Assembly (NCBI GenBank): GCA_034189135.1
Contig: JAXHVO010000014.1
Location: forward strand, 1-64,000
DNA from: Thermodesulfobacteriota bacterium
GTDB lineage: Bacteria; Desulfobacterota; Desulfobacteria; Desulfobacterales; JAUWMJ01
Length of the DNA stretch: 64,000 nt
Reading direction: 5' to 3'
The stretch's first letter is position 1. Every line of letters starts with the position of its first letter. Below, piece by piece: positions 1 to 64,000 of this stretch. Made by a program: the position numbers and the translations under genes. A model generated the notes under the pieces. The model did not search any database. It was not told the DNA's origin and saw only the letters and a list, made by a program, of their open reading frames with translations.

Positions 1-132
1 CCTTTAACGAGTTGCCAATGCAAGTAAATTATGCATTTTCTGGAAAATCTTCGTTTTACTTCTATGCGATTTTACATCGTAAATTCAAACAGTTTTCAAT
101 TGTCGTTCAGACACTATCTAGGTGAGATAAAG

Positions 133-807
133 ATGGCGGTTAATATTTATCCAATTCCCCTCGGTGTGGCTCAGTGTTATGTCATCCAGGATAAAGGCGC
201 TGTAATGATCGATGCGGGCGCTCCTAAAAAATCAACCCAATTTTTAAAAACCATTGAACACCATGGAATAAGCCCCAATGATATCAAGCTAATCATCCCA
301 ACCCATGGGCATTGGGATCATATCGGATCAGCAAAGGATATCAAACAAATAACCGGGGCAAGAATTGCCATGCACCATCGAGAAAAGGAATGGCTGGAAA
401 AGTCTCAAAAGCATATTCCTCCTGCAGTTAATCTCTGGGGTCATATTATTGTTAAAACATTGGGGGGCTTACTGCCCCTAATCCGTTTTCCGGCCGCCCA
501 AGTCGACATCACTTTAGAAGATGAAGATTTTTCTTTAACCGAGTTTGAGATTCCCGGAAAAATTATTTATACTCCCGGACATTCTCCTGGATCTGTCAGT
601 GTTTTATTGGACACCGGAGATGCTTTTGTAGGTGACCTGGCCATGAGTTCGTTTCCATTGCGCTTAAGCCCCGGCCTGCCCATATTTGCTGACGATATTA
701 CACAAGTCAAAAACAGCTTAAAGTTATTGCTGGACAAAGGCGCCACCACCATTTATCCGGCACATGGCAAATCATTTCCTGCAGAATTGATTCGAACATT
801 TTTATAA
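133..807 (+). CDS. MBL-fold metallo-hydrolase
   Basis: A 224-residue metallo-beta-lactamase-fold hydrolase. The metal-binding HxHxDH signature is at residues 58-63 (THGHWDH), followed by a downstream PGHSPGS loop that supplies a further histidine and a GD segment (VGDLAM) holding the bridging aspartate. No signal peptide is visible, so it should be cytoplasmic. Family members hydrolyse thioesters, lactones or similar esters; the substrate cannot be read here. The frame is open upstream to 31, but those 34 extra residues do not look like the family N-terminus, whereas the ATG at 133 begins the usual strand-rich MBL start. The next gene follows 10 bp downstream, so the two are probably cotranscribed. 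Confidence 0.85.
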   Translation: MAVNIYPIPLGVAQCYVIQDKGAVMIDAGAPKKSTQFLKTIEHHGISPNDIKLIIPTHGHWDHIGSAKDIKQITGARIAMHHREKEWLEKSQKHIPPAVNLWGHIIVKTLGGLLPLIRFPAAQVDITLEDEDFSLTEFEIPGKIIYTPGHSPGSVSVLLDTGDAFVGDLAMSSFPLRLSPGLPIFADDITQVKNSLKLLLDKGATTIYPAHGKSFPAELIRTFL

Positions 808-817
808 AAGGAACCGC

Positions 818-1273
818 ATGAGAAGAAGTGAAAAAGAAATCACAGATCAATCGACCATCGAGGCAATCATTCATGCTTCCCTTGTTTGTCGCTTGGCTTT
901 ATCAGATGGGAATCAACCCTATATTGTGCCCTTATGTTTTGGCTACCGGAACCAAACGTTGTATTTTCACAGCGCCCGGGAAGGTAAAAAGATAGACCTA
1001 CTCAAAAAAAACAATCGCACTTGCTTTGAATTTGACGTGAACAGCGAAATCATAGAAGCTGATAAACCATGTAAATGGGGCATGAAATACCAAAGCGTGA
1101 TCGGATTTGGCAAAGCGATCTTTGTTGAAAATGTGGAAGAAAAGCAAAAGGGGTTAAACATCATCATGAATCATTATTCCAATCGAACTTGGCCGTTTGC
1201 CGAAAAAGCCATCGAGAAGATAGCTGTCATTAAAATCGAAATAGAGAAAATGACCGGCAAATATTCCTCATGA
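818..1273 (+). CDS. Pyridoxamine 5'-phosphate oxidase-family / Nim-like flavoprotein
   Basis: A 151-residue protein of the split-barrel FMN-binding family, closest in style to nitroimidazole-resistance (NimA-type) proteins. The N-terminus starts with MRR and a short helix, then the barrel strand LALSDGNQPYIVPLCFGY and the phosphate-binding-type YFHSAREGKKIDLL segment, typical of Nim-like members. These proteins bind flavin and often detoxify nitro or oxidised compounds; the substrate is unknown here. It begins 10 bp after the MBL hydrolase, with an AAAGGA ribosome-binding site at about 808-813. The family call is firm, the function is inference. Confidence 0.82.
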   Translation: MRRSEKEITDQSTIEAIIHASLVCRLALSDGNQPYIVPLCFGYRNQTLYFHSAREGKKIDLLKKNNRTCFEFDVNSEIIEADKPCKWGMKYQSVIGFGKAIFVENVEEKQKGLNIIMNHYSNRTWPFAEKAIEKIAVIKIEIEKMTGKYSS

Positions 1274-1307
1274 TAATTCTTAAATGAGTAAAGAGTATAA
1301 TAAACCG

Positions 1308-1326
1308 CAAAGCTTACCATGCTTTG
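1308..1326 (+). terminator. Small stem-loop after the Nim-like gene
   Basis: CAAAGC at 1308-1313 pairs with GCTTTG at 1321-1326 across a 7-base loop, followed by TTAAAATT. It sits 35 bp after the stop of the Nim-like gene and 40 bp before the next start. The stem is only 6 bp and the U-tract is poor, so termination is uncertain. Confidence 0.3.
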
Positions 1327-1365
1327 TTAAAATTACCGTTATATTTTTAACTAAAGGAGTACGGT

Positions 1366-2133
1366 ATGGAAATTGAAAACTGCGTGGCAATTGTGACCGG
1401 AGGTGCTTCCGGGCTGGGTGAGGCTTGTGTGCGTCAACTGGTAAAAGACGGGGCCACGGTTTCTATTTTTGACTTTGCACCGGAAAGGGGCCGACAGGTA
1501 GCAAAAGACCTGGGAGATTCGGTTATTTTCTGCCAAGCCGACGTCGCCGACGAAACCGATGTGGCATCAGCAATTGAGGAAACCGTCCGGGCATTTGGAG
1601 CCATACATGTGGCCATTAACTGTGCGGGGATGGGAATCCCGGAAAAAGTGCTCGGCAAAGACGGACCCATGGTGATGGAAAATTTTTATAGAACCCTGAA
1701 TATTAACCTGGGCGGAACCCTAAATGTGATCCGCCTGGCTGCAGAAAAAATGGTAGACAATTCTCCCAATGCGGACGGAGAAAGGGGTGTGGTAATTAAC
1801 ACCTCATCTATTGCCGCATTTGAAGGGCAAATAGGGCAGGTTGCCTACAGCGCTTCCAAAGCTGCAATCGCAGGAATAACCCTTCCCATCGCACGTGAAT
1901 TTGCCGATTACGGTATCCGGGTAATGACTATCGCACCCGGCCTTTTTGACACACCGATGATGGCCGGTCTTTCCGAGGAAGTAAAAGAAGCGCTGGGCAA
2001 GATGATTCCTTTCCCCAAACGCCTGGGATACCCTTCGGAATATGCACGGATGGCGAAACACATCATAGAAAACCCGGTTCTAAACGGTGAGACCATTCGC
2101 CTCGATTCCGCCATACGAATGGCTGCACGATAA
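1366..2133 (+). CDS. Short-chain dehydrogenase, HSD10 / 3-hydroxyacyl-CoA dehydrogenase type
   Basis: A 255-residue classical SDR. The NAD-binding TGGASGLG motif lies at residues 11-18, an acidic residue ends beta-2 (FDFAPE) which favours NAD(H), NCAG replaces NNAG at 85-88, and the catalytic set is Ser148, Tyr161, Lys165 (YSASK). The long insertion before the catalytic serine and the C-terminal GETIRLDSAIRM match the type-2 3-hydroxyacyl-CoA dehydrogenase (HSD17B10) subgroup, which oxidises short-chain 3-hydroxyacyl-CoA. The start has a strong AAAGGAG at 1352-1358. It lies just upstream of a thiolase, consistent with the last two steps of a beta-oxidation-like route. The substrate chain is unknown. 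Confidence 0.87.
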   Translation: MEIENCVAIVTGGASGLGEACVRQLVKDGATVSIFDFAPERGRQVAKDLGDSVIFCQADVADETDVASAIEETVRAFGAIHVAINCAGMGIPEKVLGKDGPMVMENFYRTLNINLGGTLNVIRLAAEKMVDNSPNADGERGVVINTSSIAAFEGQIGQVAYSASKAAIAGITLPIAREFADYGIRVMTIAPGLFDTPMMAGLSEEVKEALGKMIPFPKRLGYPSEYARMAKHIIENPVLNGETIRLDSAIRMAAR

Positions 2134-2198
2134 CAACCGAAATCAGCATTAAGCTATGCATTTTTCGATAAAATGAATTTCATCACAAGGAGTTTATT

Positions 2199-3371
2199 AT
2201 GCGAGAAGTAGCAATCACGGGCGTCGGAATGACTCCCTTTGGTATTTTCGACAGAACCAATGTGGAGCTTTTCAGCCAGGCGGCACTTGAAGCAATGGCT
2301 GATTCCAATATTGAATCCAGGAACATTCAGGCTCTTTTCTTCGGGAACTGCCTTGGGGCCTTTGAAGAAGGCCAGCTTCATATGGCGCCTTTTATCCATT
2401 CAGCACTGGACCTTCCAGTGTCTGCACCGGCCACCCGCTTTGAAAGTGCATGCGCCACAGCTACCGTGGCGATTCGACACGCAGCGCTGCTGGTTGCCGC
2501 CGGTGTTTACGATGTTGTTCTGGCCGGTGGAACGGAAAGGGCGGCAGCCATGGGTACGCCCCTGGCGACACGAACCTTTGCCATGGCATCACATGCTCAG
2601 TACGAAACCCCGACAGGAATAACCTTTCCCGGAGTTTTTGCCATGGCCACGCACATGTATGCTCAAAAATACAACATCGAATTGAAAGAACTGAAAAAGC
2701 ATATGGCGGAGATCGCCGTTAAAAATCACTTTCACGGTACAAAAAATCCAAAGGCGCACTTTCAGAAGGAAATCGATGTAGATAAGGTTTTAAACGGCAT
2801 GATGGTGGCTGACCCACTTCAACTGCTCGACTGTTGCCCCTTTTCTGACGGAGCAGCGGCAGTGGTGATATCCGATGCGGCTAAGGCGAAAGATCTGGTA
2901 AAACAGCCAATTTTTATCGCCGGGATGGGACAGGCATCGGCCGGGCCCCTTCATATTCAGCAGGACCTGACGCGGGTAATCGCCAGAGAGACTTCATCCC
3001 GGAATGCGTATAAACAGGCCGGAGTAAAACCAACCGATATAGATGTTTGTGAGCTTCACGACTGCTTTACTACTGCTGAAATTCTAGCTATTGAAAGCCT
3101 GGGCTTTTATGAATTCGGCAGCGGATATGACGCAGCCACCAAAGGTGAAACCCGGATCGGCGGTAAAATAGCAATCAACCCCTCGGGAGGCCTTAAAGCC
3201 AAGGGGCACCCCATCGGCGCCACAGGCGCAGCACAGGTTACTGAAATCGTTGAGCAGCTCAGAGGCAAATCCGGTGATCGCCAGGTACAGGGGGCAAAAA
3301 TCGGCCTGGTGGACACTCTGGGCGGAGATTTTGGAACTGTTTGCAATATTATTTTAAGGAGCGAAAGATGA
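2199..3371 (+). CDS. Thiolase-family acetyl-CoA acyltransferase (SCP-x-like)
   Basis: A 390-residue thiolase of the lipid-transfer/SCP-x-like subgroup. The acylated cysteine is Cys85 in ESACATA, the conserved histidine lies in ELHDCFT, and the C-terminal catalytic loop is NPSGGLKAKGHPIGATG. These enzymes cleave 3-ketoacyl-CoA or condense acyl-CoAs; this subgroup commonly works with a DUF35 zinc-ribbon partner, which is encoded next with an ATGA start/stop overlap at 3368. AAGGAG at 2188-2193 supports the start. Cytoplasmic. Together with the upstream HSD10-like SDR it forms a 3-hydroxyacyl-CoA to acyl-CoA plus acetyl-CoA module. Confidence 0.9.
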   Translation: MREVAITGVGMTPFGIFDRTNVELFSQAALEAMADSNIESRNIQALFFGNCLGAFEEGQLHMAPFIHSALDLPVSAPATRFESACATATVAIRHAALLVAAGVYDVVLAGGTERAAAMGTPLATRTFAMASHAQYETPTGITFPGVFAMATHMYAQKYNIELKELKKHMAEIAVKNHFHGTKNPKAHFQKEIDVDKVLNGMMVADPLQLLDCCPFSDGAAAVVISDAAKAKDLVKQPIFIAGMGQASAGPLHIQQDLTRVIARETSSRNAYKQAGVKPTDIDVCELHDCFTTAEILAIESLGFYEFGSGYDAATKGETRIGGKIAINPSGGLKAKGHPIGATGAAQVTEIVEQLRGKSGDRQVQGAKIGLVDTLGGDFGTVCNIILRSER

Positions 3372-3769
3372 AAAACCAACTGACTTTCAACCGCTATCAG
3401 GATGCTTTGACAGAAGATAGACTTTTGGGGTTATACTGTGAGGAATGCGGCACCTGCACACTTCCGCCTCAGGCCGTTTGCCGTTCGTGTGGAGGACACA
3501 AACTGAATGAGAAAGAAATTGGCAACACCGGAACTTTACGAACATTTACCGTCATACGAGTGGCGGCTGAAGGGATGACGCCCCCCTTTATCGTTGCCCT
3601 GGTTGAAACCGATTCAGGGGCATGGGTAATGGGAAACCTTGAAGGCGTGGATCCGGACAATACCGGTATGGAGCTGCTGGGACAACAGGTGAAAATTACC
3701 AGTCGGATAGTCAAAGGGGATATCTATGCTTACGGCGATATCCGTGTCCCTGTTTTCTCTCCGATATAA
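3368..3769 (+). CDS. DUF35 Zn-ribbon / OB-fold thiolase partner
   Basis: A 133-residue protein with an N-terminal helix, a rubredoxin-like zinc ribbon (Cys24, Cys27, Cys38, Cys41, extra Cys30) and a C-terminal OB-fold that normally binds acyl-CoA. DUF35 proteins form complexes with SCP-x-type thiolases in archaeal and bacterial ketoacyl-CoA metabolism. The start chosen is the ATG at 3368, which overlaps the thiolase TGA in an ATGA junction with AAGGAG just upstream; an alternative start at 3341 would run deep into the thiolase frame. The overlap indicates translational coupling, hence 1:1 expression with the thiolase. Confidence 0.9.
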   Translation: MKNQLTFNRYQDALTEDRLLGLYCEECGTCTLPPQAVCRSCGGHKLNEKEIGNTGTLRTFTVIRVAAEGMTPPFIVALVETDSGAWVMGNLEGVDPDNTGMELLGQQVKITSRIVKGDIYAYGDIRVPVFSPI

Positions 3770-3775
3770 AACCAA

Positions 3776-4564
3776 ATGAAAAAAGTAGTAAAACCAACGG
3801 AACCTGTTTTTTTTGGACGCATGAACACACAACTAGAAAATCTGTCATACCCTGAAGTGGAACAATATCTGAAAAAAAATGATATTATCCTTGTTCCCAC
3901 CGGTTCGGTGGAACAGCACAGCCCCTATGGATTGATCGGGACCGATTTCATCACGGCCGAAGCTGTGGCCCAAAGGGTTGCACGAGCCATGCAGATACTT
4001 GTCGCTCCGACCGTCAAATATGGCGTCTCCCCTCATCATATGGCATTCAGTGGTACAGTTAGCCTTGTGCCCGACACGATGATCATGCTGATTTCAGATA
4101 TTATTCAATCGCTGGTTGCCCACGGTTTCAGACGAATCGTATTCATCAACGGTCATGGTGGAAATATAAATGCCATAAAAACCGCCATGGAAAGGTTAAA
4201 AGCACAGAAGATCCAAGGATGTTTCGAAGTAATCTCCTGGTATGAAATGGAGGAAATACAACAGTTGAGCGAAGACCTTTACTCGGCTGAAGAAGGACAT
4301 CATGCAACCCCCAGCGAAGTCTCCATCACCAGATACTTGAGGCCGGAGGCATTCGAAACCAAACCTGCTCACGAACTGCAGGTTAAAAATCCAAAATACT
4401 ACTGGCCGCTGACCTGTGAAGAAATGAAAAAAGTATTTCCCGACGGTCGTATGGAATCCGCCCCATGGCTGGCGACGGCTGATCATGGCCTGAAACTACT
4501 GGATGAAGCGAGTCGAGCGATCCAGAAAAAAGTTGATGAGATCATGCTCCTCAAGGTGTTATAA
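3776..4564 (+). CDS. Creatininase-family amidohydrolase
   Basis: A 262-residue creatinine amidohydrolase-family protein. Metal-binding and catalytic landmarks are visible: GSVEQHSP with Glu46 and His48, Asp57 in IGTD, FINGHGGN with His127, and the EEGHHATPSE segment near residue 170. Family members hydrolyse cyclic or linear amide bonds (creatinine, mycofactocin peptide, FAPy), so the substrate is not predictable. It follows the DUF35 gene by 6 bp, presumably in the same operon; such a hydrolase beside a thiolase pair is unusual. The first ATG (3776) lacks a clear ribosome-binding site; an internal ATG at 3821 is an alternative start giving 247 residues, still upstream of all motifs. Confidence 0.8.
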   Translation: MKKVVKPTEPVFFGRMNTQLENLSYPEVEQYLKKNDIILVPTGSVEQHSPYGLIGTDFITAEAVAQRVARAMQILVAPTVKYGVSPHHMAFSGTVSLVPDTMIMLISDIIQSLVAHGFRRIVFINGHGGNINAIKTAMERLKAQKIQGCFEVISWYEMEEIQQLSEDLYSAEEGHHATPSEVSITRYLRPEAFETKPAHELQVKNPKYYWPLTCEEMKKVFPDGRMESAPWLATADHGLKLLDEASRAIQKKVDEIMLLKVL

Positions 4565-4682
4565 GGAAGAACGAACCCCTTTACTCTTACAACTCACTTG
4601 AGCAGCTACCCCATCTCTGTTAAAAAGACATATCAATATATTGCTATCCTTTTTAAAATTCCTATGTTTTTAAATTCCGCTG

Positions 4683-4723
4683 ACCGATTTTGACCATACC
4701 GGAAAGGCATGATCAAAATCGGT
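4683..4723. terminator. Bidirectional hairpin between convergent genes
   Basis: A 15-bp inverted repeat: arm 4683-4697 (ACCGATTTTGACCAT) and arm 4709-4723 match except for one transition, with an 11-base loop. It lies between the convergent creatininase-family gene and the VIT-vWA gene, and a T-run follows at about 4733-4738 on the + strand. Best read as a shared terminator. Confidence 0.6.
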
Positions 4724-4764
4724 ACATAGGGTAGTTTTTAACAGTACTTTTCGTTGAGTTTGTT

Positions 4765-7146
4765 TCATTTCAAAAGAAATGTCACTGTAATGCTACCTGT
4801 TTTACTTCCTTTTGGAGATAGAAACCGAAGGGTTTTTAGTTTTTGAATCATGCAGCCTTCAAGCGCTTGGACCTTCTTGGTGCCGCTCCCCCGGATTACT
4901 TTTGTCACCCTGCCGCTGGAATCGACCTTTAAAGTAAATATAAACTCTTTTTTTAGATTCCATTGCCACCAATGTTTCTTGTCGTAGCACCGATTTATGG
5001 TGGGAACAAACTTTTCAAATATTGTCACAACTGCTTCTCTTCTCAGTCTTCCGTTTACAGAGATTTTGCCTAATTTAATATGAATACGTTTATGATTTTC
5101 TTTATCTGAGATCGTCCCTGAAGATAAGATATCATCCTTTTCGTCTTCACATCTTTCTCTCTTTTCTTCCATCGGTTTACTTCTGCGGACCAGTAAAGAT
5201 GGAGAAGCCGCAAGGGGTGAAATCCCTTTTGCCATACGAGATTTTCCTCCCACAGCGTAATCGGAAACGCCTTGGGGCAATGGTAAAGGCTGCCTGACCG
5301 TTGAAGCTTTGCCGTGTTTTAATCGGGCCTGCGTATCAACGGCAACAAATGAAGTATATCGGGTTAAAAGGTTATAGGTGAGGCCAAGGCTTGTGACCTC
5401 CTTGACTAGCTCATCGTCAGGTCCTAACCGATTATAATCGGACAGAAGAGCAATACGGTGCCTGGCCCACAAATAACGAAGAGCAAAGTTTGTTTTTAAT
5501 GGTTCTACTTTTGCCACATTTACTTTCTTCCTGTAGGTGTGGTCTCCGGCAATTCCTTTCACAACTATACTGCCCTGTGGCGTGCCGCGCCATTTGCCGA
5601 AAAGAATAACAGGACGCTGGGCCATTACATCGGGGATGCTTGGCGGTTCAATGTCATAGGTTTTAAATTTGTCAAAGTCCACTGTAATTCCTGTCAAAAC
5701 CGGCGACTCAATTAGCTTTCTGGATTTTACCGCCTTTTGCTGTGCTTCATCCGGCCGAGTAATGATAAACGGTTCTCCCATACCGACTCTGGCCATTCCT
5801 TCGATAAGATAGCGGTTTACGCTGGATCCGATACCAAAGGCAAACATATTGGCAGTGCCGAGATTGTTTCGGATCAGGTCAAATGCTTCTTTTTCAACGG
5901 AAACATAACCATCGGTAACAATGACCACGTTGCGCGAGTACCCTTTGGTCCCCTGCAAAGAAAGTGCTTTTTTCAACGCCGGAAGCAACCGGGTTCCTCC
6001 TCCGCCCCGCTGGCGCTCAATGACATTGATGGCATGATTAATATTCTGTCGGGTTGCCGGCAAAGACCTTTCCGACATTACAGTAGACCCCCCTGCAAAC
6101 AAAAGAACGTTAAACCTGTCGGATGAACGCAGGTTACCGATCAAATCTTTAAGAAGTTTTTTGGATATATTTAAAGGAAAACCGTTCATAGATCCTGAAA
6201 CGTCCACAATAAACATATATTCTCGAGGAGGTATCTGGTACTCTTTTACCCGCTTGGGGGGTTGAAGCATGAGCAGAAAAAAGTTTTCCCTTTCCCCTGT
6301 GGAAAGAAGAAGTCCTGTTTCTATCTTTCCGCCGGCAAGCCGGTATTTTAATATAAAATCACGGTTTCCCGCATATTGTTCAGATGGGTTAAGCTGAATG
6401 GATGCAAAATTTGATCCCTTATATCGGATATCAACCTTGTGTGTTTCACAACTGATGTCCTGAATAGGAAGACCTGCCGCAAGGTCTAATTTCATATCGA
6501 AGGTATAGGGTGCCGATTCTCCCTCATGAAGATATGGATTTGACGTCCAGTTTTCCGATGATCCCTTCTGGTCTGACGGCTGGTCAACATAGCGAGGGCC
6601 CACAACCGTCGGATAAACAAACTGGTAAACCGTATCGGTGGGTATCAGCAGCTCGTTATATTTAAGCTCCACCTTTATCAAGTCCCCTGGCAGAACATTT
6701 GCCACATTCATCTGAAATACATTGGGCCGCTGCTGTTCTAAAAGTGATGCACTCTTTCCTTCCTGTTTGGCCTGCTCATATTCGCGACGGGCTGCCTCAC
6801 GCTCTCGAATTTTAGCAGTAATCACACGTTCGCCGATGGTCATTTTCATCCCGTAAACCGCAGCCCGGGTAGAAGCGGGGAACACGTAAATCGCCTCTAA
6901 AGGCTTTTTGCCTTCATTTTTATAAATCTGTGTAATCATGACATCAGCAATAACGCCTGAAATATTTACTTTTGCTGAAGTCGATTTCAGTGGCAACCGC
7001 TCTGTCTGAGGATCGTCACTCTTCACAAAAAAATACGGTGATAATGTCTGATGGGCATTTTTTTCCGGTTGTGCCAAAATGGTTTTTGCCAGCAGCAGCC
7101 CAAAAGCTGCGATGAGAATCGTTACTGTTATTTTTTTAAGTTTCAT
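4765..7146 (-). CDS. Secreted VIT / von Willebrand A protein with TonB-like (AgmX/PglI) C-terminus
   Basis: A 793-residue exported protein. Residues 1-26 form a signal peptide ending near ILAQP. Residues about 35-165 are a VIT domain, as in inter-alpha-trypsin inhibitor heavy chains and bacterial marine sortase-target relatives. A vWA domain starts at about 308, with the MIDAS motif DxSxS at residues 315-319 (DVSGSMNG), so it should bind a divalent metal and a protein ligand. The last ~100 residues (from GKISVNGRLRREAV) resemble the AgmX/PglI TonB-like domain, with Cys and basic residues around NRCYDKK. An AAAGGAGG site precedes the start. No sortase motif or C-terminal membrane anchor is seen, so the protein is probably periplasmic or surface attached. 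Divergent from the pseudokinase-protease gene. Confidence 0.82.
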   Translation of the reverse strand: MKLKKITVTILIAAFGLLLAKTILAQPEKNAHQTLSPYFFVKSDDPQTERLPLKSTSAKVNISGVIADVMITQIYKNEGKKPLEAIYVFPASTRAAVYGMKMTIGERVITAKIREREAARREYEQAKQEGKSASLLEQQRPNVFQMNVANVLPGDLIKVELKYNELLIPTDTVYQFVYPTVVGPRYVDQPSDQKGSSENWTSNPYLHEGESAPYTFDMKLDLAAGLPIQDISCETHKVDIRYKGSNFASIQLNPSEQYAGNRDFILKYRLAGGKIETGLLLSTGERENFFLLMLQPPKRVKEYQIPPREYMFIVDVSGSMNGFPLNISKKLLKDLIGNLRSSDRFNVLLFAGGSTVMSERSLPATRQNINHAINVIERQRGGGGTRLLPALKKALSLQGTKGYSRNVVIVTDGYVSVEKEAFDLIRNNLGTANMFAFGIGSSVNRYLIEGMARVGMGEPFIITRPDEAQQKAVKSRKLIESPVLTGITVDFDKFKTYDIEPPSIPDVMAQRPVILFGKWRGTPQGSIVVKGIAGDHTYRKKVNVAKVEPLKTNFALRYLWARHRIALLSDYNRLGPDDELVKEVTSLGLTYNLLTRYTSFVAVDTQARLKHGKASTVRQPLPLPQGVSDYAVGGKSRMAKGISPLAASPSLLVRRSKPMEEKRERCEDEKDDILSSGTISDKENHKRIHIKLGKISVNGRLRREAVVTIFEKFVPTINRCYDKKHWWQWNLKKEFIFTLKVDSSGRVTKVIRGSGTKKVQALEGCMIQKLKTLRFLSPKGSKTGSITVTFLLK

Positions 7147-7507
7147 GGTAAACCTCCTTTTGTTTTTTTTGGTTTTATCTGCTTAGACAAAAGGCAGGCA
7201 AAAAAGTTCCCAAAAAATTTGATTTAAAATTGAGGTGTCCAATCTTAGCATTGTTAACTTAGGTTCTTAGAGTGGAGACTGCTTTTTTCAGGCTTGATAG
7301 AGATATGGCAGGTTTTTGATAAATTGATATAATAAACAATTTCTGTTATAAGGAACATACTATAAATTGAAGCGCCTGGGCGAATCGGCTTTCTTAATAT
7401 TGAACCCCACTGTAATTGAAGGACGTTTTGAAACTGATTTACCTTCGCCCTGATACCGGCAATTTGTGCTGGTTTTGTCATACACGTTCAACGAGCTCAC
7501 TATAATC
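7147..7507. other. Divergent intergenic region without genes
   Basis: 361 bp separate the starts of the VIT-vWA gene (-) and the pseudokinase-protease gene (+), so promoters for both must lie here. A TATAAT is present at 7328-7333, but no good -35 sits at 16-18 bp from it. No repeat or structured element was recognised. Short frames crossing the region have no protein-like features. Confidence 0.5.
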
Positions 7508-10500
7508 ATGAAAATATGCCAAAAATGTGGACAAATGGTGGCCGAAGAGATCTTGTCCTGCCCTTCTTGCGGGAATGAAGTGGTTGAAGGAAGAAAATAT
7601 ATAGATGATTATCAAATTGTCGAAGTCCTCCACGAAGGATATTCCAGCATCCTATGCCGTGCGATTAAGGAGGGCACGGATGATCCGGTAATGATCCGCA
7701 TTTTCACGCTTCAATCCGGAGTCGATGAGGAGATCGCTGAGCGGCTACAGGAAGAGCTTGAGGAACTTAAGAAGCTTCCGGAAAATTATTTCGTCAGGCA
7801 TTTGGAAATCCGAAAATCATCCGACGGACTTTGGTACAGGGTCAGTGAATGGATTGAAACGGAAACCTGGGGTAATTTGTTGGCCTCCGGTCGCCTCCAG
7901 GACTTTCGAACAGCTTGCAAACTTTTTTACAAGATCGCATCCATTCTCGAGGGTCTCCACCAAATCGGACATTTTATCCCCCACCTTATTTTAAATGACC
8001 TGATTATCATCAAGAACGACAAAAAAGATCTTGAAGTAAAAATAGATTACAAAGTTTCCCGCTTTCTTGATCCCCAGATGGGTCAGTCTCCCCCCATGCT
8101 GAAAAAACTTATTGCCAGCCATCCGGATATTATTCACCAGCGCCCCCTCGATTTCAGGAGTGGAATATGGTCTTTGGGAAAAGCTTTGGTGGAAATTCTT
8201 TCTGCTGACTATGAAATCAAAGATTTTCATGCCAAAATAGATGAATTGCAACTCCCCCAAGATGCTAAAGTTCTGCTAAAAATTATGCTGGCTGACGATC
8301 CCGATCTCAGGCCACAGTCGATGTCAGAGGTGGCTGATAACTTATCGCAGCTAATCGATAGTAAGGCTGAAGCCATACCATCTCCGGTAGTTGAAATCAG
8401 AGGGCTTAAAAAAAGAGTAAGCCTTCTGGTACTTATTTTGTCCATGCTGCTGGTAGTTGGCATATTGGCGTGGCTCTATTTTCCTTTCAAAAATCGAAAT
8501 AGCGAAGAGATCCTTGAAGATTTCGCCAACAGGTATGCGTCATCCGTCGCCTTTGTTTTAGCCGATTACTGGCTGGAAGATGGAAAAAATTATTTTTACC
8601 GCAATCGAACCGAAGGAACCGCCTTTCTGGTGGATAAAGAAGGCTACCTCCTGACCAATCGCCACGTTGCCTGTCCATGGCTGGAGGATAATAACCTTTA
8701 TATACTGATTAACCGGCTCAAACAGCTTCAAAGACCTGTTCGTTTAGGATATCGACTCTTTTTATGGTTTGAAGGGGAAAAAGCCTTTAAACGCCTGCCG
8801 AACTTACCCGGCAGCCCCGATTTAGAAGATATTTATTTTGTTGAATCCGCATATAGTACTGATGGAATTTCCCGGCTGACCATAGCTGGAGTCGCCAAAC
8901 CGCCGGTGAAGACCTGGCAACTGATCAAATCTCCACTTAAGGATGACTTTGCTGTGCTAAAAGTGGACCGGCTTCCTGATGGACTGGTCCCGCTGCCCAT
9001 TGACTATGAAATGGAAGCGTTGAAAATTCAAAAACTTTCACCGGTAATTACACTGGGATTTCCTCTCGGCAGCCGCACCCAGGCAAATACAGTGAATGTC
9101 AGTGTGACCAGGGGACATGTCCGGCGAACATTTGAAAACCTGATTCAGGTGGATACATCCATACACCGGGGTAACAGTGGGGGACCAATTATTGATACCA
9201 GCGGGAAAGTGATCGGTATTGCCTCAAAAGTGGCTGCAGACTACACCGCCGGCCCCAGGCCGGTAATCACTCTTCTGTCGGACATAGGAATGGTACTGCC
9301 CATAACCAAGGCTGCGGCCTTTCTTAATGAATTGAAATCCGGGCAAACCAAATGGAACGGCGTTTTAGACCTATCCGTTGATATCAAGATAAAACAGATT
9401 GCCGATTTGGCCCGTAAGGGGAAATGGGACCAGGCCAGAGCACTGGCCGATAAAGACCTGAAGGTAAGTTTTGATCCCATGCTGGTTATGGCAGCAGGAA
9501 TGATGCACCTTTGTTCAGAAGACTACCAGGGAGCAAAGCACCTTTTCAGCCAAGCTTTATCAATGGATAGCGAAAATAATCAAGCAAGGTGGATGCTTTT
9601 TTTAATCGATTGGATGGAAAACCGGTCAACTGTGAGTCTTTATCGCCAGGAATTAATCGCTTTGGACTGGCGGTCGCCGTTCGAGTTTTACGGTTACCTG
9701 GTGCAGGTTCTGGAAAGACTCATAGATGAAGCCTCAGCCGTTAGGGGTGGGTATTCCGAGGATGAGAAGAGCTGGCTTTACTATATCCTTAGCCTTGTTC
9801 GTCTAAATCAGGGAAACCTGGAAGATTCCGAGACGCTGCTGAGAAAGGCTGTATTGGTCGCTAACAACGACAGCTGGCCTTATCTCCTATCTATTTCCAG
9901 GCTGGAACAGGTTCAAAAACAACGGCTGGCATCCCTGAAAAGAAAAACCAAAAGAACTGGATATCTATCTGATACAAAAAAATTTTCGCAAACAATAAAA
10001 AAAGACTATTTGCTCAAAAAAGAACGCCTTGAAAAACTCGCACCTCTTGTTTCCAGGCTTAAAGCAAATTCCATAACTCCGGGAGACAAGCGGGAAATAT
10101 TAGAAAAAATCATGGAGATTGTTAAAGTTAATGATGCCATCCTCGTGGGGATGGCCTATTACAGCGCGATGAGCGAAGAATGGGAGCTTGCCCTGAAGTA
10201 TGCCCGGGCTTTCCTTGAAGTTGGAGGTCGAGAAAATGCAGGACGTTTAAGCGTTGGTTTGCTGGAGCCCTGTATACTGAACCATATGGGTCGAAAAGAT
10301 GAAGCAATGAAAAGACTCAAAGTGCTCAGTGTTCAGACAAATAATCATTGGTACAGACATATCGCAAAATGCCTGCTGGGTGAAGAAACCGAGCAATCCA
10401 TTGTTAAAAGAACGGGTGAAAGCCCGGAATATATGCTTACCGCCCATTGTGCTCTGGGATTCTGGGCAGAAGGTATCGGTGAAAACAAGAAAGCGTTAAA

Positions 10501-10585
10501 GCACTATAAAGAGGCCCTTGGATCGTATATGGATGACTGGCTCGAATACGAGTTTACCGTGGAGCGGATCAAAAAGTTGAAATAG
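7508..10585 (+). CDS. Zinc-ribbon / pseudokinase / TM / trypsin-like protease / TPR protein
   Basis: A 1025-residue multidomain protein. Residues 1-25 are a zinc ribbon (Cys4, Cys7, Cys18, Cys21). Residues ~32-285 have a Ser/Thr-kinase-like fold but look inactive: the beta-3 lysine is Arg64, the HRD aspartate is replaced (HFI at 155-157), DFG reads DYK at 180-182 and the alpha-F aspartate is Gly219. A transmembrane helix spans ~304-325. A trypsin-like S1C domain follows with an intact triad His386 (TNRHV), Asp480 (DDFAVLKV) and Ser557 (GNSGGP). Residues ~625-1025 are helical TPR-type repeats. Likely topology: kinase-like part in the cytoplasm, protease and TPRs in the periplasm. The ATG at 7508 starts the zinc ribbon; the frame is open to 7466. 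Probably an envelope-stress or signalling protease. Confidence 0.85.
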   Translation: MKICQKCGQMVAEEILSCPSCGNEVVEGRKYIDDYQIVEVLHEGYSSILCRAIKEGTDDPVMIRIFTLQSGVDEEIAERLQEELEELKKLPENYFVRHLEIRKSSDGLWYRVSEWIETETWGNLLASGRLQDFRTACKLFYKIASILEGLHQIGHFIPHLILNDLIIIKNDKKDLEVKIDYKVSRFLDPQMGQSPPMLKKLIASHPDIIHQRPLDFRSGIWSLGKALVEILSADYEIKDFHAKIDELQLPQDAKVLLKIMLADDPDLRPQSMSEVADNLSQLIDSKAEAIPSPVVEIRGLKKRVSLLVLILSMLLVVGILAWLYFPFKNRNSEEILEDFANRYASSVAFVLADYWLEDGKNYFYRNRTEGTAFLVDKEGYLLTNRHVACPWLEDNNLYILINRLKQLQRPVRLGYRLFLWFEGEKAFKRLPNLPGSPDLEDIYFVESAYSTDGISRLTIAGVAKPPVKTWQLIKSPLKDDFAVLKVDRLPDGLVPLPIDYEMEALKIQKLSPVITLGFPLGSRTQANTVNVSVTRGHVRRTFENLIQVDTSIHRGNSGGPIIDTSGKVIGIASKVAADYTAGPRPVITLLSDIGMVLPITKAAAFLNELKSGQTKWNGVLDLSVDIKIKQIADLARKGKWDQARALADKDLKVSFDPMLVMAAGMMHLCSEDYQGAKHLFSQALSMDSENNQARWMLFLIDWMENRSTVSLYRQELIALDWRSPFEFYGYLVQVLERLIDEASAVRGGYSEDEKSWLYYILSLVRLNQGNLEDSETLLRKAVLVANNDSWPYLLSISRLEQVQKQRLASLKRKTKRTGYLSDTKKFSQTIKKDYLLKKERLEKLAPLVSRLKANSITPGDKREILEKIMEIVKVNDAILVGMAYYSAMSEEWELALKYARAFLEVGGRENAGRLSVGLLEPCILNHMGRKDEAMKRLKVLSVQTNNHWYRHIAKCLLGEETEQSIVKRTGESPEYMLTAHCALGFWAEGIGENKKALKHYKEALGSYMDDWLEYEFTVERIKKLK

Positions 10586-10595
10586 ATTTCAAAAC

Positions 10596-10619
10596 AGACA
10601 CTCATAAAAGGGAGTGTCT
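10596..10619 (+). terminator. Stem-loop after the pseudokinase-protease gene
   Basis: AGACACTC at 10596-10603 pairs with GAGTGTCT at 10612-10619 over an 8-base loop, 10 bp after the stop codon. The following CTCATTTAG is a weak U-tract. A plausible intrinsic terminator. Confidence 0.5.
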
Positions 10620-10695
10620 CTCATTTAGTAGAAAGGGTAAGTTAAGCAAGATCAAAATATAATGAATTAAAGGGCTGCAAAGTTTTTCATTCTCT

Positions 10696-10966
10696 ACTCA
10701 GTTTGTCCGAAGAAGTGCCCCAATCCCAATTGGTTAAACCCGATTTCCCGATAAATAGCCGGCTGCCACTCTTATGGAAAAATTTGAAGAGGGCTTTATG
10801 TTTTCCTATCATGATGATACTTGGTGCCGGTTTGACAAAACCAGACCTACTTAATTGGGGGGTCGCAATGGCCTTTTTTGTGAACTGTTTGATCTTTAAG
10901 GATTGTTATACTGTTTGCCATATTGGTCAGTCAGGGGAAGCGTCCATTTGCCCGGACGAACTGAGT
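10696..10966. repeat. Inverted-repeat element, copy 1 (MITE-like)
   Basis: This gene-free stretch is bounded by ACTCAGTTTGTCCG (10696-10709) and its near-perfect inverse CGGACGAACTGAGT (10953-10966). The left end, 10696-10720, matches the right end of a second element at 35248-35272 in 21 of 25 positions after inversion. A box at 10867-10899 (GCCTTTTTTGTGAA...) also recurs at 34982-35014, and CATTTGCCC follows in both. A 90-codon frame inside lacks protein character. It fills most of the 406-bp gap between the protease gene and the thiolase. Probably a non-autonomous mobile element; no transposase of the family is in the window. Confidence 0.6.
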
Positions 10967-10991
10967 GGCGATTGAAAAACTCCCCGACCCT

Positions 10992-12260
10992 TCATTTAAT
11001 CCTTTTAAGGGTTGTGGCGCAGTTCGTAACCGCCGAGCCACCGACATTAAAAACAACCCCGATTTCCGGCTGTCGCTTTTGAGGTGCTGCGCCTATCGGC
11101 TCACCCACCAGCTGTTTATAAGCCAGGGCATGCATGGAAGTGCCGGTGGCACCCACCGGATGGCCTTTGGACTTCAGACCTCCGGAAAGGTTTATCGGAC
11201 AGTCATCATCCCGTGTATACTTTCCTTCAATAAAATCCCACCCACCCTGACCATCTTTGGAGAGGCCAAGTGCTTCCACACTGAGAATTTGATTGATGGT
11301 AAAACAATCATGAACTTCAGCGAAGTCAACGTCTTCTATGGTAATACCGGCCTCCTCAAACGATTTATTAATCGCCTGTTTACCCGCTGTGAGCTCATGC
11401 ATATTGGGTCGTACATTTTCCGCCAGCCTTTCGGTGGTTTGGCCAATGCCGGTGATTTCAACAGCCCTGTTGCTGATAGAGACGGCTTCATCGGTGGGAG
11501 CGATAACCAGGGCGGCCGCTCCGTCGGTCACCAGTGAGCAATCGTGCAATCTCAACGGAGGGGCAATCATGGGATTGCCTCCCTTACCTCCATCAGGGAG
11601 GCTTAAGATTGCTTCTGAATTGGTAAGGCCCAGCCTGTCCGGCGGACTTCCCTTACCGAAATGGGCCAGAGGATTTTCCAAACCGTTACGGTAGCATAGA
11701 GCTGATACGGCTGCCAGCATTTGCCGTAATTCTTCGGCACTGTACCCGTAATGCGCTTGATAGCCTTTGGCATATTCGGCAAACAGGCCCGGAAACGTCA
11801 TTCCTTTTGAACCCTCTGTGGGCCAGTGGGATGAACAGGCCAGTACGTGGGTCATGTCTTTGGTGCTTAGCAGATTCATTTTTTCCACGCCGATAATAAG
11901 CGCTCTGTTAAATCGTCCGGATTCGATCCCATATACGGCATTATAGAGCGCCACCGATGATGATGCACAGGCTCCTTCTGTGCGTGTGGTGGGAATAAAA
12001 CGCATCGATTCAGGGGCCACTTCCAGTCCCAGCGGTCCGACATGCTCTTGATTAAGAAAGAGTGAAGGGGAACAGGAGCCAACCCAGATGCCGTCAATCT
12101 CCTCCGGCTCCAGGCCGGCATCTGCAAGGGCACCTTTCCCGGCCTCGATCAACAAATCATAGTAGGAGACCATGTCTTTGACCTCTCCCGTTTCTCTGTT
12201 TTTTTCAACAAACGCCCCAAACTTTGTATTGTATGCACCAATGATGCTGACTTTACTCAT
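10992..12260 (-). CDS. Thiolase-family acetyl-CoA C-acyltransferase
   Basis: A 422-residue thiolase-superfamily enzyme. Active-site Cys98 lies in EGACASSS, the conserved histidine in EVHDCFT, and the C-terminal loop is NLSGGLKSKGHPVGATG. It belongs to the same broad SCP-x-like branch as the thiolase at 2199 but is only distantly related, with a different N-terminus and insertions. It should thiolyse or form 3-ketoacyl-CoA in the cytoplasm. GGAAAAC precedes the start. It lies 115 bp downstream of a co-directional SDR gene; the pair probably forms one operon fed by the -24/-12 promoter candidate at 13206-13221. No DUF35 partner is adjacent, unlike the first thiolase. Confidence 0.88.
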   Translation of the reverse strand: MSKVSIIGAYNTKFGAFVEKNRETGEVKDMVSYYDLLIEAGKGALADAGLEPEEIDGIWVGSCSPSLFLNQEHVGPLGLEVAPESMRFIPTTRTEGACASSSVALYNAVYGIESGRFNRALIIGVEKMNLLSTKDMTHVLACSSHWPTEGSKGMTFPGLFAEYAKGYQAHYGYSAEELRQMLAAVSALCYRNGLENPLAHFGKGSPPDRLGLTNSEAILSLPDGGKGGNPMIAPPLRLHDCSLVTDGAAALVIAPTDEAVSISNRAVEITGIGQTTERLAENVRPNMHELTAGKQAINKSFEEAGITIEDVDFAEVHDCFTINQILSVEALGLSKDGQGGWDFIEGKYTRDDDCPINLSGGLKSKGHPVGATGTSMHALAYKQLVGEPIGAAPQKRQPEIGVVFNVGGSAVTNCATTLKRIK

Positions 12261-12375
12261 GAGTTTTCCTTTCGACTAATATCAGTTTACCCGGTTTGCC
12301 CGCTAGAAACAACCGGTCAAAACCAGACGTGATGTGTCACAATCCAAGGTTGCCTCTTAGACCACTTAAAGGATT

Positions 12376-13161
12376 CTATCCTTTAGACCCCAGGCGTAAT
12401 CCTCCGTGCACAAAAAACACCTCCCCGGCCAGGGCTTCGTTTCGATAGAGTTCGCCGGCTAAGGATGCCACCTCCTCAGGTTCAATCAAACGGCCGATGG
12501 GAACATCCTGCAATATTTTATCCAAGGCTTTTTGATTCATGCCCTTTAAGATGGCCGTGGCACAATATCCCGGCGCAATGGCCACACAACGGATTTTATC
12601 GGAAAGACCGCGACGGAAAAATTCCGCGGTAAGCACTTTCGGCATCACCGACATGGCCGCTTTGGTAGAAGAATAGTTGATCTGACCGGCCGTACCCAGA
12701 GAACCTGTGGAAGATACCAGGCAAATGAGTCCTTTGCAGTTGTGGTTGATCATCCGTTCGGTGCACTCGCGTACCGTTAAAAATACACCGGTCAGGTTAA
12801 TGTCCACCACTTTTTGAAACTGATCCAGGGCCATTTTCTTTTTCACTTTACCGGTTTCTCGATCTGTGGCTACCATAAGCCCGTCCATTATAATTCCGGC
12901 AAAGGGCGCCACCAGGTTAATCCGACCATATTTTTCTATGGCCACATCTGCCAGCCGGGCACAATCGTTTTCATCAGTTACGTTACAGATAACCGTCGCC
13001 ACTTCTCCGGTGATTTTTTCAGCCGCATTTTTTAATGGTTGTTCAGCAATATCGCCGATAACCACTTTTCCTCCTCGTTGCGTCCAGTACCGGGCCATTG
13101 CCAGTCCGATACCACTGGTACCGCCGGTAATCACCGCCACAGAATCTTTTATTTCCAGCAT
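12376..13161 (-). CDS. Short-chain dehydrogenase/reductase
   Basis: A 261-residue classical SDR with cofactor motif TGGTSGIG at residues 12-19, an acidic residue after beta-2 (GDIAEQ) favouring NAD(H), and catalytic Ser150 or Ser151, Tyr163 and Lys167 (YSSTK). The usual NNAG is replaced by PFAG at 86-89, a mild deviation. It probably oxidises a 3-hydroxyacyl-CoA or secondary alcohol upstream of the thiolase that follows. GAGGGGGATATC before the ATG is a strong ribosome-binding site. Substrate unknown. Confidence 0.87.
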   Translation of the reverse strand: MLEIKDSVAVITGGTSGIGLAMARYWTQRGGKVVIGDIAEQPLKNAAEKITGEVATVICNVTDENDCARLADVAIEKYGRINLVAPFAGIIMDGLMVATDRETGKVKKKMALDQFQKVVDINLTGVFLTVRECTERMINHNCKGLICLVSSTGSLGTAGQINYSSTKAAMSVMPKVLTAEFFRRGLSDKIRCVAIAPGYCATAILKGMNQKALDKILQDVPIGRLIEPEEVASLAGELYRNEALAGEVFFVHGGLRLGSKG

Positions 13162-13205
13162 GATATCCCCCTCACATTTTTATATTTACTCACAGTATTT
13201 TAATC

Positions 13206-13221
13206 TGCAAACATTATACCA
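13206..13221 (-). promoter_or_regulatory. Candidate sigma-54 promoter for the SDR/thiolase operon
   Basis: Read on the minus strand the site is TTGGTATAATGTTTGCAG: GG at 13220-13219 and GC at 13208-13207, exactly 10 bases apart as sigma-54 requires. The -12 box TTTGCA is good, but the -24 box lacks the usual CAC after TGG. It lies about 45 bp before the start codon at 13161. Weaker than the promoter at 13282, but correctly placed. Confidence 0.45.
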
Positions 13222-13281
13222 AATTGAAACATAGAAGATTTTTTTTAGGCAAAAGTATATCAGTCACTCAAATTTTACCTG

Positions 13282-13297
13282 AGGCACTGTTTTTGCA
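13282..13297 (+). promoter_or_regulatory. Sigma-54 promoter of the CoA-transferase gene
   Basis: AGGCACTGTTTTTGCA fits the -24/-12 consensus TGGCAC-N5-TTGCA at all but one key position, with GG (13283-13284) and GC (13295-13296) separated by 10 bases. The predicted start of transcription is about 13308, giving a leader of roughly 90 nt before the ATG at 13400. A sigma-54 activator gene follows immediately downstream, convergent with the CoA-transferase. Confidence 0.72.
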
Positions 13298-13399
13298 AGG
13301 GAATTTTACGGGATGAGATCTCAATAATCTTTCCTAAATTTGACCCGTTGAGCGAGCCAAACCAATTTTTCACTCAAATATCAACAGGGAGGCGAAAAT

Positions 13400-15394
13400 A
13401 TGAAGGGCATAGAAGGACAAAAAAAACATCCGGTACTTTCTTCCTTACCTCCACAAAGAGCCAAAAAAGGAAAAATTGTGTCGGCTGAAGAAGCCATTCG
13501 GGTGATTCGAGATGGTGACACCGTGGCAACCGGGGGTTTTGTGGGGACCGGTTTTCCCGAAGAGTTGGCGGTGGTTTTGGAACAATATTTTCTGGAAAAT
13601 AAAAAACCCAAAAATCTGACCCTGGTATATGCCGCCGGTCAGGGGGACGGTGCAGACAGGGGACTGAATCATCTCGGACATGAAGGGCTTGTAAAAAAAG
13701 TCATTGGCGGTCACTGGGGACTGGTTCCCAAGCTGCAAAAACTGGCGGTGGAAAATAAAATTGTGGCTTACAATCTTCCCCAGGGCGTTATTTCGCATAT
13801 GTATCGGGACATTGCTGCAAAGAAACCGCGAACCATTACTTCGGTGGGGCTTGGCACTTTTGTCGACCCCAGGAATGGCGGCGGAAAACTTAACGATTTG
13901 ACCACAGATGACATGGTAGAACTGATCATATTTGATGACAATGAATACCTGGCCTACAAGACGTTCCCCATAAGCGTGGCGATTCTGCGGGGGACCACCG
14001 CCGATACAAACGGTAATATCACCATGGAAAAAGAAGCCCTGACACTGGAATCGCTTGCCATCGCAACGGCAGCTAAGAATTCGGGTGGTTTTGTCATTGT
14101 ACAGGTGGAAAGAATTGCCGAGCCCGGTACATTAAATGCCAGGCAGGTAAAAATTCCCGGTATTATGGTGGACTGTGTGGTGGTTTCCCGACCGGAGAAC
14201 CACTGGCAGACATTTGCCGATAGGTATAACCCGTCTTTCAGCAGTGAGGTTAAGGTCCCCATTCAATCGGTTGCCGCTATGGAGATGAGCGCCCGAAAAA
14301 TCATTGCCCGCCGGGCCGCTTTTGAGCTAAAGGCCAACAGCGTGGTGAATCTGGGAATCGGCATGCCGGAAGGCATCGCCAATGTGGCCAACGAAGAAAA
14401 AATACTTGATCATATCACCCTGACTGCAGAGCCTGGTGTTATTGGCGGAATCCCGGCAGGCGGTCTTAATTTCGGTGCTGCAACCAACACCGAAGCGGTA
14501 ATCGACCAACCCAATCAGTTTGATTTTTACGATGGCGGGGGGCTGGACCTGGCTTTTCTGGGGCTGGCCCAGGCCGATAAAAACGGCAATTTAAACGTCA
14601 GTAAATTCGGACCTAAGCTGGCAGGTGCCGGCGGTTTTATCAATATCAGTCAGAATGCGAAAAAAATTTTTTTTGTGGGCACCTTCACGGCCGCCGGTTT
14701 GAAGATTTCTTTAAATGGGGAAGGCTTGAATATTGAGCAGGAAGGAAAAGTAAATAAATTTACCGACCGGGTGGAGCATGTCACTTTCAGTGGCGAATAC
14801 GCCCGTAGGAAAAATCAATCGGTGATGTATATAACCGAGCGTTGTGTTTTCACCCTGACTGATGAGGGTATGGAGTTGATTGAAATCGCACCGGGGGTGG
14901 ATATTGAAAAAGACATACTGGGCCACATGGATTTCAAACCGATTATCCACGGTGCGCCGCGGCAAATGGACGCCAGGATCTTCAGGCCGGAGCCTATGGG
15001 GCTGAAAGATGACCTTCTCACCCTCAGATTGGAAGATCGTTTTACCTATGATCCGGTGGAAAATTTATTTTTTGTTAATTTTGAACGATTTTCAGTGACT
15101 TCCAGTGAGATGGTGAATGACATTAAAAAAGCGGTGGAAAAGATTCTTTCACCATTGGGTCAAAAGGTCTACACCATTGTCAATTACGATGATTTCAACA
15201 TTTTACCCGACCTGGTGGACGATTACACCGACATGGTTAAGTATCTGGTTGATCATTATTATTCAGGGGTGACGCGCTACACCACCAGTGCTTTTCTCAG
15301 AATGAAACTGGGGGGCGCATTGCAACAGCGTGATGTGGCGCCGCATATTTATGAGAGCAGTGAAGAGGCATCCCGTGCGCTAAAACGCGGGTGA
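13400..15394 (+). CDS. Fused alpha/beta acyl-CoA:acetate/3-ketoacid CoA-transferase with C-terminal extension
   Basis: A 664-residue family I CoA-transferase with both half-domains in one chain, as in propionate CoA-transferase and YdiF. The N-terminal half carries [11 protein letters not shown] (residues 45-55); the second half begins near residue 300 and holds the catalytic glutamate Glu344 in TAEPGVIGG, which forms the glutamyl-CoA thioester. Family members of this type are usually about 520-530 residues; here roughly 130-140 extra residues follow residue 525. Its job is to activate a carboxylic acid by moving CoA from acetyl-CoA or a similar donor, cytoplasmically. GGGAGG precedes the ATG. 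The sigma-54 promoter upstream implies activation by the neighbouring regulator. Confidence 0.88.
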
Positions 15395-15417
15395 TGCTCA
15401 CCAACCTTATAATGCTC

Positions 15418-15443
15418 GATGGCCCTTCGCTCTCAGGGCCATC
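15418..15443. terminator. Shared terminator between CoA-transferase and regulator
   Basis: GATGGCCC at 15418-15425 and GGGCCATC at 15436-15443 form a perfect GC-rich 8-bp stem with a 10-base loop between the convergent CoA-transferase (+) and regulator (-) genes. AT-rich flanks on both sides suit a bidirectional terminator. Confidence 0.7.
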
Positions 15444-15470
15444 ATTAATATGTATCAATTTGGCTACAGG

Positions 15471-16895
15471 TTAATCCGGCTGAAGCGCAATACTGTACTT
15501 TTTCATCTTCTTATATAAAAGCGTACGATGGATGCCGAGCAGACCGGCGGCCTTTGCCTTGTTATAATTTGTTTCTTCCAGGGCAAATAAAATGGCCTCT
15601 CTTTCTGCCGCTGCCTGGGCTTCTTTAATTGATGATTGATTGTTTTGTATGGTCTGTTGCCGGCCCCGGCTAAGATAAAGCGGCAGGTCTTTTACCTGAA
15701 TGGTGTGACCCTCCAGAGCAGACAGCGCCCGCTCCAGGACATTGGACAGTTCCCGCACATTTCCCGGCCAATCCGCCTCTCTGAGTATGGCCTCCGTACT
15801 TTTATCCAACCGGATGCCCGACATGGTTGCCTCCTGTGCCAGATTTTTCAGCAGATACCGTGCCAGAAGAACAATATCGCTTCGTCTTTTACGCAACGGT
15901 GTAATGTGGATCGGTATAACGTTCAGTCGATAAAAAAGGTCCTTACGAAATCGGCCACTGTCCACCATTTCTTCCAAGTTCTGATTGGTGGCGGCAATGA
16001 GGCGAAAATCAGATCGGATGAGCTTGTTTCCCCCCACCCGTTCGAATTCCTTTTCTTCCAGAACCCTGAGCAGTTTGGGTTGCATTTCCAGAGGTAGATC
16101 CCCTATCTCGTCCAGAAATATTGTGCCCTTTTGGGCCAATTCAAATTTTCCGGGTTTGCCGCCGGCTCGTGCCCCGGTAAACGCCCCTTTTTCATAGCCG
16201 AAAAGTTCCGATTCCAGTAAATCCTTGGGGATTGCCGCACAGTTGATACGGACAAAGGGGTATAGCTTGCGGAGACTGGCGTGATGTATGGCCTGGGCAA
16301 ACAGCTCTTTACCGGTACCGCTCTCTCCGGATATCAGCACCGGAAACTGGTTGGTGGACGCAATGAGGGCTTCTTTTTTTAATGATTTAATGGTCTTGCC
16401 GTGTCCAATGATGCTGTCGAACGTGTACTTGGTCGAACGCAAATTAAAAAGCTCTTCCTCATACAGCTTGACCTTCGATTCCAGCAGAGAAAGGTTTTTG
16501 GCCAGCTTGCCCACGTCCCTGACATCTTTGAACATCACCTGTCCGAAGACTGCGATGACCTGACCCTCTTTTTTGATCGGAATCCGTTGAACCACCATTT
16601 TTTGCCCCTTAATGCGATGGGATCGGTTAATTTCCGGTTTACCGGTTTTGGCCACAATATGCATGCGACTGTTTTCAATCGCTTCCGTGCAGTGTTTACC
16701 AATCTGTTCCGCAGGGTTTAGTCCCAAAAAATGACCGTAAGGCCTGTTAAAGTGGGTAATAAAGCCTTTGGCATCCGTTACCATGGAACCGTTATAAATA
16801 CTGTCAAAGATGAGCCGGTACATCTCAAGTTGTTCCCGGGTTTTTTTCAACTCTCGGCGGAGTTTTTTATCTTCCATGAGGTCTTCCTCCGACAA
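15471..16895 (-). CDS. Sigma-54-dependent transcriptional activator (PAS-AAA+-Fis)
   Basis: A 474-residue enhancer-binding protein. A coiled segment (residues ~8-25) leads into a PAS domain (~25-130), probably the sensor. The AAA+ domain has Walker A GESGTGKE, the sigma-54 contact loop GAFTGA intact, Walker [10 protein letters not shown] and arginine-finger region [10 protein letters not shown]. The C-terminus has a Fis-type helix-turn-helix ([21 protein letters not shown], last ~40 residues). No response-regulator receiver domain is present, so it senses directly, possibly a small acid, ketone or CoA ester. It sits between two sigma-54 promoter candidates (13282 and 17108) and so probably activates the genes on both sides. 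Confidence 0.93.
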
Positions 16896-16929
16896 CTTGG
16901 AAAAACGGTATTTATGGACGACTTATTAT

Positions 16930-16965
16930 TGTATCAACGAGGCGACATGTATAGATTTTGATACA
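16930..16965. promoter_or_regulatory. Inverted repeat, candidate activator binding site
   Basis: TGTATCAA at 16930-16937 and TTGATACA at 16958-16965 are perfect inverse copies with a 20-base spacer. The site is just upstream of the activator gene and about 190 bp before the predicted start at the -24/-12 promoter (17108), a usual distance for a sigma-54 enhancer. It may also mediate autoregulation of the activator. Confidence 0.45.
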
Positions 16966-17107
16966 GTTTTTGTATATACCTTGGACGATGCTGTGTCGAG
17001 AAAAAAATGAATATCACTTATAAATTTAAGCCAATCCGTGTGAGTATACCCTGCAAGATCGACAGGCGGTGTCTTTAAAAATTTTCCCTTGGACCTCACT
17101 TAAGTTG

Positions 17108-17123
17108 TGGCCTGAAATTTGCA
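17108..17123 (+). promoter_or_regulatory. Sigma-54 promoter of the SDR-TRAP block
   Basis: TGGCCTGAAATTTGCA has GG at 17109-17110 and GC at 17121-17122 with exactly 10 bases between and a perfect TTTGCA -12 box. The predicted transcription start is near 17134, about 42 nt before the GTG start at 17176. Confidence 0.7.
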
Positions 17124-17175
17124 GGAATCATTTTCAAGCAGGGTTTGTGAACTTTTGCTTTCAGGAGGAACGCTG

Positions 17176-18015
17176 GTGGAGATTAAAGAACCGGAAATCA
17201 AACGCGATGAGATTCTGATCCTTCAAAATGATCAATTCAACCCGAATAATGTTTGTATTGTCACCGGTTCGGGGACAGGAATCGGCAGAGCCACCGCCAT
17301 TGCCGCTGCGGCAAATAATTTAATGACCGTCGGTCTGGATATAAACGAAGAGGAGGGGAATAAAACTCAGAAAATGGCTCGCGATATGGGCGGGCAAATG
17401 ATTTTTATCAAAACGGACCTGACAAAGGATGAAGAACTAGAGCATGCTGTGGTCGAAGCCACCAAGCTGGGAGCGATTAAATATCTGGCCAATATCGCAG
17501 GCATTCAACACATCGATTCGGTCGACAATTTCCCCATGGAAAAATATGATCTGATGCAGCGACTCATGCTGCGGGCTCCGTTTTACCTTTCCAAGCTCAC
17601 CATCCCGCATATGAAAAAAAGCCAGGGCGGAAGTGGGGTAATTGGCCACATGGCATCAATCCATGCCCATATCTGCACGGTCAACAAACCGGTTTACAAT
17701 ATCACTAAGTTTGGTTTGAGGGCACTGGCGCAGTCCATCTCCGCAGAAGGTAACGGCAAGATCCGCTCGTTTACCATCAGTGCAGGATTTGTAAAAACGC
17801 CTTTGGCACTCAACCAGATACCGGCGCAAGCTACTCAGCGGGGTATTTCTCAGGAAGAAGTGGTCCGTGATGTGATGATGGGTAAATCGCAGATTAAAGA
17901 GATGATGTCGCCTATTCAGGTGGCGAACCTGTTTCTTTTTGGTTTTTCTGATTTTGCCAGCTATCTGGTCGGTGGGGATCTTCTCTTCGATGGCGGGGTT
18001 GTTTTAACCTATTAA
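17176..18015 (+). CDS. Short-chain dehydrogenase, 3-hydroxybutyrate dehydrogenase-like
   Basis: A 279-residue SDR with an N-terminal extension of about 25 residues before the cofactor motif TGSGTGIG (30-37), an acidic beta-2 end (LDINEEE) favouring NAD, and catalytic Ser161, Tyr174 and Lys178 (YNITK). NIAG replaces NNAG at 106-109. The fold details resemble D-3-hydroxybutyrate dehydrogenases, so a short hydroxy acid or hydroxyacyl substrate is plausible. A GTG start is chosen: AGGAGGA at 17163-17169 sits 6 bases before it, and the in-frame TTG at 17119 falls inside the sigma-54 promoter, upstream of the expected transcript start. Followed 174 bp later by a TRAP binding-protein gene. Confidence 0.85.
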   Translation: MEIKEPEIKRDEILILQNDQFNPNNVCIVTGSGTGIGRATAIAAAANNLMTVGLDINEEEGNKTQKMARDMGGQMIFIKTDLTKDEELEHAVVEATKLGAIKYLANIAGIQHIDSVDNFPMEKYDLMQRLMLRAPFYLSKLTIPHMKKSQGGSGVIGHMASIHAHICTVNKPVYNITKFGLRALAQSISAEGNGKIRSFTISAGFVKTPLALNQIPAQATQRGISQEEVVRDVMMGKSQIKEMMSPIQVANLFLFGFSDFASYLVGGDLLFDGGVVLTY

Positions 18016-18189
18016 TTTTAAATTTTTTAAACCAAAGGAGTGAGTTTCGGTGCGTGTAGATCAATACAGCGGGCGGATGAACTGTTAAATGGGCGATAAA
18101 TGTATGACAAAATTTCCCAGTTGATCCCCATTTCGTTTCAGCCGATAGAACCTGCATAAACTGTAACTAGCAAAAAGGAGGAAAAAATC

Positions 18190-19272
18190 ATGAAAAAAGT
18201 TGCACTTATTACAATGATCCTGTTCGCATTTGCGGCCGTTTTCAGCTTGTCCATGGGAACTGCGCTGGCGAAAGAAAAGAAGATTTTACTTAAAGTACCG
18301 ATGGCCTATCCCTCAAAGCTTCCGGGACTGGGCACCACCATTATCTGGATGGCGGAAAGAATTGAACTCCTCAGCAATAACACAATGAAAATTAAAATCT
18401 ATGAACCGGGCAAACTGATTCCCCCGTTTGAAATGCTCGATGCAGTTAATGCCGGCAAGGTCAACGCCTGTTACGGTGTTTCCGGATACTGGCAGGGTAA
18501 GTTTCCTGCAGCATCCTTTTTTACTGCGGTTCCTTTCGGACCGGAGGCCACCGAGTACATTGCATGGATTTACTACGGAAATGGGATGAAGCTCTGGCAA
18601 AAAATGTATGATGACGGCGGAATGAATGTCAAAGCACTGCTCTGTGGGGTGTTACCTCCGGAAACCTCTGGATGGTACGTTAAAGAAATCAAGAGTATTA
18701 AAGATTTTAAAGGGCTGCCGATTCGCTTTTTTGGGCTCGGTGGCAAGGCCCTTCAAAAATTGGGTGCGTCGGTTACCCAAATCCCGGGGGGCGAAATTTT
18801 TGCCGCTCTTGAGAAAAGGGCCATTGAAGGGTCCGAGTTTTCCATGCCCGCCATCGACACCAAGCTCGGGTTTTATAAAATTGCCAAATACAACTATTTT
18901 CCCGGCTGGCATCAGCAGGCCACCCTGTTCGAACTGCTGATCAACAAAGATGTCTGGAATTCGATGAGCGACAGACAGCGCATGCTCATTGAAGTGCTGT
19001 GCAAGGCCAGCACCCTGGACACCATGGCCTGGACCGAATCGATTCAGTACAAAGTCATGCTGGAGAACGAAACCAAACATGGGGTGAAGAACATGTACTG
19101 GTCAGATGACATGCTGGCCAAGTTCAACCAGGCCTGGCTGGACGTAGCAAAAGAATCTTCGGCCAAAGATGCCTTTTTCAAAGAGGTGTGGGATGACCTG
19201 CAGAAGTTTCGCGGTGAATACAAAATCTGGAAAGATTACGGATTTTTGCCCAGGCCCAAACCCGGCAAATAG
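18190..19272 (+). CDS. TRAP transporter substrate-binding protein (DctP family)
   Basis: A 360-residue periplasmic binding protein with a signal peptide of about 27 residues (cleavage after ALA). The DctP fold is indicated by the N-terminal LLKVPMAYPS, the conserved Arg in LPIRFFGLG and the ISSS/FSMPAID-type segment in the ligand-binding hinge. TRAP systems import carboxylates with sodium. It is followed by the small and large membrane subunits at 19426 and 19951. An AAAAAGGAGG site precedes the ATG. Ligand unknown; the sigma-54 context and acyl-CoA ligase downstream suggest an organic or keto acid. Confidence 0.9.
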   Translation: MKKVALITMILFAFAAVFSLSMGTALAKEKKILLKVPMAYPSKLPGLGTTIIWMAERIELLSNNTMKIKIYEPGKLIPPFEMLDAVNAGKVNACYGVSGYWQGKFPAASFFTAVPFGPEATEYIAWIYYGNGMKLWQKMYDDGGMNVKALLCGVLPPETSGWYVKEIKSIKDFKGLPIRFFGLGGKALQKLGASVTQIPGGEIFAALEKRAIEGSEFSMPAIDTKLGFYKIAKYNYFPGWHQQATLFELLINKDVWNSMSDRQRMLIEVLCKASTLDTMAWTESIQYKVMLENETKHGVKNMYWSDDMLAKFNQAWLDVAKESSAKDAFFKEVWDDLQKFRGEYKIWKDYGFLPRPKPGK

Positions 19273-19285
19273 TGATGCGGGATGA

Positions 19286-19393
19286 TCCGGAATAATTGCG
19301 GCAAAAGGCAGTAAACCTCCTCCCATTATTCCGGACGGCATTTAATAGACCCTCTCTAAATGAGACCCAGGTGGCATCGATACGGTGCCACCT
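19286..19393 (+). terminator. Two intercistronic stem-loops after dctP
   Basis: The gap between the binding-protein gene and the small permease gene contains two hairpins: an 11-bp inverted repeat (19286-19296 with 19325-19335, core TCCGGA), and a compact 11-bp stem with one G-U pair and a 3-base loop (19369-19379 with 19383-19393, AGGTGGCA/TGCCACCT core). The second ends 33 bp before the next ATG with only a weak U-tract. It probably protects the dctP part of the message or causes partial termination. Confidence 0.6.
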
Positions 19394-19425
19394 TATCTTC
19401 TACCACCCTTTATAGGGACATCGCC

Positions 19426-19947
19426 ATGAATAAAGAGACAAAAGAAACCCCAAACAGATTCAGTGACACCATTGATATCATTATCCGTCGCATTGGTCAT
19501 GTTTTGATGTGGGCCAATTGCATCGTCATTCTGCTTATTATTCTTCAGGTCATTTTACGATACGGGTTCGGCCACGGACTGGTGATTCTGGAAGAACTCC
19601 AGTGGCACTTTTATGCCGTGGGGTTTATGTTCGGTCTTTCCTATGCGGTCATGACCGATTCTCATGTGGGCATGGACCTGGTTTACGATAAAATTTCACC
19701 CAAGTGGCAATGCCGGTTGGATATTTTAGGCCTCCTGTTTCTATTGCTCCCCTTTGCAGCGATTCTCTGCTACCAGTGCCTTGATTTTGTCCATGAATCC
19801 TGGCGGCTCAACGAACGGTCGGTGGCACCCCAGGGATTGCCCTGGCGCTGGGCGATCAAGTCTGTTGTACCCATATCGTTTGCTCTGGTCGTGCTGGCTT
19901 CACTTTCAAGATTGGTCCGGACCCTATCAACCTTAAGGAGATTGTAG
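19426..19947 (+). CDS. TRAP transporter small permease (DctQ family)
   Basis: A 173-residue protein with four predicted membrane segments (first near residues 20-42, then about 52-72, 94-113 and 140-160), the DctQ pattern. The conserved ELQWHFY segment lies between helices 1 and 2. It pairs with the large subunit encoded 3 bp downstream. The ATG at 19426 is used; the frame is open upstream to 19360, but that part overlaps the intercistronic hairpin and is not protein-like. Confidence 0.87.
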   Translation: MNKETKETPNRFSDTIDIIIRRIGHVLMWANCIVILLIILQVILRYGFGHGLVILEELQWHFYAVGFMFGLSYAVMTDSHVGMDLVYDKISPKWQCRLDILGLLFLLLPFAAILCYQCLDFVHESWRLNERSVAPQGLPWRWAIKSVVPISFALVVLASLSRLVRTLSTLRRL

Positions 19948-19950
19948 CCC

Positions 19951-21336
19951 ATGGAGATCAGCGATTATCTGGTCATTTTTATGTTCGTTACATTTATTGC
20001 GCTGCTGTTTACCGGGTTCCCCATCGCGTGGGTTCTGGGCGGTACGGCAGTCATTTTTACCGGCGTCGGCATGCTGGCCGATATCTATCTGGACGCGTTT
20101 ACCGGAATTAACTACGTGGTATTTAGTATGAACGTCAATCGCGTGTATCGGTTCATGTACAACTGGGTTCTGATCGCCCTGCCGATGTTCATCTTTATGG
20201 GGCTGATGCTTGATCGATCGGGAATAGCCGAAAAAATGATGAAATCCATGCAGAACCTCTTTGGTAAAGTCCACGGCGGTCTTGCAGTAACGGTCTGTTT
20301 GATCGGAATTATTCTGGCAGCCTCCACCGGAATTGTAGGGGCTTCCGTCGTCCTGTTGGGACTGTTGACCATTCCGGCCATGATGAAGCAGGGGTATTCC
20401 AAAACTTTCGCAGTAGGCACCGTTGCCGGTTCCGGAACCCTGGGCATATTGATTCCGCCCAGCATTATGCTGGTGATCATGGCCGATCAACTTGCGCTTT
20501 CCGTTGGCGATCTTTTTATGGGCGCTGTGTTCCCGGGTTTGATACTCGGTATCCTTTATATTTCTTACATTCTTCTCGTCGGGCTGATTCGACCGAAAAC
20601 AGTTCCCCTGGATCCGGAACGAAAACCGATCAAGTTGCGCATGATTTGGGAGGCATTGAAAGATATACTGCCGGCGGGGCTTTTGATTCTTGCCGTTCTC
20701 GGCTCGATATTCGCCGGCGTCACCACACCTACGGAAGCCAGCGGTGTCGGTGCATTGGGAGCGATTATTCTGGCTGCTATAAACCGAAAATTTTCATGGA
20801 CCGTTTTAAAAGAGGTAACCGCCGCCTGTTTCAATACGACTGCTTATATTTACGGTATACTTATCGGCGCCACCGCGTTTGCCTTAGTGCTCCGAAGCCT
20901 GGGCGGGGATGAATTCATTGAATCTATCCTGACGGGACTGCCTTTTGGCCCATACGGGATCATGGCCTTTATCCTTTTCTGTGTGTTTCTCCTGGGTTTT
21001 TTCCTGGACTGGATCGAAATTACATTGATTATCCTGCCCTTGGTTGCACCGGTTATTGATGGCCTGGGGTTACCGATCAATGGTTATGGTGTGGTGGATA
21101 ATCCATCCCTGGTATGGTTCACCATCCTGATTGCGGTGACACTTCAAACCTCGTTTTTGTCACCGCCGGTCGGATTCGCTCTGTTTTACCTGAAAGGTAT
21201 TTGTCCTCCGGAAGTGACACTTGGAGATATATACAAGGGCGTGGTGCCCTTCATCATACTTCAGCTTATCGGTATGCTCCTAATTGCATACTGGCCCCAA
21301 CTGGTGACCTGGCTGCCTGCGATCGCTTATCGGTAA
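19951..21336 (+). CDS. TRAP transporter large permease (DctM family)
   Basis: A 461-residue, very hydrophobic membrane protein with about 12 helices. DctM/IT-superfamily hallmarks are FPIAWVLGG near the start, the AASTGIVGASVVLLGLL loop, GSGTLGILIPPS, and the C-terminal LQTSFLSPPVGFALFYLKG. It forms the sodium-coupled channel for substrate delivered by the DctP protein encoded at 18190. GGAG in AAGGAGATTG precedes the start. Confidence 0.92.
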   Translation: MEISDYLVIFMFVTFIALLFTGFPIAWVLGGTAVIFTGVGMLADIYLDAFTGINYVVFSMNVNRVYRFMYNWVLIALPMFIFMGLMLDRSGIAEKMMKSMQNLFGKVHGGLAVTVCLIGIILAASTGIVGASVVLLGLLTIPAMMKQGYSKTFAVGTVAGSGTLGILIPPSIMLVIMADQLALSVGDLFMGAVFPGLILGILYISYILLVGLIRPKTVPLDPERKPIKLRMIWEALKDILPAGLLILAVLGSIFAGVTTPTEASGVGALGAIILAAINRKFSWTVLKEVTAACFNTTAYIYGILIGATAFALVLRSLGGDEFIESILTGLPFGPYGIMAFILFCVFLLGFFLDWIEITLIILPLVAPVIDGLGLPINGYGVVDNPSLVWFTILIAVTLQTSFLSPPVGFALFYLKGICPPEVTLGDIYKGVVPFIILQLIGMLLIAYWPQLVTWLPAIAYR

Positions 21337-21403
21337 TTTGTTTAACCGGCAGCAATGGGCCTGTGAGAAGTCAATGGTAAAAATAATAAAAGAGGTAGAC
21401 GGT

Positions 21404-22639
21404 ATGATTCATAAAACTGTATATGTGCCAACTCTGATTGCTTTTTTGATTATAGGCAACTTCTTAATGGCAGGTGTATCGGCTGCGGAGCCATACCATT
21501 TGGGTGTTGCCCTTGGCCTTTCAGGGACCGGTGCGCCGTACTCCCAGGAGGCAGTTGAAGCCATTGAGGTTGCAGCCAATGAAATCAATACCCGGGGCGG
21601 TTTACTCGGACGATATCCGATTAAACTGTTCATTCGAGACACCCAAACTAATCCGCAAGTCGCCACCAAAGTGGTCACCAACCTGATAAAGACCAACCGA
21701 GTGAAGTGCATTATCGGAACGTACTCAAGCGCATGTGCCATGGCCATTAAACCGATCTGTCGCTCCAATCAAGTGCTGCATATCGCCACCATCAGCAATT
21801 CGGAAAGCATCAGCAAAATTGACTTCAGCCCCTACACCTATTCTGTGGTTCCAAACACTTACATGATGGCCAAGGGGGTGGTCATGGGAGTGGCGAAACT
21901 GGCCCGCGAAAAAGGGTGGAAGCGTTATGCCACCATTGCTTCTGATTATGCCTGGGGTCGCTCGAGTCAAAAAATCCAGGTGGAACTCCTGAAAACGTAT
22001 GCACCCAGCCTGGAACTGGTCGGAGAGTACTGGCCGCCTCTGGGACAGATTCAGTTCAATGCGTTTATTATTGCCATGATGGCGCAAAAGCCCGATTTTG
22101 TCTTGGGAACCATTGGCGGTGCCGATAATGCATACTGGATGCGGGATGCACGCGAATACCGTTTTTTCAAAAAGGTGGAATACCCTGGGAGTTTAATCAG
22201 TGTATCTGAGCTGATTCGGCAATCTCTGAGCATTCGTAGAGGGCGCTATGGGCGCTGCCGGGCACCCTTTTTTGCCCATTTAGATGTTCCCATGATGAAA
22301 AATTTTGTAGCGAACTATCTGGCAAAATACGACCGCCATCCCACGGACTGGGCGGCCATGTCCTATGACGGTGTATACGCCCTGAACCAGGGAATTAAAG
22401 CGGCCGGCAGTATAGAGAGCCAGAAAGTCGCGGAAGCCATGAAGGGCCTGACCATTGATACGACCCGGGGAAGGCTTTTTTTCAGGAAAATTGACAACCA
22501 GCTCAGCTGCTCTGCTTATTTTGGCCGGGTGGCGGATGATTCGGCATATGATTTTCCCATATACCAGGATCTGCAGGAATTGAAAGGGCCGGATATCTGG
22601 CGGCCGGAAGAAGAGATAATGGCTGCGCGCAAAAAATAG
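21404..22639 (+). CDS. Liv-type (branched-chain amino acid family) ABC substrate-binding protein, orphan
   Basis: A 411-residue periplasmic binding protein of the type 1 LivJ/LivK family. The signal peptide covers about 28 residues (cleavage near VSAAEP). The mature start GVALGLSGTGAPYSQE, the NTRGGLLGRYPIKL segment and CIIGTYSSACAM are typical of the family, whose members bind amino acids, aromatic acids, amides or other small organics. No Liv permease or ATPase is adjacent; it lies between a TRAP permease and a universal stress protein. AGAGGT before the ATG at 21404 favours that start over 21374. It could share the distant Liv system at 54602-59131, or serve a sensory role. Confidence 0.85.
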   Translation: MIHKTVYVPTLIAFLIIGNFLMAGVSAAEPYHLGVALGLSGTGAPYSQEAVEAIEVAANEINTRGGLLGRYPIKLFIRDTQTNPQVATKVVTNLIKTNRVKCIIGTYSSACAMAIKPICRSNQVLHIATISNSESISKIDFSPYTYSVVPNTYMMAKGVVMGVAKLAREKGWKRYATIASDYAWGRSSQKIQVELLKTYAPSLELVGEYWPPLGQIQFNAFIIAMMAQKPDFVLGTIGGADNAYWMRDAREYRFFKKVEYPGSLISVSELIRQSLSIRRGRYGRCRAPFFAHLDVPMMKNFVANYLAKYDRHPTDWAAMSYDGVYALNQGIKAAGSIESQKVAEAMKGLTIDTTRGRLFFRKIDNQLSCSAYFGRVADDSAYDFPIYQDLQELKGPDIWRPEEEIMAARKK

Positions 22640-22674
22640 AGATAAAAGATTGCGGCAGCGAAGAGAGAGGAATC

Positions 22675-23205
22675 ATGATACCTGAAATAAAAAATATACT
22701 GTTTACTACCGATCTGTCAAAAAATGCCAAAAACTCATTTTATTACGCCCTGTCCCTGTCCAGCCGGTATGATGCGAATATCATTCTGCTGCATGTCATG
22801 GAGGATTATTCATCTTCTACTCGAAGCGTTCATTTGGAAAGCTTTTTGGGAAAAGAAAGATGGGAAGAGCTTCAAAAAAGTCATGAGGATGAGGCGAGAC
22901 AGATCCTGATCGGAAAAAAAAGAGACAGTATAATCATCACCCAGGCCCTGGGAGAATTCTGCGAGTCGGCAAAAGCGGAAATGGACCAAACCAAAATCTC
23001 CACTGAGGACATTGTGGTTGCCAGAGGCAATACCGTAGATGAAATATTATCTCTCGCTAAACAAAAAAATTGCGATCTAATCGTCATGGGATACTATGTA
23101 CGTGGTAAACTGGGAGAAGCTTTTCTGGGAAGCACTGCCCGCAGGGTAATTCGGCGCAGTAAGATTCCGGTTTTGCTGGTGCGGCTTGATGAAAAAGAGG
23201 CTTGA
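22675..23205 (+). CDS. Universal stress protein, UspA family
   Basis: A 176-residue single-domain USP. The N-terminal ILFTTDLSKNAKNSFYYAL and the C-terminal nucleotide-binding loop GYYVRGKLGEAFLGSTARRV with a final IPVLLVR strand are diagnostic of the ATP-binding subgroup. It lies 35 bp after the orphan binding-protein gene (GAGAGAGG before the ATG) and 47 bp before the acyl-CoA ligase gene. USPs next to TRAP genes are common; some bind AMP or ATP to modulate transport, but the role here is not shown. Confidence 0.9.
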   Translation: MIPEIKNILFTTDLSKNAKNSFYYALSLSSRYDANIILLHVMEDYSSSTRSVHLESFLGKERWEELQKSHEDEARQILIGKKRDSIIITQALGEFCESAKAEMDQTKISTEDIVVARGNTVDEILSLAKQKNCDLIVMGYYVRGKLGEAFLGSTARRVIRRSKIPVLLVRLDEKEA

Positions 23206-23252
23206 CCCTGGTTTTTATCAATACAAACAATCATTAAAAAAAGGAGGAACTG

Positions 23253-24788
23253 TTGAACATCGGATCTATTTTTACCCGCCACGCCAAATACAGGCCTGAC
23301 CATACGGCCGTCATTTTCCAGAACCAAAGGATTTCTTATAGCCAGCATAATGAAAGCATCAATCGTTTGGCCAATGCCATGCTGCAAATGGGTGTTCAAA
23401 AAGGAACCAAAGTGGCAACCATTTTGCCAAACTGCATTGAGCTTCTGGAAATATACTGGGCTGCAGCAAAGATTGGTGCCGTCGTAGTACCGATGAGTAC
23501 ACTGCTGTTGGCAAATGCCTTGCGTTCGCTTCTCAACGATTCGGATGCCAAACTTATTATTACCAATACTGCTTTTGCGGATATATTAAATCAAATCAGA
23601 GAAGATTTGACCCACATTCCTGATGATCGGTATATCATAACCGATGCAACGGATGCCGATGGATATCATGATTATCATGCGATCAAAGCAGCTGCTGACA
23701 GCAAGGAGCCTCAGAGTGACGCAATCAGCGGAGATGATCTCTTCAATATCATGTACAGCAGCGGCACTACCGGACTTCCCAAAGGCATTGTCCATACCCA
23801 TGCCATCCGCATTGCTTATGGGACTTCCTTTGCAGCAGCTTTTCGGTTAAAACCTGAAAGCATTAACATGCATGCCGGCGCCATTGTCTTTAACGGTGCG
23901 TTTGTGGATCTGATGCCTACGGTTTTTCAAGGCGCCACCTATATACTTCTGCCCCAGTTTGATCCCGTTGAATACATAGAAACCATCGAAAAGGAAAAAG
24001 TAACCCACATCATGGTGGTTCCTGCTCAAATTATTGCCATCCTCAACGCTCCCAACTATGATCCTAAAAAATTAGAATCACTGGAAATGATTCTCACATT
24101 GGGTGCCCCCTTGCACATGGAGCACAAAGAGGCACTGACTCGTGATCTTCCGGGGCGGTTTTACGAACTCTATGGATTAACAGAAGGCTTCGTTACGGTT
24201 CTCGATAAGGAGGACTATTATAAAAAGCCTAAATCAGTGGGCGTTCCTCCTCCTCTGTTTGAAATGAAAATTGTCGATGAGCTGGATAGAGAGATTCCCT
24301 CCGGTAAAGTCGGAGAGATTTGCGGGAAAGGTCCGATTTTAATGCCTGGATACTATAAGCGAGATGATTTGACCCAAAAAGCGATCGTCAACGGATGGCT
24401 CCACTCCGGAGATCTCGGATATGTAGATGAAGACGGGTTCCTGTACTTGGTTGACCGCATAAAAGATATGATCATATCTGGTGGAGTCAACGTATACCCC
24501 AGAGACATAGAAGAGGTTATCGTTCAGCATCCTGCTGTGAGTGAAGTAGCGGTATTCGGTGTCCCCGATAAAAAATGGGGGGAGGTACCGGTGGCCACTG
24601 TGACATTGGTGCCGGGAGCCCATGCAACAGCTGAAGAACTGAAGGCATGGCTCAATGAACGTGTTGGAGCCAAATTCCAGCGTGTGGCTTACTTAAGTAT
24701 ACTGGACGAGTTTCCCAGAAATGTGGCTGGAAAAATTCTCAAACGTGAAATGCGTGATAACTATTCGAAAAACAATAAAAAGAAGTAA
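23253..24788 (+). CDS. AMP-forming acyl-CoA synthetase (ANL superfamily)
   Basis: A 511-residue adenylate-forming ligase. The P-loop is YSSGTTGLPKG, the A5 motif YGLTEG, the A7/A8 hinge HSGDLGYVDEDG and DRIKDMIISGG, and the C-terminal A10 lysine lies in GKILKRE. It activates a carboxylic acid to its CoA thioester with ATP. The start codon is TTG at 23253, with AAGGAGGAA at 23241-23249; no ATG lies near the N-terminal residues of the family. The length fits short/medium-chain or aromatic acyl-CoA ligases. It closes the co-directional block begun at 17176, so it probably activates the imported acid. Confidence 0.92.
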   Translation: MNIGSIFTRHAKYRPDHTAVIFQNQRISYSQHNESINRLANAMLQMGVQKGTKVATILPNCIELLEIYWAAAKIGAVVVPMSTLLLANALRSLLNDSDAKLIITNTAFADILNQIREDLTHIPDDRYIITDATDADGYHDYHAIKAAADSKEPQSDAISGDDLFNIMYSSGTTGLPKGIVHTHAIRIAYGTSFAAAFRLKPESINMHAGAIVFNGAFVDLMPTVFQGATYILLPQFDPVEYIETIEKEKVTHIMVVPAQIIAILNAPNYDPKKLESLEMILTLGAPLHMEHKEALTRDLPGRFYELYGLTEGFVTVLDKEDYYKKPKSVGVPPPLFEMKIVDELDREIPSGKVGEICGKGPILMPGYYKRDDLTQKAIVNGWLHSGDLGYVDEDGFLYLVDRIKDMIISGGVNVYPRDIEEVIVQHPAVSEVAVFGVPDKKWGEVPVATVTLVPGAHATAEELKAWLNERVGAKFQRVAYLSILDEFPRNVAGKILKREMRDNYSKNNKKK

Positions 24789-25293
24789 TACTATCGCATA
24801 TCTCTTATCATAGCCTTAGTCGTTGCTAAAAACCGTGCCAAAAGAGTTATAATAGAGTGAAGCGTACGTTCACCGAAAAAATGGAGATTGCCCGGCCAAT
24901 TCCCGAAACTTCATGACTTTTCCTTACTATCATTGATGTGCCTCCCTGAAAGGACAAAAATTCGTTTTGCAGGTCCGTAGCAAACAAAAAGTTTAGCAGC
25001 TGCCGGGATTGAATAATAACATGCTGTGCCATGATTGACGGAACGGTCCCTATCGCCACGTATTTCTTTTAGATCCTTTCAAATCGGATTTTTGTATGAG
25101 TTTGTGATTGCCTATCCCAGTACTGATAAAAAGTTAAATCCAAGACACCAAAAAAACTACCCAAGCTTTGATTGATAAAATTGATGGAAAGCGGTTTAGG
25201 TGAATTCATCCTTGACCGACGCCTTAAAACCATTTATTGTTTGTGGAACGCTATTCGACAAACTAATTTTACAGCTTTTCTTTTGAAAACCTC
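24789..25293. other. Long intergenic region, possibly decayed DNA
   Basis: 505 bp without a convincing gene. A 70-codon minus-strand frame (24847-25059) starts with GTG, has no ribosome-binding site and is not recognised. On the + strand about 25088-25175 is open but ends in stops and lacks a start. A palindromic GTGAA-GCGTACG-TTCAC stretch lies near 24857. No terminal repeats were found. It separates the sigma-54-linked block from the ThDP/BASS block and may be gene debris. Confidence 0.4.
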
Positions 25294-26124
25294 ATGTATC
25301 AAGATCTGAAAGGAAAAAATGCGCTGGTTGTCGGTTCCGGTAAAAAAACCGGGATTGGGTTTGGCATTGCCGAAAAACTGGCCGGGTGCGGGACAAACAT
25401 CATTATTGCCGACCTGGGAAACATTTCCCGAGATGACATTGATGTAAAAACCGCCCGCACAGGTGAGATGCAAAGCATTGCCAAAAGCCTTAAGGAAGAT
25501 TTTTCCGTTAAAACCCTTGCCGTATCGGTGGACATCACAAAGACAGATTCCATTGCACTGATGATGGAACAGATCCAAACCCATTTTTCCCAAATTGATA
25601 TTTTATGCAACAATGCGGGGGCGTCCATCGGAGTCCCCAATGCCATCCACACCTATGATGAGTCTGCCTGGATGAAGACCATCGACATTAATCTTCACGG
25701 CGTTTTCCGGGTAACGCGGGCTGTGCTTCCCATGATGATGGGACGCCCGGGCAGCATCATCAATTCCGCATCAAAGGCCGGAAAGGAAGCACCGTTATTT
25801 AACGGAGCCTATGCCGTGGCAAAAGCAGGCGTGATCATGATGACCAAGGTGCTGGCAAAAGAGCTGGCTGGAGCCGGTATAAGGGTAAATGCCATATGTC
25901 CCGGTGTGATTGATACGGACCTGACACGATGGCGCTTTGGCCTGGAAGCACAATTTTTTGAAAGCTCTATAAAAGAACGGGAAGAAGAGATGAAAAAAAC
26001 CATCCCACTGGGCCGCCTCGGCACCATTGATGAAGTCGCCAACCTGGTGGCTTTTCTCGCCTCCGAGCAGTCCTCATACATGACCGGACAGGCCGTCAAC
26101 ATTACCGGCGGCCAATTGATGTAA
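25294..26124 (+). CDS. Short-chain dehydrogenase/reductase
   Basis: A 276-residue classical SDR. The cofactor loop is the variant GSGKKTGIG (14-22) and the acidic beta-2 end IADLGN favours NAD(H). NNAG is at 106-109, and the catalytic residues are Ser160 or Ser158, Tyr173 and Lys177 (YAVAK). The C-terminal SSYMTGQAVNITGG is a normal SDR ending. No clear Shine-Dalgarno is seen before the ATG. The substrate is unknown; it precedes a ThDP enzyme by 170 bp and may act on a hydroxyketone or secondary alcohol. Confidence 0.84.
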   Translation: MYQDLKGKNALVVGSGKKTGIGFGIAEKLAGCGTNIIIADLGNISRDDIDVKTARTGEMQSIAKSLKEDFSVKTLAVSVDITKTDSIALMMEQIQTHFSQIDILCNNAGASIGVPNAIHTYDESAWMKTIDINLHGVFRVTRAVLPMMMGRPGSIINSASKAGKEAPLFNGAYAVAKAGVIMMTKVLAKELAGAGIRVNAICPGVIDTDLTRWRFGLEAQFFESSIKEREEEMKKTIPLGRLGTIDEVANLVAFLASEQSSYMTGQAVNITGGQLM

Positions 26125-26173
26125 ATCGAGACCATAGGCCGATTTAGATATCCTTTTTTTAACTATATCAACT

Positions 26174-26217
26174 TTGGTACCCCTATTTTGCTGGAAAAGA
26201 CACCCTGACGGTACCAA
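26174..26217. promoter_or_regulatory. Inverted repeat upstream of the ThDP-enzyme gene
   Basis: TTGGTACC at 26174-26181 and GGTACCAA at 26210-26217 are exact inverse copies with a 28-base spacer; each half contains the self-complementary GGTACC. They lie 78-121 bp before the ThDP-enzyme start. This could be a repressor operator or a weak terminator for the preceding SDR gene. Confidence 0.3.
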
Positions 26218-26294
26218 GCATAAAAAATCAGAGCCAAATCAACTACTTATAAATCCAAATCACGGAAAACCGTAATTAATTAACGGGAGGTCTT

Positions 26295-28022
26295 ATGGCT
26301 GAAATTACAGGAGGAGAGCTTTTATTGAGGTGTTTGCATGCCGAAGGCGTGCGTTATATTAATGCCATTACCGACGGAACCTACATGATGGTGATCGAAG
26401 CCATAGAGCGTTTGGGAGACAAACTGGGTATCAAGCTCATCGTTCCGCGCCATGAAGCTGCGGCCGCCCATGCCTGTGATGCCTATACCCGGATCACCGG
26501 AGAGCCGGCAGTGGTGATGGCATGCGCAGGACCGGGAGCAGCCAACCTGGTTGCCGGTATAATGTGCGCCCAGGCAGAGGGAAGTCCGGTTGTGGCCATC
26601 ACCACCACCAGACGCAGCGAAATATCCGATTCCTATGTTCACCAGGGCGGCATGCAGGTAAGCAACCATCTGGATATCTTTAAACCGGCCGTCAAGTGGA
26701 ACGGGAAAGTGGATCACTGGACCCGTATTCCGGACATGGTGCGTCACGCCTTTAGAACCGCATTATGCGGACGGCCCGGGCCCACCCATATTCTTATTCC
26801 TGAAGACATCATCAGCCGGAAGGAAGATGAAAAAAGTGTAAGCCTTTATTCTCCCGAACAATACCGGGTGACGGAAAGAATGCCGGCCGACCAGAACTTT
26901 ATCCAAAAAGCCGCCAAGATGCTGGTGGAAGCAGACCTTGTCAATATTCACTGTGGCAATGGCGCCGAGCGGGCAGGTGCAGGGGATGAAGTTCTTGTAC
27001 TGGCCGAATACCTGGGATGCCCTGTCACTCACACCATAAGGGCCCGGGGCATTATACCCGACACCCATCCCCAGTGTTTTCATCCCACCTGCCTTTCGCG
27101 CATTGCGGCAAACGGCCAGTCCGATGTGGTGCTTGCCGTGGGCACACGGTTGGGAGAACTCAATATGTGGGGTCGGCCACCCATGTTTGGTGAACCTGAT
27201 CAACAGCGCCTCATTCAGATTGATACGGAACCGTCCAACATCGGGCTGAACCGGCCCACGGATGTCCCGCTCATCGGCGATGCAAAAACCGTATTGGCCC
27301 AGATCTTTGAAGCGGTTAAGGCATTCACAAAGCAAAAGCCCCTGCACGCAAAAATTCAAGAGTTTCGTACCATCCAGGACCAATGGCAAAAAGAGCTTGA
27401 TGATGCGGTCACAGACATGGATATGAAGCCGATGCTGACCGGCCAGATTCTGAAAGTATGCAATGATTTTTTTGACCATGACGCCATCTTTGTCATGGAC
27501 GGAGGCAACACCACCCTGTGGGATCTCCACTACCATATTGCCCACAGACAGAGATCGGTGGTCTACTCCATGAACTATGGCCATCTGGGAACAGGGCTCC
27601 CCTATGCCATCGGCGCCAAGCTCGCCTGCCCTGAAAAAGCAGTATATTGTGTGACCGGTGACAGTGCATTCGGGTTCAACATCCAGGAGTTGGAGACCGC
27701 CGTCCGGAATAAGCTTCCGGTAATCGTCATTGTAGCGGTTGACGGTGCCTACGGCATGGAAAAAAGTGCTCAACTCAGGCAGTTCGGAAGGGAGGCGGAC
27801 TGGTTCGGTCATGACCATGCCCCGGTCCGGTACGACCTGGTGGGAACCGCCATGGGTTGCCACGGAGAATATGTGGAAACCGGTAACGAGATCTTGCCGG
27901 CCCTTGATCGTTCAGCGGCCTCAGGAAAACCTGCCGTGATTCATGCGGTGGTCGATCCTGACGCCAATGTCGATCCCCCGGGCAACTGGCTTTGGGCGGC
28001 GGCACGGACAGGAAAGATGTAA
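26295..28022 (+). CDS. Thiamine diphosphate-dependent enzyme, acetolactate synthase-like
   Basis: A 575-residue ThDP enzyme of the POX/AHAS family with the usual Pyr-central-PP order. The cofactor-activating glutamate is Glu54 in PRHEAAAAHA; the PP-domain motif begins GDSAFGFN at about 455. The motif normally ends in NN, but here it reads VDG (about 482-484), so the metal-ligand asparagine is an aspartate. This and the lack of AHAS-specific features argue against biosynthetic acetolactate synthase; 2-hydroxyacyl-CoA lyase, benzoylformate decarboxylase, sulfoacetaldehyde acetyltransferase and carboligase relatives are all possible. GGGAGG precedes the ATG. It is followed by a BASS transporter and an SDR, probably one operon. 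Confidence 0.85.
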   Translation: MAEITGGELLLRCLHAEGVRYINAITDGTYMMVIEAIERLGDKLGIKLIVPRHEAAAAHACDAYTRITGEPAVVMACAGPGAANLVAGIMCAQAEGSPVVAITTTRRSEISDSYVHQGGMQVSNHLDIFKPAVKWNGKVDHWTRIPDMVRHAFRTALCGRPGPTHILIPEDIISRKEDEKSVSLYSPEQYRVTERMPADQNFIQKAAKMLVEADLVNIHCGNGAERAGAGDEVLVLAEYLGCPVTHTIRARGIIPDTHPQCFHPTCLSRIAANGQSDVVLAVGTRLGELNMWGRPPMFGEPDQQRLIQIDTEPSNIGLNRPTDVPLIGDAKTVLAQIFEAVKAFTKQKPLHAKIQEFRTIQDQWQKELDDAVTDMDMKPMLTGQILKVCNDFFDHDAIFVMDGGNTTLWDLHYHIAHRQRSVVYSMNYGHLGTGLPYAIGAKLACPEKAVYCVTGDSAFGFNIQELETAVRNKLPVIVIVAVDGAYGMEKSAQLRQFGREADWFGHDHAPVRYDLVGTAMGCHGEYVETGNEILPALDRSAASGKPAVIHAVVDPDANVDPPGNWLWAAARTGKM

Positions 28023-28071
28023 AAGCGTCAGATGGTACCAAAAAGAACCCGGCAAAAAAGGAGATCCAAGT

Positions 28072-29019
28072 ATGGAACCCACTGTAGTGGACCAGATTCA
28101 ACTCAATTTCAACTCCAAAGGCCTGTTGATCGTCAATGCCGCTATTGGTTTGATGATGCTGGGAGTTGCCCTTGAACTCAAGCTGGAGGATTTCAAAAGG
28201 ATCATACGCTCTCCAAAGGCACCCGGCATCGGTCTTCTGGCGCAGTTCATCCTGTTGCCGGCATTTACCTTTATATTGATTTTAATATTAAGGCCCCAGC
28301 CATCCATTGCCCTTGGGATGATTCTGGTGGCGGCCTGCCCCGGCGGAAACCTATCCAATCTGATGACGTATCTTGCCAAAGGAAACTGTGCCGTATCCAT
28401 CAGCATGACAGCCGTATCAACCATAGCCGCCATAGTCATGACCCCTTTGAACCTGAGTTTATGGGGAAGCCTGAACCCGGATACCGCCCAGATTTTAAGA
28501 AAAGTGAGTCTGAGCCCGGCGGATGTGTTTTTCACCGTTTTTATCATACTGGGAATCCCCATGGCAGTGGGCATGACCCTCTCCCGGATTTTTCCAAATC
28601 TGTCCAAAAAGGTAAGAAAACCTTTTAAGATCTTTACCCTTATCTTTTTCATCGCCATCGTCTTCGGTGCCCTGGCAGCCAACTGGAAAATTTTTCTTCA
28701 GGTGATTGGTCTGATTGTTTTCGCCGTGCTGATCCACAATGCCCTGGCATTGAACCTGGGATACTGGAGTTCAAAATTGGCCGGTCTGCATGAGCGGGAC
28801 TGCCGGGCGGTGTCCATTGAAGTGGGCATTCAGAATTCCGCCCTGGGCCTTGTTCTGGTATTTAATTTTTTCCACGGGCTGGGCGGGATGGCTATTCTTG
28901 TCGGCTGGTGGGGAATTTGGCACATTATTGCCGGGTTGATTGCCGCATTTATTTTTTCACGAAAAAAGCTGGATGATGATGGGGAATACGTAAACGACCT
29001 TCAGCAGCAAAAACCATAA
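28072..29019 (+). CDS. Bile acid:sodium symporter (BASS) family transporter
   Basis: A 315-residue membrane protein with about 9-10 helices. The BASS signature AACPGGNLSNLMTYLAKGN and the late motif SIEVGIQNSALG, which line the sodium and substrate sites, are both intact. Bacterial BASS proteins carry bile acids, but also pantoate, pyruvate and other carboxylates, so a 2-oxo or sulfo acid for the neighbouring ThDP enzyme is as likely as a steroid. The ATG at 28072 has AAAAAAGGAGA upstream; the longer frame to 27943 would overlap the previous gene heavily. It ends 4 bp before the next SDR gene. Confidence 0.88.
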   Translation: MEPTVVDQIQLNFNSKGLLIVNAAIGLMMLGVALELKLEDFKRIIRSPKAPGIGLLAQFILLPAFTFILILILRPQPSIALGMILVAACPGGNLSNLMTYLAKGNCAVSISMTAVSTIAAIVMTPLNLSLWGSLNPDTAQILRKVSLSPADVFFTVFIILGIPMAVGMTLSRIFPNLSKKVRKPFKIFTLIFFIAIVFGALAANWKIFLQVIGLIVFAVLIHNALALNLGYWSSKLAGLHERDCRAVSIEVGIQNSALGLVLVFNFFHGLGGMAILVGWWGIWHIIAGLIAAFIFSRKKLDDDGEYVNDLQQQKP

Positions 29020-29023
29020 TAAA

Positions 29024-29836
29024 ATGAAAACAGAGCCATTTAAAGAAAAAGTGGTGGTGGTCACCGGTGCAGCATCTGGCATAGGAGCGGCATTGTGCCG
29101 GCAGTTTGCCGAAAACGGAGCAAAAATCGGACTGGTTGATATGGATGAGGCAAATGCCCACCAGCTTGAAAAGGAACTATCCGCAAAAGGCGCATCAACC
29201 TGTGTGACCCGGTGTGACGTGGCGAATGAAAATTCCTGCATCGCTGCCATGGACACCATCGACTCCTGTTTTGGCGGGGTGGATATATTGGTAAACAACG
29301 CCGGCATCACCTTGAGAGACAGCTTTAGAAACACAGTATCTTCCGCCTATAAAAAAGTGATGGAGGTTAATTTTTTCGGGTCCCTTTACTGGGCCAAAGC
29401 CGCCCTCGACAGCCTGATACAACGCAAAGGGATCATAATTGTCACCTCAAGCATTGCAGGGATTGCTCCTCTTCCCGGAAGAACCGGGTATTGTGCCAGT
29501 AAATTCGCCCTGCACGGGCTTTTTGAAACCCTTCGTCTGGAAATGGCGCCATATGGGGTGCATGTGATGATGGTTTGCCCCACCTTTGTCATTACCGGGC
29601 TGCAGAAAAGGGCGCTGGGAGGAGATGGGCGCATCACAACGCGTCTCCAGTCCACCATGGGAAAACCACAGACACCGGAAGCACTTGCAAGGATCATCTG
29701 CCATGGGGCTCTAAAAAGGAAGAAATGGATCATCCCCACCTTTCAGGGAAGGCTTGCCTGGTTTATGAGAGGCCTTGCGCCCGGGGTTTACGATCGGTTT
29801 GTTTTAAAACAGTTTGAATCGGAGCTGGCAAGATAG
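29024..29836 (+). CDS. Short-chain dehydrogenase (SDR7-like)
   Basis: A 270-residue SDR with TGAASGIG (14-21), an acidic beta-2 end (VDMDEA, NAD preference), NNAG at 91-94 and catalytic Ser143, Tyr156 and Lys160 (YCASK). The C-terminal region, with basic and aromatic residues (KRKKWIIPTFQGRLAWFMRGL), resembles membrane-associated DHRS7-type or steroid/lipid SDRs rather than soluble FabG-like enzymes. It begins 4 bp after the BASS gene without an obvious ribosome-binding site, so translation is probably coupled. Substrate unknown. Confidence 0.84.
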   Translation: MKTEPFKEKVVVVTGAASGIGAALCRQFAENGAKIGLVDMDEANAHQLEKELSAKGASTCVTRCDVANENSCIAAMDTIDSCFGGVDILVNNAGITLRDSFRNTVSSAYKKVMEVNFFGSLYWAKAALDSLIQRKGIIIVTSSIAGIAPLPGRTGYCASKFALHGLFETLRLEMAPYGVHVMMVCPTFVITGLQKRALGGDGRITTRLQSTMGKPQTPEALARIICHGALKRKKWIIPTFQGRLAWFMRGLAPGVYDRFVLKQFESELAR

Positions 29837-30054
29837 ATTGGCCTGCCAATGGAATTGAATGTTGCGGATGGCATTATGGGACATAGGGATCGAAGATAAA
29901 GAGAAAAAAAGAAACCGGTTTAATATAAAATCCATATCATATCTAACTTGACCAGATCTGATGTAGCATTTTTTTCTTTTATGCCGAGGCTGTGACCAAC
30001 AAAATCAGGGGAACTTTGGCTTGTTTTATGTGGTATAGGTCTGCAACGTTTGGG

Positions 30055-30083
30055 TTGACATTTCCTGCTATTGTTCCTATTCT
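30055..30083 (+). promoter_or_regulatory. Sigma-70-type promoter of the BMP-ABC operon
   Basis: TTGACA at 30055-30060 and TATTCT at 30078-30083 are separated by 17 bases. Transcription would start near 30090, about 32 nt before the ATG at 30122, which has AAAGGAGGAG upstream. Confidence 0.6.
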
Positions 30084-30121
30084 CCGCTCGAAAAAACAAT
30101 CTTGAAAAAGGAGGAGTAAGT

Positions 30122-31315
30122 ATGTTTAAGAAATATTTTTGGGTGATTTGTATAGCTATAGCCTGTCTTTCCTTGTCATTAACAACCCCCTTTATTGCCG
30201 CAGCCGCAGATAAGAAGTTCACATTTGGGATGCTTCTGGTGGGGCCTTACAATGACCACGGCTGGAGTCAGGCCCATTTCGATGCGGGTAAATATGTAGA
30301 AGAAAAGATCCCCGGGACAAAGATGATCTACATCGATAAGGTCAACCCTGTTGACAGGCAGGGGGTCACTGTCCCCCAGTTAGTGGATGATATGGTTTCA
30401 AAAGGGGCAAAGCTGATCATCGCCAATTCTGATGACATGAAAGACGGAATCAGAGAGGCGGCCCTCATGCACCCAAAGACTTACTTCCTTCATGTTTCAG
30501 GGGATGATGTTCTGACCGGAAAAGCCCCGAAAAATTTGTCCAACGTCATGGGCCGCATGGAATATGGAAAAATGATGGCGGGCTTTGCGGCGGCTCTTAC
30601 CACAAAAACAGGCAAAATCGGTTACCTCGGTCCCCTTGTCAATGAAGAGACCCGGCGACTGGTGGTATCCTGTTATGTCGGAGCTCGCTACGCATGGGAA
30701 AAAATCCGCCATAAAAAAGCAAAAGATCTGACATTTAAGGTGACATGGATCGGGTTCTGGTTCAACATCCCCGGTGTCACCTCAGACCCGACCCAAGTGG
30801 GACAAAATTTATTTAATACCGGCCATGATGTGGTCATATCCGGCATTGACACCACCGAGGCCCTTGTGGTCGCAAAGCAAAATCGGAAACAAGGCAAAAA
30901 GGTCTGGGCCATACCTTACGACTACAAGGGAGCCTGTGCAGGAGCCGGGGACGTCTGCCTTGGGGTCCCCTATTTCAACTGGGGTCCTGATTATGTCAAA
31001 TTCATCAAAGCGGTGATGGATGGTAAATGGAAGCAGCAGTGGGTTTGGTCCGGACCCGACTGGAACGATATCAATAATCCTGATACCAGCGCCGTGGGAT
31101 TTCTCCCTGGTCAGGCACTCTCCTCATCGGTTCAAAAATCTCTTGACGCCTTCATAAAAGACCTTGCATCAGGAAAGGTCCAGCTCTTTAAAGGACCGCT
31201 CGACTACCAGGACGGTACTCCCTTTCTTAAGGCCGGAGAAATTGCTTCAGATAAAAAGATATGGTACATGAAACAACTCCTGAAAGGGATGGAGGGTCTG
31301 AGCAAGGCAAAGTAG
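30122..31315 (+). CDS. BMP-family ABC transporter substrate-binding protein
   Basis: A 397-residue periplasmic binding protein of the BMP (PnrA/Med) family with a signal peptide of about 28 residues (ending FIAAAA). Landmarks are GMLLVGPYNDHGWSQAHFDAG at the mature N-terminus, LIIANSDDMKDG, and the late GVPYFNWGPDYV segment. Known members bind purine nucleosides, sometimes other small molecules. No lipobox is present. Its gene heads a four-gene importer operon. AAAGGAGG supports the ATG at 30122 over the upstream frame beginning at 30071. Confidence 0.9.
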   Translation: MFKKYFWVICIAIACLSLSLTTPFIAAAADKKFTFGMLLVGPYNDHGWSQAHFDAGKYVEEKIPGTKMIYIDKVNPVDRQGVTVPQLVDDMVSKGAKLIIANSDDMKDGIREAALMHPKTYFLHVSGDDVLTGKAPKNLSNVMGRMEYGKMMAGFAAALTTKTGKIGYLGPLVNEETRRLVVSCYVGARYAWEKIRHKKAKDLTFKVTWIGFWFNIPGVTSDPTQVGQNLFNTGHDVVISGIDTTEALVVAKQNRKQGKKVWAIPYDYKGACAGAGDVCLGVPYFNWGPDYVKFIKAVMDGKWKQQWVWSGPDWNDINNPDTSAVGFLPGQALSSSVQKSLDAFIKDLASGKVQLFKGPLDYQDGTPFLKAGEIASDKKIWYMKQLLKGMEGLSKAK

Positions 31316-31317
31316 TG

Positions 31318-31347
31318 TTTCAACTGAGCAACCACTCTCAATTGAAA
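31318..31347 (+). terminator. Intercistronic stem-loop after the BMP gene
   Basis: Arms 31318-31328 (TTTCAACTGAG) and 31337-31347 pair over 11 positions with one mismatch and an 8-base loop, directly after the binding-protein stop. Its place matches hairpins after two other binding-protein genes in this window and suggests partial termination or mRNA protection. Confidence 0.45.
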
Positions 31348-31364
31348 GTTAATTGCTATTCGTT

Positions 31365-32822
31365 ATGAGGATCACACTCCGGGATATCCATAAGCACTAC
31401 GGAAAGATACATGCCAACGATGGGATAAATATGGAGATCGCCCGGGGTACGATCCATGGGCTGTTGGGAGAAAACGGGGCTGGGAAAAGCACCCTGATGA
31501 AAATTCTGGCCGGCTATATCCCAAAAACCGGAGGCACGATACTCTTAGACGGCAAACCGGTGAACTACAAAACGACTGCTCAGGCCACCGAATTGGGCAT
31601 CGGTATGCTCTACCAGGATCCCCTTGATTTTCTTCAACTTTCGGTTCTGGAAAACTTCATGATCGGCCTTTCCCATGGCCTATACAGTGGATATACAGGC
31701 TTCCGCCATAAACTAACGGATTCATGCGACTTTTTTGGTTTTAGCCTGGACCCTGATGCCCCCGTTCACAGCCTCACGGTGGGTGAACGACAGCAACTTG
31801 AACTTTTAAGGCTCCTCGCCCTGGGGGTACAGATCCTGATACTAGATGAGCCGACCACCGGTATATCAAGTATCCAGAAAGAAATTTTGTTTAAGGCTCT
31901 ACGACAACTCGCTTCTCAACAAAAAACGATTCTGTTGGTTTCCCATAAACTGAATGATGTGGAGACCCTGTGTGACCGTTCTACCGTTTTGAGAGAGGGA
32001 AGGGTCGCCGGCGAGATGGATCGGCCTTTTGACACACATACCCTTCTGGAATGGATGTTTGGCACCCCGCCCCTGCCCCCCGCACGCCCTGAAATAAAAC
32101 CGGGTCAGGTTACTCTGGTAATGGAAAAGGTTTCTGCATCAGGGGGCCATGCGGGCTTGAAGAATTGCACCATGACCATGCGGCAGGGTGAGGTGATCGG
32201 CCTTGTCGGTCTGGAAGGAAGCGGCCAGGGCATCTTCCTTCGCCTGGCCGCCGGCCTGGAAAAACCGGAAAAAGGGACAATCCAGCTGCATCAAAAATTA
32301 ATGTCAGGCAGAGACTATCACACCTTCAAGTCACAGGGGGTCTCATTTCTGCCGACTGCCCGGCTGGAAGAAGGCCTTATCCCCGGCCTGACCATAACAG
32401 AACACTTTGCGCTCCACCAGAACAAAGGCATTATCATACCATGGGAAATGTCAAGAAGACAGGCTGATGAAAAAATTGAACTATTCAAGATAGTGGGAAC
32501 TCCCTCATCAACAGTGGAATCACTCTCAGGTGGCAACCAGCAACGGCTGCTCCTGTCACTCATGTCCGCAGACCCCTATCTTCTTCTGCTGGAGCAGCCC
32601 ACACGGGGCTTGGATATGGAATCTGCTCGCTGGGTATGGCAGCAGCTGATGTCTCATGCTGATAAAGGAGCAGGCATCATCTTTTCATCAGCAGAATTGG
32701 AGGAAATCCTCCTGGTGGCAGACCGGGTTCTTGTTTTTTTCAATGGAACGGTGGTCAAGGATGTTAAAACCCGAGACACCAACTTAAATGAGCTTGGCAG
32801 GGCAATCGCAGGAACTGTCTAA
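31365..32822 (+). CDS. Sugar/nucleoside-type ABC ATPase with two nucleotide-binding domains
   Basis: A 485-residue double-NBD ATPase of the RbsA/YufO type. Domain 1 is complete: Walker A GENGAGKST, signature LTVGERQQ and Walker B ILDEPTTG. Domain 2 has the degenerate Walker A normal for this class (GLEGSGQG), a canonical signature LSGGNQQR, but a Walker B reading LLLEQPTRG: the aspartate is Glu and the catalytic glutamate is Gln. The second site is therefore probably non-hydrolytic. It energises the BMP importer with the permeases that follow. The ATG at 31365 is preferred; a TTG at 31353 is possible, and no strong ribosome-binding site is seen. Confidence 0.88.
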   Translation: MRITLRDIHKHYGKIHANDGINMEIARGTIHGLLGENGAGKSTLMKILAGYIPKTGGTILLDGKPVNYKTTAQATELGIGMLYQDPLDFLQLSVLENFMIGLSHGLYSGYTGFRHKLTDSCDFFGFSLDPDAPVHSLTVGERQQLELLRLLALGVQILILDEPTTGISSIQKEILFKALRQLASQQKTILLVSHKLNDVETLCDRSTVLREGRVAGEMDRPFDTHTLLEWMFGTPPLPPARPEIKPGQVTLVMEKVSASGGHAGLKNCTMTMRQGEVIGLVGLEGSGQGIFLRLAAGLEKPEKGTIQLHQKLMSGRDYHTFKSQGVSFLPTARLEEGLIPGLTITEHFALHQNKGIIIPWEMSRRQADEKIELFKIVGTPSSTVESLSGGNQQRLLLSLMSADPYLLLLEQPTRGLDMESARWVWQQLMSHADKGAGIIFSSAELEEILLVADRVLVFFNGTVVKDVKTRDTNLNELGRAIAGTV

Positions 32823-33851
32823 ATGCAGGATTTTAAGCAATCATTGTTTCATAACGTGTGTCTCATTGCAGTCGTCCTCTGCCTGGCCACCCTCATCCTG
32901 CTCATTTCCGGCGCTCCACCCATCGATGCCTTCAAACACCTCTTTTTAGGCTCTCTCGGTTCATGGATTAAATTTTCACGGGTCCTAATGGCATGGATTC
33001 CTCTTACCCTTTGCGCATGTGGACTGGTGTATACCTTCAGGATCGGGTTGTGGAATATCGGAGTGGAAGGTCAGGTGGTAGCCGGAGCCATTTCCGCAAC
33101 TTCAATCCTGCGTTTGGGTGAAACGAGCGGAACACCCGAACTTTTTCTGTTGCTTGCCTTTGTTGGGGGAATGTTAGGCGGTGGGCTCTGGGCGGCTTTT
33201 GCCGGATTTCTTAAAACCAAAGGGGGGGTCAACGAAATATTTGCCGGGCTGGGGCTGAACTTTGTCGCCCAGGCAATCACCCTCTGGCTCATATTCGGAC
33301 CCTGGAAACGACCCGGTATCGCCTCCATGAGCGGCACCAAGCCCTTCTCAGCTGAAATGTGGCTCCCGATCCTCACCGACCTGAGGCTTTCGCCCGCAGG
33401 TCTGTTGTTGACAGTAGTCGCCCTTATCGCCACCGGGTGGATCCTTGAACAAACCCGCCTGGGGCTTGCTCTCAAAGGAATAGGGCGTAACCCCCAGGCC
33501 GCCTATCTCCACGGTCTGAAACCAGACATATATATGCTTTTTGCTATGGGGCTGGCTGGAGGTTGCGCCGGTCTGGCCGGCACCTTCCAGGTCACCGGCG
33601 TATATCACCGCCTCATTCCAGCCATATCAAGTAATTACGGATATCTGGCACTCCTGGTGGTGATGCTGGCAAACTACCGAATCTGGTGGACTCCGGCCAT
33701 TGCCTTTTTCTTTGCCTGTCTTAATGTGGGAAGTATCCAGCTCCCCATGATGCTGCAACTTGACTCTTCTTTGAGCGGGATCATCCAAGGGGCTCTGGTG
33801 CTGACCACACTTTTCATGCAGGCATGGCGAGTGAGGAAAAAGAATGGATGA
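32823..33851 (+). CDS. ABC transporter permease, YufP/BmpB type
   Basis: A 342-residue membrane protein with about 9-10 helices. The conserved RIGLWNIGVEGQVVAGA segment and GGVNEIFAGLGLNFVA are typical of BPD_transp_2 permeases in nucleoside/BMP importers. Its ATG directly follows the ATPase stop codon (no gap). It should form the heterodimeric channel with the next gene product. Confidence 0.88.
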   Translation: MQDFKQSLFHNVCLIAVVLCLATLILLISGAPPIDAFKHLFLGSLGSWIKFSRVLMAWIPLTLCACGLVYTFRIGLWNIGVEGQVVAGAISATSILRLGETSGTPELFLLLAFVGGMLGGGLWAAFAGFLKTKGGVNEIFAGLGLNFVAQAITLWLIFGPWKRPGIASMSGTKPFSAEMWLPILTDLRLSPAGLLLTVVALIATGWILEQTRLGLALKGIGRNPQAAYLHGLKPDIYMLFAMGLAGGCAGLAGTFQVTGVYHRLIPAISSNYGYLALLVVMLANYRIWWTPAIAFFFACLNVGSIQLPMMLQLDSSLSGIIQGALVLTTLFMQAWRVRKKNG

Positions 33852-34824
33852 TTTGCATGTCACTATCCTTATAGCCTCCATTGTCGCCGGCGCTGCACCC
33901 ATTGTTCTGGCCGCTTTAGGCGAAACCTTATCAGAGAAGGCAGGAGTAATAAATCTTTCCTTAGATGGTTCAATACTCCTGTCCGCTATGGTCGCTTTTG
34001 CCGTCGTATTTCAGACCCATAGCCTCCCCTTAGGTTTCTTGGCCGGTGCTTTGACAGGAAGTTTGGTGGCCTGTCTGGTGGGTCTTTTCAGTATTTACCT
34101 TGGCCAGTCGCAGGTGGCTGTAGGATTTGTCCTTACCCTGACCGCCCGTGACCTGGCCTATTTTTTCGGCAATCCCTACTCACGGCTCTATGGCCCACAG
34201 GCAGAACCGTGGCCGATCCCCGCTCTCCACGAAATTCCCTTTTTAGGACCGATCTTTTTCCAGCATAGCGCCCCTGTCTATCTGAGCATACTTATGATTT
34301 TCATGCTGTGGTGGTATTTGTACCGAACCCCCATGGGTCTCTGTCTCCGAGCCGTTGGGGAGAATCCAGAAGCCGCCTATGCCAGAGGTACCAATACACG
34401 TAAAATCCAGATGTGGTATACAATGATAGGTGGTCTAATGATAGGCCTTGCGGGAGCCACTTTTTCTTTGTGCACCAAACCGGGGTGGGGGCGTCCCCAG
34501 GGAGCTGAAGGCACAGGATGGATCGCCCTTGCCATCGTCATTTTCGGAGGATGGCACCCGGTAAAGGCTGCAATGGGGGCTTACCTGTTTGCCTTTCTCC
34601 AGATTATGGGGATTCAGCTCCAGGGTTTGTTTCCCTCCATACCTGCCCAGGTATTCCAGGTGGCGCCCTTTCCCCTTATGATCTTCACTCTCGTTCTCAC
34701 ACACGTGGCCCAAAAGGGGCGTGTTCATGGCCCGACAACTTCCCCTAAAATCTACCGCCGTATCATGAACATGTTAAGCACATCTGCGCCAGCGGCCCTG
34801 GGTAAGCCTTTCCGGCCGGATTAA
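33844..34824 (+). CDS. ABC transporter permease, YufQ type
   Basis: A 326-residue membrane protein with about 8-9 helices and the family motif LGETLSEKAGVINLSLDG, the counterpart of NIGVEGQ in the partner permease. The middle loop LCLRAVGENPEAAYARG contacts the ATPase. It overlaps the previous gene by 8 bp, indicating coupled translation, and closes the BMP-ABC operon. Confidence 0.88.
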   Translation: MDDLHVTILIASIVAGAAPIVLAALGETLSEKAGVINLSLDGSILLSAMVAFAVVFQTHSLPLGFLAGALTGSLVACLVGLFSIYLGQSQVAVGFVLTLTARDLAYFFGNPYSRLYGPQAEPWPIPALHEIPFLGPIFFQHSAPVYLSILMIFMLWWYLYRTPMGLCLRAVGENPEAAYARGTNTRKIQMWYTMIGGLMIGLAGATFSLCTKPGWGRPQGAEGTGWIALAIVIFGGWHPVKAAMGAYLFAFLQIMGIQLQGLFPSIPAQVFQVAPFPLMIFTLVLTHVAQKGRVHGPTTSPKIYRRIMNMLSTSAPAALGKPFRPD

Positions 34825-35028
34825 AGAATCCGGGCTCAATGGAATCATTTATTTTACACCGAACTTGCTTTTGAAAGTGGATAAAGCTGAAATTCCGCTG
34901 GAGGTGCCATAGCAGGATAAGAAATCGTAAAGAAAGAACCAACTGTCTTCATTATAATTAAATGATCGGGGAGTTTCTTATCAATAGCCTTTTTTGTGAA
35001 TCGTTTGAGCTTTAATATTTGTTAGTGG

Positions 35029-35266
35029 TTCGTCCGGAGAAGCGCCCATTTGCCCGTATCAGCCTTAACAATCATTTCGAGAAACTGGTGTTCGGTCCGC
35101 CTAGGCGGACTGAGATTCGATTTGAACCACCCCCAAGGGGCAGTAACCTACGGCAGCGTTGATCGTCTCTGCCTGTATGGATATAACTGAGAAGATAGGG
35201 GGCGTACAGAGTGCTGGACTTATTTGTTAAAGCTGATACGGGCAAATGGGCGCTTCTCCGAACGAA
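35029..35266. repeat. Inverted-repeat element, copy 2, with long terminal repeats
   Basis: The element is bounded by inverted repeats of about 42 bp, 35029-35070 and 35225-35266, identical except at two positions (shared core GAAGCGCCCATTTGCCCG). The interior has a perfect 16-bp palindrome at 35095-35110 (GTCCGCCTAGGCGGAC). The right outer end (to 35272, ending AACTGAGT) matches the left end of copy 1 at 10696-10720 in inverted order, and a conserved flank box lies at 34982-35014. No coding frame of note. It occupies most of the 473-bp gap between the BMP permease and the cyclophilin gene. It looks like a MITE or similar non-autonomous element. Confidence 0.7.
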
Positions 35267-35297
35267 CTGAGTAAAGAAAGTAAGATCCTGAAAAAAG

Positions 35298-35819
35298 TCA
35301 GCGTTGAATGGTAACCTTGTTAATCACTACTGGTTCCAGCGGTTTGTCCCCGGCTCCGGTTTTCACTGCGCCTATTGTTTTCACTACCTCCATTCCACTA
35401 ATGACTTTACCAAAAACAGAGTGCCGGTCATCTAAATGCGGAGTAGGATCAAGCGTGATAAAAAACTGGCTCCCGTTGGTCCCCGGTCCTGCATTGGCCA
35501 TGGAAAGCACCCCTTCGCTTTCATGGCGAAGGGACGGATGGAATTCGTCTTTGAACCGGTATCCCGGACCACCCATGCCGGTTCCAGTGGGACAGCCCCC
35601 TTGAATCATAAATCCTTGAATCACGCGGTGAAAGATTAAACCGTCATAAAAGTTCTCCCCTCTTTCAGTCTCCTGTCTCCCCTCTGCAAGATTAATAAAA
35701 TTCCATACTGTCTCTGGGCACTCCTTGGCGTAAAGCTCCGCTTCGAAAACCCCAAGGCTGGTGTCAAAAACAGCCACCGGCCGGTCGATCTCCTCCGTAT
35801 AATCTATTTTTTCAGTCAT
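35298..35819 (-). CDS. Cyclophilin-type peptidyl-prolyl cis-trans isomerase
   Basis: A 173-residue cyclophilin. The catalytic arginine lies in [13 protein letters not shown], with downstream [11 protein letters not shown] and [11 protein letters not shown], all core active-site segments. No signal peptide, so a cytoplasmic folding catalyst. Two adjacent ATG codons occur; GGAGG is only one base before the first (35820-35822), so the second at 35817-35819 is the more likely start. It is the only gene on its strand here and appears monocistronic. Confidence 0.92.
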
Positions 35820-36056
35820 CATTCCTCCAGTTACATTTTCTGAAATATTTACCCAATATCCCCTGCATAAAATTTCCGTTTGGGCATGAGAAGATGATTG
35901 AGCGTTTAGTTGTTAAATCGTATTGATTAAATTTACTTTTTTAGCAACTGTATAGGGAATTTCTCCTGACATGTCAATTTGATTGTTGAAAAAACCCTTT
36001 CCTTTACTTTTGGGTGTATCTCTGGATTAATATTTCGGTAAATATTCTATTTTGCA

Positions 36057-36104
36057 TTGACATGATATAATAATTGAATTATCATATGAATAATTGTTCA
36101 TATG
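36057..36104 (+). promoter_or_regulatory. Promoter and ArsR/SmtB-type operator
   Basis: TTGACA (36057-36062) and TATCAT (36080-36085) are 17 bases apart. Overlapping the -10 box is a 22-bp near-perfect palindrome at 36083-36104, CATATGAATAA/TTGTTCATATG, the ATATGAA-type operator used by SmtB/CzrA/CadC proteins. It lies 12 bp before the regulator start, so binding would block transcription of regulator and permease. Confidence 0.8.
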
Positions 36105-36116
36105 AAGAGGTGTTAA

Positions 36117-36461
36117 ATGGATATATGTGCTGTTAAATGCATTAACGAAAAAAAAGTTAAACAAACTGTAAAAACCATGCCCCGACCGGAGGATATCGGG
36201 CAGATGGCGGATATATTTAAAGCGTTAAGTGATCCGAGCAGACTTAAAATCGTTCTGACATTGTTAAGCCAGGAGCATTGTGTATGCGATATCGCCGCCA
36301 TTTGCAACCAGACGGAATCCGCCATATCACACCAGCTTCGTATATTAAGGACATTGAAAATTGTAAAGAACCGTAGAGAGGGTAAAATTATATACTACTC
36401 TATTGAGGATGACCATGTGATCTCACTGATTCACATGAGTCTTAATCATGTCAAACATTAA
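36117..36461 (+). CDS. ArsR/SmtB-family metal-sensing repressor (CadC/SmtB-like)
   Basis: A 114-residue winged-helix repressor. It has both known metal-site types: the alpha3N set Cys4, Cys8, Cys55 and Cys57 (CVC in helix 3), as in CadC for Cd/Pb, and the alpha5 set Asp98, His100, His111 and His114 (pattern DxH-x10-HxxH), as in SmtB/CzrA for Zn. The recognition helix is QTESAISHQLRIL. It likely releases its operator on binding Cd, Pb or Zn. It overlaps its own operator region and precedes a metal-efflux-type permease by 18 bp, an operon expected to be derepressed by metal. Confidence 0.93.
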   Translation: MDICAVKCINEKKVKQTVKTMPRPEDIGQMADIFKALSDPSRLKIVLTLLSQEHCVCDIAAICNQTESAISHQLRILRTLKIVKNRREGKIIYYSIEDDHVISLIHMSLNHVKH

Positions 36462-36479
36462 AATTGAGGCGTTTCTGCC

Positions 36480-37550
36480 ATGTCGGTTATATACCAAATC
36501 TTAAAAGAATCTTGGCTGATTTATCTTGATGTGGCGATTTATATGCTGTTTGGTTTTTTTGTTGCAGGCATCCTGTATGTCTTTTTCAAAGCGGAAAAAA
36601 TTAAACAATACCTTGGAACCAGCAAAATAAAACCTGTCATTTTATCCGCACTCTTTGGAATACCCATCCCTTTATGCTCTTGTGGGGTGGTACCAGTGGC
36701 CACAGCTCTTAAAAAGCAAGGGGCCAATAGCGGTGCCGCATTATCCTTTATGATTGCCACCCCTGAATCCGGCGTGGATTCCATAGCCGTATCCTGGGCC
36801 ATGCTGGACCCGATCATGACAGTGATTCGACCCGTTGCCGGATTTATTACTGCGGTTTCCACGGGAATTGCCGAAAATATTTTTGGAGCCGATGATACCT
36901 CCAATAAGCAAGATATGATAAAAAAAACCGGTGCCTGCGACTGTGCCCAAGGCAGCTGTACAGTTATCCCGCGAGACGGTAAAACCCTGCCTGTAAGATT
37001 GATTAATGGAATTAAATATGGTTATGGGGAATTGTTGACTGATATTGCCAAGCCCTTTACCATCGGAATCTTCGTCGCCGGTCTGATTACCTTCTTGTTC
37101 CCGGACGATCTTACCCTCTGGGCCAATGATCACAATTTCTTATCCATGCTGGCCATGCTGGCAGCAGGAATTCCCATGTATGTCTGTGCCACAGCATCCA
37201 CACCCATTGCAGCCGCCCTGATACTGAAAGGCCTGAATCCCGGTGCAGCACTGGTGTTCTTGCTGGCCGGCCCTGCAACCAATGCGGCAACCATAAATAT
37301 TATTAAAAATATATTCAGCACACGGGTCCTGGTGATATATTTATCAATGATTACCATTTGCTCTCTTGCCACGGGCCTTTTTGTTGACTGGCTGTACGCC
37401 TTTTATGCCGTTGAAGCAAGTGCGGTTATCGGGCAGGCTGCCCAAATCTTTCCCCAACATATCCAATTGATTGCTGCCGCCATATTGACGGTACTCATCG
37501 TTGTCAATGTGATCGCAAATTTCAACCAACGGGCTGTAACGGATGCCTGA
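36480..37550 (+). CDS. DUF318/YraQ-type permease, SO_0444-like Cu/Zn efflux family
   Basis: A 356-residue integral membrane protein with about 8 helices. The pattern IPIPLCSCGVVPVATALKKQG early and IPMYVCATASTPIAAALI later, with intracellular cysteines in CDCAQGSC, matches the SO_0444 family of predicted Cu/Zn efflux transporters within the UPF0718/DUF318 permeases. The regulator 18 bp upstream, with CadC/SmtB-type sites, supports metal efflux (Zn, Cd or Pb). The biochemical mechanism of the family is not established. Confidence 0.85.
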   Translation: MSVIYQILKESWLIYLDVAIYMLFGFFVAGILYVFFKAEKIKQYLGTSKIKPVILSALFGIPIPLCSCGVVPVATALKKQGANSGAALSFMIATPESGVDSIAVSWAMLDPIMTVIRPVAGFITAVSTGIAENIFGADDTSNKQDMIKKTGACDCAQGSCTVIPRDGKTLPVRLINGIKYGYGELLTDIAKPFTIGIFVAGLITFLFPDDLTLWANDHNFLSMLAMLAAGIPMYVCATASTPIAAALILKGLNPGAALVFLLAGPATNAATINIIKNIFSTRVLVIYLSMITICSLATGLFVDWLYAFYAVEASAVIGQAAQIFPQHIQLIAAAILTVLIVVNVIANFNQRAVTDA

Positions 37551-37676
37551 GCCTGGCGGAGGTCAGCCCTTTCTCATCCACCTCCCCTTTATTATCTGAA
37601 GTTCTGTATTATATTTTTTAAATACGCGATTCATATTGAAGCAATGCGAAAACAATAAAAGGACCAAACCCCCGAA

Positions 37677-39035
37677 TTGAATACCATATCAACAGCGCCA
37701 TCTCGCTCACCGTTTTCCATCCCCAACATCCGGTTGTTTATTGCCTTTAAGGTTTTGTTCAATTCAAGATTCTACTATCCGGTCTTTACCATTCTGTTCC
37801 TTGATTTCGGCCTGACTGTGGCGCAGTTTTCCATCCTCAACGCCGTCTGGGCAGCCACCATTGTCCTTACCGAAGTTCCCTCAGGTGCTCTGGCTGATAT
37901 TATCGGAAGGAAACGACTCCTTGTCTTTGCAGCATTCATTATGATTGTAGAAATCGGTATCATCAGTTTTATACCAAAAGCAGATCCTTTGGTTATTTTC
38001 ATGGTTTTCCTGGTCAACCGGGTGTTAAGCGGCTTGGCAGAAGCGGCTGCCAGCGGTGCGGATGAAGCCATCGCCTATGATTCCCTGGCCTCTCAAGGAA
38101 ACCCTGATCAGTGGGGCAGAGTTCTGGAAGTTTTAATACGATTTCAATCCATCGGGTTTATTGTTGCCATGAGCGTAGGTGCAGCTATTTATGATCCGGT
38201 CCTGCTGGAAAAGATTTGCCGGTTTTTCGGCCTTGCGGTAAAGCTGTCTCAGGAAACCACCATGCGATTTCCTTTATACCTTACATTTTTCCTGGCAGTT
38301 CTTGCATTTATCACTACCCTCAAAATGGAAGAACCGGCTTGTGAATCTTCTTCATCCGATTGCGGAACAAAGCAAATCAGCCAGGCCTTTGGTTTAACCC
38401 TAAAAGCAGGTTTCTGGATTTTAAAAACCCCCTTTGCCCTGTCTGTCATCCTTTTTGGAATGCTGTTTGACGGCATTATCAGAATGACGGTCACGCTGTC
38501 CAGCCAATACTACAGGATGATCGAACTGCCGGAATCCACTTTCGGTATTATTGGATCGCTGGTCGCCATGCTGGGGCTGGTAATTCCTAAAATGGCGAAA
38601 AAAATCGCAGAAAACCGTTCCCCGTCATTTTCCCTGTGGATCACAGCCGGATTAACCATCGCAGGTCTTTCAACAATGAGCTTTTTCTGGCCCTATGCCG
38701 GTTTGTTACCCGCTTTGGTCACTTTCGGTTCGATGTATTTCACCGGTTTTTTTGTAAGCTTTTATATTAACCAGATCACATCATCCGATCAAAGGGCGAC
38801 GGTCTTGAGTTTTAAAGGGCTGTCCTACAATATTTCTTATGGGGTATTGGGTATTTTTTATGCCCTGCTGTTAAAAATCAAAAAGCAAGGTATTGATTCA
38901 GCACAAGTTGAAAATATAGTTTTTAAGGATACGTTTTCCTGGTTTCCCATTGCCTTTTCGGTCTGGTTTTTCATTTTGATAACCATCTATTTTTTGTGGT
39001 TCAATAGACCCTCATCACTGCCCAAGGAAGAATAA
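37677..39035 (+). CDS. MFS transporter
   Basis: A 452-residue major facilitator protein with 12 predicted helices and the loop 2-3 motif SGALADIIGRKR. The start is a TTG at 37677, since no ATG or GTG is near the N-terminus; the AAAAGGA at about 37657 is rather distant (13 bp), so initiation is probably weak. The central loop (residues 220-235) is acidic and Ser/Cys rich. Substrate unknown; it follows the metal-permease gene by 126 bp and may or may not share its promoter. Confidence 0.82.
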   Translation: MNTISTAPSRSPFSIPNIRLFIAFKVLFNSRFYYPVFTILFLDFGLTVAQFSILNAVWAATIVLTEVPSGALADIIGRKRLLVFAAFIMIVEIGIISFIPKADPLVIFMVFLVNRVLSGLAEAAASGADEAIAYDSLASQGNPDQWGRVLEVLIRFQSIGFIVAMSVGAAIYDPVLLEKICRFFGLAVKLSQETTMRFPLYLTFFLAVLAFITTLKMEEPACESSSSDCGTKQISQAFGLTLKAGFWILKTPFALSVILFGMLFDGIIRMTVTLSSQYYRMIELPESTFGIIGSLVAMLGLVIPKMAKKIAENRSPSFSLWITAGLTIAGLSTMSFFWPYAGLLPALVTFGSMYFTGFFVSFYINQITSSDQRATVLSFKGLSYNISYGVLGIFYALLLKIKKQGIDSAQVENIVFKDTFSWFPIAFSVWFFILITIYFLWFNRPSSLPKEE

Positions 39036-39154
39036 AACCGGTGCGGATTGGTAAATTCAAGTTGGCAAAAAAGCCCATCAATTTAACTCAAGGCATTTAA
39101 GATCGGTTGGAGACAAGAGAAGAAATACTCAAACATTCTCAGTGAAATTTTTAA

Positions 39155-40321
39155 TTACCCGACTAAAGCCGACAGAAAGACCTGTTTCATGTCTTTTTCT
39201 TTCATAGGTATTGGATTGGTCGAAGCGGTGGGGTCATTTACTGCTTTTTGGGCTATTTCATCTACACGCGAGTCATTGATCCCCAGTTTACTTAAATTGG
39301 AAGCCATATTAAATTCTTTACGCAGGTTGAGTATCAGTTTGACAATCGCCTCAAAGGAAGGCTTTGGAAGATTCAAATAAGCGGCAAGCAGGGTCATTTT
39401 AGCTTCGATTGCGGATCGGTTGAACTGCAACACATATGGCATTAAGATCGCGTTCAACAATCCATGATGAACATCGTAAATAGCCCCAAGAGGATGCGCC
39501 AAAGAATGCATCGCTCCCAGGCCTTTCTGAAATGCGGTCGCCCCCATACTGGCTGCCACCAGCATGTGACTGCGGGCTTCCAGGTTTTTTCCATCCCTGA
39601 CAGCCACCGGGAGCCATTTGGTGATCAAGCGGATTCCTTCCACTGCGATTCCATCTGCCATGGGATGATATCCAGGCGCGCAATAGGCTTCCAAACAATG
39701 TGACAGCGCATCCATTCCGGTTGCAGCGGTGAGATCGTTTGGAAGACCAAGGGTCAATGCCGGATCAGAAATGACAACTGTCGGCAGCATTTTGGGGTGG
39801 AAGATAATTTTTTTTAAATGGGTTTCTTCCTGTACAATTACCGAAGCGCGTCCGACTTCCGAACCGGTCCCGGCGGTGGTAGGAACCGCAATAATCGGTG
39901 CGATCCCGTTGGGATCGGCTTTGCTCCAGTTATCACCGATATCTTCAAAATCCCATAATGGCTGCTTTTGACCGGAAACCAGAGCGATCGCTTTGGCGAC
40001 GTCCAGGGCGCTTCCGCCACCAAACGCGACGACCCCGTCATACCCGTTTTCGCGGTATGCTTTTAGTCCGTCTTCCACATTTTTCCCGGTAGGATTGGGC
40101 TTAATATCAAAAAAGATGCCCGTTGAGATTCCTTTTTTACCTGTCGCCTGCAAAACAGATTCAACCATTGGAAGTTTGGCGATTCCAGGATCAGTGATTA
40201 ATAATGGTTTTTTAATCTGAAATTCTTTACAAACAGACGCCAGTTCACTAATCCTTCCTGCTCCGAATCGTATCGAAGTCGGATAGTTCCAGTTGGTAAT
40301 TATTTTCTCAAAATCAGACAT
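39155..40321 (-). CDS. Iron-containing alcohol dehydrogenase
   Basis: A 388-residue group III alcohol dehydrogenase. The nucleotide-binding GGGS is at 101-104; the iron ligands are Asp204, His208, His272 and His286 (DALSHCLEAYC and the later DVHHG). No signal peptide, so cytoplasmic. The upstream co-directional gene encodes an aldehyde:ferredoxin oxidoreductase, so together they can turn an alcohol into an acid and deliver electrons to NAD and ferredoxin. A 394-bp gap with a long inverted-repeat element separates the two. Confidence 0.9.
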   Translation of the reverse strand: MSDFEKIITNWNYPTSIRFGAGRISELASVCKEFQIKKPLLITDPGIAKLPMVESVLQATGKKGISTGIFFDIKPNPTGKNVEDGLKAYRENGYDGVVAFGGGSALDVAKAIALVSGQKQPLWDFEDIGDNWSKADPNGIAPIIAVPTTAGTGSEVGRASVIVQEETHLKKIIFHPKMLPTVVISDPALTLGLPNDLTAATGMDALSHCLEAYCAPGYHPMADGIAVEGIRLITKWLPVAVRDGKNLEARSHMLVAASMGATAFQKGLGAMHSLAHPLGAIYDVHHGLLNAILMPYVLQFNRSAIEAKMTLLAAYLNLPKPSFEAIVKLILNLRKEFNMASNLSKLGINDSRVDEIAQKAVNDPTASTNPIPMKEKDMKQVFLSALVG

Positions 40322-40427
40322 ATGATTTCCTTGAAATTATGGTTGTTAATTCAACAACTCAAGTTTTACACCTCTATTTGGCAAAAGATTATGCCCTGAT
40401 GGCGCGTAAGATATAAAATCGAATATG

Positions 40428-40625
40428 AATCGAAACGGTTATATTATTTTCTGTAAGGTGATATGTGGGTCATTTCTACACTTTGTCGCTGTGTCCTGAT
40501 ATTTGGGATAGATGTACAAATTTTTATCATTTAGCAACTCATGCACTTTATCCCAAATATCAGGACACGCTGCCAATCGATTATATTCATATCACCTGGA
40601 AGAAAATGATATAATCGTTTCGGTT
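40428..40625. repeat. Nested long inverted-repeat element
   Basis: Within the 394-bp gap there are two nested inverted repeats. The outer 38-base arms 40428-40465 and 40588-40625 match at 32 positions. The inner arms 40491-40510 and 40549-40568 are a perfect 20-bp pair (GTGTCCTGATATTTGGGATA and its inverse) with a 38-base centre. The whole 198-bp block can fold into one long imperfect hairpin. It has no coding frame. Read as a MITE-like element, or a structured RNA in the AOR-ADH transcript. Confidence 0.65.
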
Positions 40626-40715
40626 CACGCTTTCCACACGAATCAACTCATAAAATATTGGGGCTTCGCTGTAAATATGTAATGCGACACTTGAGTGAAT
40701 AGTTAGAAACTGATT

Positions 40716-42575
40716 TTACACTCCAAGTTCTCGCAGGATTTTTTCATTCGGTCGGCCACGTTCATCCCAGTTCCAAAGGCGATAATAATGCTTTCGCGCG
40801 GCCTCAAAATCGGCTCTGTTGATCTTCAATCCGTTGGTCGGACCCGCGGGTGTTTCTTCTTCCAAATACGGTAGAAACGCCTCATCAGTCCCGCCAAAGT
40901 CAATAAATAGCTTTTTTTGCAATTGAACGGCTGATTCTCCCAGTTTCATCAATTCGTTAAAATCGTAATCAAAGCCGGTTGCACCATTGATCAGCGAAAC
41001 TATTTCACCAAATGTCAGGATATTACCCGGACCATAGATGAACATACAGACACTCAACGCATCCATGGCCGAATAGTAGATTTGCGTCATGCGTGCGATT
41101 TCGACTTTGTTCTTATCTAAGTCAAAAGGACCGGAACGGATATCCAAACCAAATTCCTTTAAAGAATCCGTACTTGCCGCGATCCAGTCATGTTCCAGTT
41201 TCATGTGATCTCCAGGGTTCGGACCGTGGTGATATCCGAAACCGATTCCGGGTTTTGTTTTAGGCAAATGTGCCGGCGTCCCCATGCCTTGGAAAAATCT
41301 GAGGTAAGGTCGGGTCTGTTTCCCCAATTTACGCCAGGCGACTTCAACTCCCCGGGCCATGATATCGGCCAGTTCTCCCTCACGCTTAGCCATGGCTTCA
41401 ATCAGGGCATATGCTTTTTGCGATTCTCCAAATCGAATGGAAAAATTGAAACGGTCCTCTTGTAACGCGCCATTTTCGTAACAATCCATCAGAAATGCGA
41501 TCTGATTCCCCACTGTGATTGTATCCATCCCCATTCGATTACACAGTTCACATAGCTTTAGCCCCTCAGATAAAGAGGTAATCCCCAAATTCGGTCCCAG
41601 CAAGGCCATGCTCTCATATTCAGCCAGTGCGGTGTATTCGCTATTTGCTTTTAATTGTTTTTTGCAAGCCACATAGCACCCTTTACACGGAGTGCTTTTT
41701 CCAACAAATTTTTCATTAATATTCGAGTGTGCTATTTCCTGTCGGGCATTTTGATCCTCAATATAGGATTGATTAAAATTTTTGACCGGGATATTCCCCG
41801 CATTCTGATTCAGTGCCAATAGCCCGAATGTTCCGTATTGCCTGAGTACTCCCAGGAATCCAGTAGGATTACTCTCAAATGCCTGCCTGAACCTTTGGGC
41901 ACCGATTCTATTCACCTCCTTGACCTGATCCGGATTTTTAAATACCGGTTTTTGATTGCCTCCGATGCAGATCGCTTTAACTTTTTTGGCTCCCAAAACT
42001 GCTCCAAGTCCCCCTCTACCCGCGTAATGCTCCGGTTCGAACATGATATTCGCAGTTGTCACTTGGTTTTCGCCGGCCGGTCCGATAGTGGCTATGCTGT
42101 GTTTTTTGTCTACCTTTTTGGAAATCTGTTGATAAGTGGTGACACGATCTTTTCCCCACCATTTAGCGGCATCTTGGAAAGAGACAATTTCGTTATCAAT
42201 ATTCAACCAGGTGGGATTGTCGGCTTTTCCTGTGATGACAAGGGCATCGAATCCGGCACGCTTCATACAGGGTCCGAATTCACCGCCTGCCTGCGATGTA
42301 AAGATCCCAGGTGTTTCTGCAGAAAGCGATAAAACATTAACCCGTGTGGCGCCGCATACTCCTCCCCCTGCAAGCGGGCCGGTGGCAAATATTATGGAAT
42401 TTTGTGCAGAAAAAGGAGTCAGGTTGGTTTGATTTTTTGTCTGTTCTTCAAATAACCGGGCAGCTAAAAATGACCCACCCAGATATTTTTTATAATACGC
42501 TTCATCCCTGGTTAGAATTTCGCTCTTCTTTTCGGAAAGATTCACCAAAAGGATCTTCCCCATAAAACCATTCAT
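40716..42575 (-). CDS. Aldehyde:ferredoxin oxidoreductase (tungsten/AOR family)
   Basis: A 619-residue AOR. The N-terminal domain (GPLAGGGVCGATRVN, and GAVLGAKKVKAI) builds the bis-pterin tungsten site; the [4Fe-4S] cluster ligands are Cys297, Cys300 and Cys304 (CKGCYVAC) plus Cys510 (DALSVCMF). These enzymes oxidise aldehydes to acids with ferredoxin, using W or Mo. Cytoplasmic. It follows the ABC permease gene by about 100 bp on the same strand and precedes an iron alcohol dehydrogenase, indicating oxidation of an imported alcohol, aldehyde or amine-derived aldehyde. Length is normal for the family. Confidence 0.95.
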   Translation of the reverse strand: MNGFMGKILLVNLSEKKSEILTRDEAYYKKYLGGSFLAARLFEEQTKNQTNLTPFSAQNSIIFATGPLAGGGVCGATRVNVLSLSAETPGIFTSQAGGEFGPCMKRAGFDALVITGKADNPTWLNIDNEIVSFQDAAKWWGKDRVTTYQQISKKVDKKHSIATIGPAGENQVTTANIMFEPEHYAGRGGLGAVLGAKKVKAICIGGNQKPVFKNPDQVKEVNRIGAQRFRQAFESNPTGFLGVLRQYGTFGLLALNQNAGNIPVKNFNQSYIEDQNARQEIAHSNINEKFVGKSTPCKGCYVACKKQLKANSEYTALAEYESMALLGPNLGITSLSEGLKLCELCNRMGMDTITVGNQIAFLMDCYENGALQEDRFNFSIRFGESQKAYALIEAMAKREGELADIMARGVEVAWRKLGKQTRPYLRFFQGMGTPAHLPKTKPGIGFGYHHGPNPGDHMKLEHDWIAASTDSLKEFGLDIRSGPFDLDKNKVEIARMTQIYYSAMDALSVCMFIYGPGNILTFGEIVSLINGATGFDYDFNELMKLGESAVQLQKKLFIDFGGTDEAFLPYLEEETPAGPTNGLKINRADFEAARKHYYRLWNWDERGRPNEKILRELGV

Positions 42576-42676
42576 GGCACTACTCCAAAAATAAACTAAG
42601 AAAATGAATCAACTGAATAGACTTCCCTGCAAAACATTACTTTTTAGACATCTCCAATATTTAGACTGAAAATGGT

Positions 42677-43537
42677 TTACAACTCTTTTCCCGGTTTACT
42701 GAAGGTCAAATTTATCAATGCCAATATAGAGGTTCCCACAATCAAGAGAAATGAGATCGCATTGATTACCGGAGTACTGCCGTCCCGCAATTGCAAATAA
42801 AGATTGATGGGCAGGGTTGGCTCTGATCCCACTAAAAACAGGGTGGTATTGAAGTTTTCAAAGCTCATCAAAAACGCCACTGCTCCGGAACTGATCAAAG
42901 CAGGCTTTAAGAATTTTAGGGTGATATGCCAAATAACTTCAAAGCGGTTGGCCCCTAGATTATAGGCCGCTTCTTCCAATGTTCGGTCAAATTTTTTCAA
43001 TCGAGCGGATACCACCAGGGATACAAATGTGGAAATAAAGGCAAATTGACCCATGACCACCAGCCAAAATCCAGGTCTTAACATCTCAATATCCAGACCA
43101 AATGTATCCTCAAAATAGATACCCAAACTGTTAACTGAACTTAAAATCGATATCCCTAAAATAACGCCGGGGATGACCAGGGGTGCCAGCATTAAAAAAT
43201 ACAGCAGGTTTTTGAAACGAAAATCTTCCTGTTCAAAAAGAAAGGCAGCGCATGTCCCAACCACTAATGACAGGAGGCTGACAAAAAAAGCTGTTTGTAC
43301 ACTGATCCAGATACTCCTGAGATTAATCTGATCGTTAAAAATCCCAACCCGATCGGCCTGGTTTGCGGTAAACCATTCAAGGGTAAATCCATTCCATGGC
43401 AAAGATGGAAATTGCGAATCATTAAAAGCCAGCACACAGGTGACAACCAATGGGGCAAATAAAAAGGTAAAATAAAACAGAATATATAATTTAAATCCCC
43501 AAGCATAGGTTTGGGATTGAGGTAAAGATCGTATCAT
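42677..43537 (-). CDS. ABC transporter permease, PotC type
   Basis: A 286-residue permease with six membrane segments and the EAA loop EEAAYNLGANRFEVIWHIT (residues ~190-210) that docks to the ATPase. It belongs to the spermidine/putrescine (PotC)-type group, which also includes transporters for phosphonates, iron or other amines. It overlaps the PotB-type gene by 4 bp (ATGA), so translation is coupled. Confidence 0.88.
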   Translation of the reverse strand: MIRSLPQSQTYAWGFKLYILFYFTFLFAPLVVTCVLAFNDSQFPSLPWNGFTLEWFTANQADRVGIFNDQINLRSIWISVQTAFFVSLLSLVVGTCAAFLFEQEDFRFKNLLYFLMLAPLVIPGVILGISILSSVNSLGIYFEDTFGLDIEMLRPGFWLVVMGQFAFISTFVSLVVSARLKKFDRTLEEAAYNLGANRFEVIWHITLKFLKPALISSGAVAFLMSFENFNTTLFLVGSEPTLPINLYLQLRDGSTPVINAISFLLIVGTSILALINLTFSKPGKEL

Positions 43538-44391
43538 TGTGCGACCCTGCTGAGTTTTTGGCCGCTAACTCTTAAAGCCAGCCAGATAATCAAGGACGAT
43601 AATGCCAGCAATAAAAAGCCAAATGCAGCACCCTGGTTCCAGTTTAAGCTGGCAATAAACTGATTGTAGATTTGTTCGGTAAACCACAGAGCGTTTTTTC
43701 CTCCCATTAAATTGGGTGTCAGATAATTACCCAAGGTTAACATAAACACAACAATGGAACCGGAAACAATTCCCGGGACAGAATGTGGAATAACAATTTT
43801 AAACAGAATGGACCACATATTGGCCCCTAAATCATAAGCCGCCTCGATCAAACTGTTGTCCAGACTTTCCATCACAGACAACAGCGGAACCACCATAAAT
43901 AACATGGTGGTGTATACCAATCCCATAATCATGGTTGCATCGTTATATAGCATTTCAATGGGTTGATCTAAAATCCCCAGTTTCAACAAAAAATGATTGA
44001 TGACCCCACTTTCTCTTAACAGACTCATCCAACCGTAAATTCTCACAATCTCGCTCACCCAAAAAGGCAGCAGGAGTAAAATGGTTAAAAATCCTTTATA
44101 ACGGAAAGAAGCCACTTTAGTAATATAAAATGCAACCGGAAAGGAAATCACAAATGTTAAAAAAGTGGTGATAATGGAATAAATGGCGGTACGGACAAAT
44201 GTCTTCCAATAGATCGGTTCAAAAAAGAACTCTTTATAATTATACAACCCCCAGGTCATCTCGCCATAGTCGTCTTCCGTGCGAAAAGAATTAATCAATA
44301 AATCCAAATGGGGAAGTACAATCAACAAGAATAACCATAATAAAACCGGACTTAAAAAAAAGAAAAATGCCCATCGTGTGTTTGATCGCAT
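43534..44391 (-). CDS. ABC transporter permease, PotB type
   Basis: A 285-residue permease with six membrane segments and the EAA loop IEAAYDLGANMWSILFKIVI. It is the PotB-like partner of the next gene product. It begins 3 bp after the PotA-type ATPase stop, so the four genes form a tight operon apart from the gap behind the binding-protein gene. Confidence 0.88.
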   Translation of the reverse strand: MRSNTRWAFFFFLSPVLLWLFLLIVLPHLDLLINSFRTEDDYGEMTWGLYNYKEFFFEPIYWKTFVRTAIYSIITTFLTFVISFPVAFYITKVASFRYKGFLTILLLLPFWVSEIVRIYGWMSLLRESGVINHFLLKLGILDQPIEMLYNDATMIMGLVYTTMLFMVVPLLSVMESLDNSLIEAAYDLGANMWSILFKIVIPHSVPGIVSGSIVVFMLTLGNYLTPNLMGGKNALWFTEQIYNQFIASLNWNQGAAFGFLLLALSSLIIWLALRVSGQKLSRVAQ

Positions 44392-44394
44392 AAG

Positions 44395-45477
44395 TTATTT
44401 TAAGAAGCAAATACCGGATTTTCGATCCCAACCGATTTCCAGTTGGTCATCGGGTTTAACATGATCGAATTGTCTATTTTGAGGTAGAGCAACGAGTAGT
44501 TCTTTGGTTGAGTTCTCAGGATAAACCAGCAGGCGGCTCCCGGCACCATCAAACAATATAGATTTGACTTTTACCTGAAACCGGTTGATATCTTTCAGGC
44601 TGGGATCAGGTTGAATCAGCATGGCTTCCGGTCGTAAGTAGAGATCTACCGGATCATCCACTTGCACTGTCTTTTTGATTTTGGTTTGAAACCGGTTCCC
44701 TTCATCTGTGATGATCGTTGCAAAATCGCCATCCACCTGTTTCACTGACCCGGACCAGCTGTTATTATCCCCAACAAACATGGCTATAAACGGAGTTTTT
44801 GGATTATGATACAGATTTTGCGGCGTATCCACCTGTTCAAAAGCACCGTTGTTCATCACCGCCACATGATCAGACATCACCAATGCCTCAGACTGATCAT
44901 GAGTGATATACATAAAAGTAGTCCCAATTTTCTGCTGCAACGTTTTCAGTTCCACTTTCATATACTCTCTCAATTTAAGATCAAGTGCACCCAGTGGTTC
45001 ATCCAACAAAAGAACAGTCGGTTCCAATATCAAACATCTGGCAATGGCAACCCGCTGTTTTTGTCCCCCTGACAGTTGATCAATTTTCTTTTCTTCAAAA
45101 CCGGTTAATCCAACACGATGGAGAATATCGGTGACTTTTGGGCCAATGTTTTCTTTTGTTTCCCCGCGTCTTTTTAAACCGAATGCAATATTTTCAGCGA
45201 CATTCATCATGGGAAATAAGGCTAAATGCTGGAATACCATATTGACCGGGCGTTTATTGGGAGAAACGCCAACCACATCTTTTCCCCTGATTTCGATGGA
45301 ACCCAAGGTTGGATCAGAGAAACCGGCGATCATTCTTAATAAAGTGGTTTTCCCGCAACCGGAAGGACCCAGGATGGAAAAAAACTTACCATTTTCAATA
45401 TCAAAACTGACAGAATTTACCGCAGTAAAAGAACCAAACTTTTTGGTGACATTTTTAACGGATAAATCGATCTGCAT
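44395..45477 (-). CDS. ABC transporter ATP-binding protein, PotA type
   Basis: A 360-residue ATPase. Walker A is GPSGCGKTT, the signature LSGGQKQR, Walker B LLLDEPLGALD and the H-loop histidine lies in THDQSEA. The C-terminal ~110 residues form a TOBE-type regulatory domain. Members energise uptake of polyamines or other small cations or phosphonates. The start lies about 117 bp after the binding-protein gene, separated from it by a strong hairpin. Confidence 0.92.
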   Translation of the reverse strand: MQIDLSVKNVTKKFGSFTAVNSVSFDIENGKFFSILGPSGCGKTTLLRMIAGFSDPTLGSIEIRGKDVVGVSPNKRPVNMVFQHLALFPMMNVAENIAFGLKRRGETKENIGPKVTDILHRVGLTGFEEKKIDQLSGGQKQRVAIARCLILEPTVLLLDEPLGALDLKLREYMKVELKTLQQKIGTTFMYITHDQSEALVMSDHVAVMNNGAFEQVDTPQNLYHNPKTPFIAMFVGDNNSWSGSVKQVDGDFATIITDEGNRFQTKIKKTVQVDDPVDLYLRPEAMLIQPDPSLKDINRFQVKVKSILFDGAGSRLLVYPENSTKELLVALPQNRQFDHVKPDDQLEIGWDRKSGICFLK

Positions 45478-45532
45478 TATTTATCCTTGGGATAGGGTAT
45501 GGAATAGAAATTATGTAATTTATGAAAACGAT

Positions 45533-45560
45533 TCCCCTTGAACCCGAAGGTTCAAGGGGA
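45533..45560 (-). terminator. Very stable intercistronic hairpin (UUCG loop) after the binding-protein gene
   Basis: A perfect 12-bp stem (45533-45544 with 45549-45560; TCCCCTTGAACC arm). On the minus-strand transcript the loop is UUCG closed by C-G, an unusually stable tetraloop, followed by AUCGUUUUC. It lies 34 bp after the stop of the binding-protein gene and 55 bp before the ATPase start. It should stabilise or partly terminate the message so that the binding protein is made in excess. Confidence 0.75.
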
Positions 45561-45594
45561 CAATAAAATCAGGTAAGCGTCTTTGACTCACTCA

Positions 45595-46659
45595 TTATTT
45601 AGCCGCCTTTACCCTGTCTAAAATTTTCCCTTCAATGGATTCAATCTTGGTGCTTGGGACTGGAGGATACCACTTCATATTATCGATATCAGCCTGTGAA
45701 AAACAGCGTTTCAAGTTGGCTTTCATGGTGGGTTCAACCAGTTCAAGTGCACCATCTGAAGCGGTTGAATATTTTTCCATGTTAGTAAAAATTGCCGCAT
45801 TGTCCGGTCGCAGCATAAAGTTGATCCACTGGTAAGCCCCTGATATATTTTTTGCTTTGGCAGGAATCGCAAATGTATCCACCCAGGCCAATGCACCGGT
45901 ATCCGGTACTATGTAGTCGATATCCGGATTTTCGCCATGGAGCTTCCATCCACCACTATCCCATCCCATCGCCACATGTACCTCACCGGATCTCACGGAT
46001 TGCAGGAGTGAGTCTCCATTGGTCCAGTAATTCTTAACCAAGCCTTTGCCTTTAATCATCTTCTGACCCATGGACTCCATTAACGCTTTGTATTCTTTAA
46101 TGTTATTATACTTTTCAAAGGGATTGACGCCGGAAGCAAATGCAGCAGCCAGCAAGGTCGGCCGCTTCAAACGGTAACTGATCCGTCCGGCATATTTAGG
46201 ATCAAACAAAGCGTTAAAGCTTTTTACATCCGGTGCATATTTTTTATTCACAATAAGAGCGGAACTCCCCCAGCAAAAAGGAACACCATACCCTTTCCCT
46301 TTCACCGTGGTATTCATTTTGGTCGCTTTCAGCATGGATGGAATGAACCAATAACTCTTTATCCGTGAATAATCAATCGGTTGATAAATCCGATTCTTCT
46401 TTTGAACCGCAGTGATACGATCCTGGCTGGGCTGGGCCACATCAAATCCGGCACCTCTGGTTGCAATTAATTTCGCAATCATTTCTTCATTATTTGAATA
46501 GGTCGCTTTCACTTCGATTCCGGTTTCTTTTTTAAACTTATCGATCAGAATCTTCGGCGAATAGCCCTTCCAGGTTAATAAATTTAATGTTTCTGCCGAT
46601 ACAGATCCTGCACAAATCAGAAACATCACCCCCACCCACATGATAAATAATTTTTTCAT
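45595..46659 (-). CDS. Extracellular solute-binding protein, PotD/PotF type
   Basis: A 354-residue periplasmic binding protein with a signal peptide of about 22 residues (cleavage after VSA). LNLLTWKGYSPKILIDKFKKETGIEV and the late PAKAKNISGAYQWINFMLRP are typical of the spermidine/putrescine-binding family. The ligand could be a polyamine or an unrelated cation; the classical acidic/aromatic ligand residues cannot be aligned with confidence. First gene of the minus-strand operon. GGGAGG precedes the ATG. Confidence 0.88.
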   Translation of the reverse strand: MKKLFIMWVGVMFLICAGSVSAETLNLLTWKGYSPKILIDKFKKETGIEVKATYSNNEEMIAKLIATRGAGFDVAQPSQDRITAVQKKNRIYQPIDYSRIKSYWFIPSMLKATKMNTTVKGKGYGVPFCWGSSALIVNKKYAPDVKSFNALFDPKYAGRISYRLKRPTLLAAAFASGVNPFEKYNNIKEYKALMESMGQKMIKGKGLVKNYWTNGDSLLQSVRSGEVHVAMGWDSGGWKLHGENPDIDYIVPDTGALAWVDTFAIPAKAKNISGAYQWINFMLRPDNAAIFTNMEKYSTASDGALELVEPTMKANLKRCFSQADIDNMKWYPPVPSTKIESIEGKILDRVKAAK

Positions 46660-46695
46660 TTGAATCCTCCCATATAGAAAGTTACCGATTAGATT

Positions 46696-46725
46696 AGTAT
46701 ACCTAAAATCCCGCTGCTTTCACAA
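46696..46725 (-). promoter_or_regulatory. Sigma-70-type promoter of the Pot-type operon
   Basis: On the minus strand, TTGTGA (46725-46720) and TATACT (46701-46696) are 18 bases apart, with the expected start near 46689, 30 nt before the binding-protein gene. The -10 is strong, the -35 moderate. This lies in the 355-bp divergent gap 46660-47014; a GATGCC/GGCATC short inverted repeat also occurs there near 46729-46750, and the remainder is AT-rich without recognisable genes. Confidence 0.5.
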
Positions 46726-47014
46726 GCCGATGCCCTTGTAAAACGGCATCTTTGTGGTAAATGAAACAAAGTGAAAAATCTGATATTATTTTATAATGAT
46801 ATGAATTTTTAATGTCAATTTAAATCTTTTCCCATTCAAGAGCTTTCAGGCTATTTTATTTTGTAGTTATATTTTGTTGCTTTTTTTATTATTTTGTATC
46901 AAATTTTTTCTGTTGATTCTTTTCAAAGCAAATATGCTATCTTTTCTGTTTGCGGATGATAAACCTAAAAACCTTTCTTTTGTGGGTGAAAATCAGAGGA
47001 GGGTAAAGCGTTAA

Positions 47015-47824
47015 ATGATTTTAAATATTGCTCACCGAGGAGCTCGCAGTATTGCTCCGGAAAACACGCTGACTGCAGCACAGAAAGCATATGATCAGGG
47101 TGCCCACATGTGGGAAACCGATATCGGCGTGACCAAAGATGAACAACTGATTTTATTTCATAACGATTCCCTATCTCTGACAACCGATGCCGCAAGTCGA
47201 TTTCCTAATCGCCATCCCTGGACATTTACTTCATTTACTTTAGACGAGATTAGAAGCCTTGATGCCGGTTCCTGGTTTGTCCAAACAGATCCGCACCGGC
47301 AAATTCTGGCTGGAAATATTTCCCAAACCGATTTAGACAGTTATTGCGGGGTAAAAGTCCCCACCTTAACAGAAGCGATCGAACTGACTCAGAAATTAAA
47401 CTGGAAAATCAATTTGGAGTTAAAAGTGCTTCCAGCTGAAATGAAGCATTTTCCCGTTTTGGATCGTGTGCTTGGTGAATTAGATCGGATGAAATTTTCC
47501 GTCGATCAGTTCGTTATATCTTCTTTTAATCACGACTGGTTGCGGGAAATCCGGAAGAAACGGCCCGAATATAAAGTCGAAGCATTGATCGGTTATCCAG
47601 AAGTCAAACCGATAAACTGGGGGAACTTTGAATTTGCTACTTATAATGTTAACCGAAAGGTTACTACGCCCGAAGAAATAAAGAAGGTCTCCCAAAAAGG
47701 AATTAAAATTAATTTATATAACATTAATGACAAAAATGACATGATTCAATTTATCGAGGCCGGAGCCTCTGGAATCATAACTGACTATCCTCAAATCATG
47801 AGCAAAATGGGGTACTGCAGATAA
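47015..47824 (+). CDS. Glycerophosphodiester phosphodiesterase family protein
   Basis: A 269-residue GDPD-family phosphodiesterase without signal peptide. The catalytic region has His7 and Arg8 (AHRGARSIAPENT), the metal residues in WETDIGVTKDEQLILFHND and a glutamate-lysine pair in LNWKINLELKV. The C-terminal TDYPQIM is characteristic. It hydrolyses a glycerophosphodiester to alcohol plus glycerol phosphate, cytoplasmically. GAGGAGGG lies before the ATG. It is divergent from the Pot-type operon and co-directional with a glutamine amidotransferase 46 bp away; an imported glycerophosphodiester is one idea. Confidence 0.88.
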   Translation: MILNIAHRGARSIAPENTLTAAQKAYDQGAHMWETDIGVTKDEQLILFHNDSLSLTTDAASRFPNRHPWTFTSFTLDEIRSLDAGSWFVQTDPHRQILAGNISQTDLDSYCGVKVPTLTEAIELTQKLNWKINLELKVLPAEMKHFPVLDRVLGELDRMKFSVDQFVISSFNHDWLREIRKKRPEYKVEALIGYPEVKPINWGNFEFATYNVNRKVTTPEEIKKVSQKGIKINLYNINDKNDMIQFIEAGASGIITDYPQIMSKMGYCR

Positions 47825-47873
47825 GAATGTTCATAGCACACATTTTTCATCAATCAATTAAAAGGAGCCAATG

Positions 47874-48734
47874 ATGACCCGGCCGAATCGAGTTCATATT
47901 TGTATACTCAACTGCTATCCGAAAGCCAGTCGGGAAAACTTCGACCGTTCCGATGTGGGACATCCCCATGATCTATTTAAGGGTTTTTTTAATCGATACC
48001 TGCCGAATGCGATCATCGATATCTCTTTTATTGCCGATGTCGGGGAAGCCCTGCCCACTGGAACAGAGTTGAGCGATTACGACGGTTATGTCTGGACCGG
48101 TTCAGATTTAACTATCTATCACACAGATGACCCAAGAGTCTCAAGACAAATTGAACTTTGCCGGGAAATCTTCAAAAGCGGAATTCCCTCATTTGGGAGT
48201 TGCTGGGGAATTCAAATGGCCTGTCTGGTCGCGGGGGGTGCGGTAAAGAAAAATCCAAAAGGACGGGAATGGGCCATTGCCAAAAATATTCGCCTGACCG
48301 AAGCCGGCAAACGATCAGACATGCTAAAGGGAAAACCGGATAAGTTTGATGCCTTCATCATGCATCTTGACGAAGTCTCCCGTTTGCCGCAAGGAGTGGA
48401 GTTGTTAGCCACCAATGACCATACCACTGTTCAGGCAGTCGAAGTAACCTTTGATCAGGGAACGTTCTGGGCAACACAGTATCATCCGGAATACAATTTA
48501 TTTGAAATGTCCCGATTGATTTCCGCACGTGCCACCCCCCTGGTTACTGAAGGATTTTTTAAGCAAGAGGACGGGGTAAAGAAATATGCTTCAGATTTAA
48601 AAAAGCTGCATAATCACCCGGAATCCGAATCTCTAAGAAATAAGCTGGATATTCAAGACGACATTACCGATTCCGACATTAGAGAGTTAGAATTAAGAAA
48701 TTGGGTTGATATGCAGGTGATGGGAAACCGTTAA
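47874..48734 (+). CDS. Class I glutamine amidotransferase-like protein
   Basis: A 286-residue GATase1-domain protein, roughly GMP synthase/carbamoyl-phosphate-like in fold. The nucleophile Cys110 lies in FGSCWGIQ, and the histidine and glutamate of the triad in QYHPEYN. The C-terminal ~60 residues are an extra helical tail (DDITDSDIRELELRNW). It could hydrolyse a gamma-glutamyl amide of an amine, or serve as an ammonia donor; a partner synthetase is not adjacent. Two tandem ATGs exist (47871 and 47874); AAAGGAG fits the second. Confidence 0.83.
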   Translation: MTRPNRVHICILNCYPKASRENFDRSDVGHPHDLFKGFFNRYLPNAIIDISFIADVGEALPTGTELSDYDGYVWTGSDLTIYHTDDPRVSRQIELCREIFKSGIPSFGSCWGIQMACLVAGGAVKKNPKGREWAIAKNIRLTEAGKRSDMLKGKPDKFDAFIMHLDEVSRLPQGVELLATNDHTTVQAVEVTFDQGTFWATQYHPEYNLFEMSRLISARATPLVTEGFFKQEDGVKKYASDLKKLHNHPESESLRNKLDIQDDITDSDIRELELRNWVDMQVMGNR

Positions 48735-48838
48735 ATCTTGTTTAATAGGGAGTTGCTTAGCCAAAGCGGATTAAGTTGAAATTCCGTTTTGTTTATGGCA
48801 AGGGAATAGATCTTAATATATGGTACGTTAATATGAAT

Positions 48839-48940
48839 TGAGACCTTTGAAAACGGTAATTTGAGCCTGACACCGAGAAACAGGCTATGCGCCACCGGGC
48901 AGACGCAAACTTCGGGAATAACCGTTATGCAAAGGCCTCA
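48839..48940. repeat. Small inverted-repeat element with structured interior
   Basis: A 102-bp block in the convergent gap. The ends TGAGACCTTTG (48839-48849) and CAAAGGCCTCA (48930-48940) are inverse with one mismatch and continue as AACGGT/ACCGTT. Inside are AGCCTG/CAGGCT and TGCG/CGCA pairs, so the transcript would be highly folded. A related end (TGAGACCTTTACAAAATGG) recurs at 51275-51293. The class is unknown; MITE-like. Confidence 0.55.
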
Positions 48941-48963
48941 TATCCTGTATATCCGATAAATTT

Positions 48964-50445
48964 TTATCTGGACATTGCCAGTTTCAGGCTGATCACCAGC
49001 CGGTTAAAGGACTTGGTTAGCACACCGATTTCATCTTTTCGGTCTTCATTTAGAACATCCAGGTCTCTCTTTCCCTGGCTGATCAAATTGGCCACCGTGG
49101 TCAGTTCATTAATGGGTTTGGTAATATTATTACCGATGAACAATCCCACGAGAATCGACAACAGGAGAACCACGACAAATACAACAATAATGAAGTTTCG
49201 AATGGCCACAGCGGGTTTAACCACTTCGCCCTTGGATGCCACTATGCCCATACTGGCACCAATGGTCTGCAACGGAGCATATGCCGTGTATTTGATTCCA
49301 TCTCCGGCATCATAAGTATCAATACCGGATCGACCCTTGATCATTTTACTGATAATACTATTAAACTCGGGATTATCGGTTTTTAATAGATTCTGTGTCT
49401 TATAGGTGGTATCCCATCTGGCATCGCCGGATTTCATACCCGGTCTCACCAGCACACTTCCCTTTCGACTCACCAGAAAGGCGTAACTGTCATACCCGAT
49501 ATCCAGGGTAAGAATATCTTTCTGGAGTGTGTCCAGAAGCACGTCGAACCCCACCACGCCGGCCAAAACATTCTTAGCCTTAAACACGGGTGCAGCGCAT
49601 GTCACCACCAGTTTCTTGGTGTTGGCATCCACATAAGGCTCGGTCCAGATAATCCCCTTTTTTTTCTTTGCGCTAAGATACCAGGGACGTTGGGTTACAT
49701 CGAACGCTTTGAGTTTTTCAATCACACCGACCACTGCCTCGTTATCGAAGACCGTCATTTTTGTTTCAGTCCCGAAATACCCGAGACTCAGGTATGGATT
49801 GTTAGAAACCACACTCTTCAGTACCAGACCGACCTGCTGAATAAAAAGTCTTTCATTATTCAACTTGGCATTCAAAGAGGGATTCCCGTATCCGGTGCCG
49901 TCCCAGGGCATCAGGGTTTTTATCCCAATATCCGTTTTAATGTCTTCTCTTTTATAGGTGACACTTGCATAATCGGCCAAACCCAAAACTTCTTCTTTAA
50001 TCCTCTCGAAAGTAAGGGCATATTCTTTTGATTTAAGCAGTGTATTTTTTTTAAGGTGCTCTTCTGCCTGTTTTGAAAGTGCGCTCCGACTCTGGGAGCT
50101 GGCAATAAAACCCGCTATAGCAAGAGAAATGACCACTAAGGCCACAATGATCATAGTGATTTTGGATCTAATAGACAGGCCTTCGATGCCCAGTTTTTCT
50201 TTGGCAGATTTCTTTCTCGTTTTTCCCTTCACAGGTTTCGAGACCTGATAACTTTTCCCTGAGGCCTTTGATTGGGATTCAGCCTTTGAGGACATGCCGG
50301 AAGGCGAAGAAACCTGCCCTTCAGCGGGTTTGTATGCCGTAATAATTTGCCCGCAAGACGTGCACTTAAACTTCGCTGATTCGCCCTTGATCTTTTCAGG
50401 GTCTATTCGATATTGTTTGCCGCATCCCTCACATGTGGTGATCAT
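48964..50445 (-). CDS. Zinc-ribbon, dCache and HAMP receptor without output domain
   Basis: A 493-residue membrane receptor. Residues 1-35 are a zinc ribbon (Cys5, Cys8, Cys28, Cys31) followed by a low-complexity basic linker. TM1 is ~96-117; the periplasmic double-Cache domain spans ~118-415 and has the characteristic RPWYLSA and IIWTEPYVDA signature; TM2 is ~417-438 and a HAMP domain follows (~438-490). The protein then ends at MSR: no methyl-accepting, kinase, GGDEF or phosphatase domain. The linker-HAMP tail may act on a separate partner. The start has GGAATTG upstream. It probably senses a small extracellular carboxylate or amino acid. Confidence 0.85.
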   Translation of the reverse strand: MITTCEGCGKQYRIDPEKIKGESAKFKCTSCGQIITAYKPAEGQVSSPSGMSSKAESQSKASGKSYQVSKPVKGKTRKKSAKEKLGIEGLSIRSKITMIIVALVVISLAIAGFIASSQSRSALSKQAEEHLKKNTLLKSKEYALTFERIKEEVLGLADYASVTYKREDIKTDIGIKTLMPWDGTGYGNPSLNAKLNNERLFIQQVGLVLKSVVSNNPYLSLGYFGTETKMTVFDNEAVVGVIEKLKAFDVTQRPWYLSAKKKKGIIWTEPYVDANTKKLVVTCAAPVFKAKNVLAGVVGFDVLLDTLQKDILTLDIGYDSYAFLVSRKGSVLVRPGMKSGDARWDTTYKTQNLLKTDNPEFNSIISKMIKGRSGIDTYDAGDGIKYTAYAPLQTIGASMGIVASKGEVVKPAVAIRNFIIVVFVVVLLLSILVGLFIGNNITKPINELTTVANLISQGKRDLDVLNEDRKDEIGVLTKSFNRLVISLKLAMSR

Positions 50446-50688
50446 GACTCAATTCCTTTCTTTTTTAGTTTTAACCATATACAATATTTTATATATTAAA
50501 AATCGTTTGCAGTAATATTTACCTTAACCGGTGCAGTCAATTTAGTAACCGTCACCCATGGGCATAAAAAAATTAAACAGGATTACCCGGCGCTTCACCA
50601 GGCAGCCATAGACGTGCGGCTTATCCGTCAAATTAATTGCATCAATGAGAACTTTCTTGAATATTTTCATGTGCATCACAATGTTCAA

Positions 50689-51156
50689 TTAACCTTTAGC
50701 GACGGACTTGGCCAGCATGGCCTTGCGAAACACCTTTTTTTTATCATCGACTGGAATTTTTGCGGAAAGGATATCAATCAACTCCGCTGCCCGATTGACA
50801 GGCACACTTGTAGGTGATACGGCCATTCGTCTCATAACGTCCTTGATTACCGTATTGGCGATTGGTCCCATGATTTCAGCAAGTTTGGATTGCAACAGGT
50901 TGATAAAATCACTGTCCAGCATGGGAACCGCTTTTTCAACCTTTACAATCAAATTTTGCTGATAGAGCTTGTGGAGTATGGCCCTTAAATCATGCATATT
51001 CATTTTAAGAAAACGGGAAACAGCATCGATATCTCTTGACCCATCCAATGCATAAAGGACATCCAGCATGCGTGCGTTCAGTGATATCTTTCCCATATCA
51101 AGATTGACGTTGACCTTGAAAATCATATGAGAAATATTACCGGCGAAAAGTTCCAT
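50689..51156 (-). CDS. Small winged-helix-like protein of unknown function
   Basis: A 155-residue protein. Residues ~25-75 (LDVLYALDGSRDIDAVSRFLKMNMHDLRAILHKLYQQNLIV) form a helix-turn-helix with a winged-type end, like the regulatory DUF4388/winged modules of deltaproteobacterial signalling proteins. Residues ~90-150 (IMGPIANTVIKDVMRRM and ELIDILSAKIPVDDKK) resemble the helical output/auxiliary segment often attached to kinases in this phylum; I cannot confirm a name. No signal peptide or membrane segment. Gene order puts it 243 bp upstream of the output-less receptor on the same strand; it may be its partner. Confidence 0.65.
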   Translation of the reverse strand: MELFAGNISHMIFKVNVNLDMGKISLNARMLDVLYALDGSRDIDAVSRFLKMNMHDLRAILHKLYQQNLIVKVEKAVPMLDSDFINLLQSKLAEIMGPIANTVIKDVMRRMAVSPTSVPVNRAAELIDILSAKIPVDDKKKVFRKAMLAKSVAKG

Positions 51157-51508
51157 ATAAAAATCACTTCCTTTTCTATGAAAATACTGGGTTTATGACT
51201 TATCAAAGAATTTTTTTTATGCTAAATATGGTACGCGTGTAGTGAAACCATAATATGGTGCCTTTTCATTACCTTGAGACCTTTACAAAATGGAATATCC
51301 ATTCTCATCCGGGTTCCCACATAATCAATAACTATATCAGATGTTGAACAGATTGTCAATAGGCCACTGAGCTAAATGGTAAAAAATTCAGGAAATTAGA
51401 GAGCGGGACACCGATCTTTCACCAGCTTCGCCACGGTGTTAAATACTCCAGAAATGGACAAACAGGGAAGTGAAATACTTAATAAAGCTCTAACCAAGTA
51501 TTGGCCCC
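51157..51508. other. Intergenic region with a repeat-end fragment
   Basis: 352 bp between the small winged-helix gene start and lutC stop. It contains a lone TGAGACCTTTACAAAATGG at 51275-51293, matching the end of the element at 48839, and both share an upstream ATATGGTACG (51230s, 48820s). Otherwise no gene or clear promoter was recognised. Confidence 0.45.
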
Positions 51509-52264
51509 TCATGTAAGAACAAACAAATAAAGTTCCCTTGGGCCATGGGCGCCATCCACCAAGGTCGCCTCAATATCCGCCGTTTTGCTGGGGCCGGTGA
51601 TAAAAGTCATACAGTCTGTAATACCTTCGGCCCGTTCATCGGGGTCCCACTTTAGCAGCGTGTACAACTCTTTCAAGTCAGCAAGAATCTGATCCAGCCT
51701 GATAACTGCGATGTGAATAGATGGGAGAAGTGAAACGCATCGGGGTTGTCCGATGCGGCTTTTCATGGTCAGGGTGGCGGTTTGGGCAATACAGTAGTCT
51801 GCGGAGGTAACACCAATGAATGAACCGGCCGCCCGCCTGCCAAATTCTTTTTTCCATTTTTCTCCTGATTTTATATCCGGATAATAAACAGGGATATCAT
51901 GCGCCTGTAGTTGTGCAGATAGCTCCAGACTCCTGACCAACGGATGATCCCACGCCACCACCATCTTTTTATCTCCCCATTCAGGTTTTTTTTCGACAGC
52001 AATTCGTGAGATGGCTGCGGCAGTTGAGGCTGCGTCTTTTTCTTCAATAACCACCATGTTTAGCAACCTGCCGGTTTCAGCAACTTGTTTGAGCAGAGCA
52101 AAGGCCATTTTTTTACTGCGTCCCTTAATTTGTTCAAGAAGCCTTAAATCGTCTTCATCCGGAACACCTGGGATGATATCTTTCAGTACCAGCTTGCGGG
52201 AATCTGTCCGGTTCAGTGCTTTTCTTATATGACCGATAAATTCGGCCTGTTCGATCTCAGTCAT
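51509..52264 (-). CDS. lutC: LUD-domain protein, LutC type
   Basis: A 251-residue LutC/LldG-like LUD-domain protein, a subunit of the iron-sulfur L-lactate dehydrogenase complex LutABC. The segments VTSADYCIAQTATLTM and FITGPSKTADIE...GAHGPRELYLF are the LUD hallmarks. The start is taken at 52264, where the ATG overlaps the lutB stop by 8 bp; the frame is open further upstream to 52318 but inside lutB. It is the last gene of the Liv-Lut operon. Confidence 0.9.
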   Translation of the reverse strand: MTEIEQAEFIGHIRKALNRTDSRKLVLKDIIPGVPDEDDLRLLEQIKGRSKKMAFALLKQVAETGRLLNMVVIEEKDAASTAAAISRIAVEKKPEWGDKKMVVAWDHPLVRSLELSAQLQAHDIPVYYPDIKSGEKWKKEFGRRAAGSFIGVTSADYCIAQTATLTMKSRIGQPRCVSLLPSIHIAVIRLDQILADLKELYTLLKWDPDERAEGITDCMTFITGPSKTADIEATLVDGAHGPRELYLFVLT

Positions 52265-53693
52265 TCTGTTTTTCCGCAGTATTTTTTTTAAACCTGTGGA
52301 TGAAACTCGGATATGCAAATTGCTTCAAATCACGGCTTTGGGTCCAGCCCTTTCCAGCAAAGGGAAGCGAGCGAATCATTTTGTTTTTTTCTGGAAGCAA
52401 TTTTTGCCCCATATACGCGGTTTTAAGAAAAAGATCGTAAAGAGGCCGGCTTCGTATCAGCCATGACCACACAGAAAAAGAGGCCTGTTCAACCCTGCTT
52501 TTTACCTTTACGTTCCAGGTTTTATCCCCTTCGGCAAGTTTGGCGCGGAGCAGAAGAAGCATCCGGGGGATATCGATGTTGACCGGGCAGGCCTCCATGC
52601 AAGCGCCACACAGGGATTCGCCAAGGCAAAGGTCACAGGCCTGGTTGATCCCCACCAGCAGGGGGTTCACTACAGCTCCGACAGGTCCTGAATAAGCATA
52701 ACCGTATGAGTGTCCGCCTATTTTACCGTAAACAGGACAAACATTCAGACAGGCGCCGCAGCGGATGCAGCAGAGTATTTCTCTGAAATCCGTATCCGCA
52801 AGAATTCGGCTTCTGCCGTTATCGATAATGATAAGGTGGAACTCCTCGGGACCGTCTGTCTGTCCCTCTCTCCCGGGGCCTCCGATATAGCTGACATAGC
52901 CAGCCATGTTCTGAGCAGCAGCACCCATGGCCAGAAGTCTGAAAAGAATTTCGTGGTCTTTGAGATCAGCTACGACTCTTTCCATACCCATGAAAGCAAC
53001 GTGCACTTTCGGCAGAGTGGTGGCCATCCTGATATTTCCTTCGTTGGAAACGGTGGTGATATGCCCGCTTTCTGCGCATGCGAGGTTACATCCAGAGATT
53101 CCCATATCCGCTTGGAGGAACTTTTCCCGCAGGGCTTTTCTGGCAACCCGGGTTAAAGCGGGAGGGTCATCAGTATATGAAATCCCCAGCTTTTCCTGAA
53201 AAAGACGGCCAACCTGTTCCTTTGTTTTATGGATAGCCGGTGCGATGATATGTGACGGTTTTTCCCCTGCAAGCTGGACGATGTACTCACCAAGATCTGT
53301 TTCCACGGTTTCAATACCGGCATCATCCAGTGCATCGTTGAGCCCGATCTCTTCGGTAAGCATCGACTTGCCCTTAACCGCCAGCTTTACATGATGCTTT
53401 CGGGCAATTTGAAGGCAATGATTTACAGCGGTCTTGCCGTCAGGGGCGAAATGGATATGGCCGCCGTTTTGCCGTATTCCGTCGGCAAGTGCGACCAGCA
53501 GAACATCAAGGTTTTCAATGGACCTCATCCTGATATCATGGGCCTTTAACCTTAAATCCGGCCCCTCGGGCAGTTTGCGGTAACCTTCGGCAGTTCCCCT
53601 GCCGAAACGCTGCTGAAGGTTTGCCAGAGCTTTTTGAAGCACAGGATTGTTTATGGCTTCCTGTGCTTTGGGCTTGTAATTTGAATAATTCAA
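52257..53693 (-). CDS. lutB: LutB-type LUD / iron-sulfur protein
   Basis: A 478-residue LutB-like subunit. The N-terminal two thirds are a LUD domain (GISGCNLACAESGHI around residue 200). The C-terminal third carries two ferredoxin-type Cys motifs, CIRCGACLNVCPVYG (about 308) and CDLCLGESLCGACMEACPVN (about 350), for two [4Fe-4S] clusters, then a helical tail. Together with LutA and LutC it oxidises L-lactate to pyruvate. It is separated from lutA by 132 bp, a moderate gap. Length is near the family norm. Confidence 0.93.
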   Translation of the reverse strand: MNYSNYKPKAQEAINNPVLQKALANLQQRFGRGTAEGYRKLPEGPDLRLKAHDIRMRSIENLDVLLVALADGIRQNGGHIHFAPDGKTAVNHCLQIARKHHVKLAVKGKSMLTEEIGLNDALDDAGIETVETDLGEYIVQLAGEKPSHIIAPAIHKTKEQVGRLFQEKLGISYTDDPPALTRVARKALREKFLQADMGISGCNLACAESGHITTVSNEGNIRMATTLPKVHVAFMGMERVVADLKDHEILFRLLAMGAAAQNMAGYVSYIGGPGREGQTDGPEEFHLIIIDNGRSRILADTDFREILCCIRCGACLNVCPVYGKIGGHSYGYAYSGPVGAVVNPLLVGINQACDLCLGESLCGACMEACPVNIDIPRMLLLLRAKLAEGDKTWNVKVKSRVEQASFSVWSWLIRSRPLYDLFLKTAYMGQKLLPEKNKMIRSLPFAGKGWTQSRDLKQFAYPSFIHRFKKNTAEKQND

Positions 53694-53825
53694 GCGTCTC
53701 CTTTATGGCTTGCCCATGGAGTGAAAAGTGTCGGAAGGTGAACGGTGATATTCCTTTAACGATAAATTGATCACAGCAAAAGGCTTGCTGACGTTAAACG
53801 CCAGTCTGTAGTTGACCAATACCGG

Positions 53826-54554
53826 TTACCCGGCCAGTAACTGTGCAATATGCAAAGTTTTTACAGATGACCCCACCCTGCTAAGCCTTCCCTGGATGTT
53901 CATCAGGCAGCTTACATCGCAGCCTGTCACCGTATCTGCTCCGGAAGCAATGATGTGATTTATTTTATCATCTACCATTGCCGTGGAAATCACCGGGTAT
54001 TTGACGGAAAATGTTCCACCGAAACCACAGCATCTGTCTGAGTCTTTCATTTCAACAAGTTCGGCTTTTTTGATATTCCGTATCAGCCGCCGCGGCTGTT
54101 CACTGATACCCAACCCCCTCAGCAGGTGACAAGAATCGTGATACGTAATTTTTCCATGGTAACAGGCACCCACATCCTCAATTTTAAGGATATCCACAAT
54201 GTACTGGCTCAGCTCGAATGTTCTGAGGCCCACCTGAACAGCCCGTTCAAACCACTTTGCATCATCTTCAAAAAGATCTCGATAGCGGTTTTTAACCATA
54301 TCTACGCATGATCCGGAGGGACATACGATTGCTTCCGAGTCTTCGAAGATTTCAATGAATCGTTTTGCCGCTACCCTGGCAGCTTTACGATAGCCAGCAT
54401 TAAAGGCAGGCTGCCCGCAGCATGTCTGATCCAGCGGGCAGTTTAGGGGAATACCGAGCTTGTTGAAAATGGTAACCATGGCCTCTCCCACTTCGGGATA
54501 GAGTCCATCCACCAGGCATTGTACAAACAGGGTGACATTTTTTGCAAATTTCAT
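53826..54554 (-). CDS. lutA: LutA-type iron-sulfur oxidoreductase
   Basis: A 242-residue protein with two CCG domains, DQTCCGQPAFNAG near residue 40 and DSDRCCGFGGTFSVKYP near 180, as in heterodisulfide reductase B/LutA proteins. The CCG pairs bind an unusual iron-sulfur cluster. It works with LutB and LutC in lactate oxidation. A GTG (54557) and an ATG (54554) are adjacent; the ATG is chosen. It starts 47 bp after the livF stop, suggesting cotranscription with the Liv genes. Confidence 0.92.
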   Translation of the reverse strand: MKFAKNVTLFVQCLVDGLYPEVGEAMVTIFNKLGIPLNCPLDQTCCGQPAFNAGYRKAARVAAKRFIEIFEDSEAIVCPSGSCVDMVKNRYRDLFEDDAKWFERAVQVGLRTFELSQYIVDILKIEDVGACYHGKITYHDSCHLLRGLGISEQPRRLIRNIKKAELVEMKDSDRCCGFGGTFSVKYPVISTAMVDDKINHIIASGADTVTGCDVSCLMNIQGRLSRVGSSVKTLHIAQLLAG

Positions 54555-54601
54555 CACTCAAAAATCTGGTCGGTTGAATGAATAGTTGAGACCGGAAAGA
54601 T

Positions 54602-55297
54602 TTACACACACAGGTATTTATTTCTAATCTCTTCGTTGTCGTTAAGATCGTCGCTGGTGCCGTGGTATTTGATCACACCGTTGTCAATGATATACCCCCG
54701 GTCGCTCAGGCGCAAGGCAACTTCCAGGTTCTGTTCTGCCAAAAGAACGGTCATACCACTTTCCTTGAGGCGGGCAATCTGATCTTCAAGCATGTTCACG
54801 ATCAGGGGTGCCAATCCCTCGGTGGGCTCATCGAGTAAAATAAACTCAGGATTGGTCATCAGTGCTCTGGCGATGGTCAGCATCTGTTGCTCACCGCCGC
54901 TGAGAAATCCGGCTTTACGGGTATCTATTTCTCCCAAAGCCGGGTAAAATTCATACACCCGATCCTTGTTCCACCCGCCATCTTGAAAGCTTCTCTCAGA
55001 GATTTCCAGGTTTTCCCCCACAGTGAGATCGGCAAACACCCGGCGATCGTCAGGAACAAATCCAATTCCCATGCGGGCCATCAGGTATGGTTTTTGGCCG
55101 GTACAGGTGATGCCTTTAAATTTGATAAATCCCTGCTGAGGTGGTGTTAACCCCATAATACTTTTAATGGTTGTGCTTTTCCCCGCACCGTTTCGTCCCA
55201 GCAGGCAGACAATCTCACCCTGATTCACTTCGAGCGAAACACCGAAAAGAATATGGCTCAGGCCATAAAAAGTATGGATTTTTTCTACGTGGAGCAT
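54602..55297 (-). CDS. livF: Liv-type ABC ATPase, LivF
   Basis: A 231-residue ATPase. Walker A is GRNGAGKST, the signature FLSGGEQQ, Walker B ILLDEPTEGLAP and the H-loop region LLAEQNLEVAL, typical of LivF. It overlaps the livG gene by 13 bp. It energises the high-affinity branched-chain amino acid-family importer encoded upstream. Confidence 0.93.
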   Translation of the reverse strand: MLHVEKIHTFYGLSHILFGVSLEVNQGEIVCLLGRNGAGKSTTIKSIMGLTPPQQGFIKFKGITCTGQKPYLMARMGIGFVPDDRRVFADLTVGENLEISERSFQDGGWNKDRVYEFYPALGEIDTRKAGFLSGGEQQMLTIARALMTNPEFILLDEPTEGLAPLIVNMLEDQIARLKESGMTVLLAEQNLEVALRLSDRGYIIDNGVIKYHGTSDDLNDNEEIRNKYLCV

Positions 55298-56034
55298 TGG
55301 TCTGCACCTCCCAAATAGGCTTCCCGTACCTGTTGGTTATTTCGCACCTCGTCCGGAGGACCCTGGATAATCGATTTTCCCTGCTGCATGACCATGATCT
55401 GGCTGGCAATGGAGAACACCATTCCCATATCGTGCTCACAGAACAGAATGGTAAGCCCGAGATCACCGGATAGCCTCTTCATTAGCCGAAGTGTTACAGC
55501 GGTTTCTTCCGGTGACATACCGGCAGTGGGTTCATCCAGAATAAGCAACTCGGGACGGTTCCCCAAGGCAATTGCAATTTCCAGAACTTTTTGATCACCG
55601 TGAGACAGGGATCCGCTGGTCATCTCCGACTTGTCTATGAGGCCAACACTTTCTAAAATTTTCCGCGTTTCAGCCACAGCCATGGTTTTTGCCGGACGGA
55701 AGATATTGAAGGTTTTTTTTCGATAAGAGAGAACAGCAACCTGAACATTTTCAAATACGGTGAGGCGGTTGAAGATATTGACCACCTGATAGGATCGGCT
55801 GATTCCTTTGCGACAAACCAGATAGGGTGCCAGCCCGGCGATATTTTCTTCCTTGAACAAAATAGTCCCAGAAGTCGGTGCGAGCTGGCCGGTGATTAGA
55901 TGAAACAAAGTGGTTTTTCCGGCACCATTGGGCCCGATCACGGCAACCACATCACCTTTTTCAACATTGAGCGCGGTATCGTTGACCGCCAGAAATCCGT
56001 CAAACGATTTTTGAAGGGCTTGAACTTGAAGCAT
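55285..56034 (-). CDS. livG: Liv-type ABC ATPase, LivG
   Basis: A 249-residue ATPase with Walker A GPNGAGKTT, signature SLSHGDQK (a mild deviation from LSGGQ), Walker B LLILDEPTAGMSPEE and the LivG-type CEHDMGMVFSIA H-loop. It pairs with LivF as the ATPase heterodimer. The livM stop lies directly before its start, so translation is coupled. Confidence 0.92.
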   Translation of the reverse strand: MLQVQALQKSFDGFLAVNDTALNVEKGDVVAVIGPNGAGKTTLFHLITGQLAPTSGTILFKEENIAGLAPYLVCRKGISRSYQVVNIFNRLTVFENVQVAVLSYRKKTFNIFRPAKTMAVAETRKILESVGLIDKSEMTSGSLSHGDQKVLEIAIALGNRPELLILDEPTAGMSPEETAVTLRLMKRLSGDLGLTILFCEHDMGMVFSIASQIMVMQQGKSIIQGPPDEVRNNQQVREAYLGGADQCST

Positions 56035-56988
56035 CTATCCCTCCCTCTTTTCAGCAGGCACAACCTTTTTGAGAAACAGACCGAGCACGCCTTCCGGCAA
56101 AAAGAAAATAAGCAGCATTAACACAATGCCTAGAATCAGGGTCCAGTATTCAGTGTAAATCCCGACGAAAGTTCTCAAGGTAATGATTATTGCGGCTCCC
56201 AGTGCAGGGCCCATGAAAATGAACCAACCACCCAGCAGACACATGATAAGAATTTCCAGAGAGAAGGTCCAGAACATCAGATCGGGGAATACCGATCCTT
56301 CAACGGTAACAAACAGGGTCCCGGCGATCCCGGCAAAAAATGCTGCAATTACCTGGCCCACCAGTTGCTGCCTCTGCACATTAACACCGACTGCCTGGCA
56401 TCGTTCAGGGTTATCCCGGATCCCTTGAAAGGTTCTCCCGAAGGGCGAATTGACGATCATGTACATCAACAACAGGCAGACCGCTGTAACGATCAGATTG
56501 AAATAGTACGCACCCGTGGACGCGCCGATCAGATCCGGAATGGGAATACCGTGGATACCGTCGTCTCCCCCGGTAAAGGAATACCAGCGATAGGTAATTG
56601 CCCAGACCAGGGATCCGAGGGAAATTTGCAGCATGCCGAAATAGAGCTTGGTCAATCGTACGGTAATCAGCCCCAGCACAAGTCCGAGAAGAGCGGAACA
56701 AAAGGGCGCGATCACATAACCAATCCACGGGGGCAGTCCGGATTTGGTGACGAATAAAGCAAAGGCATAGGCACCAAATCCGTAAAAAACCGCATGATGA
56801 AACTGGTACATGCCGCCGAACCCCAGGACCATATTGAGGCTGGTGGCCAGAAGACAGATGGCAAAAATGAGTGCGAAAAGGTAGACGTAAAACCTCGGCA
56901 GGAACTGGGGCAATAACAAAAGTACTGCCAGCATCACTATACCGATAATGGTTGTCTTTTTACTAAACAGGGCTTTAAATGGGGTCAT
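56035..56988 (-). CDS. livM: Liv-type ABC permease, LivM
   Basis: A 317-residue membrane protein with about 9 helices and the LivM landmark GFGGMYQFHHAVFYGFGAYAFA near residue 55. The late GWFIFMGPALGAAIIITLR matches the family. It forms the translocation pathway with LivH, encoded 6 bp upstream. Confidence 0.9.
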   Translation of the reverse strand: MTPFKALFSKKTTIIGIVMLAVLLLLPQFLPRFYVYLFALIFAICLLATSLNMVLGFGGMYQFHHAVFYGFGAYAFALFVTKSGLPPWIGYVIAPFCSALLGLVLGLITVRLTKLYFGMLQISLGSLVWAITYRWYSFTGGDDGIHGIPIPDLIGASTGAYYFNLIVTAVCLLLMYMIVNSPFGRTFQGIRDNPERCQAVGVNVQRQQLVGQVIAAFFAGIAGTLFVTVEGSVFPDLMFWTFSLEILIMCLLGGWFIFMGPALGAAIIITLRTFVGIYTEYWTLILGIVLMLLIFFLPEGVLGLFLKKVVPAEKREG

Positions 56989-56994
56989 CTCTCC

Positions 56995-57891
56995 CTACCA
57001 TGTCGATTTAAGTAGTCCTTTTGGACGAAGCATAAGAACCGTAATAACTGCAATATAAGGAAAAACAATGGCAAATTGCGGCCACACCAGAATTCCTATT
57101 GAATCTGTCAGACCAAAAATGAGAGCTCCCAGCAATGCGCCCCATATATTTCCCAGGCCACCTATGATAACAATGAGGAAAGCTTCAATAATAATTGCAT
57201 GATCCATTCCTTGGGTGATATTCTGTGTCGGAGCAACGAGAGCCCCTCCCAGACCCGCAAGAAAACATCCTATGACAAATACTGCTGCAAATACCCAGCT
57301 GACATTAATACCGATTGCTCCCACCATCTCACGGTCCACGGCAGCAGCGCGTGCAATTTTGCCTATTTTAGTTTTGTTGGTTAAAAACCACAAACCTGCT
57401 GCCACCAGAGGTCCCACGACCAGCAAAAACAGATTATATCGCGGGAAAGGAAACCCAGAGATGGAAAAGGAACCCTGCATAAATACTGGAGCGGTCAGGC
57501 TCCTGTAATCCGAGCCCCACACAAGTTTCACAAGATCTCCAAATACGAGAGTGAAAGCAAAGGTAAACAAAAGTAGCATTAAATGTTCTCTTTCGTACAG
57601 ATGGCAAAAAAGTCCCCTCTCAACAATGAAGCTGATCATAGCCACACCAATGGGAGCAAGGAAAAGAGCGATCCAGAATCCTGACGGACCGCCGCCAAAA
57701 AGTGTGGCGATCGCAAAAGCTAAAAATGCGCCAATCATATACAAAGACCCGTGGGCAACATTCGGAATTCGTAAAACCCCAAGGACGAGGCTGAGACCGG
57801 AAGCAACGATGAATAGAATCGTTGTCCGGCTCAGCCCCACCAGAACTTGCTGAAAAAGAGCCGCAATTGTGATGTTGGATGCAAATTCCAT
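56995..57891 (-). CDS. livH: Liv-type ABC permease, LivH
   Basis: A 298-residue membrane protein with about 8 helices. The LivH features are VLRIPNVAHGSLYMIGAFLAF and the later AFLIVIIGGLGNIWGALLGA. The ATG at 57891 has AAGGA 7 bp before it and is 10 bp after the livK stop, so it is preferred to an in-frame ATG at 57933 that lies inside livK. Confidence 0.9.
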   Translation of the reverse strand: MEFASNITIAALFQQVLVGLSRTTILFIVASGLSLVLGVLRIPNVAHGSLYMIGAFLAFAIATLFGGGPSGFWIALFLAPIGVAMISFIVERGLFCHLYEREHLMLLLFTFAFTLVFGDLVKLVWGSDYRSLTAPVFMQGSFSISGFPFPRYNLFLLVVGPLVAAGLWFLTNKTKIGKIARAAAVDREMVGAIGINVSWVFAAVFVIGCFLAGLGGALVAPTQNITQGMDHAIIIEAFLIVIIGGLGNIWGALLGALIFGLTDSIGILVWPQFAIVFPYIAVITVLMLRPKGLLKSTW

Positions 57892-57901
57892 TAAAAATTC
57901 C

Positions 57902-59131
57902 TTATTTCTTCCTTGCCATTTTAATCTCTTCAATAGACGGCATTACATCTTCGCCTGGTATAGTCACTATATCGGTGGCAATAAGGAAATCATATCCTTC
58001 TACTTTCTTAGTTGTGCCCATAAACATGGGAAGCATGGCCTGGTGATCGTACGCACGCATGGTAACTTTGCCCACCGGCGTATCTACCGTCATTCCTTCA
58101 AGGGCATCAATGAATTTTTCGGTATCGATTTTGCCTGCCTTTTCATAAGCTTTTTTAATAAAATCGGCAGCCATAAATCCATATACGGCTCCTACTGCAG
58201 GGTATCGGTTATAAGCCGCCTGGAACTTTTTTGCAAAATCTTGATTTTCGTTTGTTTCGGGATAATAAAAAAAGTAATTGGAAGTCCCAATTACTCCTTC
58301 CGGAGCATTTAACCCCAAGGGTTTCAACGTAGAAAGCTCTGTGGCTGTATGCATATAAAAAGGAACTTTCTCGTTAAAACCTGTTGCTTTGGCCGCTTTT
58401 AAAAACGGAACACAATCCCGACCTCCAGTGGCAATAATTACTGCATCCGGTTTTGCTGAAAGGATGGCGGTAATATATGGTGTAAAATCAGGTTCTCCCA
58501 CTTTCCACCAGGATTGACCAAGTAGCTCTACTTCGGGTTTCATTTTTTTCAAATTATTCCATACGCCGTCTGCAATGGCATGGCCGTACTCATAATCATC
58601 ACCAGCAATCCAGTATTTTTTATACGGTTTTTTTGCCAAGCCGACGGCTCCGGCCTTTCCGGCCAAAGCTGAGTTCTCCGTAATGGAAAACACATATCTG
58701 TGGCCCTTTGCTCCGGTAATTTTAGCACTTTTAGAAAAAGTTGCCAAAAATGGAATTTTTTCATTTTTAGCTAGGTCGGAGATAGCCAGTGCAAGAGAGC
58801 TGTTGATTGTTCCCATGAGTATATCCACATTTTCTTTCATGACCAATTCTTTCGCGGCGCTCAGACCGATATCCACCTTAAACTTGCTGTCACGGGTTAC
58901 AAACTCGATTTTTCTTCCAAGTACTCCGCCCTTGGCGTTAATATCATCAACAGCCAGCTTGAATGCATCCCTTACGTCATTTGTATAAGTGCTTGCTGGA
59001 CCGCTATAACAGTCCACAATCCCTACTTTTAGGGGAAGAACAACTTCAGGTGGCTTAGATATATAGTAGACAACTATAGCTGCTATAACCAAAATTGCTA
59101 TTAAAATAATCCATTTAGATCCCTTTTTCAT
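57902..59131 (-). CDS. livK: Liv-type ABC substrate-binding protein, LivK
   Basis: A 409-residue LivJ/LivK-type binding protein. Its N-terminus (residues 5-25) is a hydrophobic segment without a clear signal-peptidase or lipobox site, so it may stay anchored. The mature part begins PLKVGIVDCYSGPAS and contains INAKGGVLGRKIEF and VDILMGTINSSLALA. First gene of the Liv-Lut operon, with GGAGG before the ATG. The ligand may be lactate or another hydroxy/amino acid, given the Lut genes downstream, but this is inference. Confidence 0.9.
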   Translation of the reverse strand: MKKGSKWIILIAILVIAAIVVYYISKPPEVVLPLKVGIVDCYSGPASTYTNDVRDAFKLAVDDINAKGGVLGRKIEFVTRDSKFKVDIGLSAAKELVMKENVDILMGTINSSLALAISDLAKNEKIPFLATFSKSAKITGAKGHRYVFSITENSALAGKAGAVGLAKKPYKKYWIAGDDYEYGHAIADGVWNNLKKMKPEVELLGQSWWKVGEPDFTPYITAILSAKPDAVIIATGGRDCVPFLKAAKATGFNEKVPFYMHTATELSTLKPLGLNAPEGVIGTSNYFFYYPETNENQDFAKKFQAAYNRYPAVGAVYGFMAADFIKKAYEKAGKIDTEKFIDALEGMTVDTPVGKVTMRAYDHQAMLPMFMGTTKKVEGYDFLIATDIVTIPGEDVMPSIEEIKMARKK

Positions 59132-59167
59132 ACGATTCCTCCTTTTCTACGTTACCTGCCGCTTATA

Positions 59168-59235
59168 TTTTTGCTCGTGCAAAAAGTTATTTCCCGGGCA
59201 GTTAATTTTGATGAATTCAAACAAACCGAATTCAT
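59168..59235. promoter_or_regulatory. Inverted repeats upstream of livK
   Basis: Two perfect inverted repeats: TTTTTGC-TCGT-GCAAAAA (59168-59185) and ATGAATTC-N9-GAATTCAT (59211-59235). The latter is 80-104 bp before the livK ATG and could be an operator. The rest of the 360-bp gap (59132-59491) holds only a hairpin near 59284-59298 with a T-rich tail and the terminator at 59442. Confidence 0.4.
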
Positions 59236-59441
59236 TAGGTTTGAGGTGTTAAATTTTAGTCCTGTCATGGCGGGATTCTGTGGCAGGGCCTGCCCCTGTT
59301 TCTTTATTTTTTTATTTATCCGTTTAAGTCGCTTTTGTCAATTCGCTTTTAACCGTTATACCGAAATTTTGTTTTTTGGAAAGCTTCCTGTGGTAATTTT
59401 CTTTTCCTGAAGGTATTTGCTGAACTTAAGATAGAATGATA

Positions 59442-59466
59442 TCCCTGCCTGATAAACAGGCAGGGA
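59442..59466. terminator. Terminator after the TIGR03545-like gene
   Basis: A perfect 10-bp stem (59442-59451 with 59457-59466, TCCCTGCCTG arm) with a 5-base loop, 26 bp beyond the stop codon of the minus-strand gene at 59492. The U-tract is poor. It separates that gene from the livK region. Confidence 0.55.
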
Positions 59467-59491
59467 CCAAGAGAATAAAAATGTGGAGGAA

Positions 59492-61714
59492 TTAAAATTT
59501 AAGCAGCTTTTTAAGCGCACCACCAGTAATCAGACCACTTGCATTTGAGCCTAAATTACCCAAAGCACTGCTTTGACTGCCTGCAAGGGTATTGATATCG
59601 ACGATATTGGCGGCTTCATCGTTGAAGGAAGCCAGACGTTCTCGCATCTGACTATCGAGCAGTCCTTTTAACTCTTTCTCATAACGTGCCGCCTGCTTTT
59701 TCAGACCAACACTCAAGGCGCTGGAAAGTTTTTTATCAAGATCGGTTTTTACACTAACCTTGGGAGAGTCAAGCTCCCCACCAAGGGTGACATCAGCATT
59801 GAAGCGATTGATGCTTTTAAGCACATCTGAAACCACCTTAGCGGTTTTTCCCTTAAGATTGTCTATTTTAATATCGGCGTCACGAAATCTTAAATTAGTC
59901 CTTCCGTTCATGGTCTTTGCATCGCTAATTACAAGATCACCGTTAAAACCAAGCGCCGTATTGCTTAATGTCATAGACGAAACCACCATTTCATCAAGCG
60001 GGAGCTTTTTCGCACTAAAGGAAAGGCGATCGATAACGCCTTTGCCCAGTCTGTTATCTTCCCCGCTTATTTTTAAGCCACGTATATTTCTCCCATCGCT
60101 TGATGCCTCAAAGGTAATCGGCCGCCCCAGTTCTTTTTGCCGATCTGTTATATTGCTAATTGTGGCCGAGAATTTTTGCTCATCCAGGATTCCGTCAATC
60201 TCCGTCTTCTTAATAAGCAGGTCCGGATTTAAGACCTTCATGGCAAACTTAATCCAACGCCCTTGACCGCGGGGGGGCAATTTTTCTTCAGGCTTAGCTT
60301 CACTCTTTAGATAGGGTGCCAACATCGAGTAGTATTTTTCAGCCATGGCCATATACCCTTTCACTTTTTCGCCAAGGAGGGTAGCAACCAGGTTCATTGC
60401 TCCTTTGTCGTCCAGCGAGTAGGTCGATTTTAATTTGTTAAAATCATTCTTCGGCGCATTTTTAATCGCTGCTAACAATGACCCGACGCGTTTCTGGTCG
60501 GTATTAAACTCTTTTTCAATGGATTTAATTTGCTTTTCACGTTTCTTTAGCTTTCTCTCAAAAGCCTTAAGGTCGTCTTTAAGTTGTAAAAGCTGACCTG
60601 GATCGTTGGATGACGCTTTTCGTTTGAGAGCCTTATAATCGTTTTCCAACTCCTTAAGTGCCTTATCGGAAAACTCGTTTTTTGCTACATCATCCCATTT
60701 TGCACGGATCCTAGTAACTTCTGCCTGAGCTTTTTCATACACTTTGACCGATTTCAAATTTGCATTGGCCAGCACTTGCTTGGGATCGGGCAGCTCCAAT
60801 GCCGGCATAGAAAACGCGTCATCGCTTTTTTCTTCCGATTTTCCCGCAGGAACATCTTCATCTTTTTTAGGCACCGATTTCTTAAGGGTTGCTTTGGTGT
60901 GAAACCCCATTCCGTTGATGGCAGCCTTTTCAATATGCGTCCGGTTAAACAGCAATGCATTGAGGTCTATGTCAAAACCGATATGTTCCATGGAAACCGC
61001 ATCGAACCCCTCTTTCGATCCGGCGACTTCAAGCCGGTTGATATCCACTGCTCCTTCAGTGAAACGGATATCGACCGACCCGATGCGAACATCGCGCTGA
61101 AGCAGTTGGCTGGCACCGCCCTCAAGGGCCCATTTTGCAAGCGGATCAGCCAGAAATATCGCAAAGGCGATCAAAACAGCAGCCACACCGGCAAAAACAC
61201 CCGCACCCCACCAGCGCAGTAATGGATCTTTTTTCCCGCTCGCCTGCAGAATGCCGAAAAGACCAAGCTTGGGAAATTTTGACAATACCGATCCGAGCGC
61301 CTCACGATAATGGTTGATGCTCCAACCCAGCAGAAAATAGAGCGGCGCTGCGGCTAAGAGTGCGATTACAGTCGAGCCAAGCACCAAAGTGCTATTGAAG
61401 TAGCTCAAGCGCATCAATCCGTTGTTATACCATGCGGTCCACCATCCGTTCAGCCCTTGGCTGGTAAGCAGCGCATAACCGATCCGCTCAAAAATCGGGT
61501 CGAACAGGTAACCGATTCCGGCAAAAAACGCTGAAGAGGCCAAGAAGAGTCCCAAATGTATATTGAGTAAAAAGGCAAGGAAAAAGATTACCACAGTCTG
61601 GATACCTGAAAGAGGAGTCAAACCCACAACCATACCTAGGGTAATGGCAAAGGTGACTTGCCAGGGTGTCTGTGCTGAATTAAGCGCTTTAAAAAGCTTT
61701 AGCAAAAACTGCAT
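59492..61714 (-). CDS. Fused TIGR03546-like/TIGR03545-like membrane protein
   Basis: A 740-residue protein. Residues ~1-160 are hydrophobic, with about 3-4 membrane segments and TPLSGIQTVVIFFLAF, resembling the short TIGR03546 family (DUF2062-like). Residues ~165-740 resemble TIGR03545: another TM (~170-192), AsmA/DUF748-like beta segments (VRIGSVDIRFTEGAVDI), a long coiled-coil-rich middle (~300-450) and a C-terminal part with repeated IS/VG beta strands. The two are, to my knowledge, usually neighbouring genes; here they are one chain. Function unknown; AsmA-like folds suggest lipid transport or outer-membrane maintenance. The family names are from recognition, not a search. Confidence 0.7.
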   Translation of the reverse strand: MQFLLKLFKALNSAQTPWQVTFAITLGMVVGLTPLSGIQTVVIFFLAFLLNIHLGLFLASSAFFAGIGYLFDPIFERIGYALLTSQGLNGWWTAWYNNGLMRLSYFNSTLVLGSTVIALLAAAPLYFLLGWSINHYREALGSVLSKFPKLGLFGILQASGKKDPLLRWWGAGVFAGVAAVLIAFAIFLADPLAKWALEGGASQLLQRDVRIGSVDIRFTEGAVDINRLEVAGSKEGFDAVSMEHIGFDIDLNALLFNRTHIEKAAINGMGFHTKATLKKSVPKKDEDVPAGKSEEKSDDAFSMPALELPDPKQVLANANLKSVKVYEKAQAEVTRIRAKWDDVAKNEFSDKALKELENDYKALKRKASSNDPGQLLQLKDDLKAFERKLKKREKQIKSIEKEFNTDQKRVGSLLAAIKNAPKNDFNKLKSTYSLDDKGAMNLVATLLGEKVKGYMAMAEKYYSMLAPYLKSEAKPEEKLPPRGQGRWIKFAMKVLNPDLLIKKTEIDGILDEQKFSATISNITDRQKELGRPITFEASSDGRNIRGLKISGEDNRLGKGVIDRLSFSAKKLPLDEMVVSSMTLSNTALGFNGDLVISDAKTMNGRTNLRFRDADIKIDNLKGKTAKVVSDVLKSINRFNADVTLGGELDSPKVSVKTDLDKKLSSALSVGLKKQAARYEKELKGLLDSQMRERLASFNDEAANIVDINTLAGSQSSALGNLGSNASGLITGGALKKLLKF

Positions 61715-61944
61715 ACATCACTCCTTAATTTTGAATGGTTCTTCTTTTCTCAGTTTTTTGTCCCATGAAAACATATTCACTTTCCCGGTTTTGTTACGTG
61801 TTGAAGCTATTTTTGCCTATTTAATTTAGCAAATTTTGTGCCACCGTCCAAATTTTGACAAAAACCACTTTAAATAAAGGGGGTTTGGCGATTGGATAAG
61901 GGAAAACAGGGAGGATAGAAAATTTGGTGTGATAGACATGAGAC

Positions 61945-61978
61945 ACGATATGCGAGTCACAAGTGTCTCGCATATCGT
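61945..61978 (-). terminator. Long hairpin downstream of rubrerythrin
   Basis: ACGATATGCGAG (61945-61956) and its inverse (61967-61978) form a 12-bp stem, extended by 3 bp (CAC/GTG) past a T-T mismatch. A competing stem GAGACAC/GTGTCTC (61940-61946 with 61963-61969) overlaps it. It lies 12 bp past the rubrerythrin stop on the minus strand, with no U-tract. Confidence 0.5.
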
Positions 61979-61990
61979 ATCCTCCAAAAT

Positions 61991-62566
61991 TTACCAGTTT
62001 TCACATAGCAGTTCAAAATAACCGGTCGGTTTTACACAGGCTGGGCACTTTTCCGGTGCTTCTTTTCCGGTATGAATGTATCCGCAGCTCAGGCAGCGCC
62101 ATACTTTTTCTTCCTCCTTTTGAAAGACCCTGTCCGTTGCAATATTTTCAGCCAGCTCAAGATAGAGTTGTTCATGATGTTTTTCCGATACGATAATATT
62201 GTTGAACGTATCTTCAGCTCTTTCAAATCCTTCATCCTGAGCTATGTTGGCAAATCTGGCATACATGTCTTCGCTGACATATTTTTCCAGAGCTGCAGCC
62301 GAAAGCAGATTGGCACGGGTGTCTTTGATCACACCGGTGGGAAAGGTCCATTTTATTTCAAGCTCCCCCCCGTTAAAAAATTTAAAAAACCTCAGGGCGT
62401 GTTCGAATTCCTGGCCTGCGGTTTCATCAAATATTTTTGCTATCTGGATAAACCCTTCCTCCCGGGCCTTGTTGGCAAAAAAATTATATCTGGTCCTGGC
62501 CTGGGTTTCTGCTGCAAAAGAGGTATGAAGATTTTTTGCTGTTTGACTTTCCCTGAACTTAACCAT
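61991..62566 (-). CDS. Rubrerythrin
   Basis: A 191-residue rubrerythrin. The N-terminal four-helix diiron domain has FAAETQARTRY with Glu20, EEGF, and DETAGQEFEHALRF with the second-helix ligands, plus IIVSEKHHEQLYLEL. The C-terminal rubredoxin-like domain has Cys158, Cys161, Cys174 and Cys177 (CLSCG...CPAC). It reduces hydrogen peroxide with electrons from rubredoxin or ferredoxin, an oxidative-stress defence of anaerobes. The ATG at 62566 has AGAGGG upstream; the frame extends to 62614 but those residues are atypical. The ferredoxin gene lies 14 bp upstream. Confidence 0.93.
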   Translation of the reverse strand: MVKFRESQTAKNLHTSFAAETQARTRYNFFANKAREEGFIQIAKIFDETAGQEFEHALRFFKFFNGGELEIKWTFPTGVIKDTRANLLSAAALEKYVSEDMYARFANIAQDEGFERAEDTFNNIIVSEKHHEQLYLELAENIATDRVFQKEEEKVWRCLSCGYIHTGKEAPEKCPACVKPTGYFELLCENW

Positions 62567-62580
62567 AAGCACCCTCTTTC

Positions 62581-62772
62581 TTATTCTTCGATAATAATTG
62601 CATCGGCGCCGCATTCATCAGCAGCCCGGCGAACAACTTCTTTTAAATGCTCCGGAATTTCATCCATTTTAACGGTGGATTTCAATTGATCTTCATCATA
62701 CTCAAAAATTTCAGGACAAAGATCGTTGCAGTTCCTGTCACCCATGCATTGTTTGGTAATGGTTACTTTCAT
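62581..62772 (-). CDS. Single-cluster ferredoxin with an aspartate in the cluster motif
   Basis: A 63-residue ferredoxin. The cluster motif is Cys9-x2-Asp12-x2-Cys15-x3-Cys19-Pro, with a distal Cys54. The second cysteine is replaced by Asp, as in Pyrococcus furiosus ferredoxin, where it ligates a [4Fe-4S] cluster or leaves a [3Fe-4S] one. AAAGGAGGA precedes the start. It is directly upstream of rubrerythrin and may be its electron donor. Confidence 0.9.
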   Translation of the reverse strand: MKVTITKQCMGDRNCNDLCPEIFEYDEDQLKSTVKMDEIPEHLKEVVRRAADECGADAIIIEE

Positions 62773-62872
62773 CTGAATTTTTCCTCCTTTTTATAGTTTT
62801 TCTGAATCTTACAACTCGCCTATTCCCCAGTCAAAGTGCAGAAAATACGAATTATGTTCCCTGCTCCTTTTT

Positions 62873-64000
62873 TTATCCGCGTAATGCTGCGTGAGCAGCT
62901 GCCAGCCTGGCGATGGGCACACGAAATGTGGAGCAGGAAACATAGTTTAAACCGAGTTTGTGACACAGCGCAATAGATTTGGGATCCCCCCCGTGTTCCC
63001 CGCAGATACCACATTCAAGGTCGGGATTTACACTGCGGCCTTTCTTGATTGCCATTTCCATCAATGCACCCACACCCTCGAGATCTATGGTGGCAAATGG
63101 ATTATCCGGCAATATTTTGTCTTCCATGTATTGAATTAAAAATCCAGCTTCCGCATCGTCCCGGGAAATACCAAAGGTGGTCTGGGTCAGGTCGTTGGTT
63201 CCGAAAGATATAAAAGAGGCAAATTCGGCCATTTTATCTGCTGTAAGTGCGGCCCGCGGTATCTCAATCATGGTTCCGAATTTGTAATCGACCTGGGTGT
63301 CCTGTTCGTCCATCACCTTTTTGGCCTCGGATTCGAGAATCTCTCGTTGGACCTTAAGCTCGTTGGCATGACTGGTCAGGGGAATCATTACCTCGGGATG
63401 AACCTCGACGCCTTCCTTGGTCACCAAACATGCCGCTTCAAAGATAGCGCGCACCTGCATGATGGTCAGTTCAGGAATCTGGATGCCCAGGCGAACACCT
63501 CGCAGGCCCAGCATCGGATTATCCTCTCTTAAACTTTCCACCCTTTTAAGTATGCGCTCCTTTTCGCTGATTTTTCCCAATAGGTTATTCACATCTTCCA
63601 GAGTCCCGGCATGCTTTAAGCGTAGTTTGAGGTCAGTCAACTCCCGCATGAGGTCAATGTGGTTGGGTAAAAATTCATGCAGCGGCGGATCAATCAAACG
63701 GGTAATGACTGGCAGACCATCCATCGCCCGGAAAAGGCCGGCAAAATCATCACGCTGAAAGGGAAGAAGCGCATCCAAAGCCTCCCGCCGTTCAATGGGC
63801 AGATCGGTCATAATCATCTTATGTATATGGGGCAGTCGCTCTGCGTCAAAAAACATATGCTCGGTACGGCACAGGCCGATGCCTTCGGCACCGTATTGAC
63901 GGGCACGATGGGCGTCTTCCGGATAGTCGGCATTGGTCCACACACCAAGGGTACGAAATGAATCGGCCCAGGAGAGAATTTTCATCAGGTACGGATCTTC
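62873..64000 (-). CDS. ppdK: Pyruvate phosphate dikinase, C-terminal part (cut by window end)
   Basis: About 375 residues of the C-terminal PEP/pyruvate-binding TIM barrel; the 5' end is outside the window, as the frame stays open to 64000. Visible landmarks are GLCRTEHMFFD, the LGLRGVRLGI segment, MIEIPRAALTA, FGTNDLTQTT, and the active-site cysteine in CGICGEHGGDP. The dikinase interconverts pyruvate, ATP and phosphate with PEP, AMP and pyrophosphate; in an acid-degrading anaerobe it supplies PEP for gluconeogenesis. It is co-directional with the ferredoxin and rubrerythrin genes but 100 bp away. An internal ATG at 63985 is not the true start. Confidence 0.93.
   Translation of the reverse strand, partial: EDPYLMKILSWADSFRTLGVWTNADYPEDAHRARQYGAEGIGLCRTEHMFFDAERLPHIHKMIMTDLPIERREALDALLPFQRDDFAGLFRAMDGLPVITRLIDPPLHEFLPNHIDLMRELTDLKLRLKHAGTLEDVNNLLGKISEKERILKRVESLREDNPMLGLRGVRLGIQIPELTIMQVRAIFEAACLVTKEGVEVHPEVMIPLTSHANELKVQREILESEAKKVMDEQDTQVDYKFGTMIEIPRAALTADKMAEFASFISFGTNDLTQTTFGISRDDAEAGFLIQYMEDKILPDNPFATIDLEGVGALMEMAIKKGRSVNPDLECGICGEHGGDPKSIALCHKLGLNYVSCSTFRVPIARLAAAHAALRG

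Follow-up and report, generated by a model that had tools for sequence, protein, structure and literature searches.

The gene at positions 7508-10585 of the window (plus strand; the window is the whole stretch of 64,000 nucleotides that was analysed) raises the question of what a kinase fold with replaced catalytic residues does when it shares one chain with a trypsin-like protease whose triad is intact. The uninterrupted open reading frame runs from an ATG to a stop codon and encodes a product of 1025 amino acids, in which a zinc ribbon, a protein kinase fold, one membrane helix, the protease and TPR-like helices follow each other in this order. The initial annotation had named a zinc ribbon, a kinase-like region, a single membrane helix, the S1C triad His386/Asp480/Ser557 and TPRs, and each of these parts was recovered by the evidence given below. 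An in-frame GTG lies 42 bases upstream of the ATG. Since Met1 is invariant in the family alignment of 65 sequences, the ATG at 7508 is likely to be the start codon rather than the upstream GTG. A possible, weak sigma-70-type promoter (ATGGCA-17-TATAAT with an extended TG, 7305-7333, plus strand, 10/12 matches) comes solely from a consensus scan, which returned 12 sites in the region where 6.7 would be expected.

Zinc ribbon and kinase fold

The first module, residues 1-29 (7508-7594, plus strand), carries the CxxC...CxxC metal site of a zinc ribbon, to judge from C4, C7, C18 and C21, which are unchanged in 65/65 aligned relatives. Pfam zinc-ribbon models remained below their cut-off in the window protein (weak, residues 1-24) and reached 9e-6 at best in other members, and Zn_ribbon_3 matched 34 of 43 members at E 0.01.

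By profile and predicted structure, residues 30-290 (7595-8377, plus strand) form a protein kinase fold of the PF00069 superfamily. Pfam Pkinase matched residues 35-283 with 33.8 bits when the N-terminal 321 residues were searched alone (cut-off 31.7) and with 30.0 bits, slightly under this cut-off, on the full protein; all 43 of the 43 scanned relatives were matched at E 0.01. A profile built from these 43 relatives found 741 distinct PDB sequences at E 0.01, with ULK3 as the best (9e-14) and PknB at 6.5e-10. In agreement with this, the AlphaFold2 model of residues 1-321 from the same alignment (pLDDT 88, pTM 0.82) shows an N-lobe sheet, alphaC at 74-87, alphaE at 133-152 and alphaF at 216-232, with a poorly ordered activation segment at 186-192. 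The best Foldseek match of the model was PknB of M. tuberculosis (E 1.8e-12), and the human pseudokinase MLKL was within the top 20.

Motifs were counted over the 65 aligned full-length relatives, and their placement was controlled by aligning the family profile with two canonical kinases encoded in this genome; the VAIK, HRD, DFG, APE and alphaF motifs of both fell at the expected positions. VAIK reads VMIR, with R64 in place of the beta-3 Lys in 65/65. At HRDxK..N the window protein has I157-P158-H159-x-I161..D164, in which I161 occupies the position of the catalytic-loop Lys; throughout the family the HRD Asp is absent (65/65) and the metal-binding (Mg) Asn is replaced by Asp (D164, 65/65). 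DFG reads D180-Y181-K182, the Gly being Lys in 65/65 and position 180 being D in 46/65 and N in 19/65, and APE at the end of the activation segment is H205-P206-D207 in the window protein. The initial annotation had listed the beta-3 Lys, the HRD Asp and the alphaF Asp as lost. The first two losses hold for every member, but the third holds for the window protein (G219) and not family-wide, as the Asp is retained in 43/65; of the 19 sequences with N180, 16 have also lost the alphaF Asp. Read from the alignment, the motif set of this pseudokinase is R for the beta-3 Lys, (I/M)P(H/Y) for HRD and (D/N)YK for DFG, and no member combines the beta-3 Lys, the HRD Asp and the DFG Asp and Gly by which an active Ser/Thr kinase is defined. 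A search for catalytic residues that are displaced but present found no displaced HRD Asp. The only invariant acidic residue nearby, D164, was rejected as a displaced catalytic Asp, since it aligns with the metal-binding Asn and not with the HRD Asp.

R64, E83 (the alphaC Glu), P158, D164 and K182 never vary among the 65 sequences. Since R64/E83, D164 and K182 are invariant, the pocket is kept in a definite altered form. Even L092, which at 30% identity is the most divergent member, has MPG, DYK and the R replacement together with an intact protease triad, and therefore the family was probably already a pseudokinase before it diversified. In the genome of the window protein, two further long proteins (L001 and L002, on contigs C34 and C97) carry a canonical Ser/Thr kinase at their C-terminal end (PF00069, 200 and 184 bits), and kinases with intact motifs thus coexist with the pseudokinase in one genome.

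In known kinases the DFG Asp is required for Mg. This bears on the suggestion of a hidden or new enzymatic activity that would use R64, E83, D164, D180 and K182, comparable to AMPylation by SelO or glutamylation by SidJ. The invariance of R64, E83, D164 and K182 speaks for it, and SelO and SidJ show that pseudokinases can be enzymes (PMC12599244). However, no member has a candidate base at the HRD position, and because nearly a third of the members have lost the DFG Asp, mostly alongside the alphaF Asp, we give hidden catalysis little credence.

Topology, protease and TPR arm

The pseudokinase is followed by a predicted transmembrane helix at about residues 303-325 (8414-8482, plus strand; hydropathy peak 2.8, helix 303-328 in the model). 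One strong N-terminal hydrophobic helix follows the pseudokinase in 65/65 relatives, and K/R residues are in excess on its N-terminal side in most members, the exceptions being L118, L103, L117 and L059. Zinc ribbons and kinase folds are typical of the cytoplasm. From the charge bias of the helix and the cytoplasmic nature of kinase folds we infer a cytoplasmic pseudokinase and a periplasmic protease and TPR arm, in keeping with one helix, the positive-inside pattern and no signal peptide seen. An inverted topology, or a helix that does not span the membrane, would let the protease act in the cytoplasm. The topology is read from hydropathy and charge, and the four exceptions have no clear charge bias; the strong helix in every member, the K/R excess in most of them and the usual cytoplasmic location of both N-terminal modules make this arrangement very unlikely.

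Residues 343-612 (8534-9343, plus strand) form a trypsin-like domain of the S1C type. Pfam Trypsin_2 (PF13365) matched residues 370-571 with 66.5 bits (cut-off 27.6), and the triad H386, D480 and S557, with S557 in GNSGGP, is invariant in 65 sequences. Foldseek related the protease model to the catalytic domains of human HTRA1 and DegS. The predicted trypsin fold, the His-Asp-Ser triad and GNSGG assign the domain to the S1C trypsin-like peptidases, and the protease is apparently active. The protease had also been called HtrA-like, which stands for the catalytic domain but not for the whole protein: no PDZ domain was found in Pfam at E up to 1, the helices come straight after the barrel in the model, and all NCBIfam HtrA models are far below cut-off. 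HtrA proteins contain a PDZ domain by definition, so that the protein is not an HtrA and the likeness is confined to the catalytic domain. In HtrA proteases the LD and L2 loops become ordered upon activation. The corresponding loops here, assigned by alignment (LD at about 524-528, L2 at about 578-588), have pLDDT values under 50, while most of the rest of the domain is predicted with confidence; this is at best compatible with a regulated ordering of the active site.

The remaining residues 613-1025 (9344-10582, plus strand) make up a TPR-like, all-helical arm. Pfam TPR_2 matched two stretches with 30.1 bits (cut-off 27), and the model places antiparallel helices there at high pLDDT.

Distribution, constraint and genomic context

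Of 389 genomes sampled from the order, 76 contain full-length relatives, and 65 relatives were aligned; some matches within the order are partial (contig ends, broken copies). The share at class level is similar (79/389 genomes), and relatives are rare in the rest of the phylum, with 5/395 genomes at E 1e-12, own genome included; one of these five has no more than a 35% match in the protease. Named records with relatives are Desulfobacteraceae, Desulfobacterales and 'Deltaproteobacteria' MAGs. Most of family f138 has a version that is 40-45% identical. The copies in three f138 genomes (L097, L098 and L034) are nested in the window clade at 78-80% identity, and this difference suggests lateral transfer.

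Compared with the window protein, relatives average 60% identity over the pseudokinase, 62% over the protease, 43% over the TPR arm and 36% over the membrane helix. Close pairs give dN/dS values of 0.08-0.20 (pseudokinase), 0.05-0.11 (protease) and 0.14-0.28 (TPR arm). The pseudokinase is under strong purifying selection though non-catalytic, and is constrained nearly as tightly as the protease. Since dozens of related bacteria retain this architecture, the 'dead' kinase must still serve a purpose, most likely docking or switching the protease. A decaying remnant of a receptor kinase, retained merely within the membrane anchor, would account for the lost catalytic residues and for the one paralogue that dropped the domain (L158, see below). 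It does not fit a constraint so near to that of the protease, nor the sharing of the same replacements by members as little as 30% identical overall, and for these two reasons we reject it as highly improbable.

A protease profile (E 1e-18, 194 genomes) revealed no separate intact protease family, its matches being family members or broken and partial copies. A pseudokinase profile (E 1e-20, 297 phylum genomes) matched no pseudokinase outside the fusion, and none of the relatives retrieved had a canonical kinase. Two natural part versions exist. In genome G499 a second copy (L158, G499:C186, minus strand, about 4551-2365) has the helix, an intact triad and TPRs, but neither zinc ribbon nor pseudokinase; a full-length copy (L099) is present in G499 as well, and L158 is a natural domain deletion. 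In genome G622 the locus L132:2185-3069 (plus strand) encodes a zinc-ribbon pseudokinase alone, of about 291 amino acids, which ends at a stop codon just short of the membrane helix. Its product is 67% identical to the nearest relative, and the genes around it are similar to those that flank the full-length gene in sister genomes. These two loci indicate that the modules can come apart. In a third genome (G416, L135:3388-4440, minus strand) the gene is split by frameshifts into several pieces, as a pseudogene or through an assembly error.

The gene is flanked by a divergent gene for a VIT/VWA protein and by a convergent thiolase-like gene. The divergent neighbour (window 4765-7146, minus strand) encodes 793 amino acids with VIT and VWA domains, and its C-terminal 130 residues, read by eye and without a Pfam match, resemble an added TonB/AgmX-type domain. 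No Rfam element was present in window positions 7000-11000. When the neighbours of the family loci were clustered and partly annotated, none was conserved beyond synteny inside family f138, and an operon partner was therefore rejected. The repeated neighbours in f138, again from sequences read by eye, resemble a RarA/MgsA-type recombination factor and the Der GTPase, are convergent and probably represent plain synteny. Since no neighbour is conserved outside this one family, the protein seems self-contained. A role in defence was rejected as well: the PADLOC matches (RT-Protease, PD-T4-6, mad6) reflect fold-level similarity of protease and kinase, and no defence context was seen.

Proposed role and relation to known systems

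We propose, and on balance modestly favour, that the cytoplasmic pseudokinase is a non-catalytic docking or regulatory module of a membrane-anchored periplasmic protease. We infer this role because a kinase fold with replaced catalytic residues is present in 65/65 members, because both domains are constrained, and because the subtypes were not found separately at the thresholds used. The conserved protein would pass the inner membrane once. Its cytoplasmic zinc ribbon and pseudokinase would not phosphorylate but bind a cytoplasmic partner or ligand, and this binding would position and/or switch the periplasmic trypsin-like protease, with the C-terminal TPR arm standing in for the PDZ domain of HtrA as the substrate- or partner-binding part. 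Regulation might act most simply through an altered oligomeric state or partner binding, by analogy with EssB/YukC. One point against the docking role is that the protease can probably do without the pseudokinase, since the paralogue L158 has dropped zinc ribbon and pseudokinase. Another point, against coupling, is the helix, which is short and poorly conserved with flanks that are disordered in the model, and which offers no hint of a mechanical transfer that has been tuned.

Allosteric signalling across the membrane, as put forward by the initial annotation, is possible. In its full form, a new pseudokinase family would read the state of the cytoplasm, perhaps as a nucleotide in the altered pocket, and would allosterically gate the periplasmic protease within one polypeptide; this we hold only tentatively and with some doubt. 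The signal might also run from outside to inside, if the TPR arm and the protease were the sensors of substrates or damage in the periplasm, with the pseudokinase as the cytoplasmic output, a docking site freed or rearranged on cleavage. The anatomy would be the same, membrane kinases of Planctomycetota commonly bear periplasmic TPR arrays (PMC11032199), and the zinc-ribbon pseudokinase is free-standing in one genome (G622, L132), but with no conserved partner gene as receiver of the output and no cleavage site identified we consider this direction unlikely.

The docking or regulatory reading matters since bacterial pseudokinases are poorly characterised by experiment. Here a dead kinase shares its chain with an apparently active enzyme whose output, proteolysis, is measurable, and dozens of orthologues of fixed architecture together with the natural 'half' versions make the function of a bacterial pseudokinase directly testable. 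If it is true that the pseudokinase gates the protease, information would pass from cytoplasm to periplasm without phosphorylation.

Nothing pertinent on a pseudokinase or kinase fused to trypsin/HtrA was found in the open-licence literature, and inactive kinases and trypsins have been described as separate parts of conflict systems (eLife e52696). A 2025 review of bacterial pseudokinase families covers ActPs1-3, GLW, CP1, DYD and DLHK as well as EssB, SidJ and SelO; neither trypsin nor peptidase is mentioned in it, and 'protease' appears only in a reference (PMC12599244). By motif the DYD pseudokinases are the nearest family, sharing the change of the beta-3 Lys to Arg, a Tyr in the DFG motif and the membrane association, but they lack the alphaC Glu, have a DYD motif, keep the catalytic-loop Asn and belong to Actinobacteria and Firmicutes (PMC12599244), whereas E83 is invariant here and the motif is (D/N)YK. 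GLW pseudokinases are described with GLW for HRD and Leu/Trp for the beta-3 Lys (PMC12599244), positions at which our family has (I/M)P(H/Y) and Arg. CP1 and DLHK pseudokinases are described without a transmembrane region and with linked COG3899 or helicase domains, and DLHK keeps the HRD Asp (PMC12599244); in our family the membrane helix is present in 65/65, the HRD Asp is absent, and Pfam finds protease and TPRs. ActPs3/MviN is likewise a bacterial pseudokinase in a membrane protein, and MviN recruits a regulator rather than phosphorylating, but as described it serves peptidoglycan synthesis, has VALT and no DFG, and bears no protease.

EssB/YukC of the T7SSb is described as a transmembrane bacterial pseudokinase that works via scaffolding and homodimerisation (PMC12599244). 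It shares the cytoplasmic pseudokinase with degraded motifs, the one helix and an extracytoplasmic part, the scaffold being likened by analogy and homology being compared at the kinase fold only; as far as described, it differs in its occurrence in Firmicutes, the lack of a protease and other replacement residues. With PknB of M. tuberculosis and the bacterial receptor Ser/Thr kinases (PASTA kinases) the protein shares the kinase fold, PknB being the best structural neighbour, and the order of cytoplasmic kinase, one helix and extracytoplasmic domain, but unlike PknB it is without catalytic motifs, has a zinc ribbon in front, and would carry a protease and TPRs outside where PknB has PASTA repeats. 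The membrane kinases of Planctomycetota with C-terminal TPR arrays have the same cytoplasmic kinase, single helix and periplasmic TPR array, but are described as Ser/Thr kinases without a protease, and PMC11032199 does not mention trypsin, peptidase or protease. DegS and HtrA share the membrane-anchored trypsin-like domain with intact triad and GNSGGP, and DegS and HTRA1 are structural matches, whereas our protein has a TPR arm instead of PDZ and a large N-terminal cytoplasmic module, and lies below every NCBIfam HtrA cut-off. Set apart from the known families (the motifs of ActPs1 and ActPs2 excepted), the family is apparently undescribed and a new combination of known parts.
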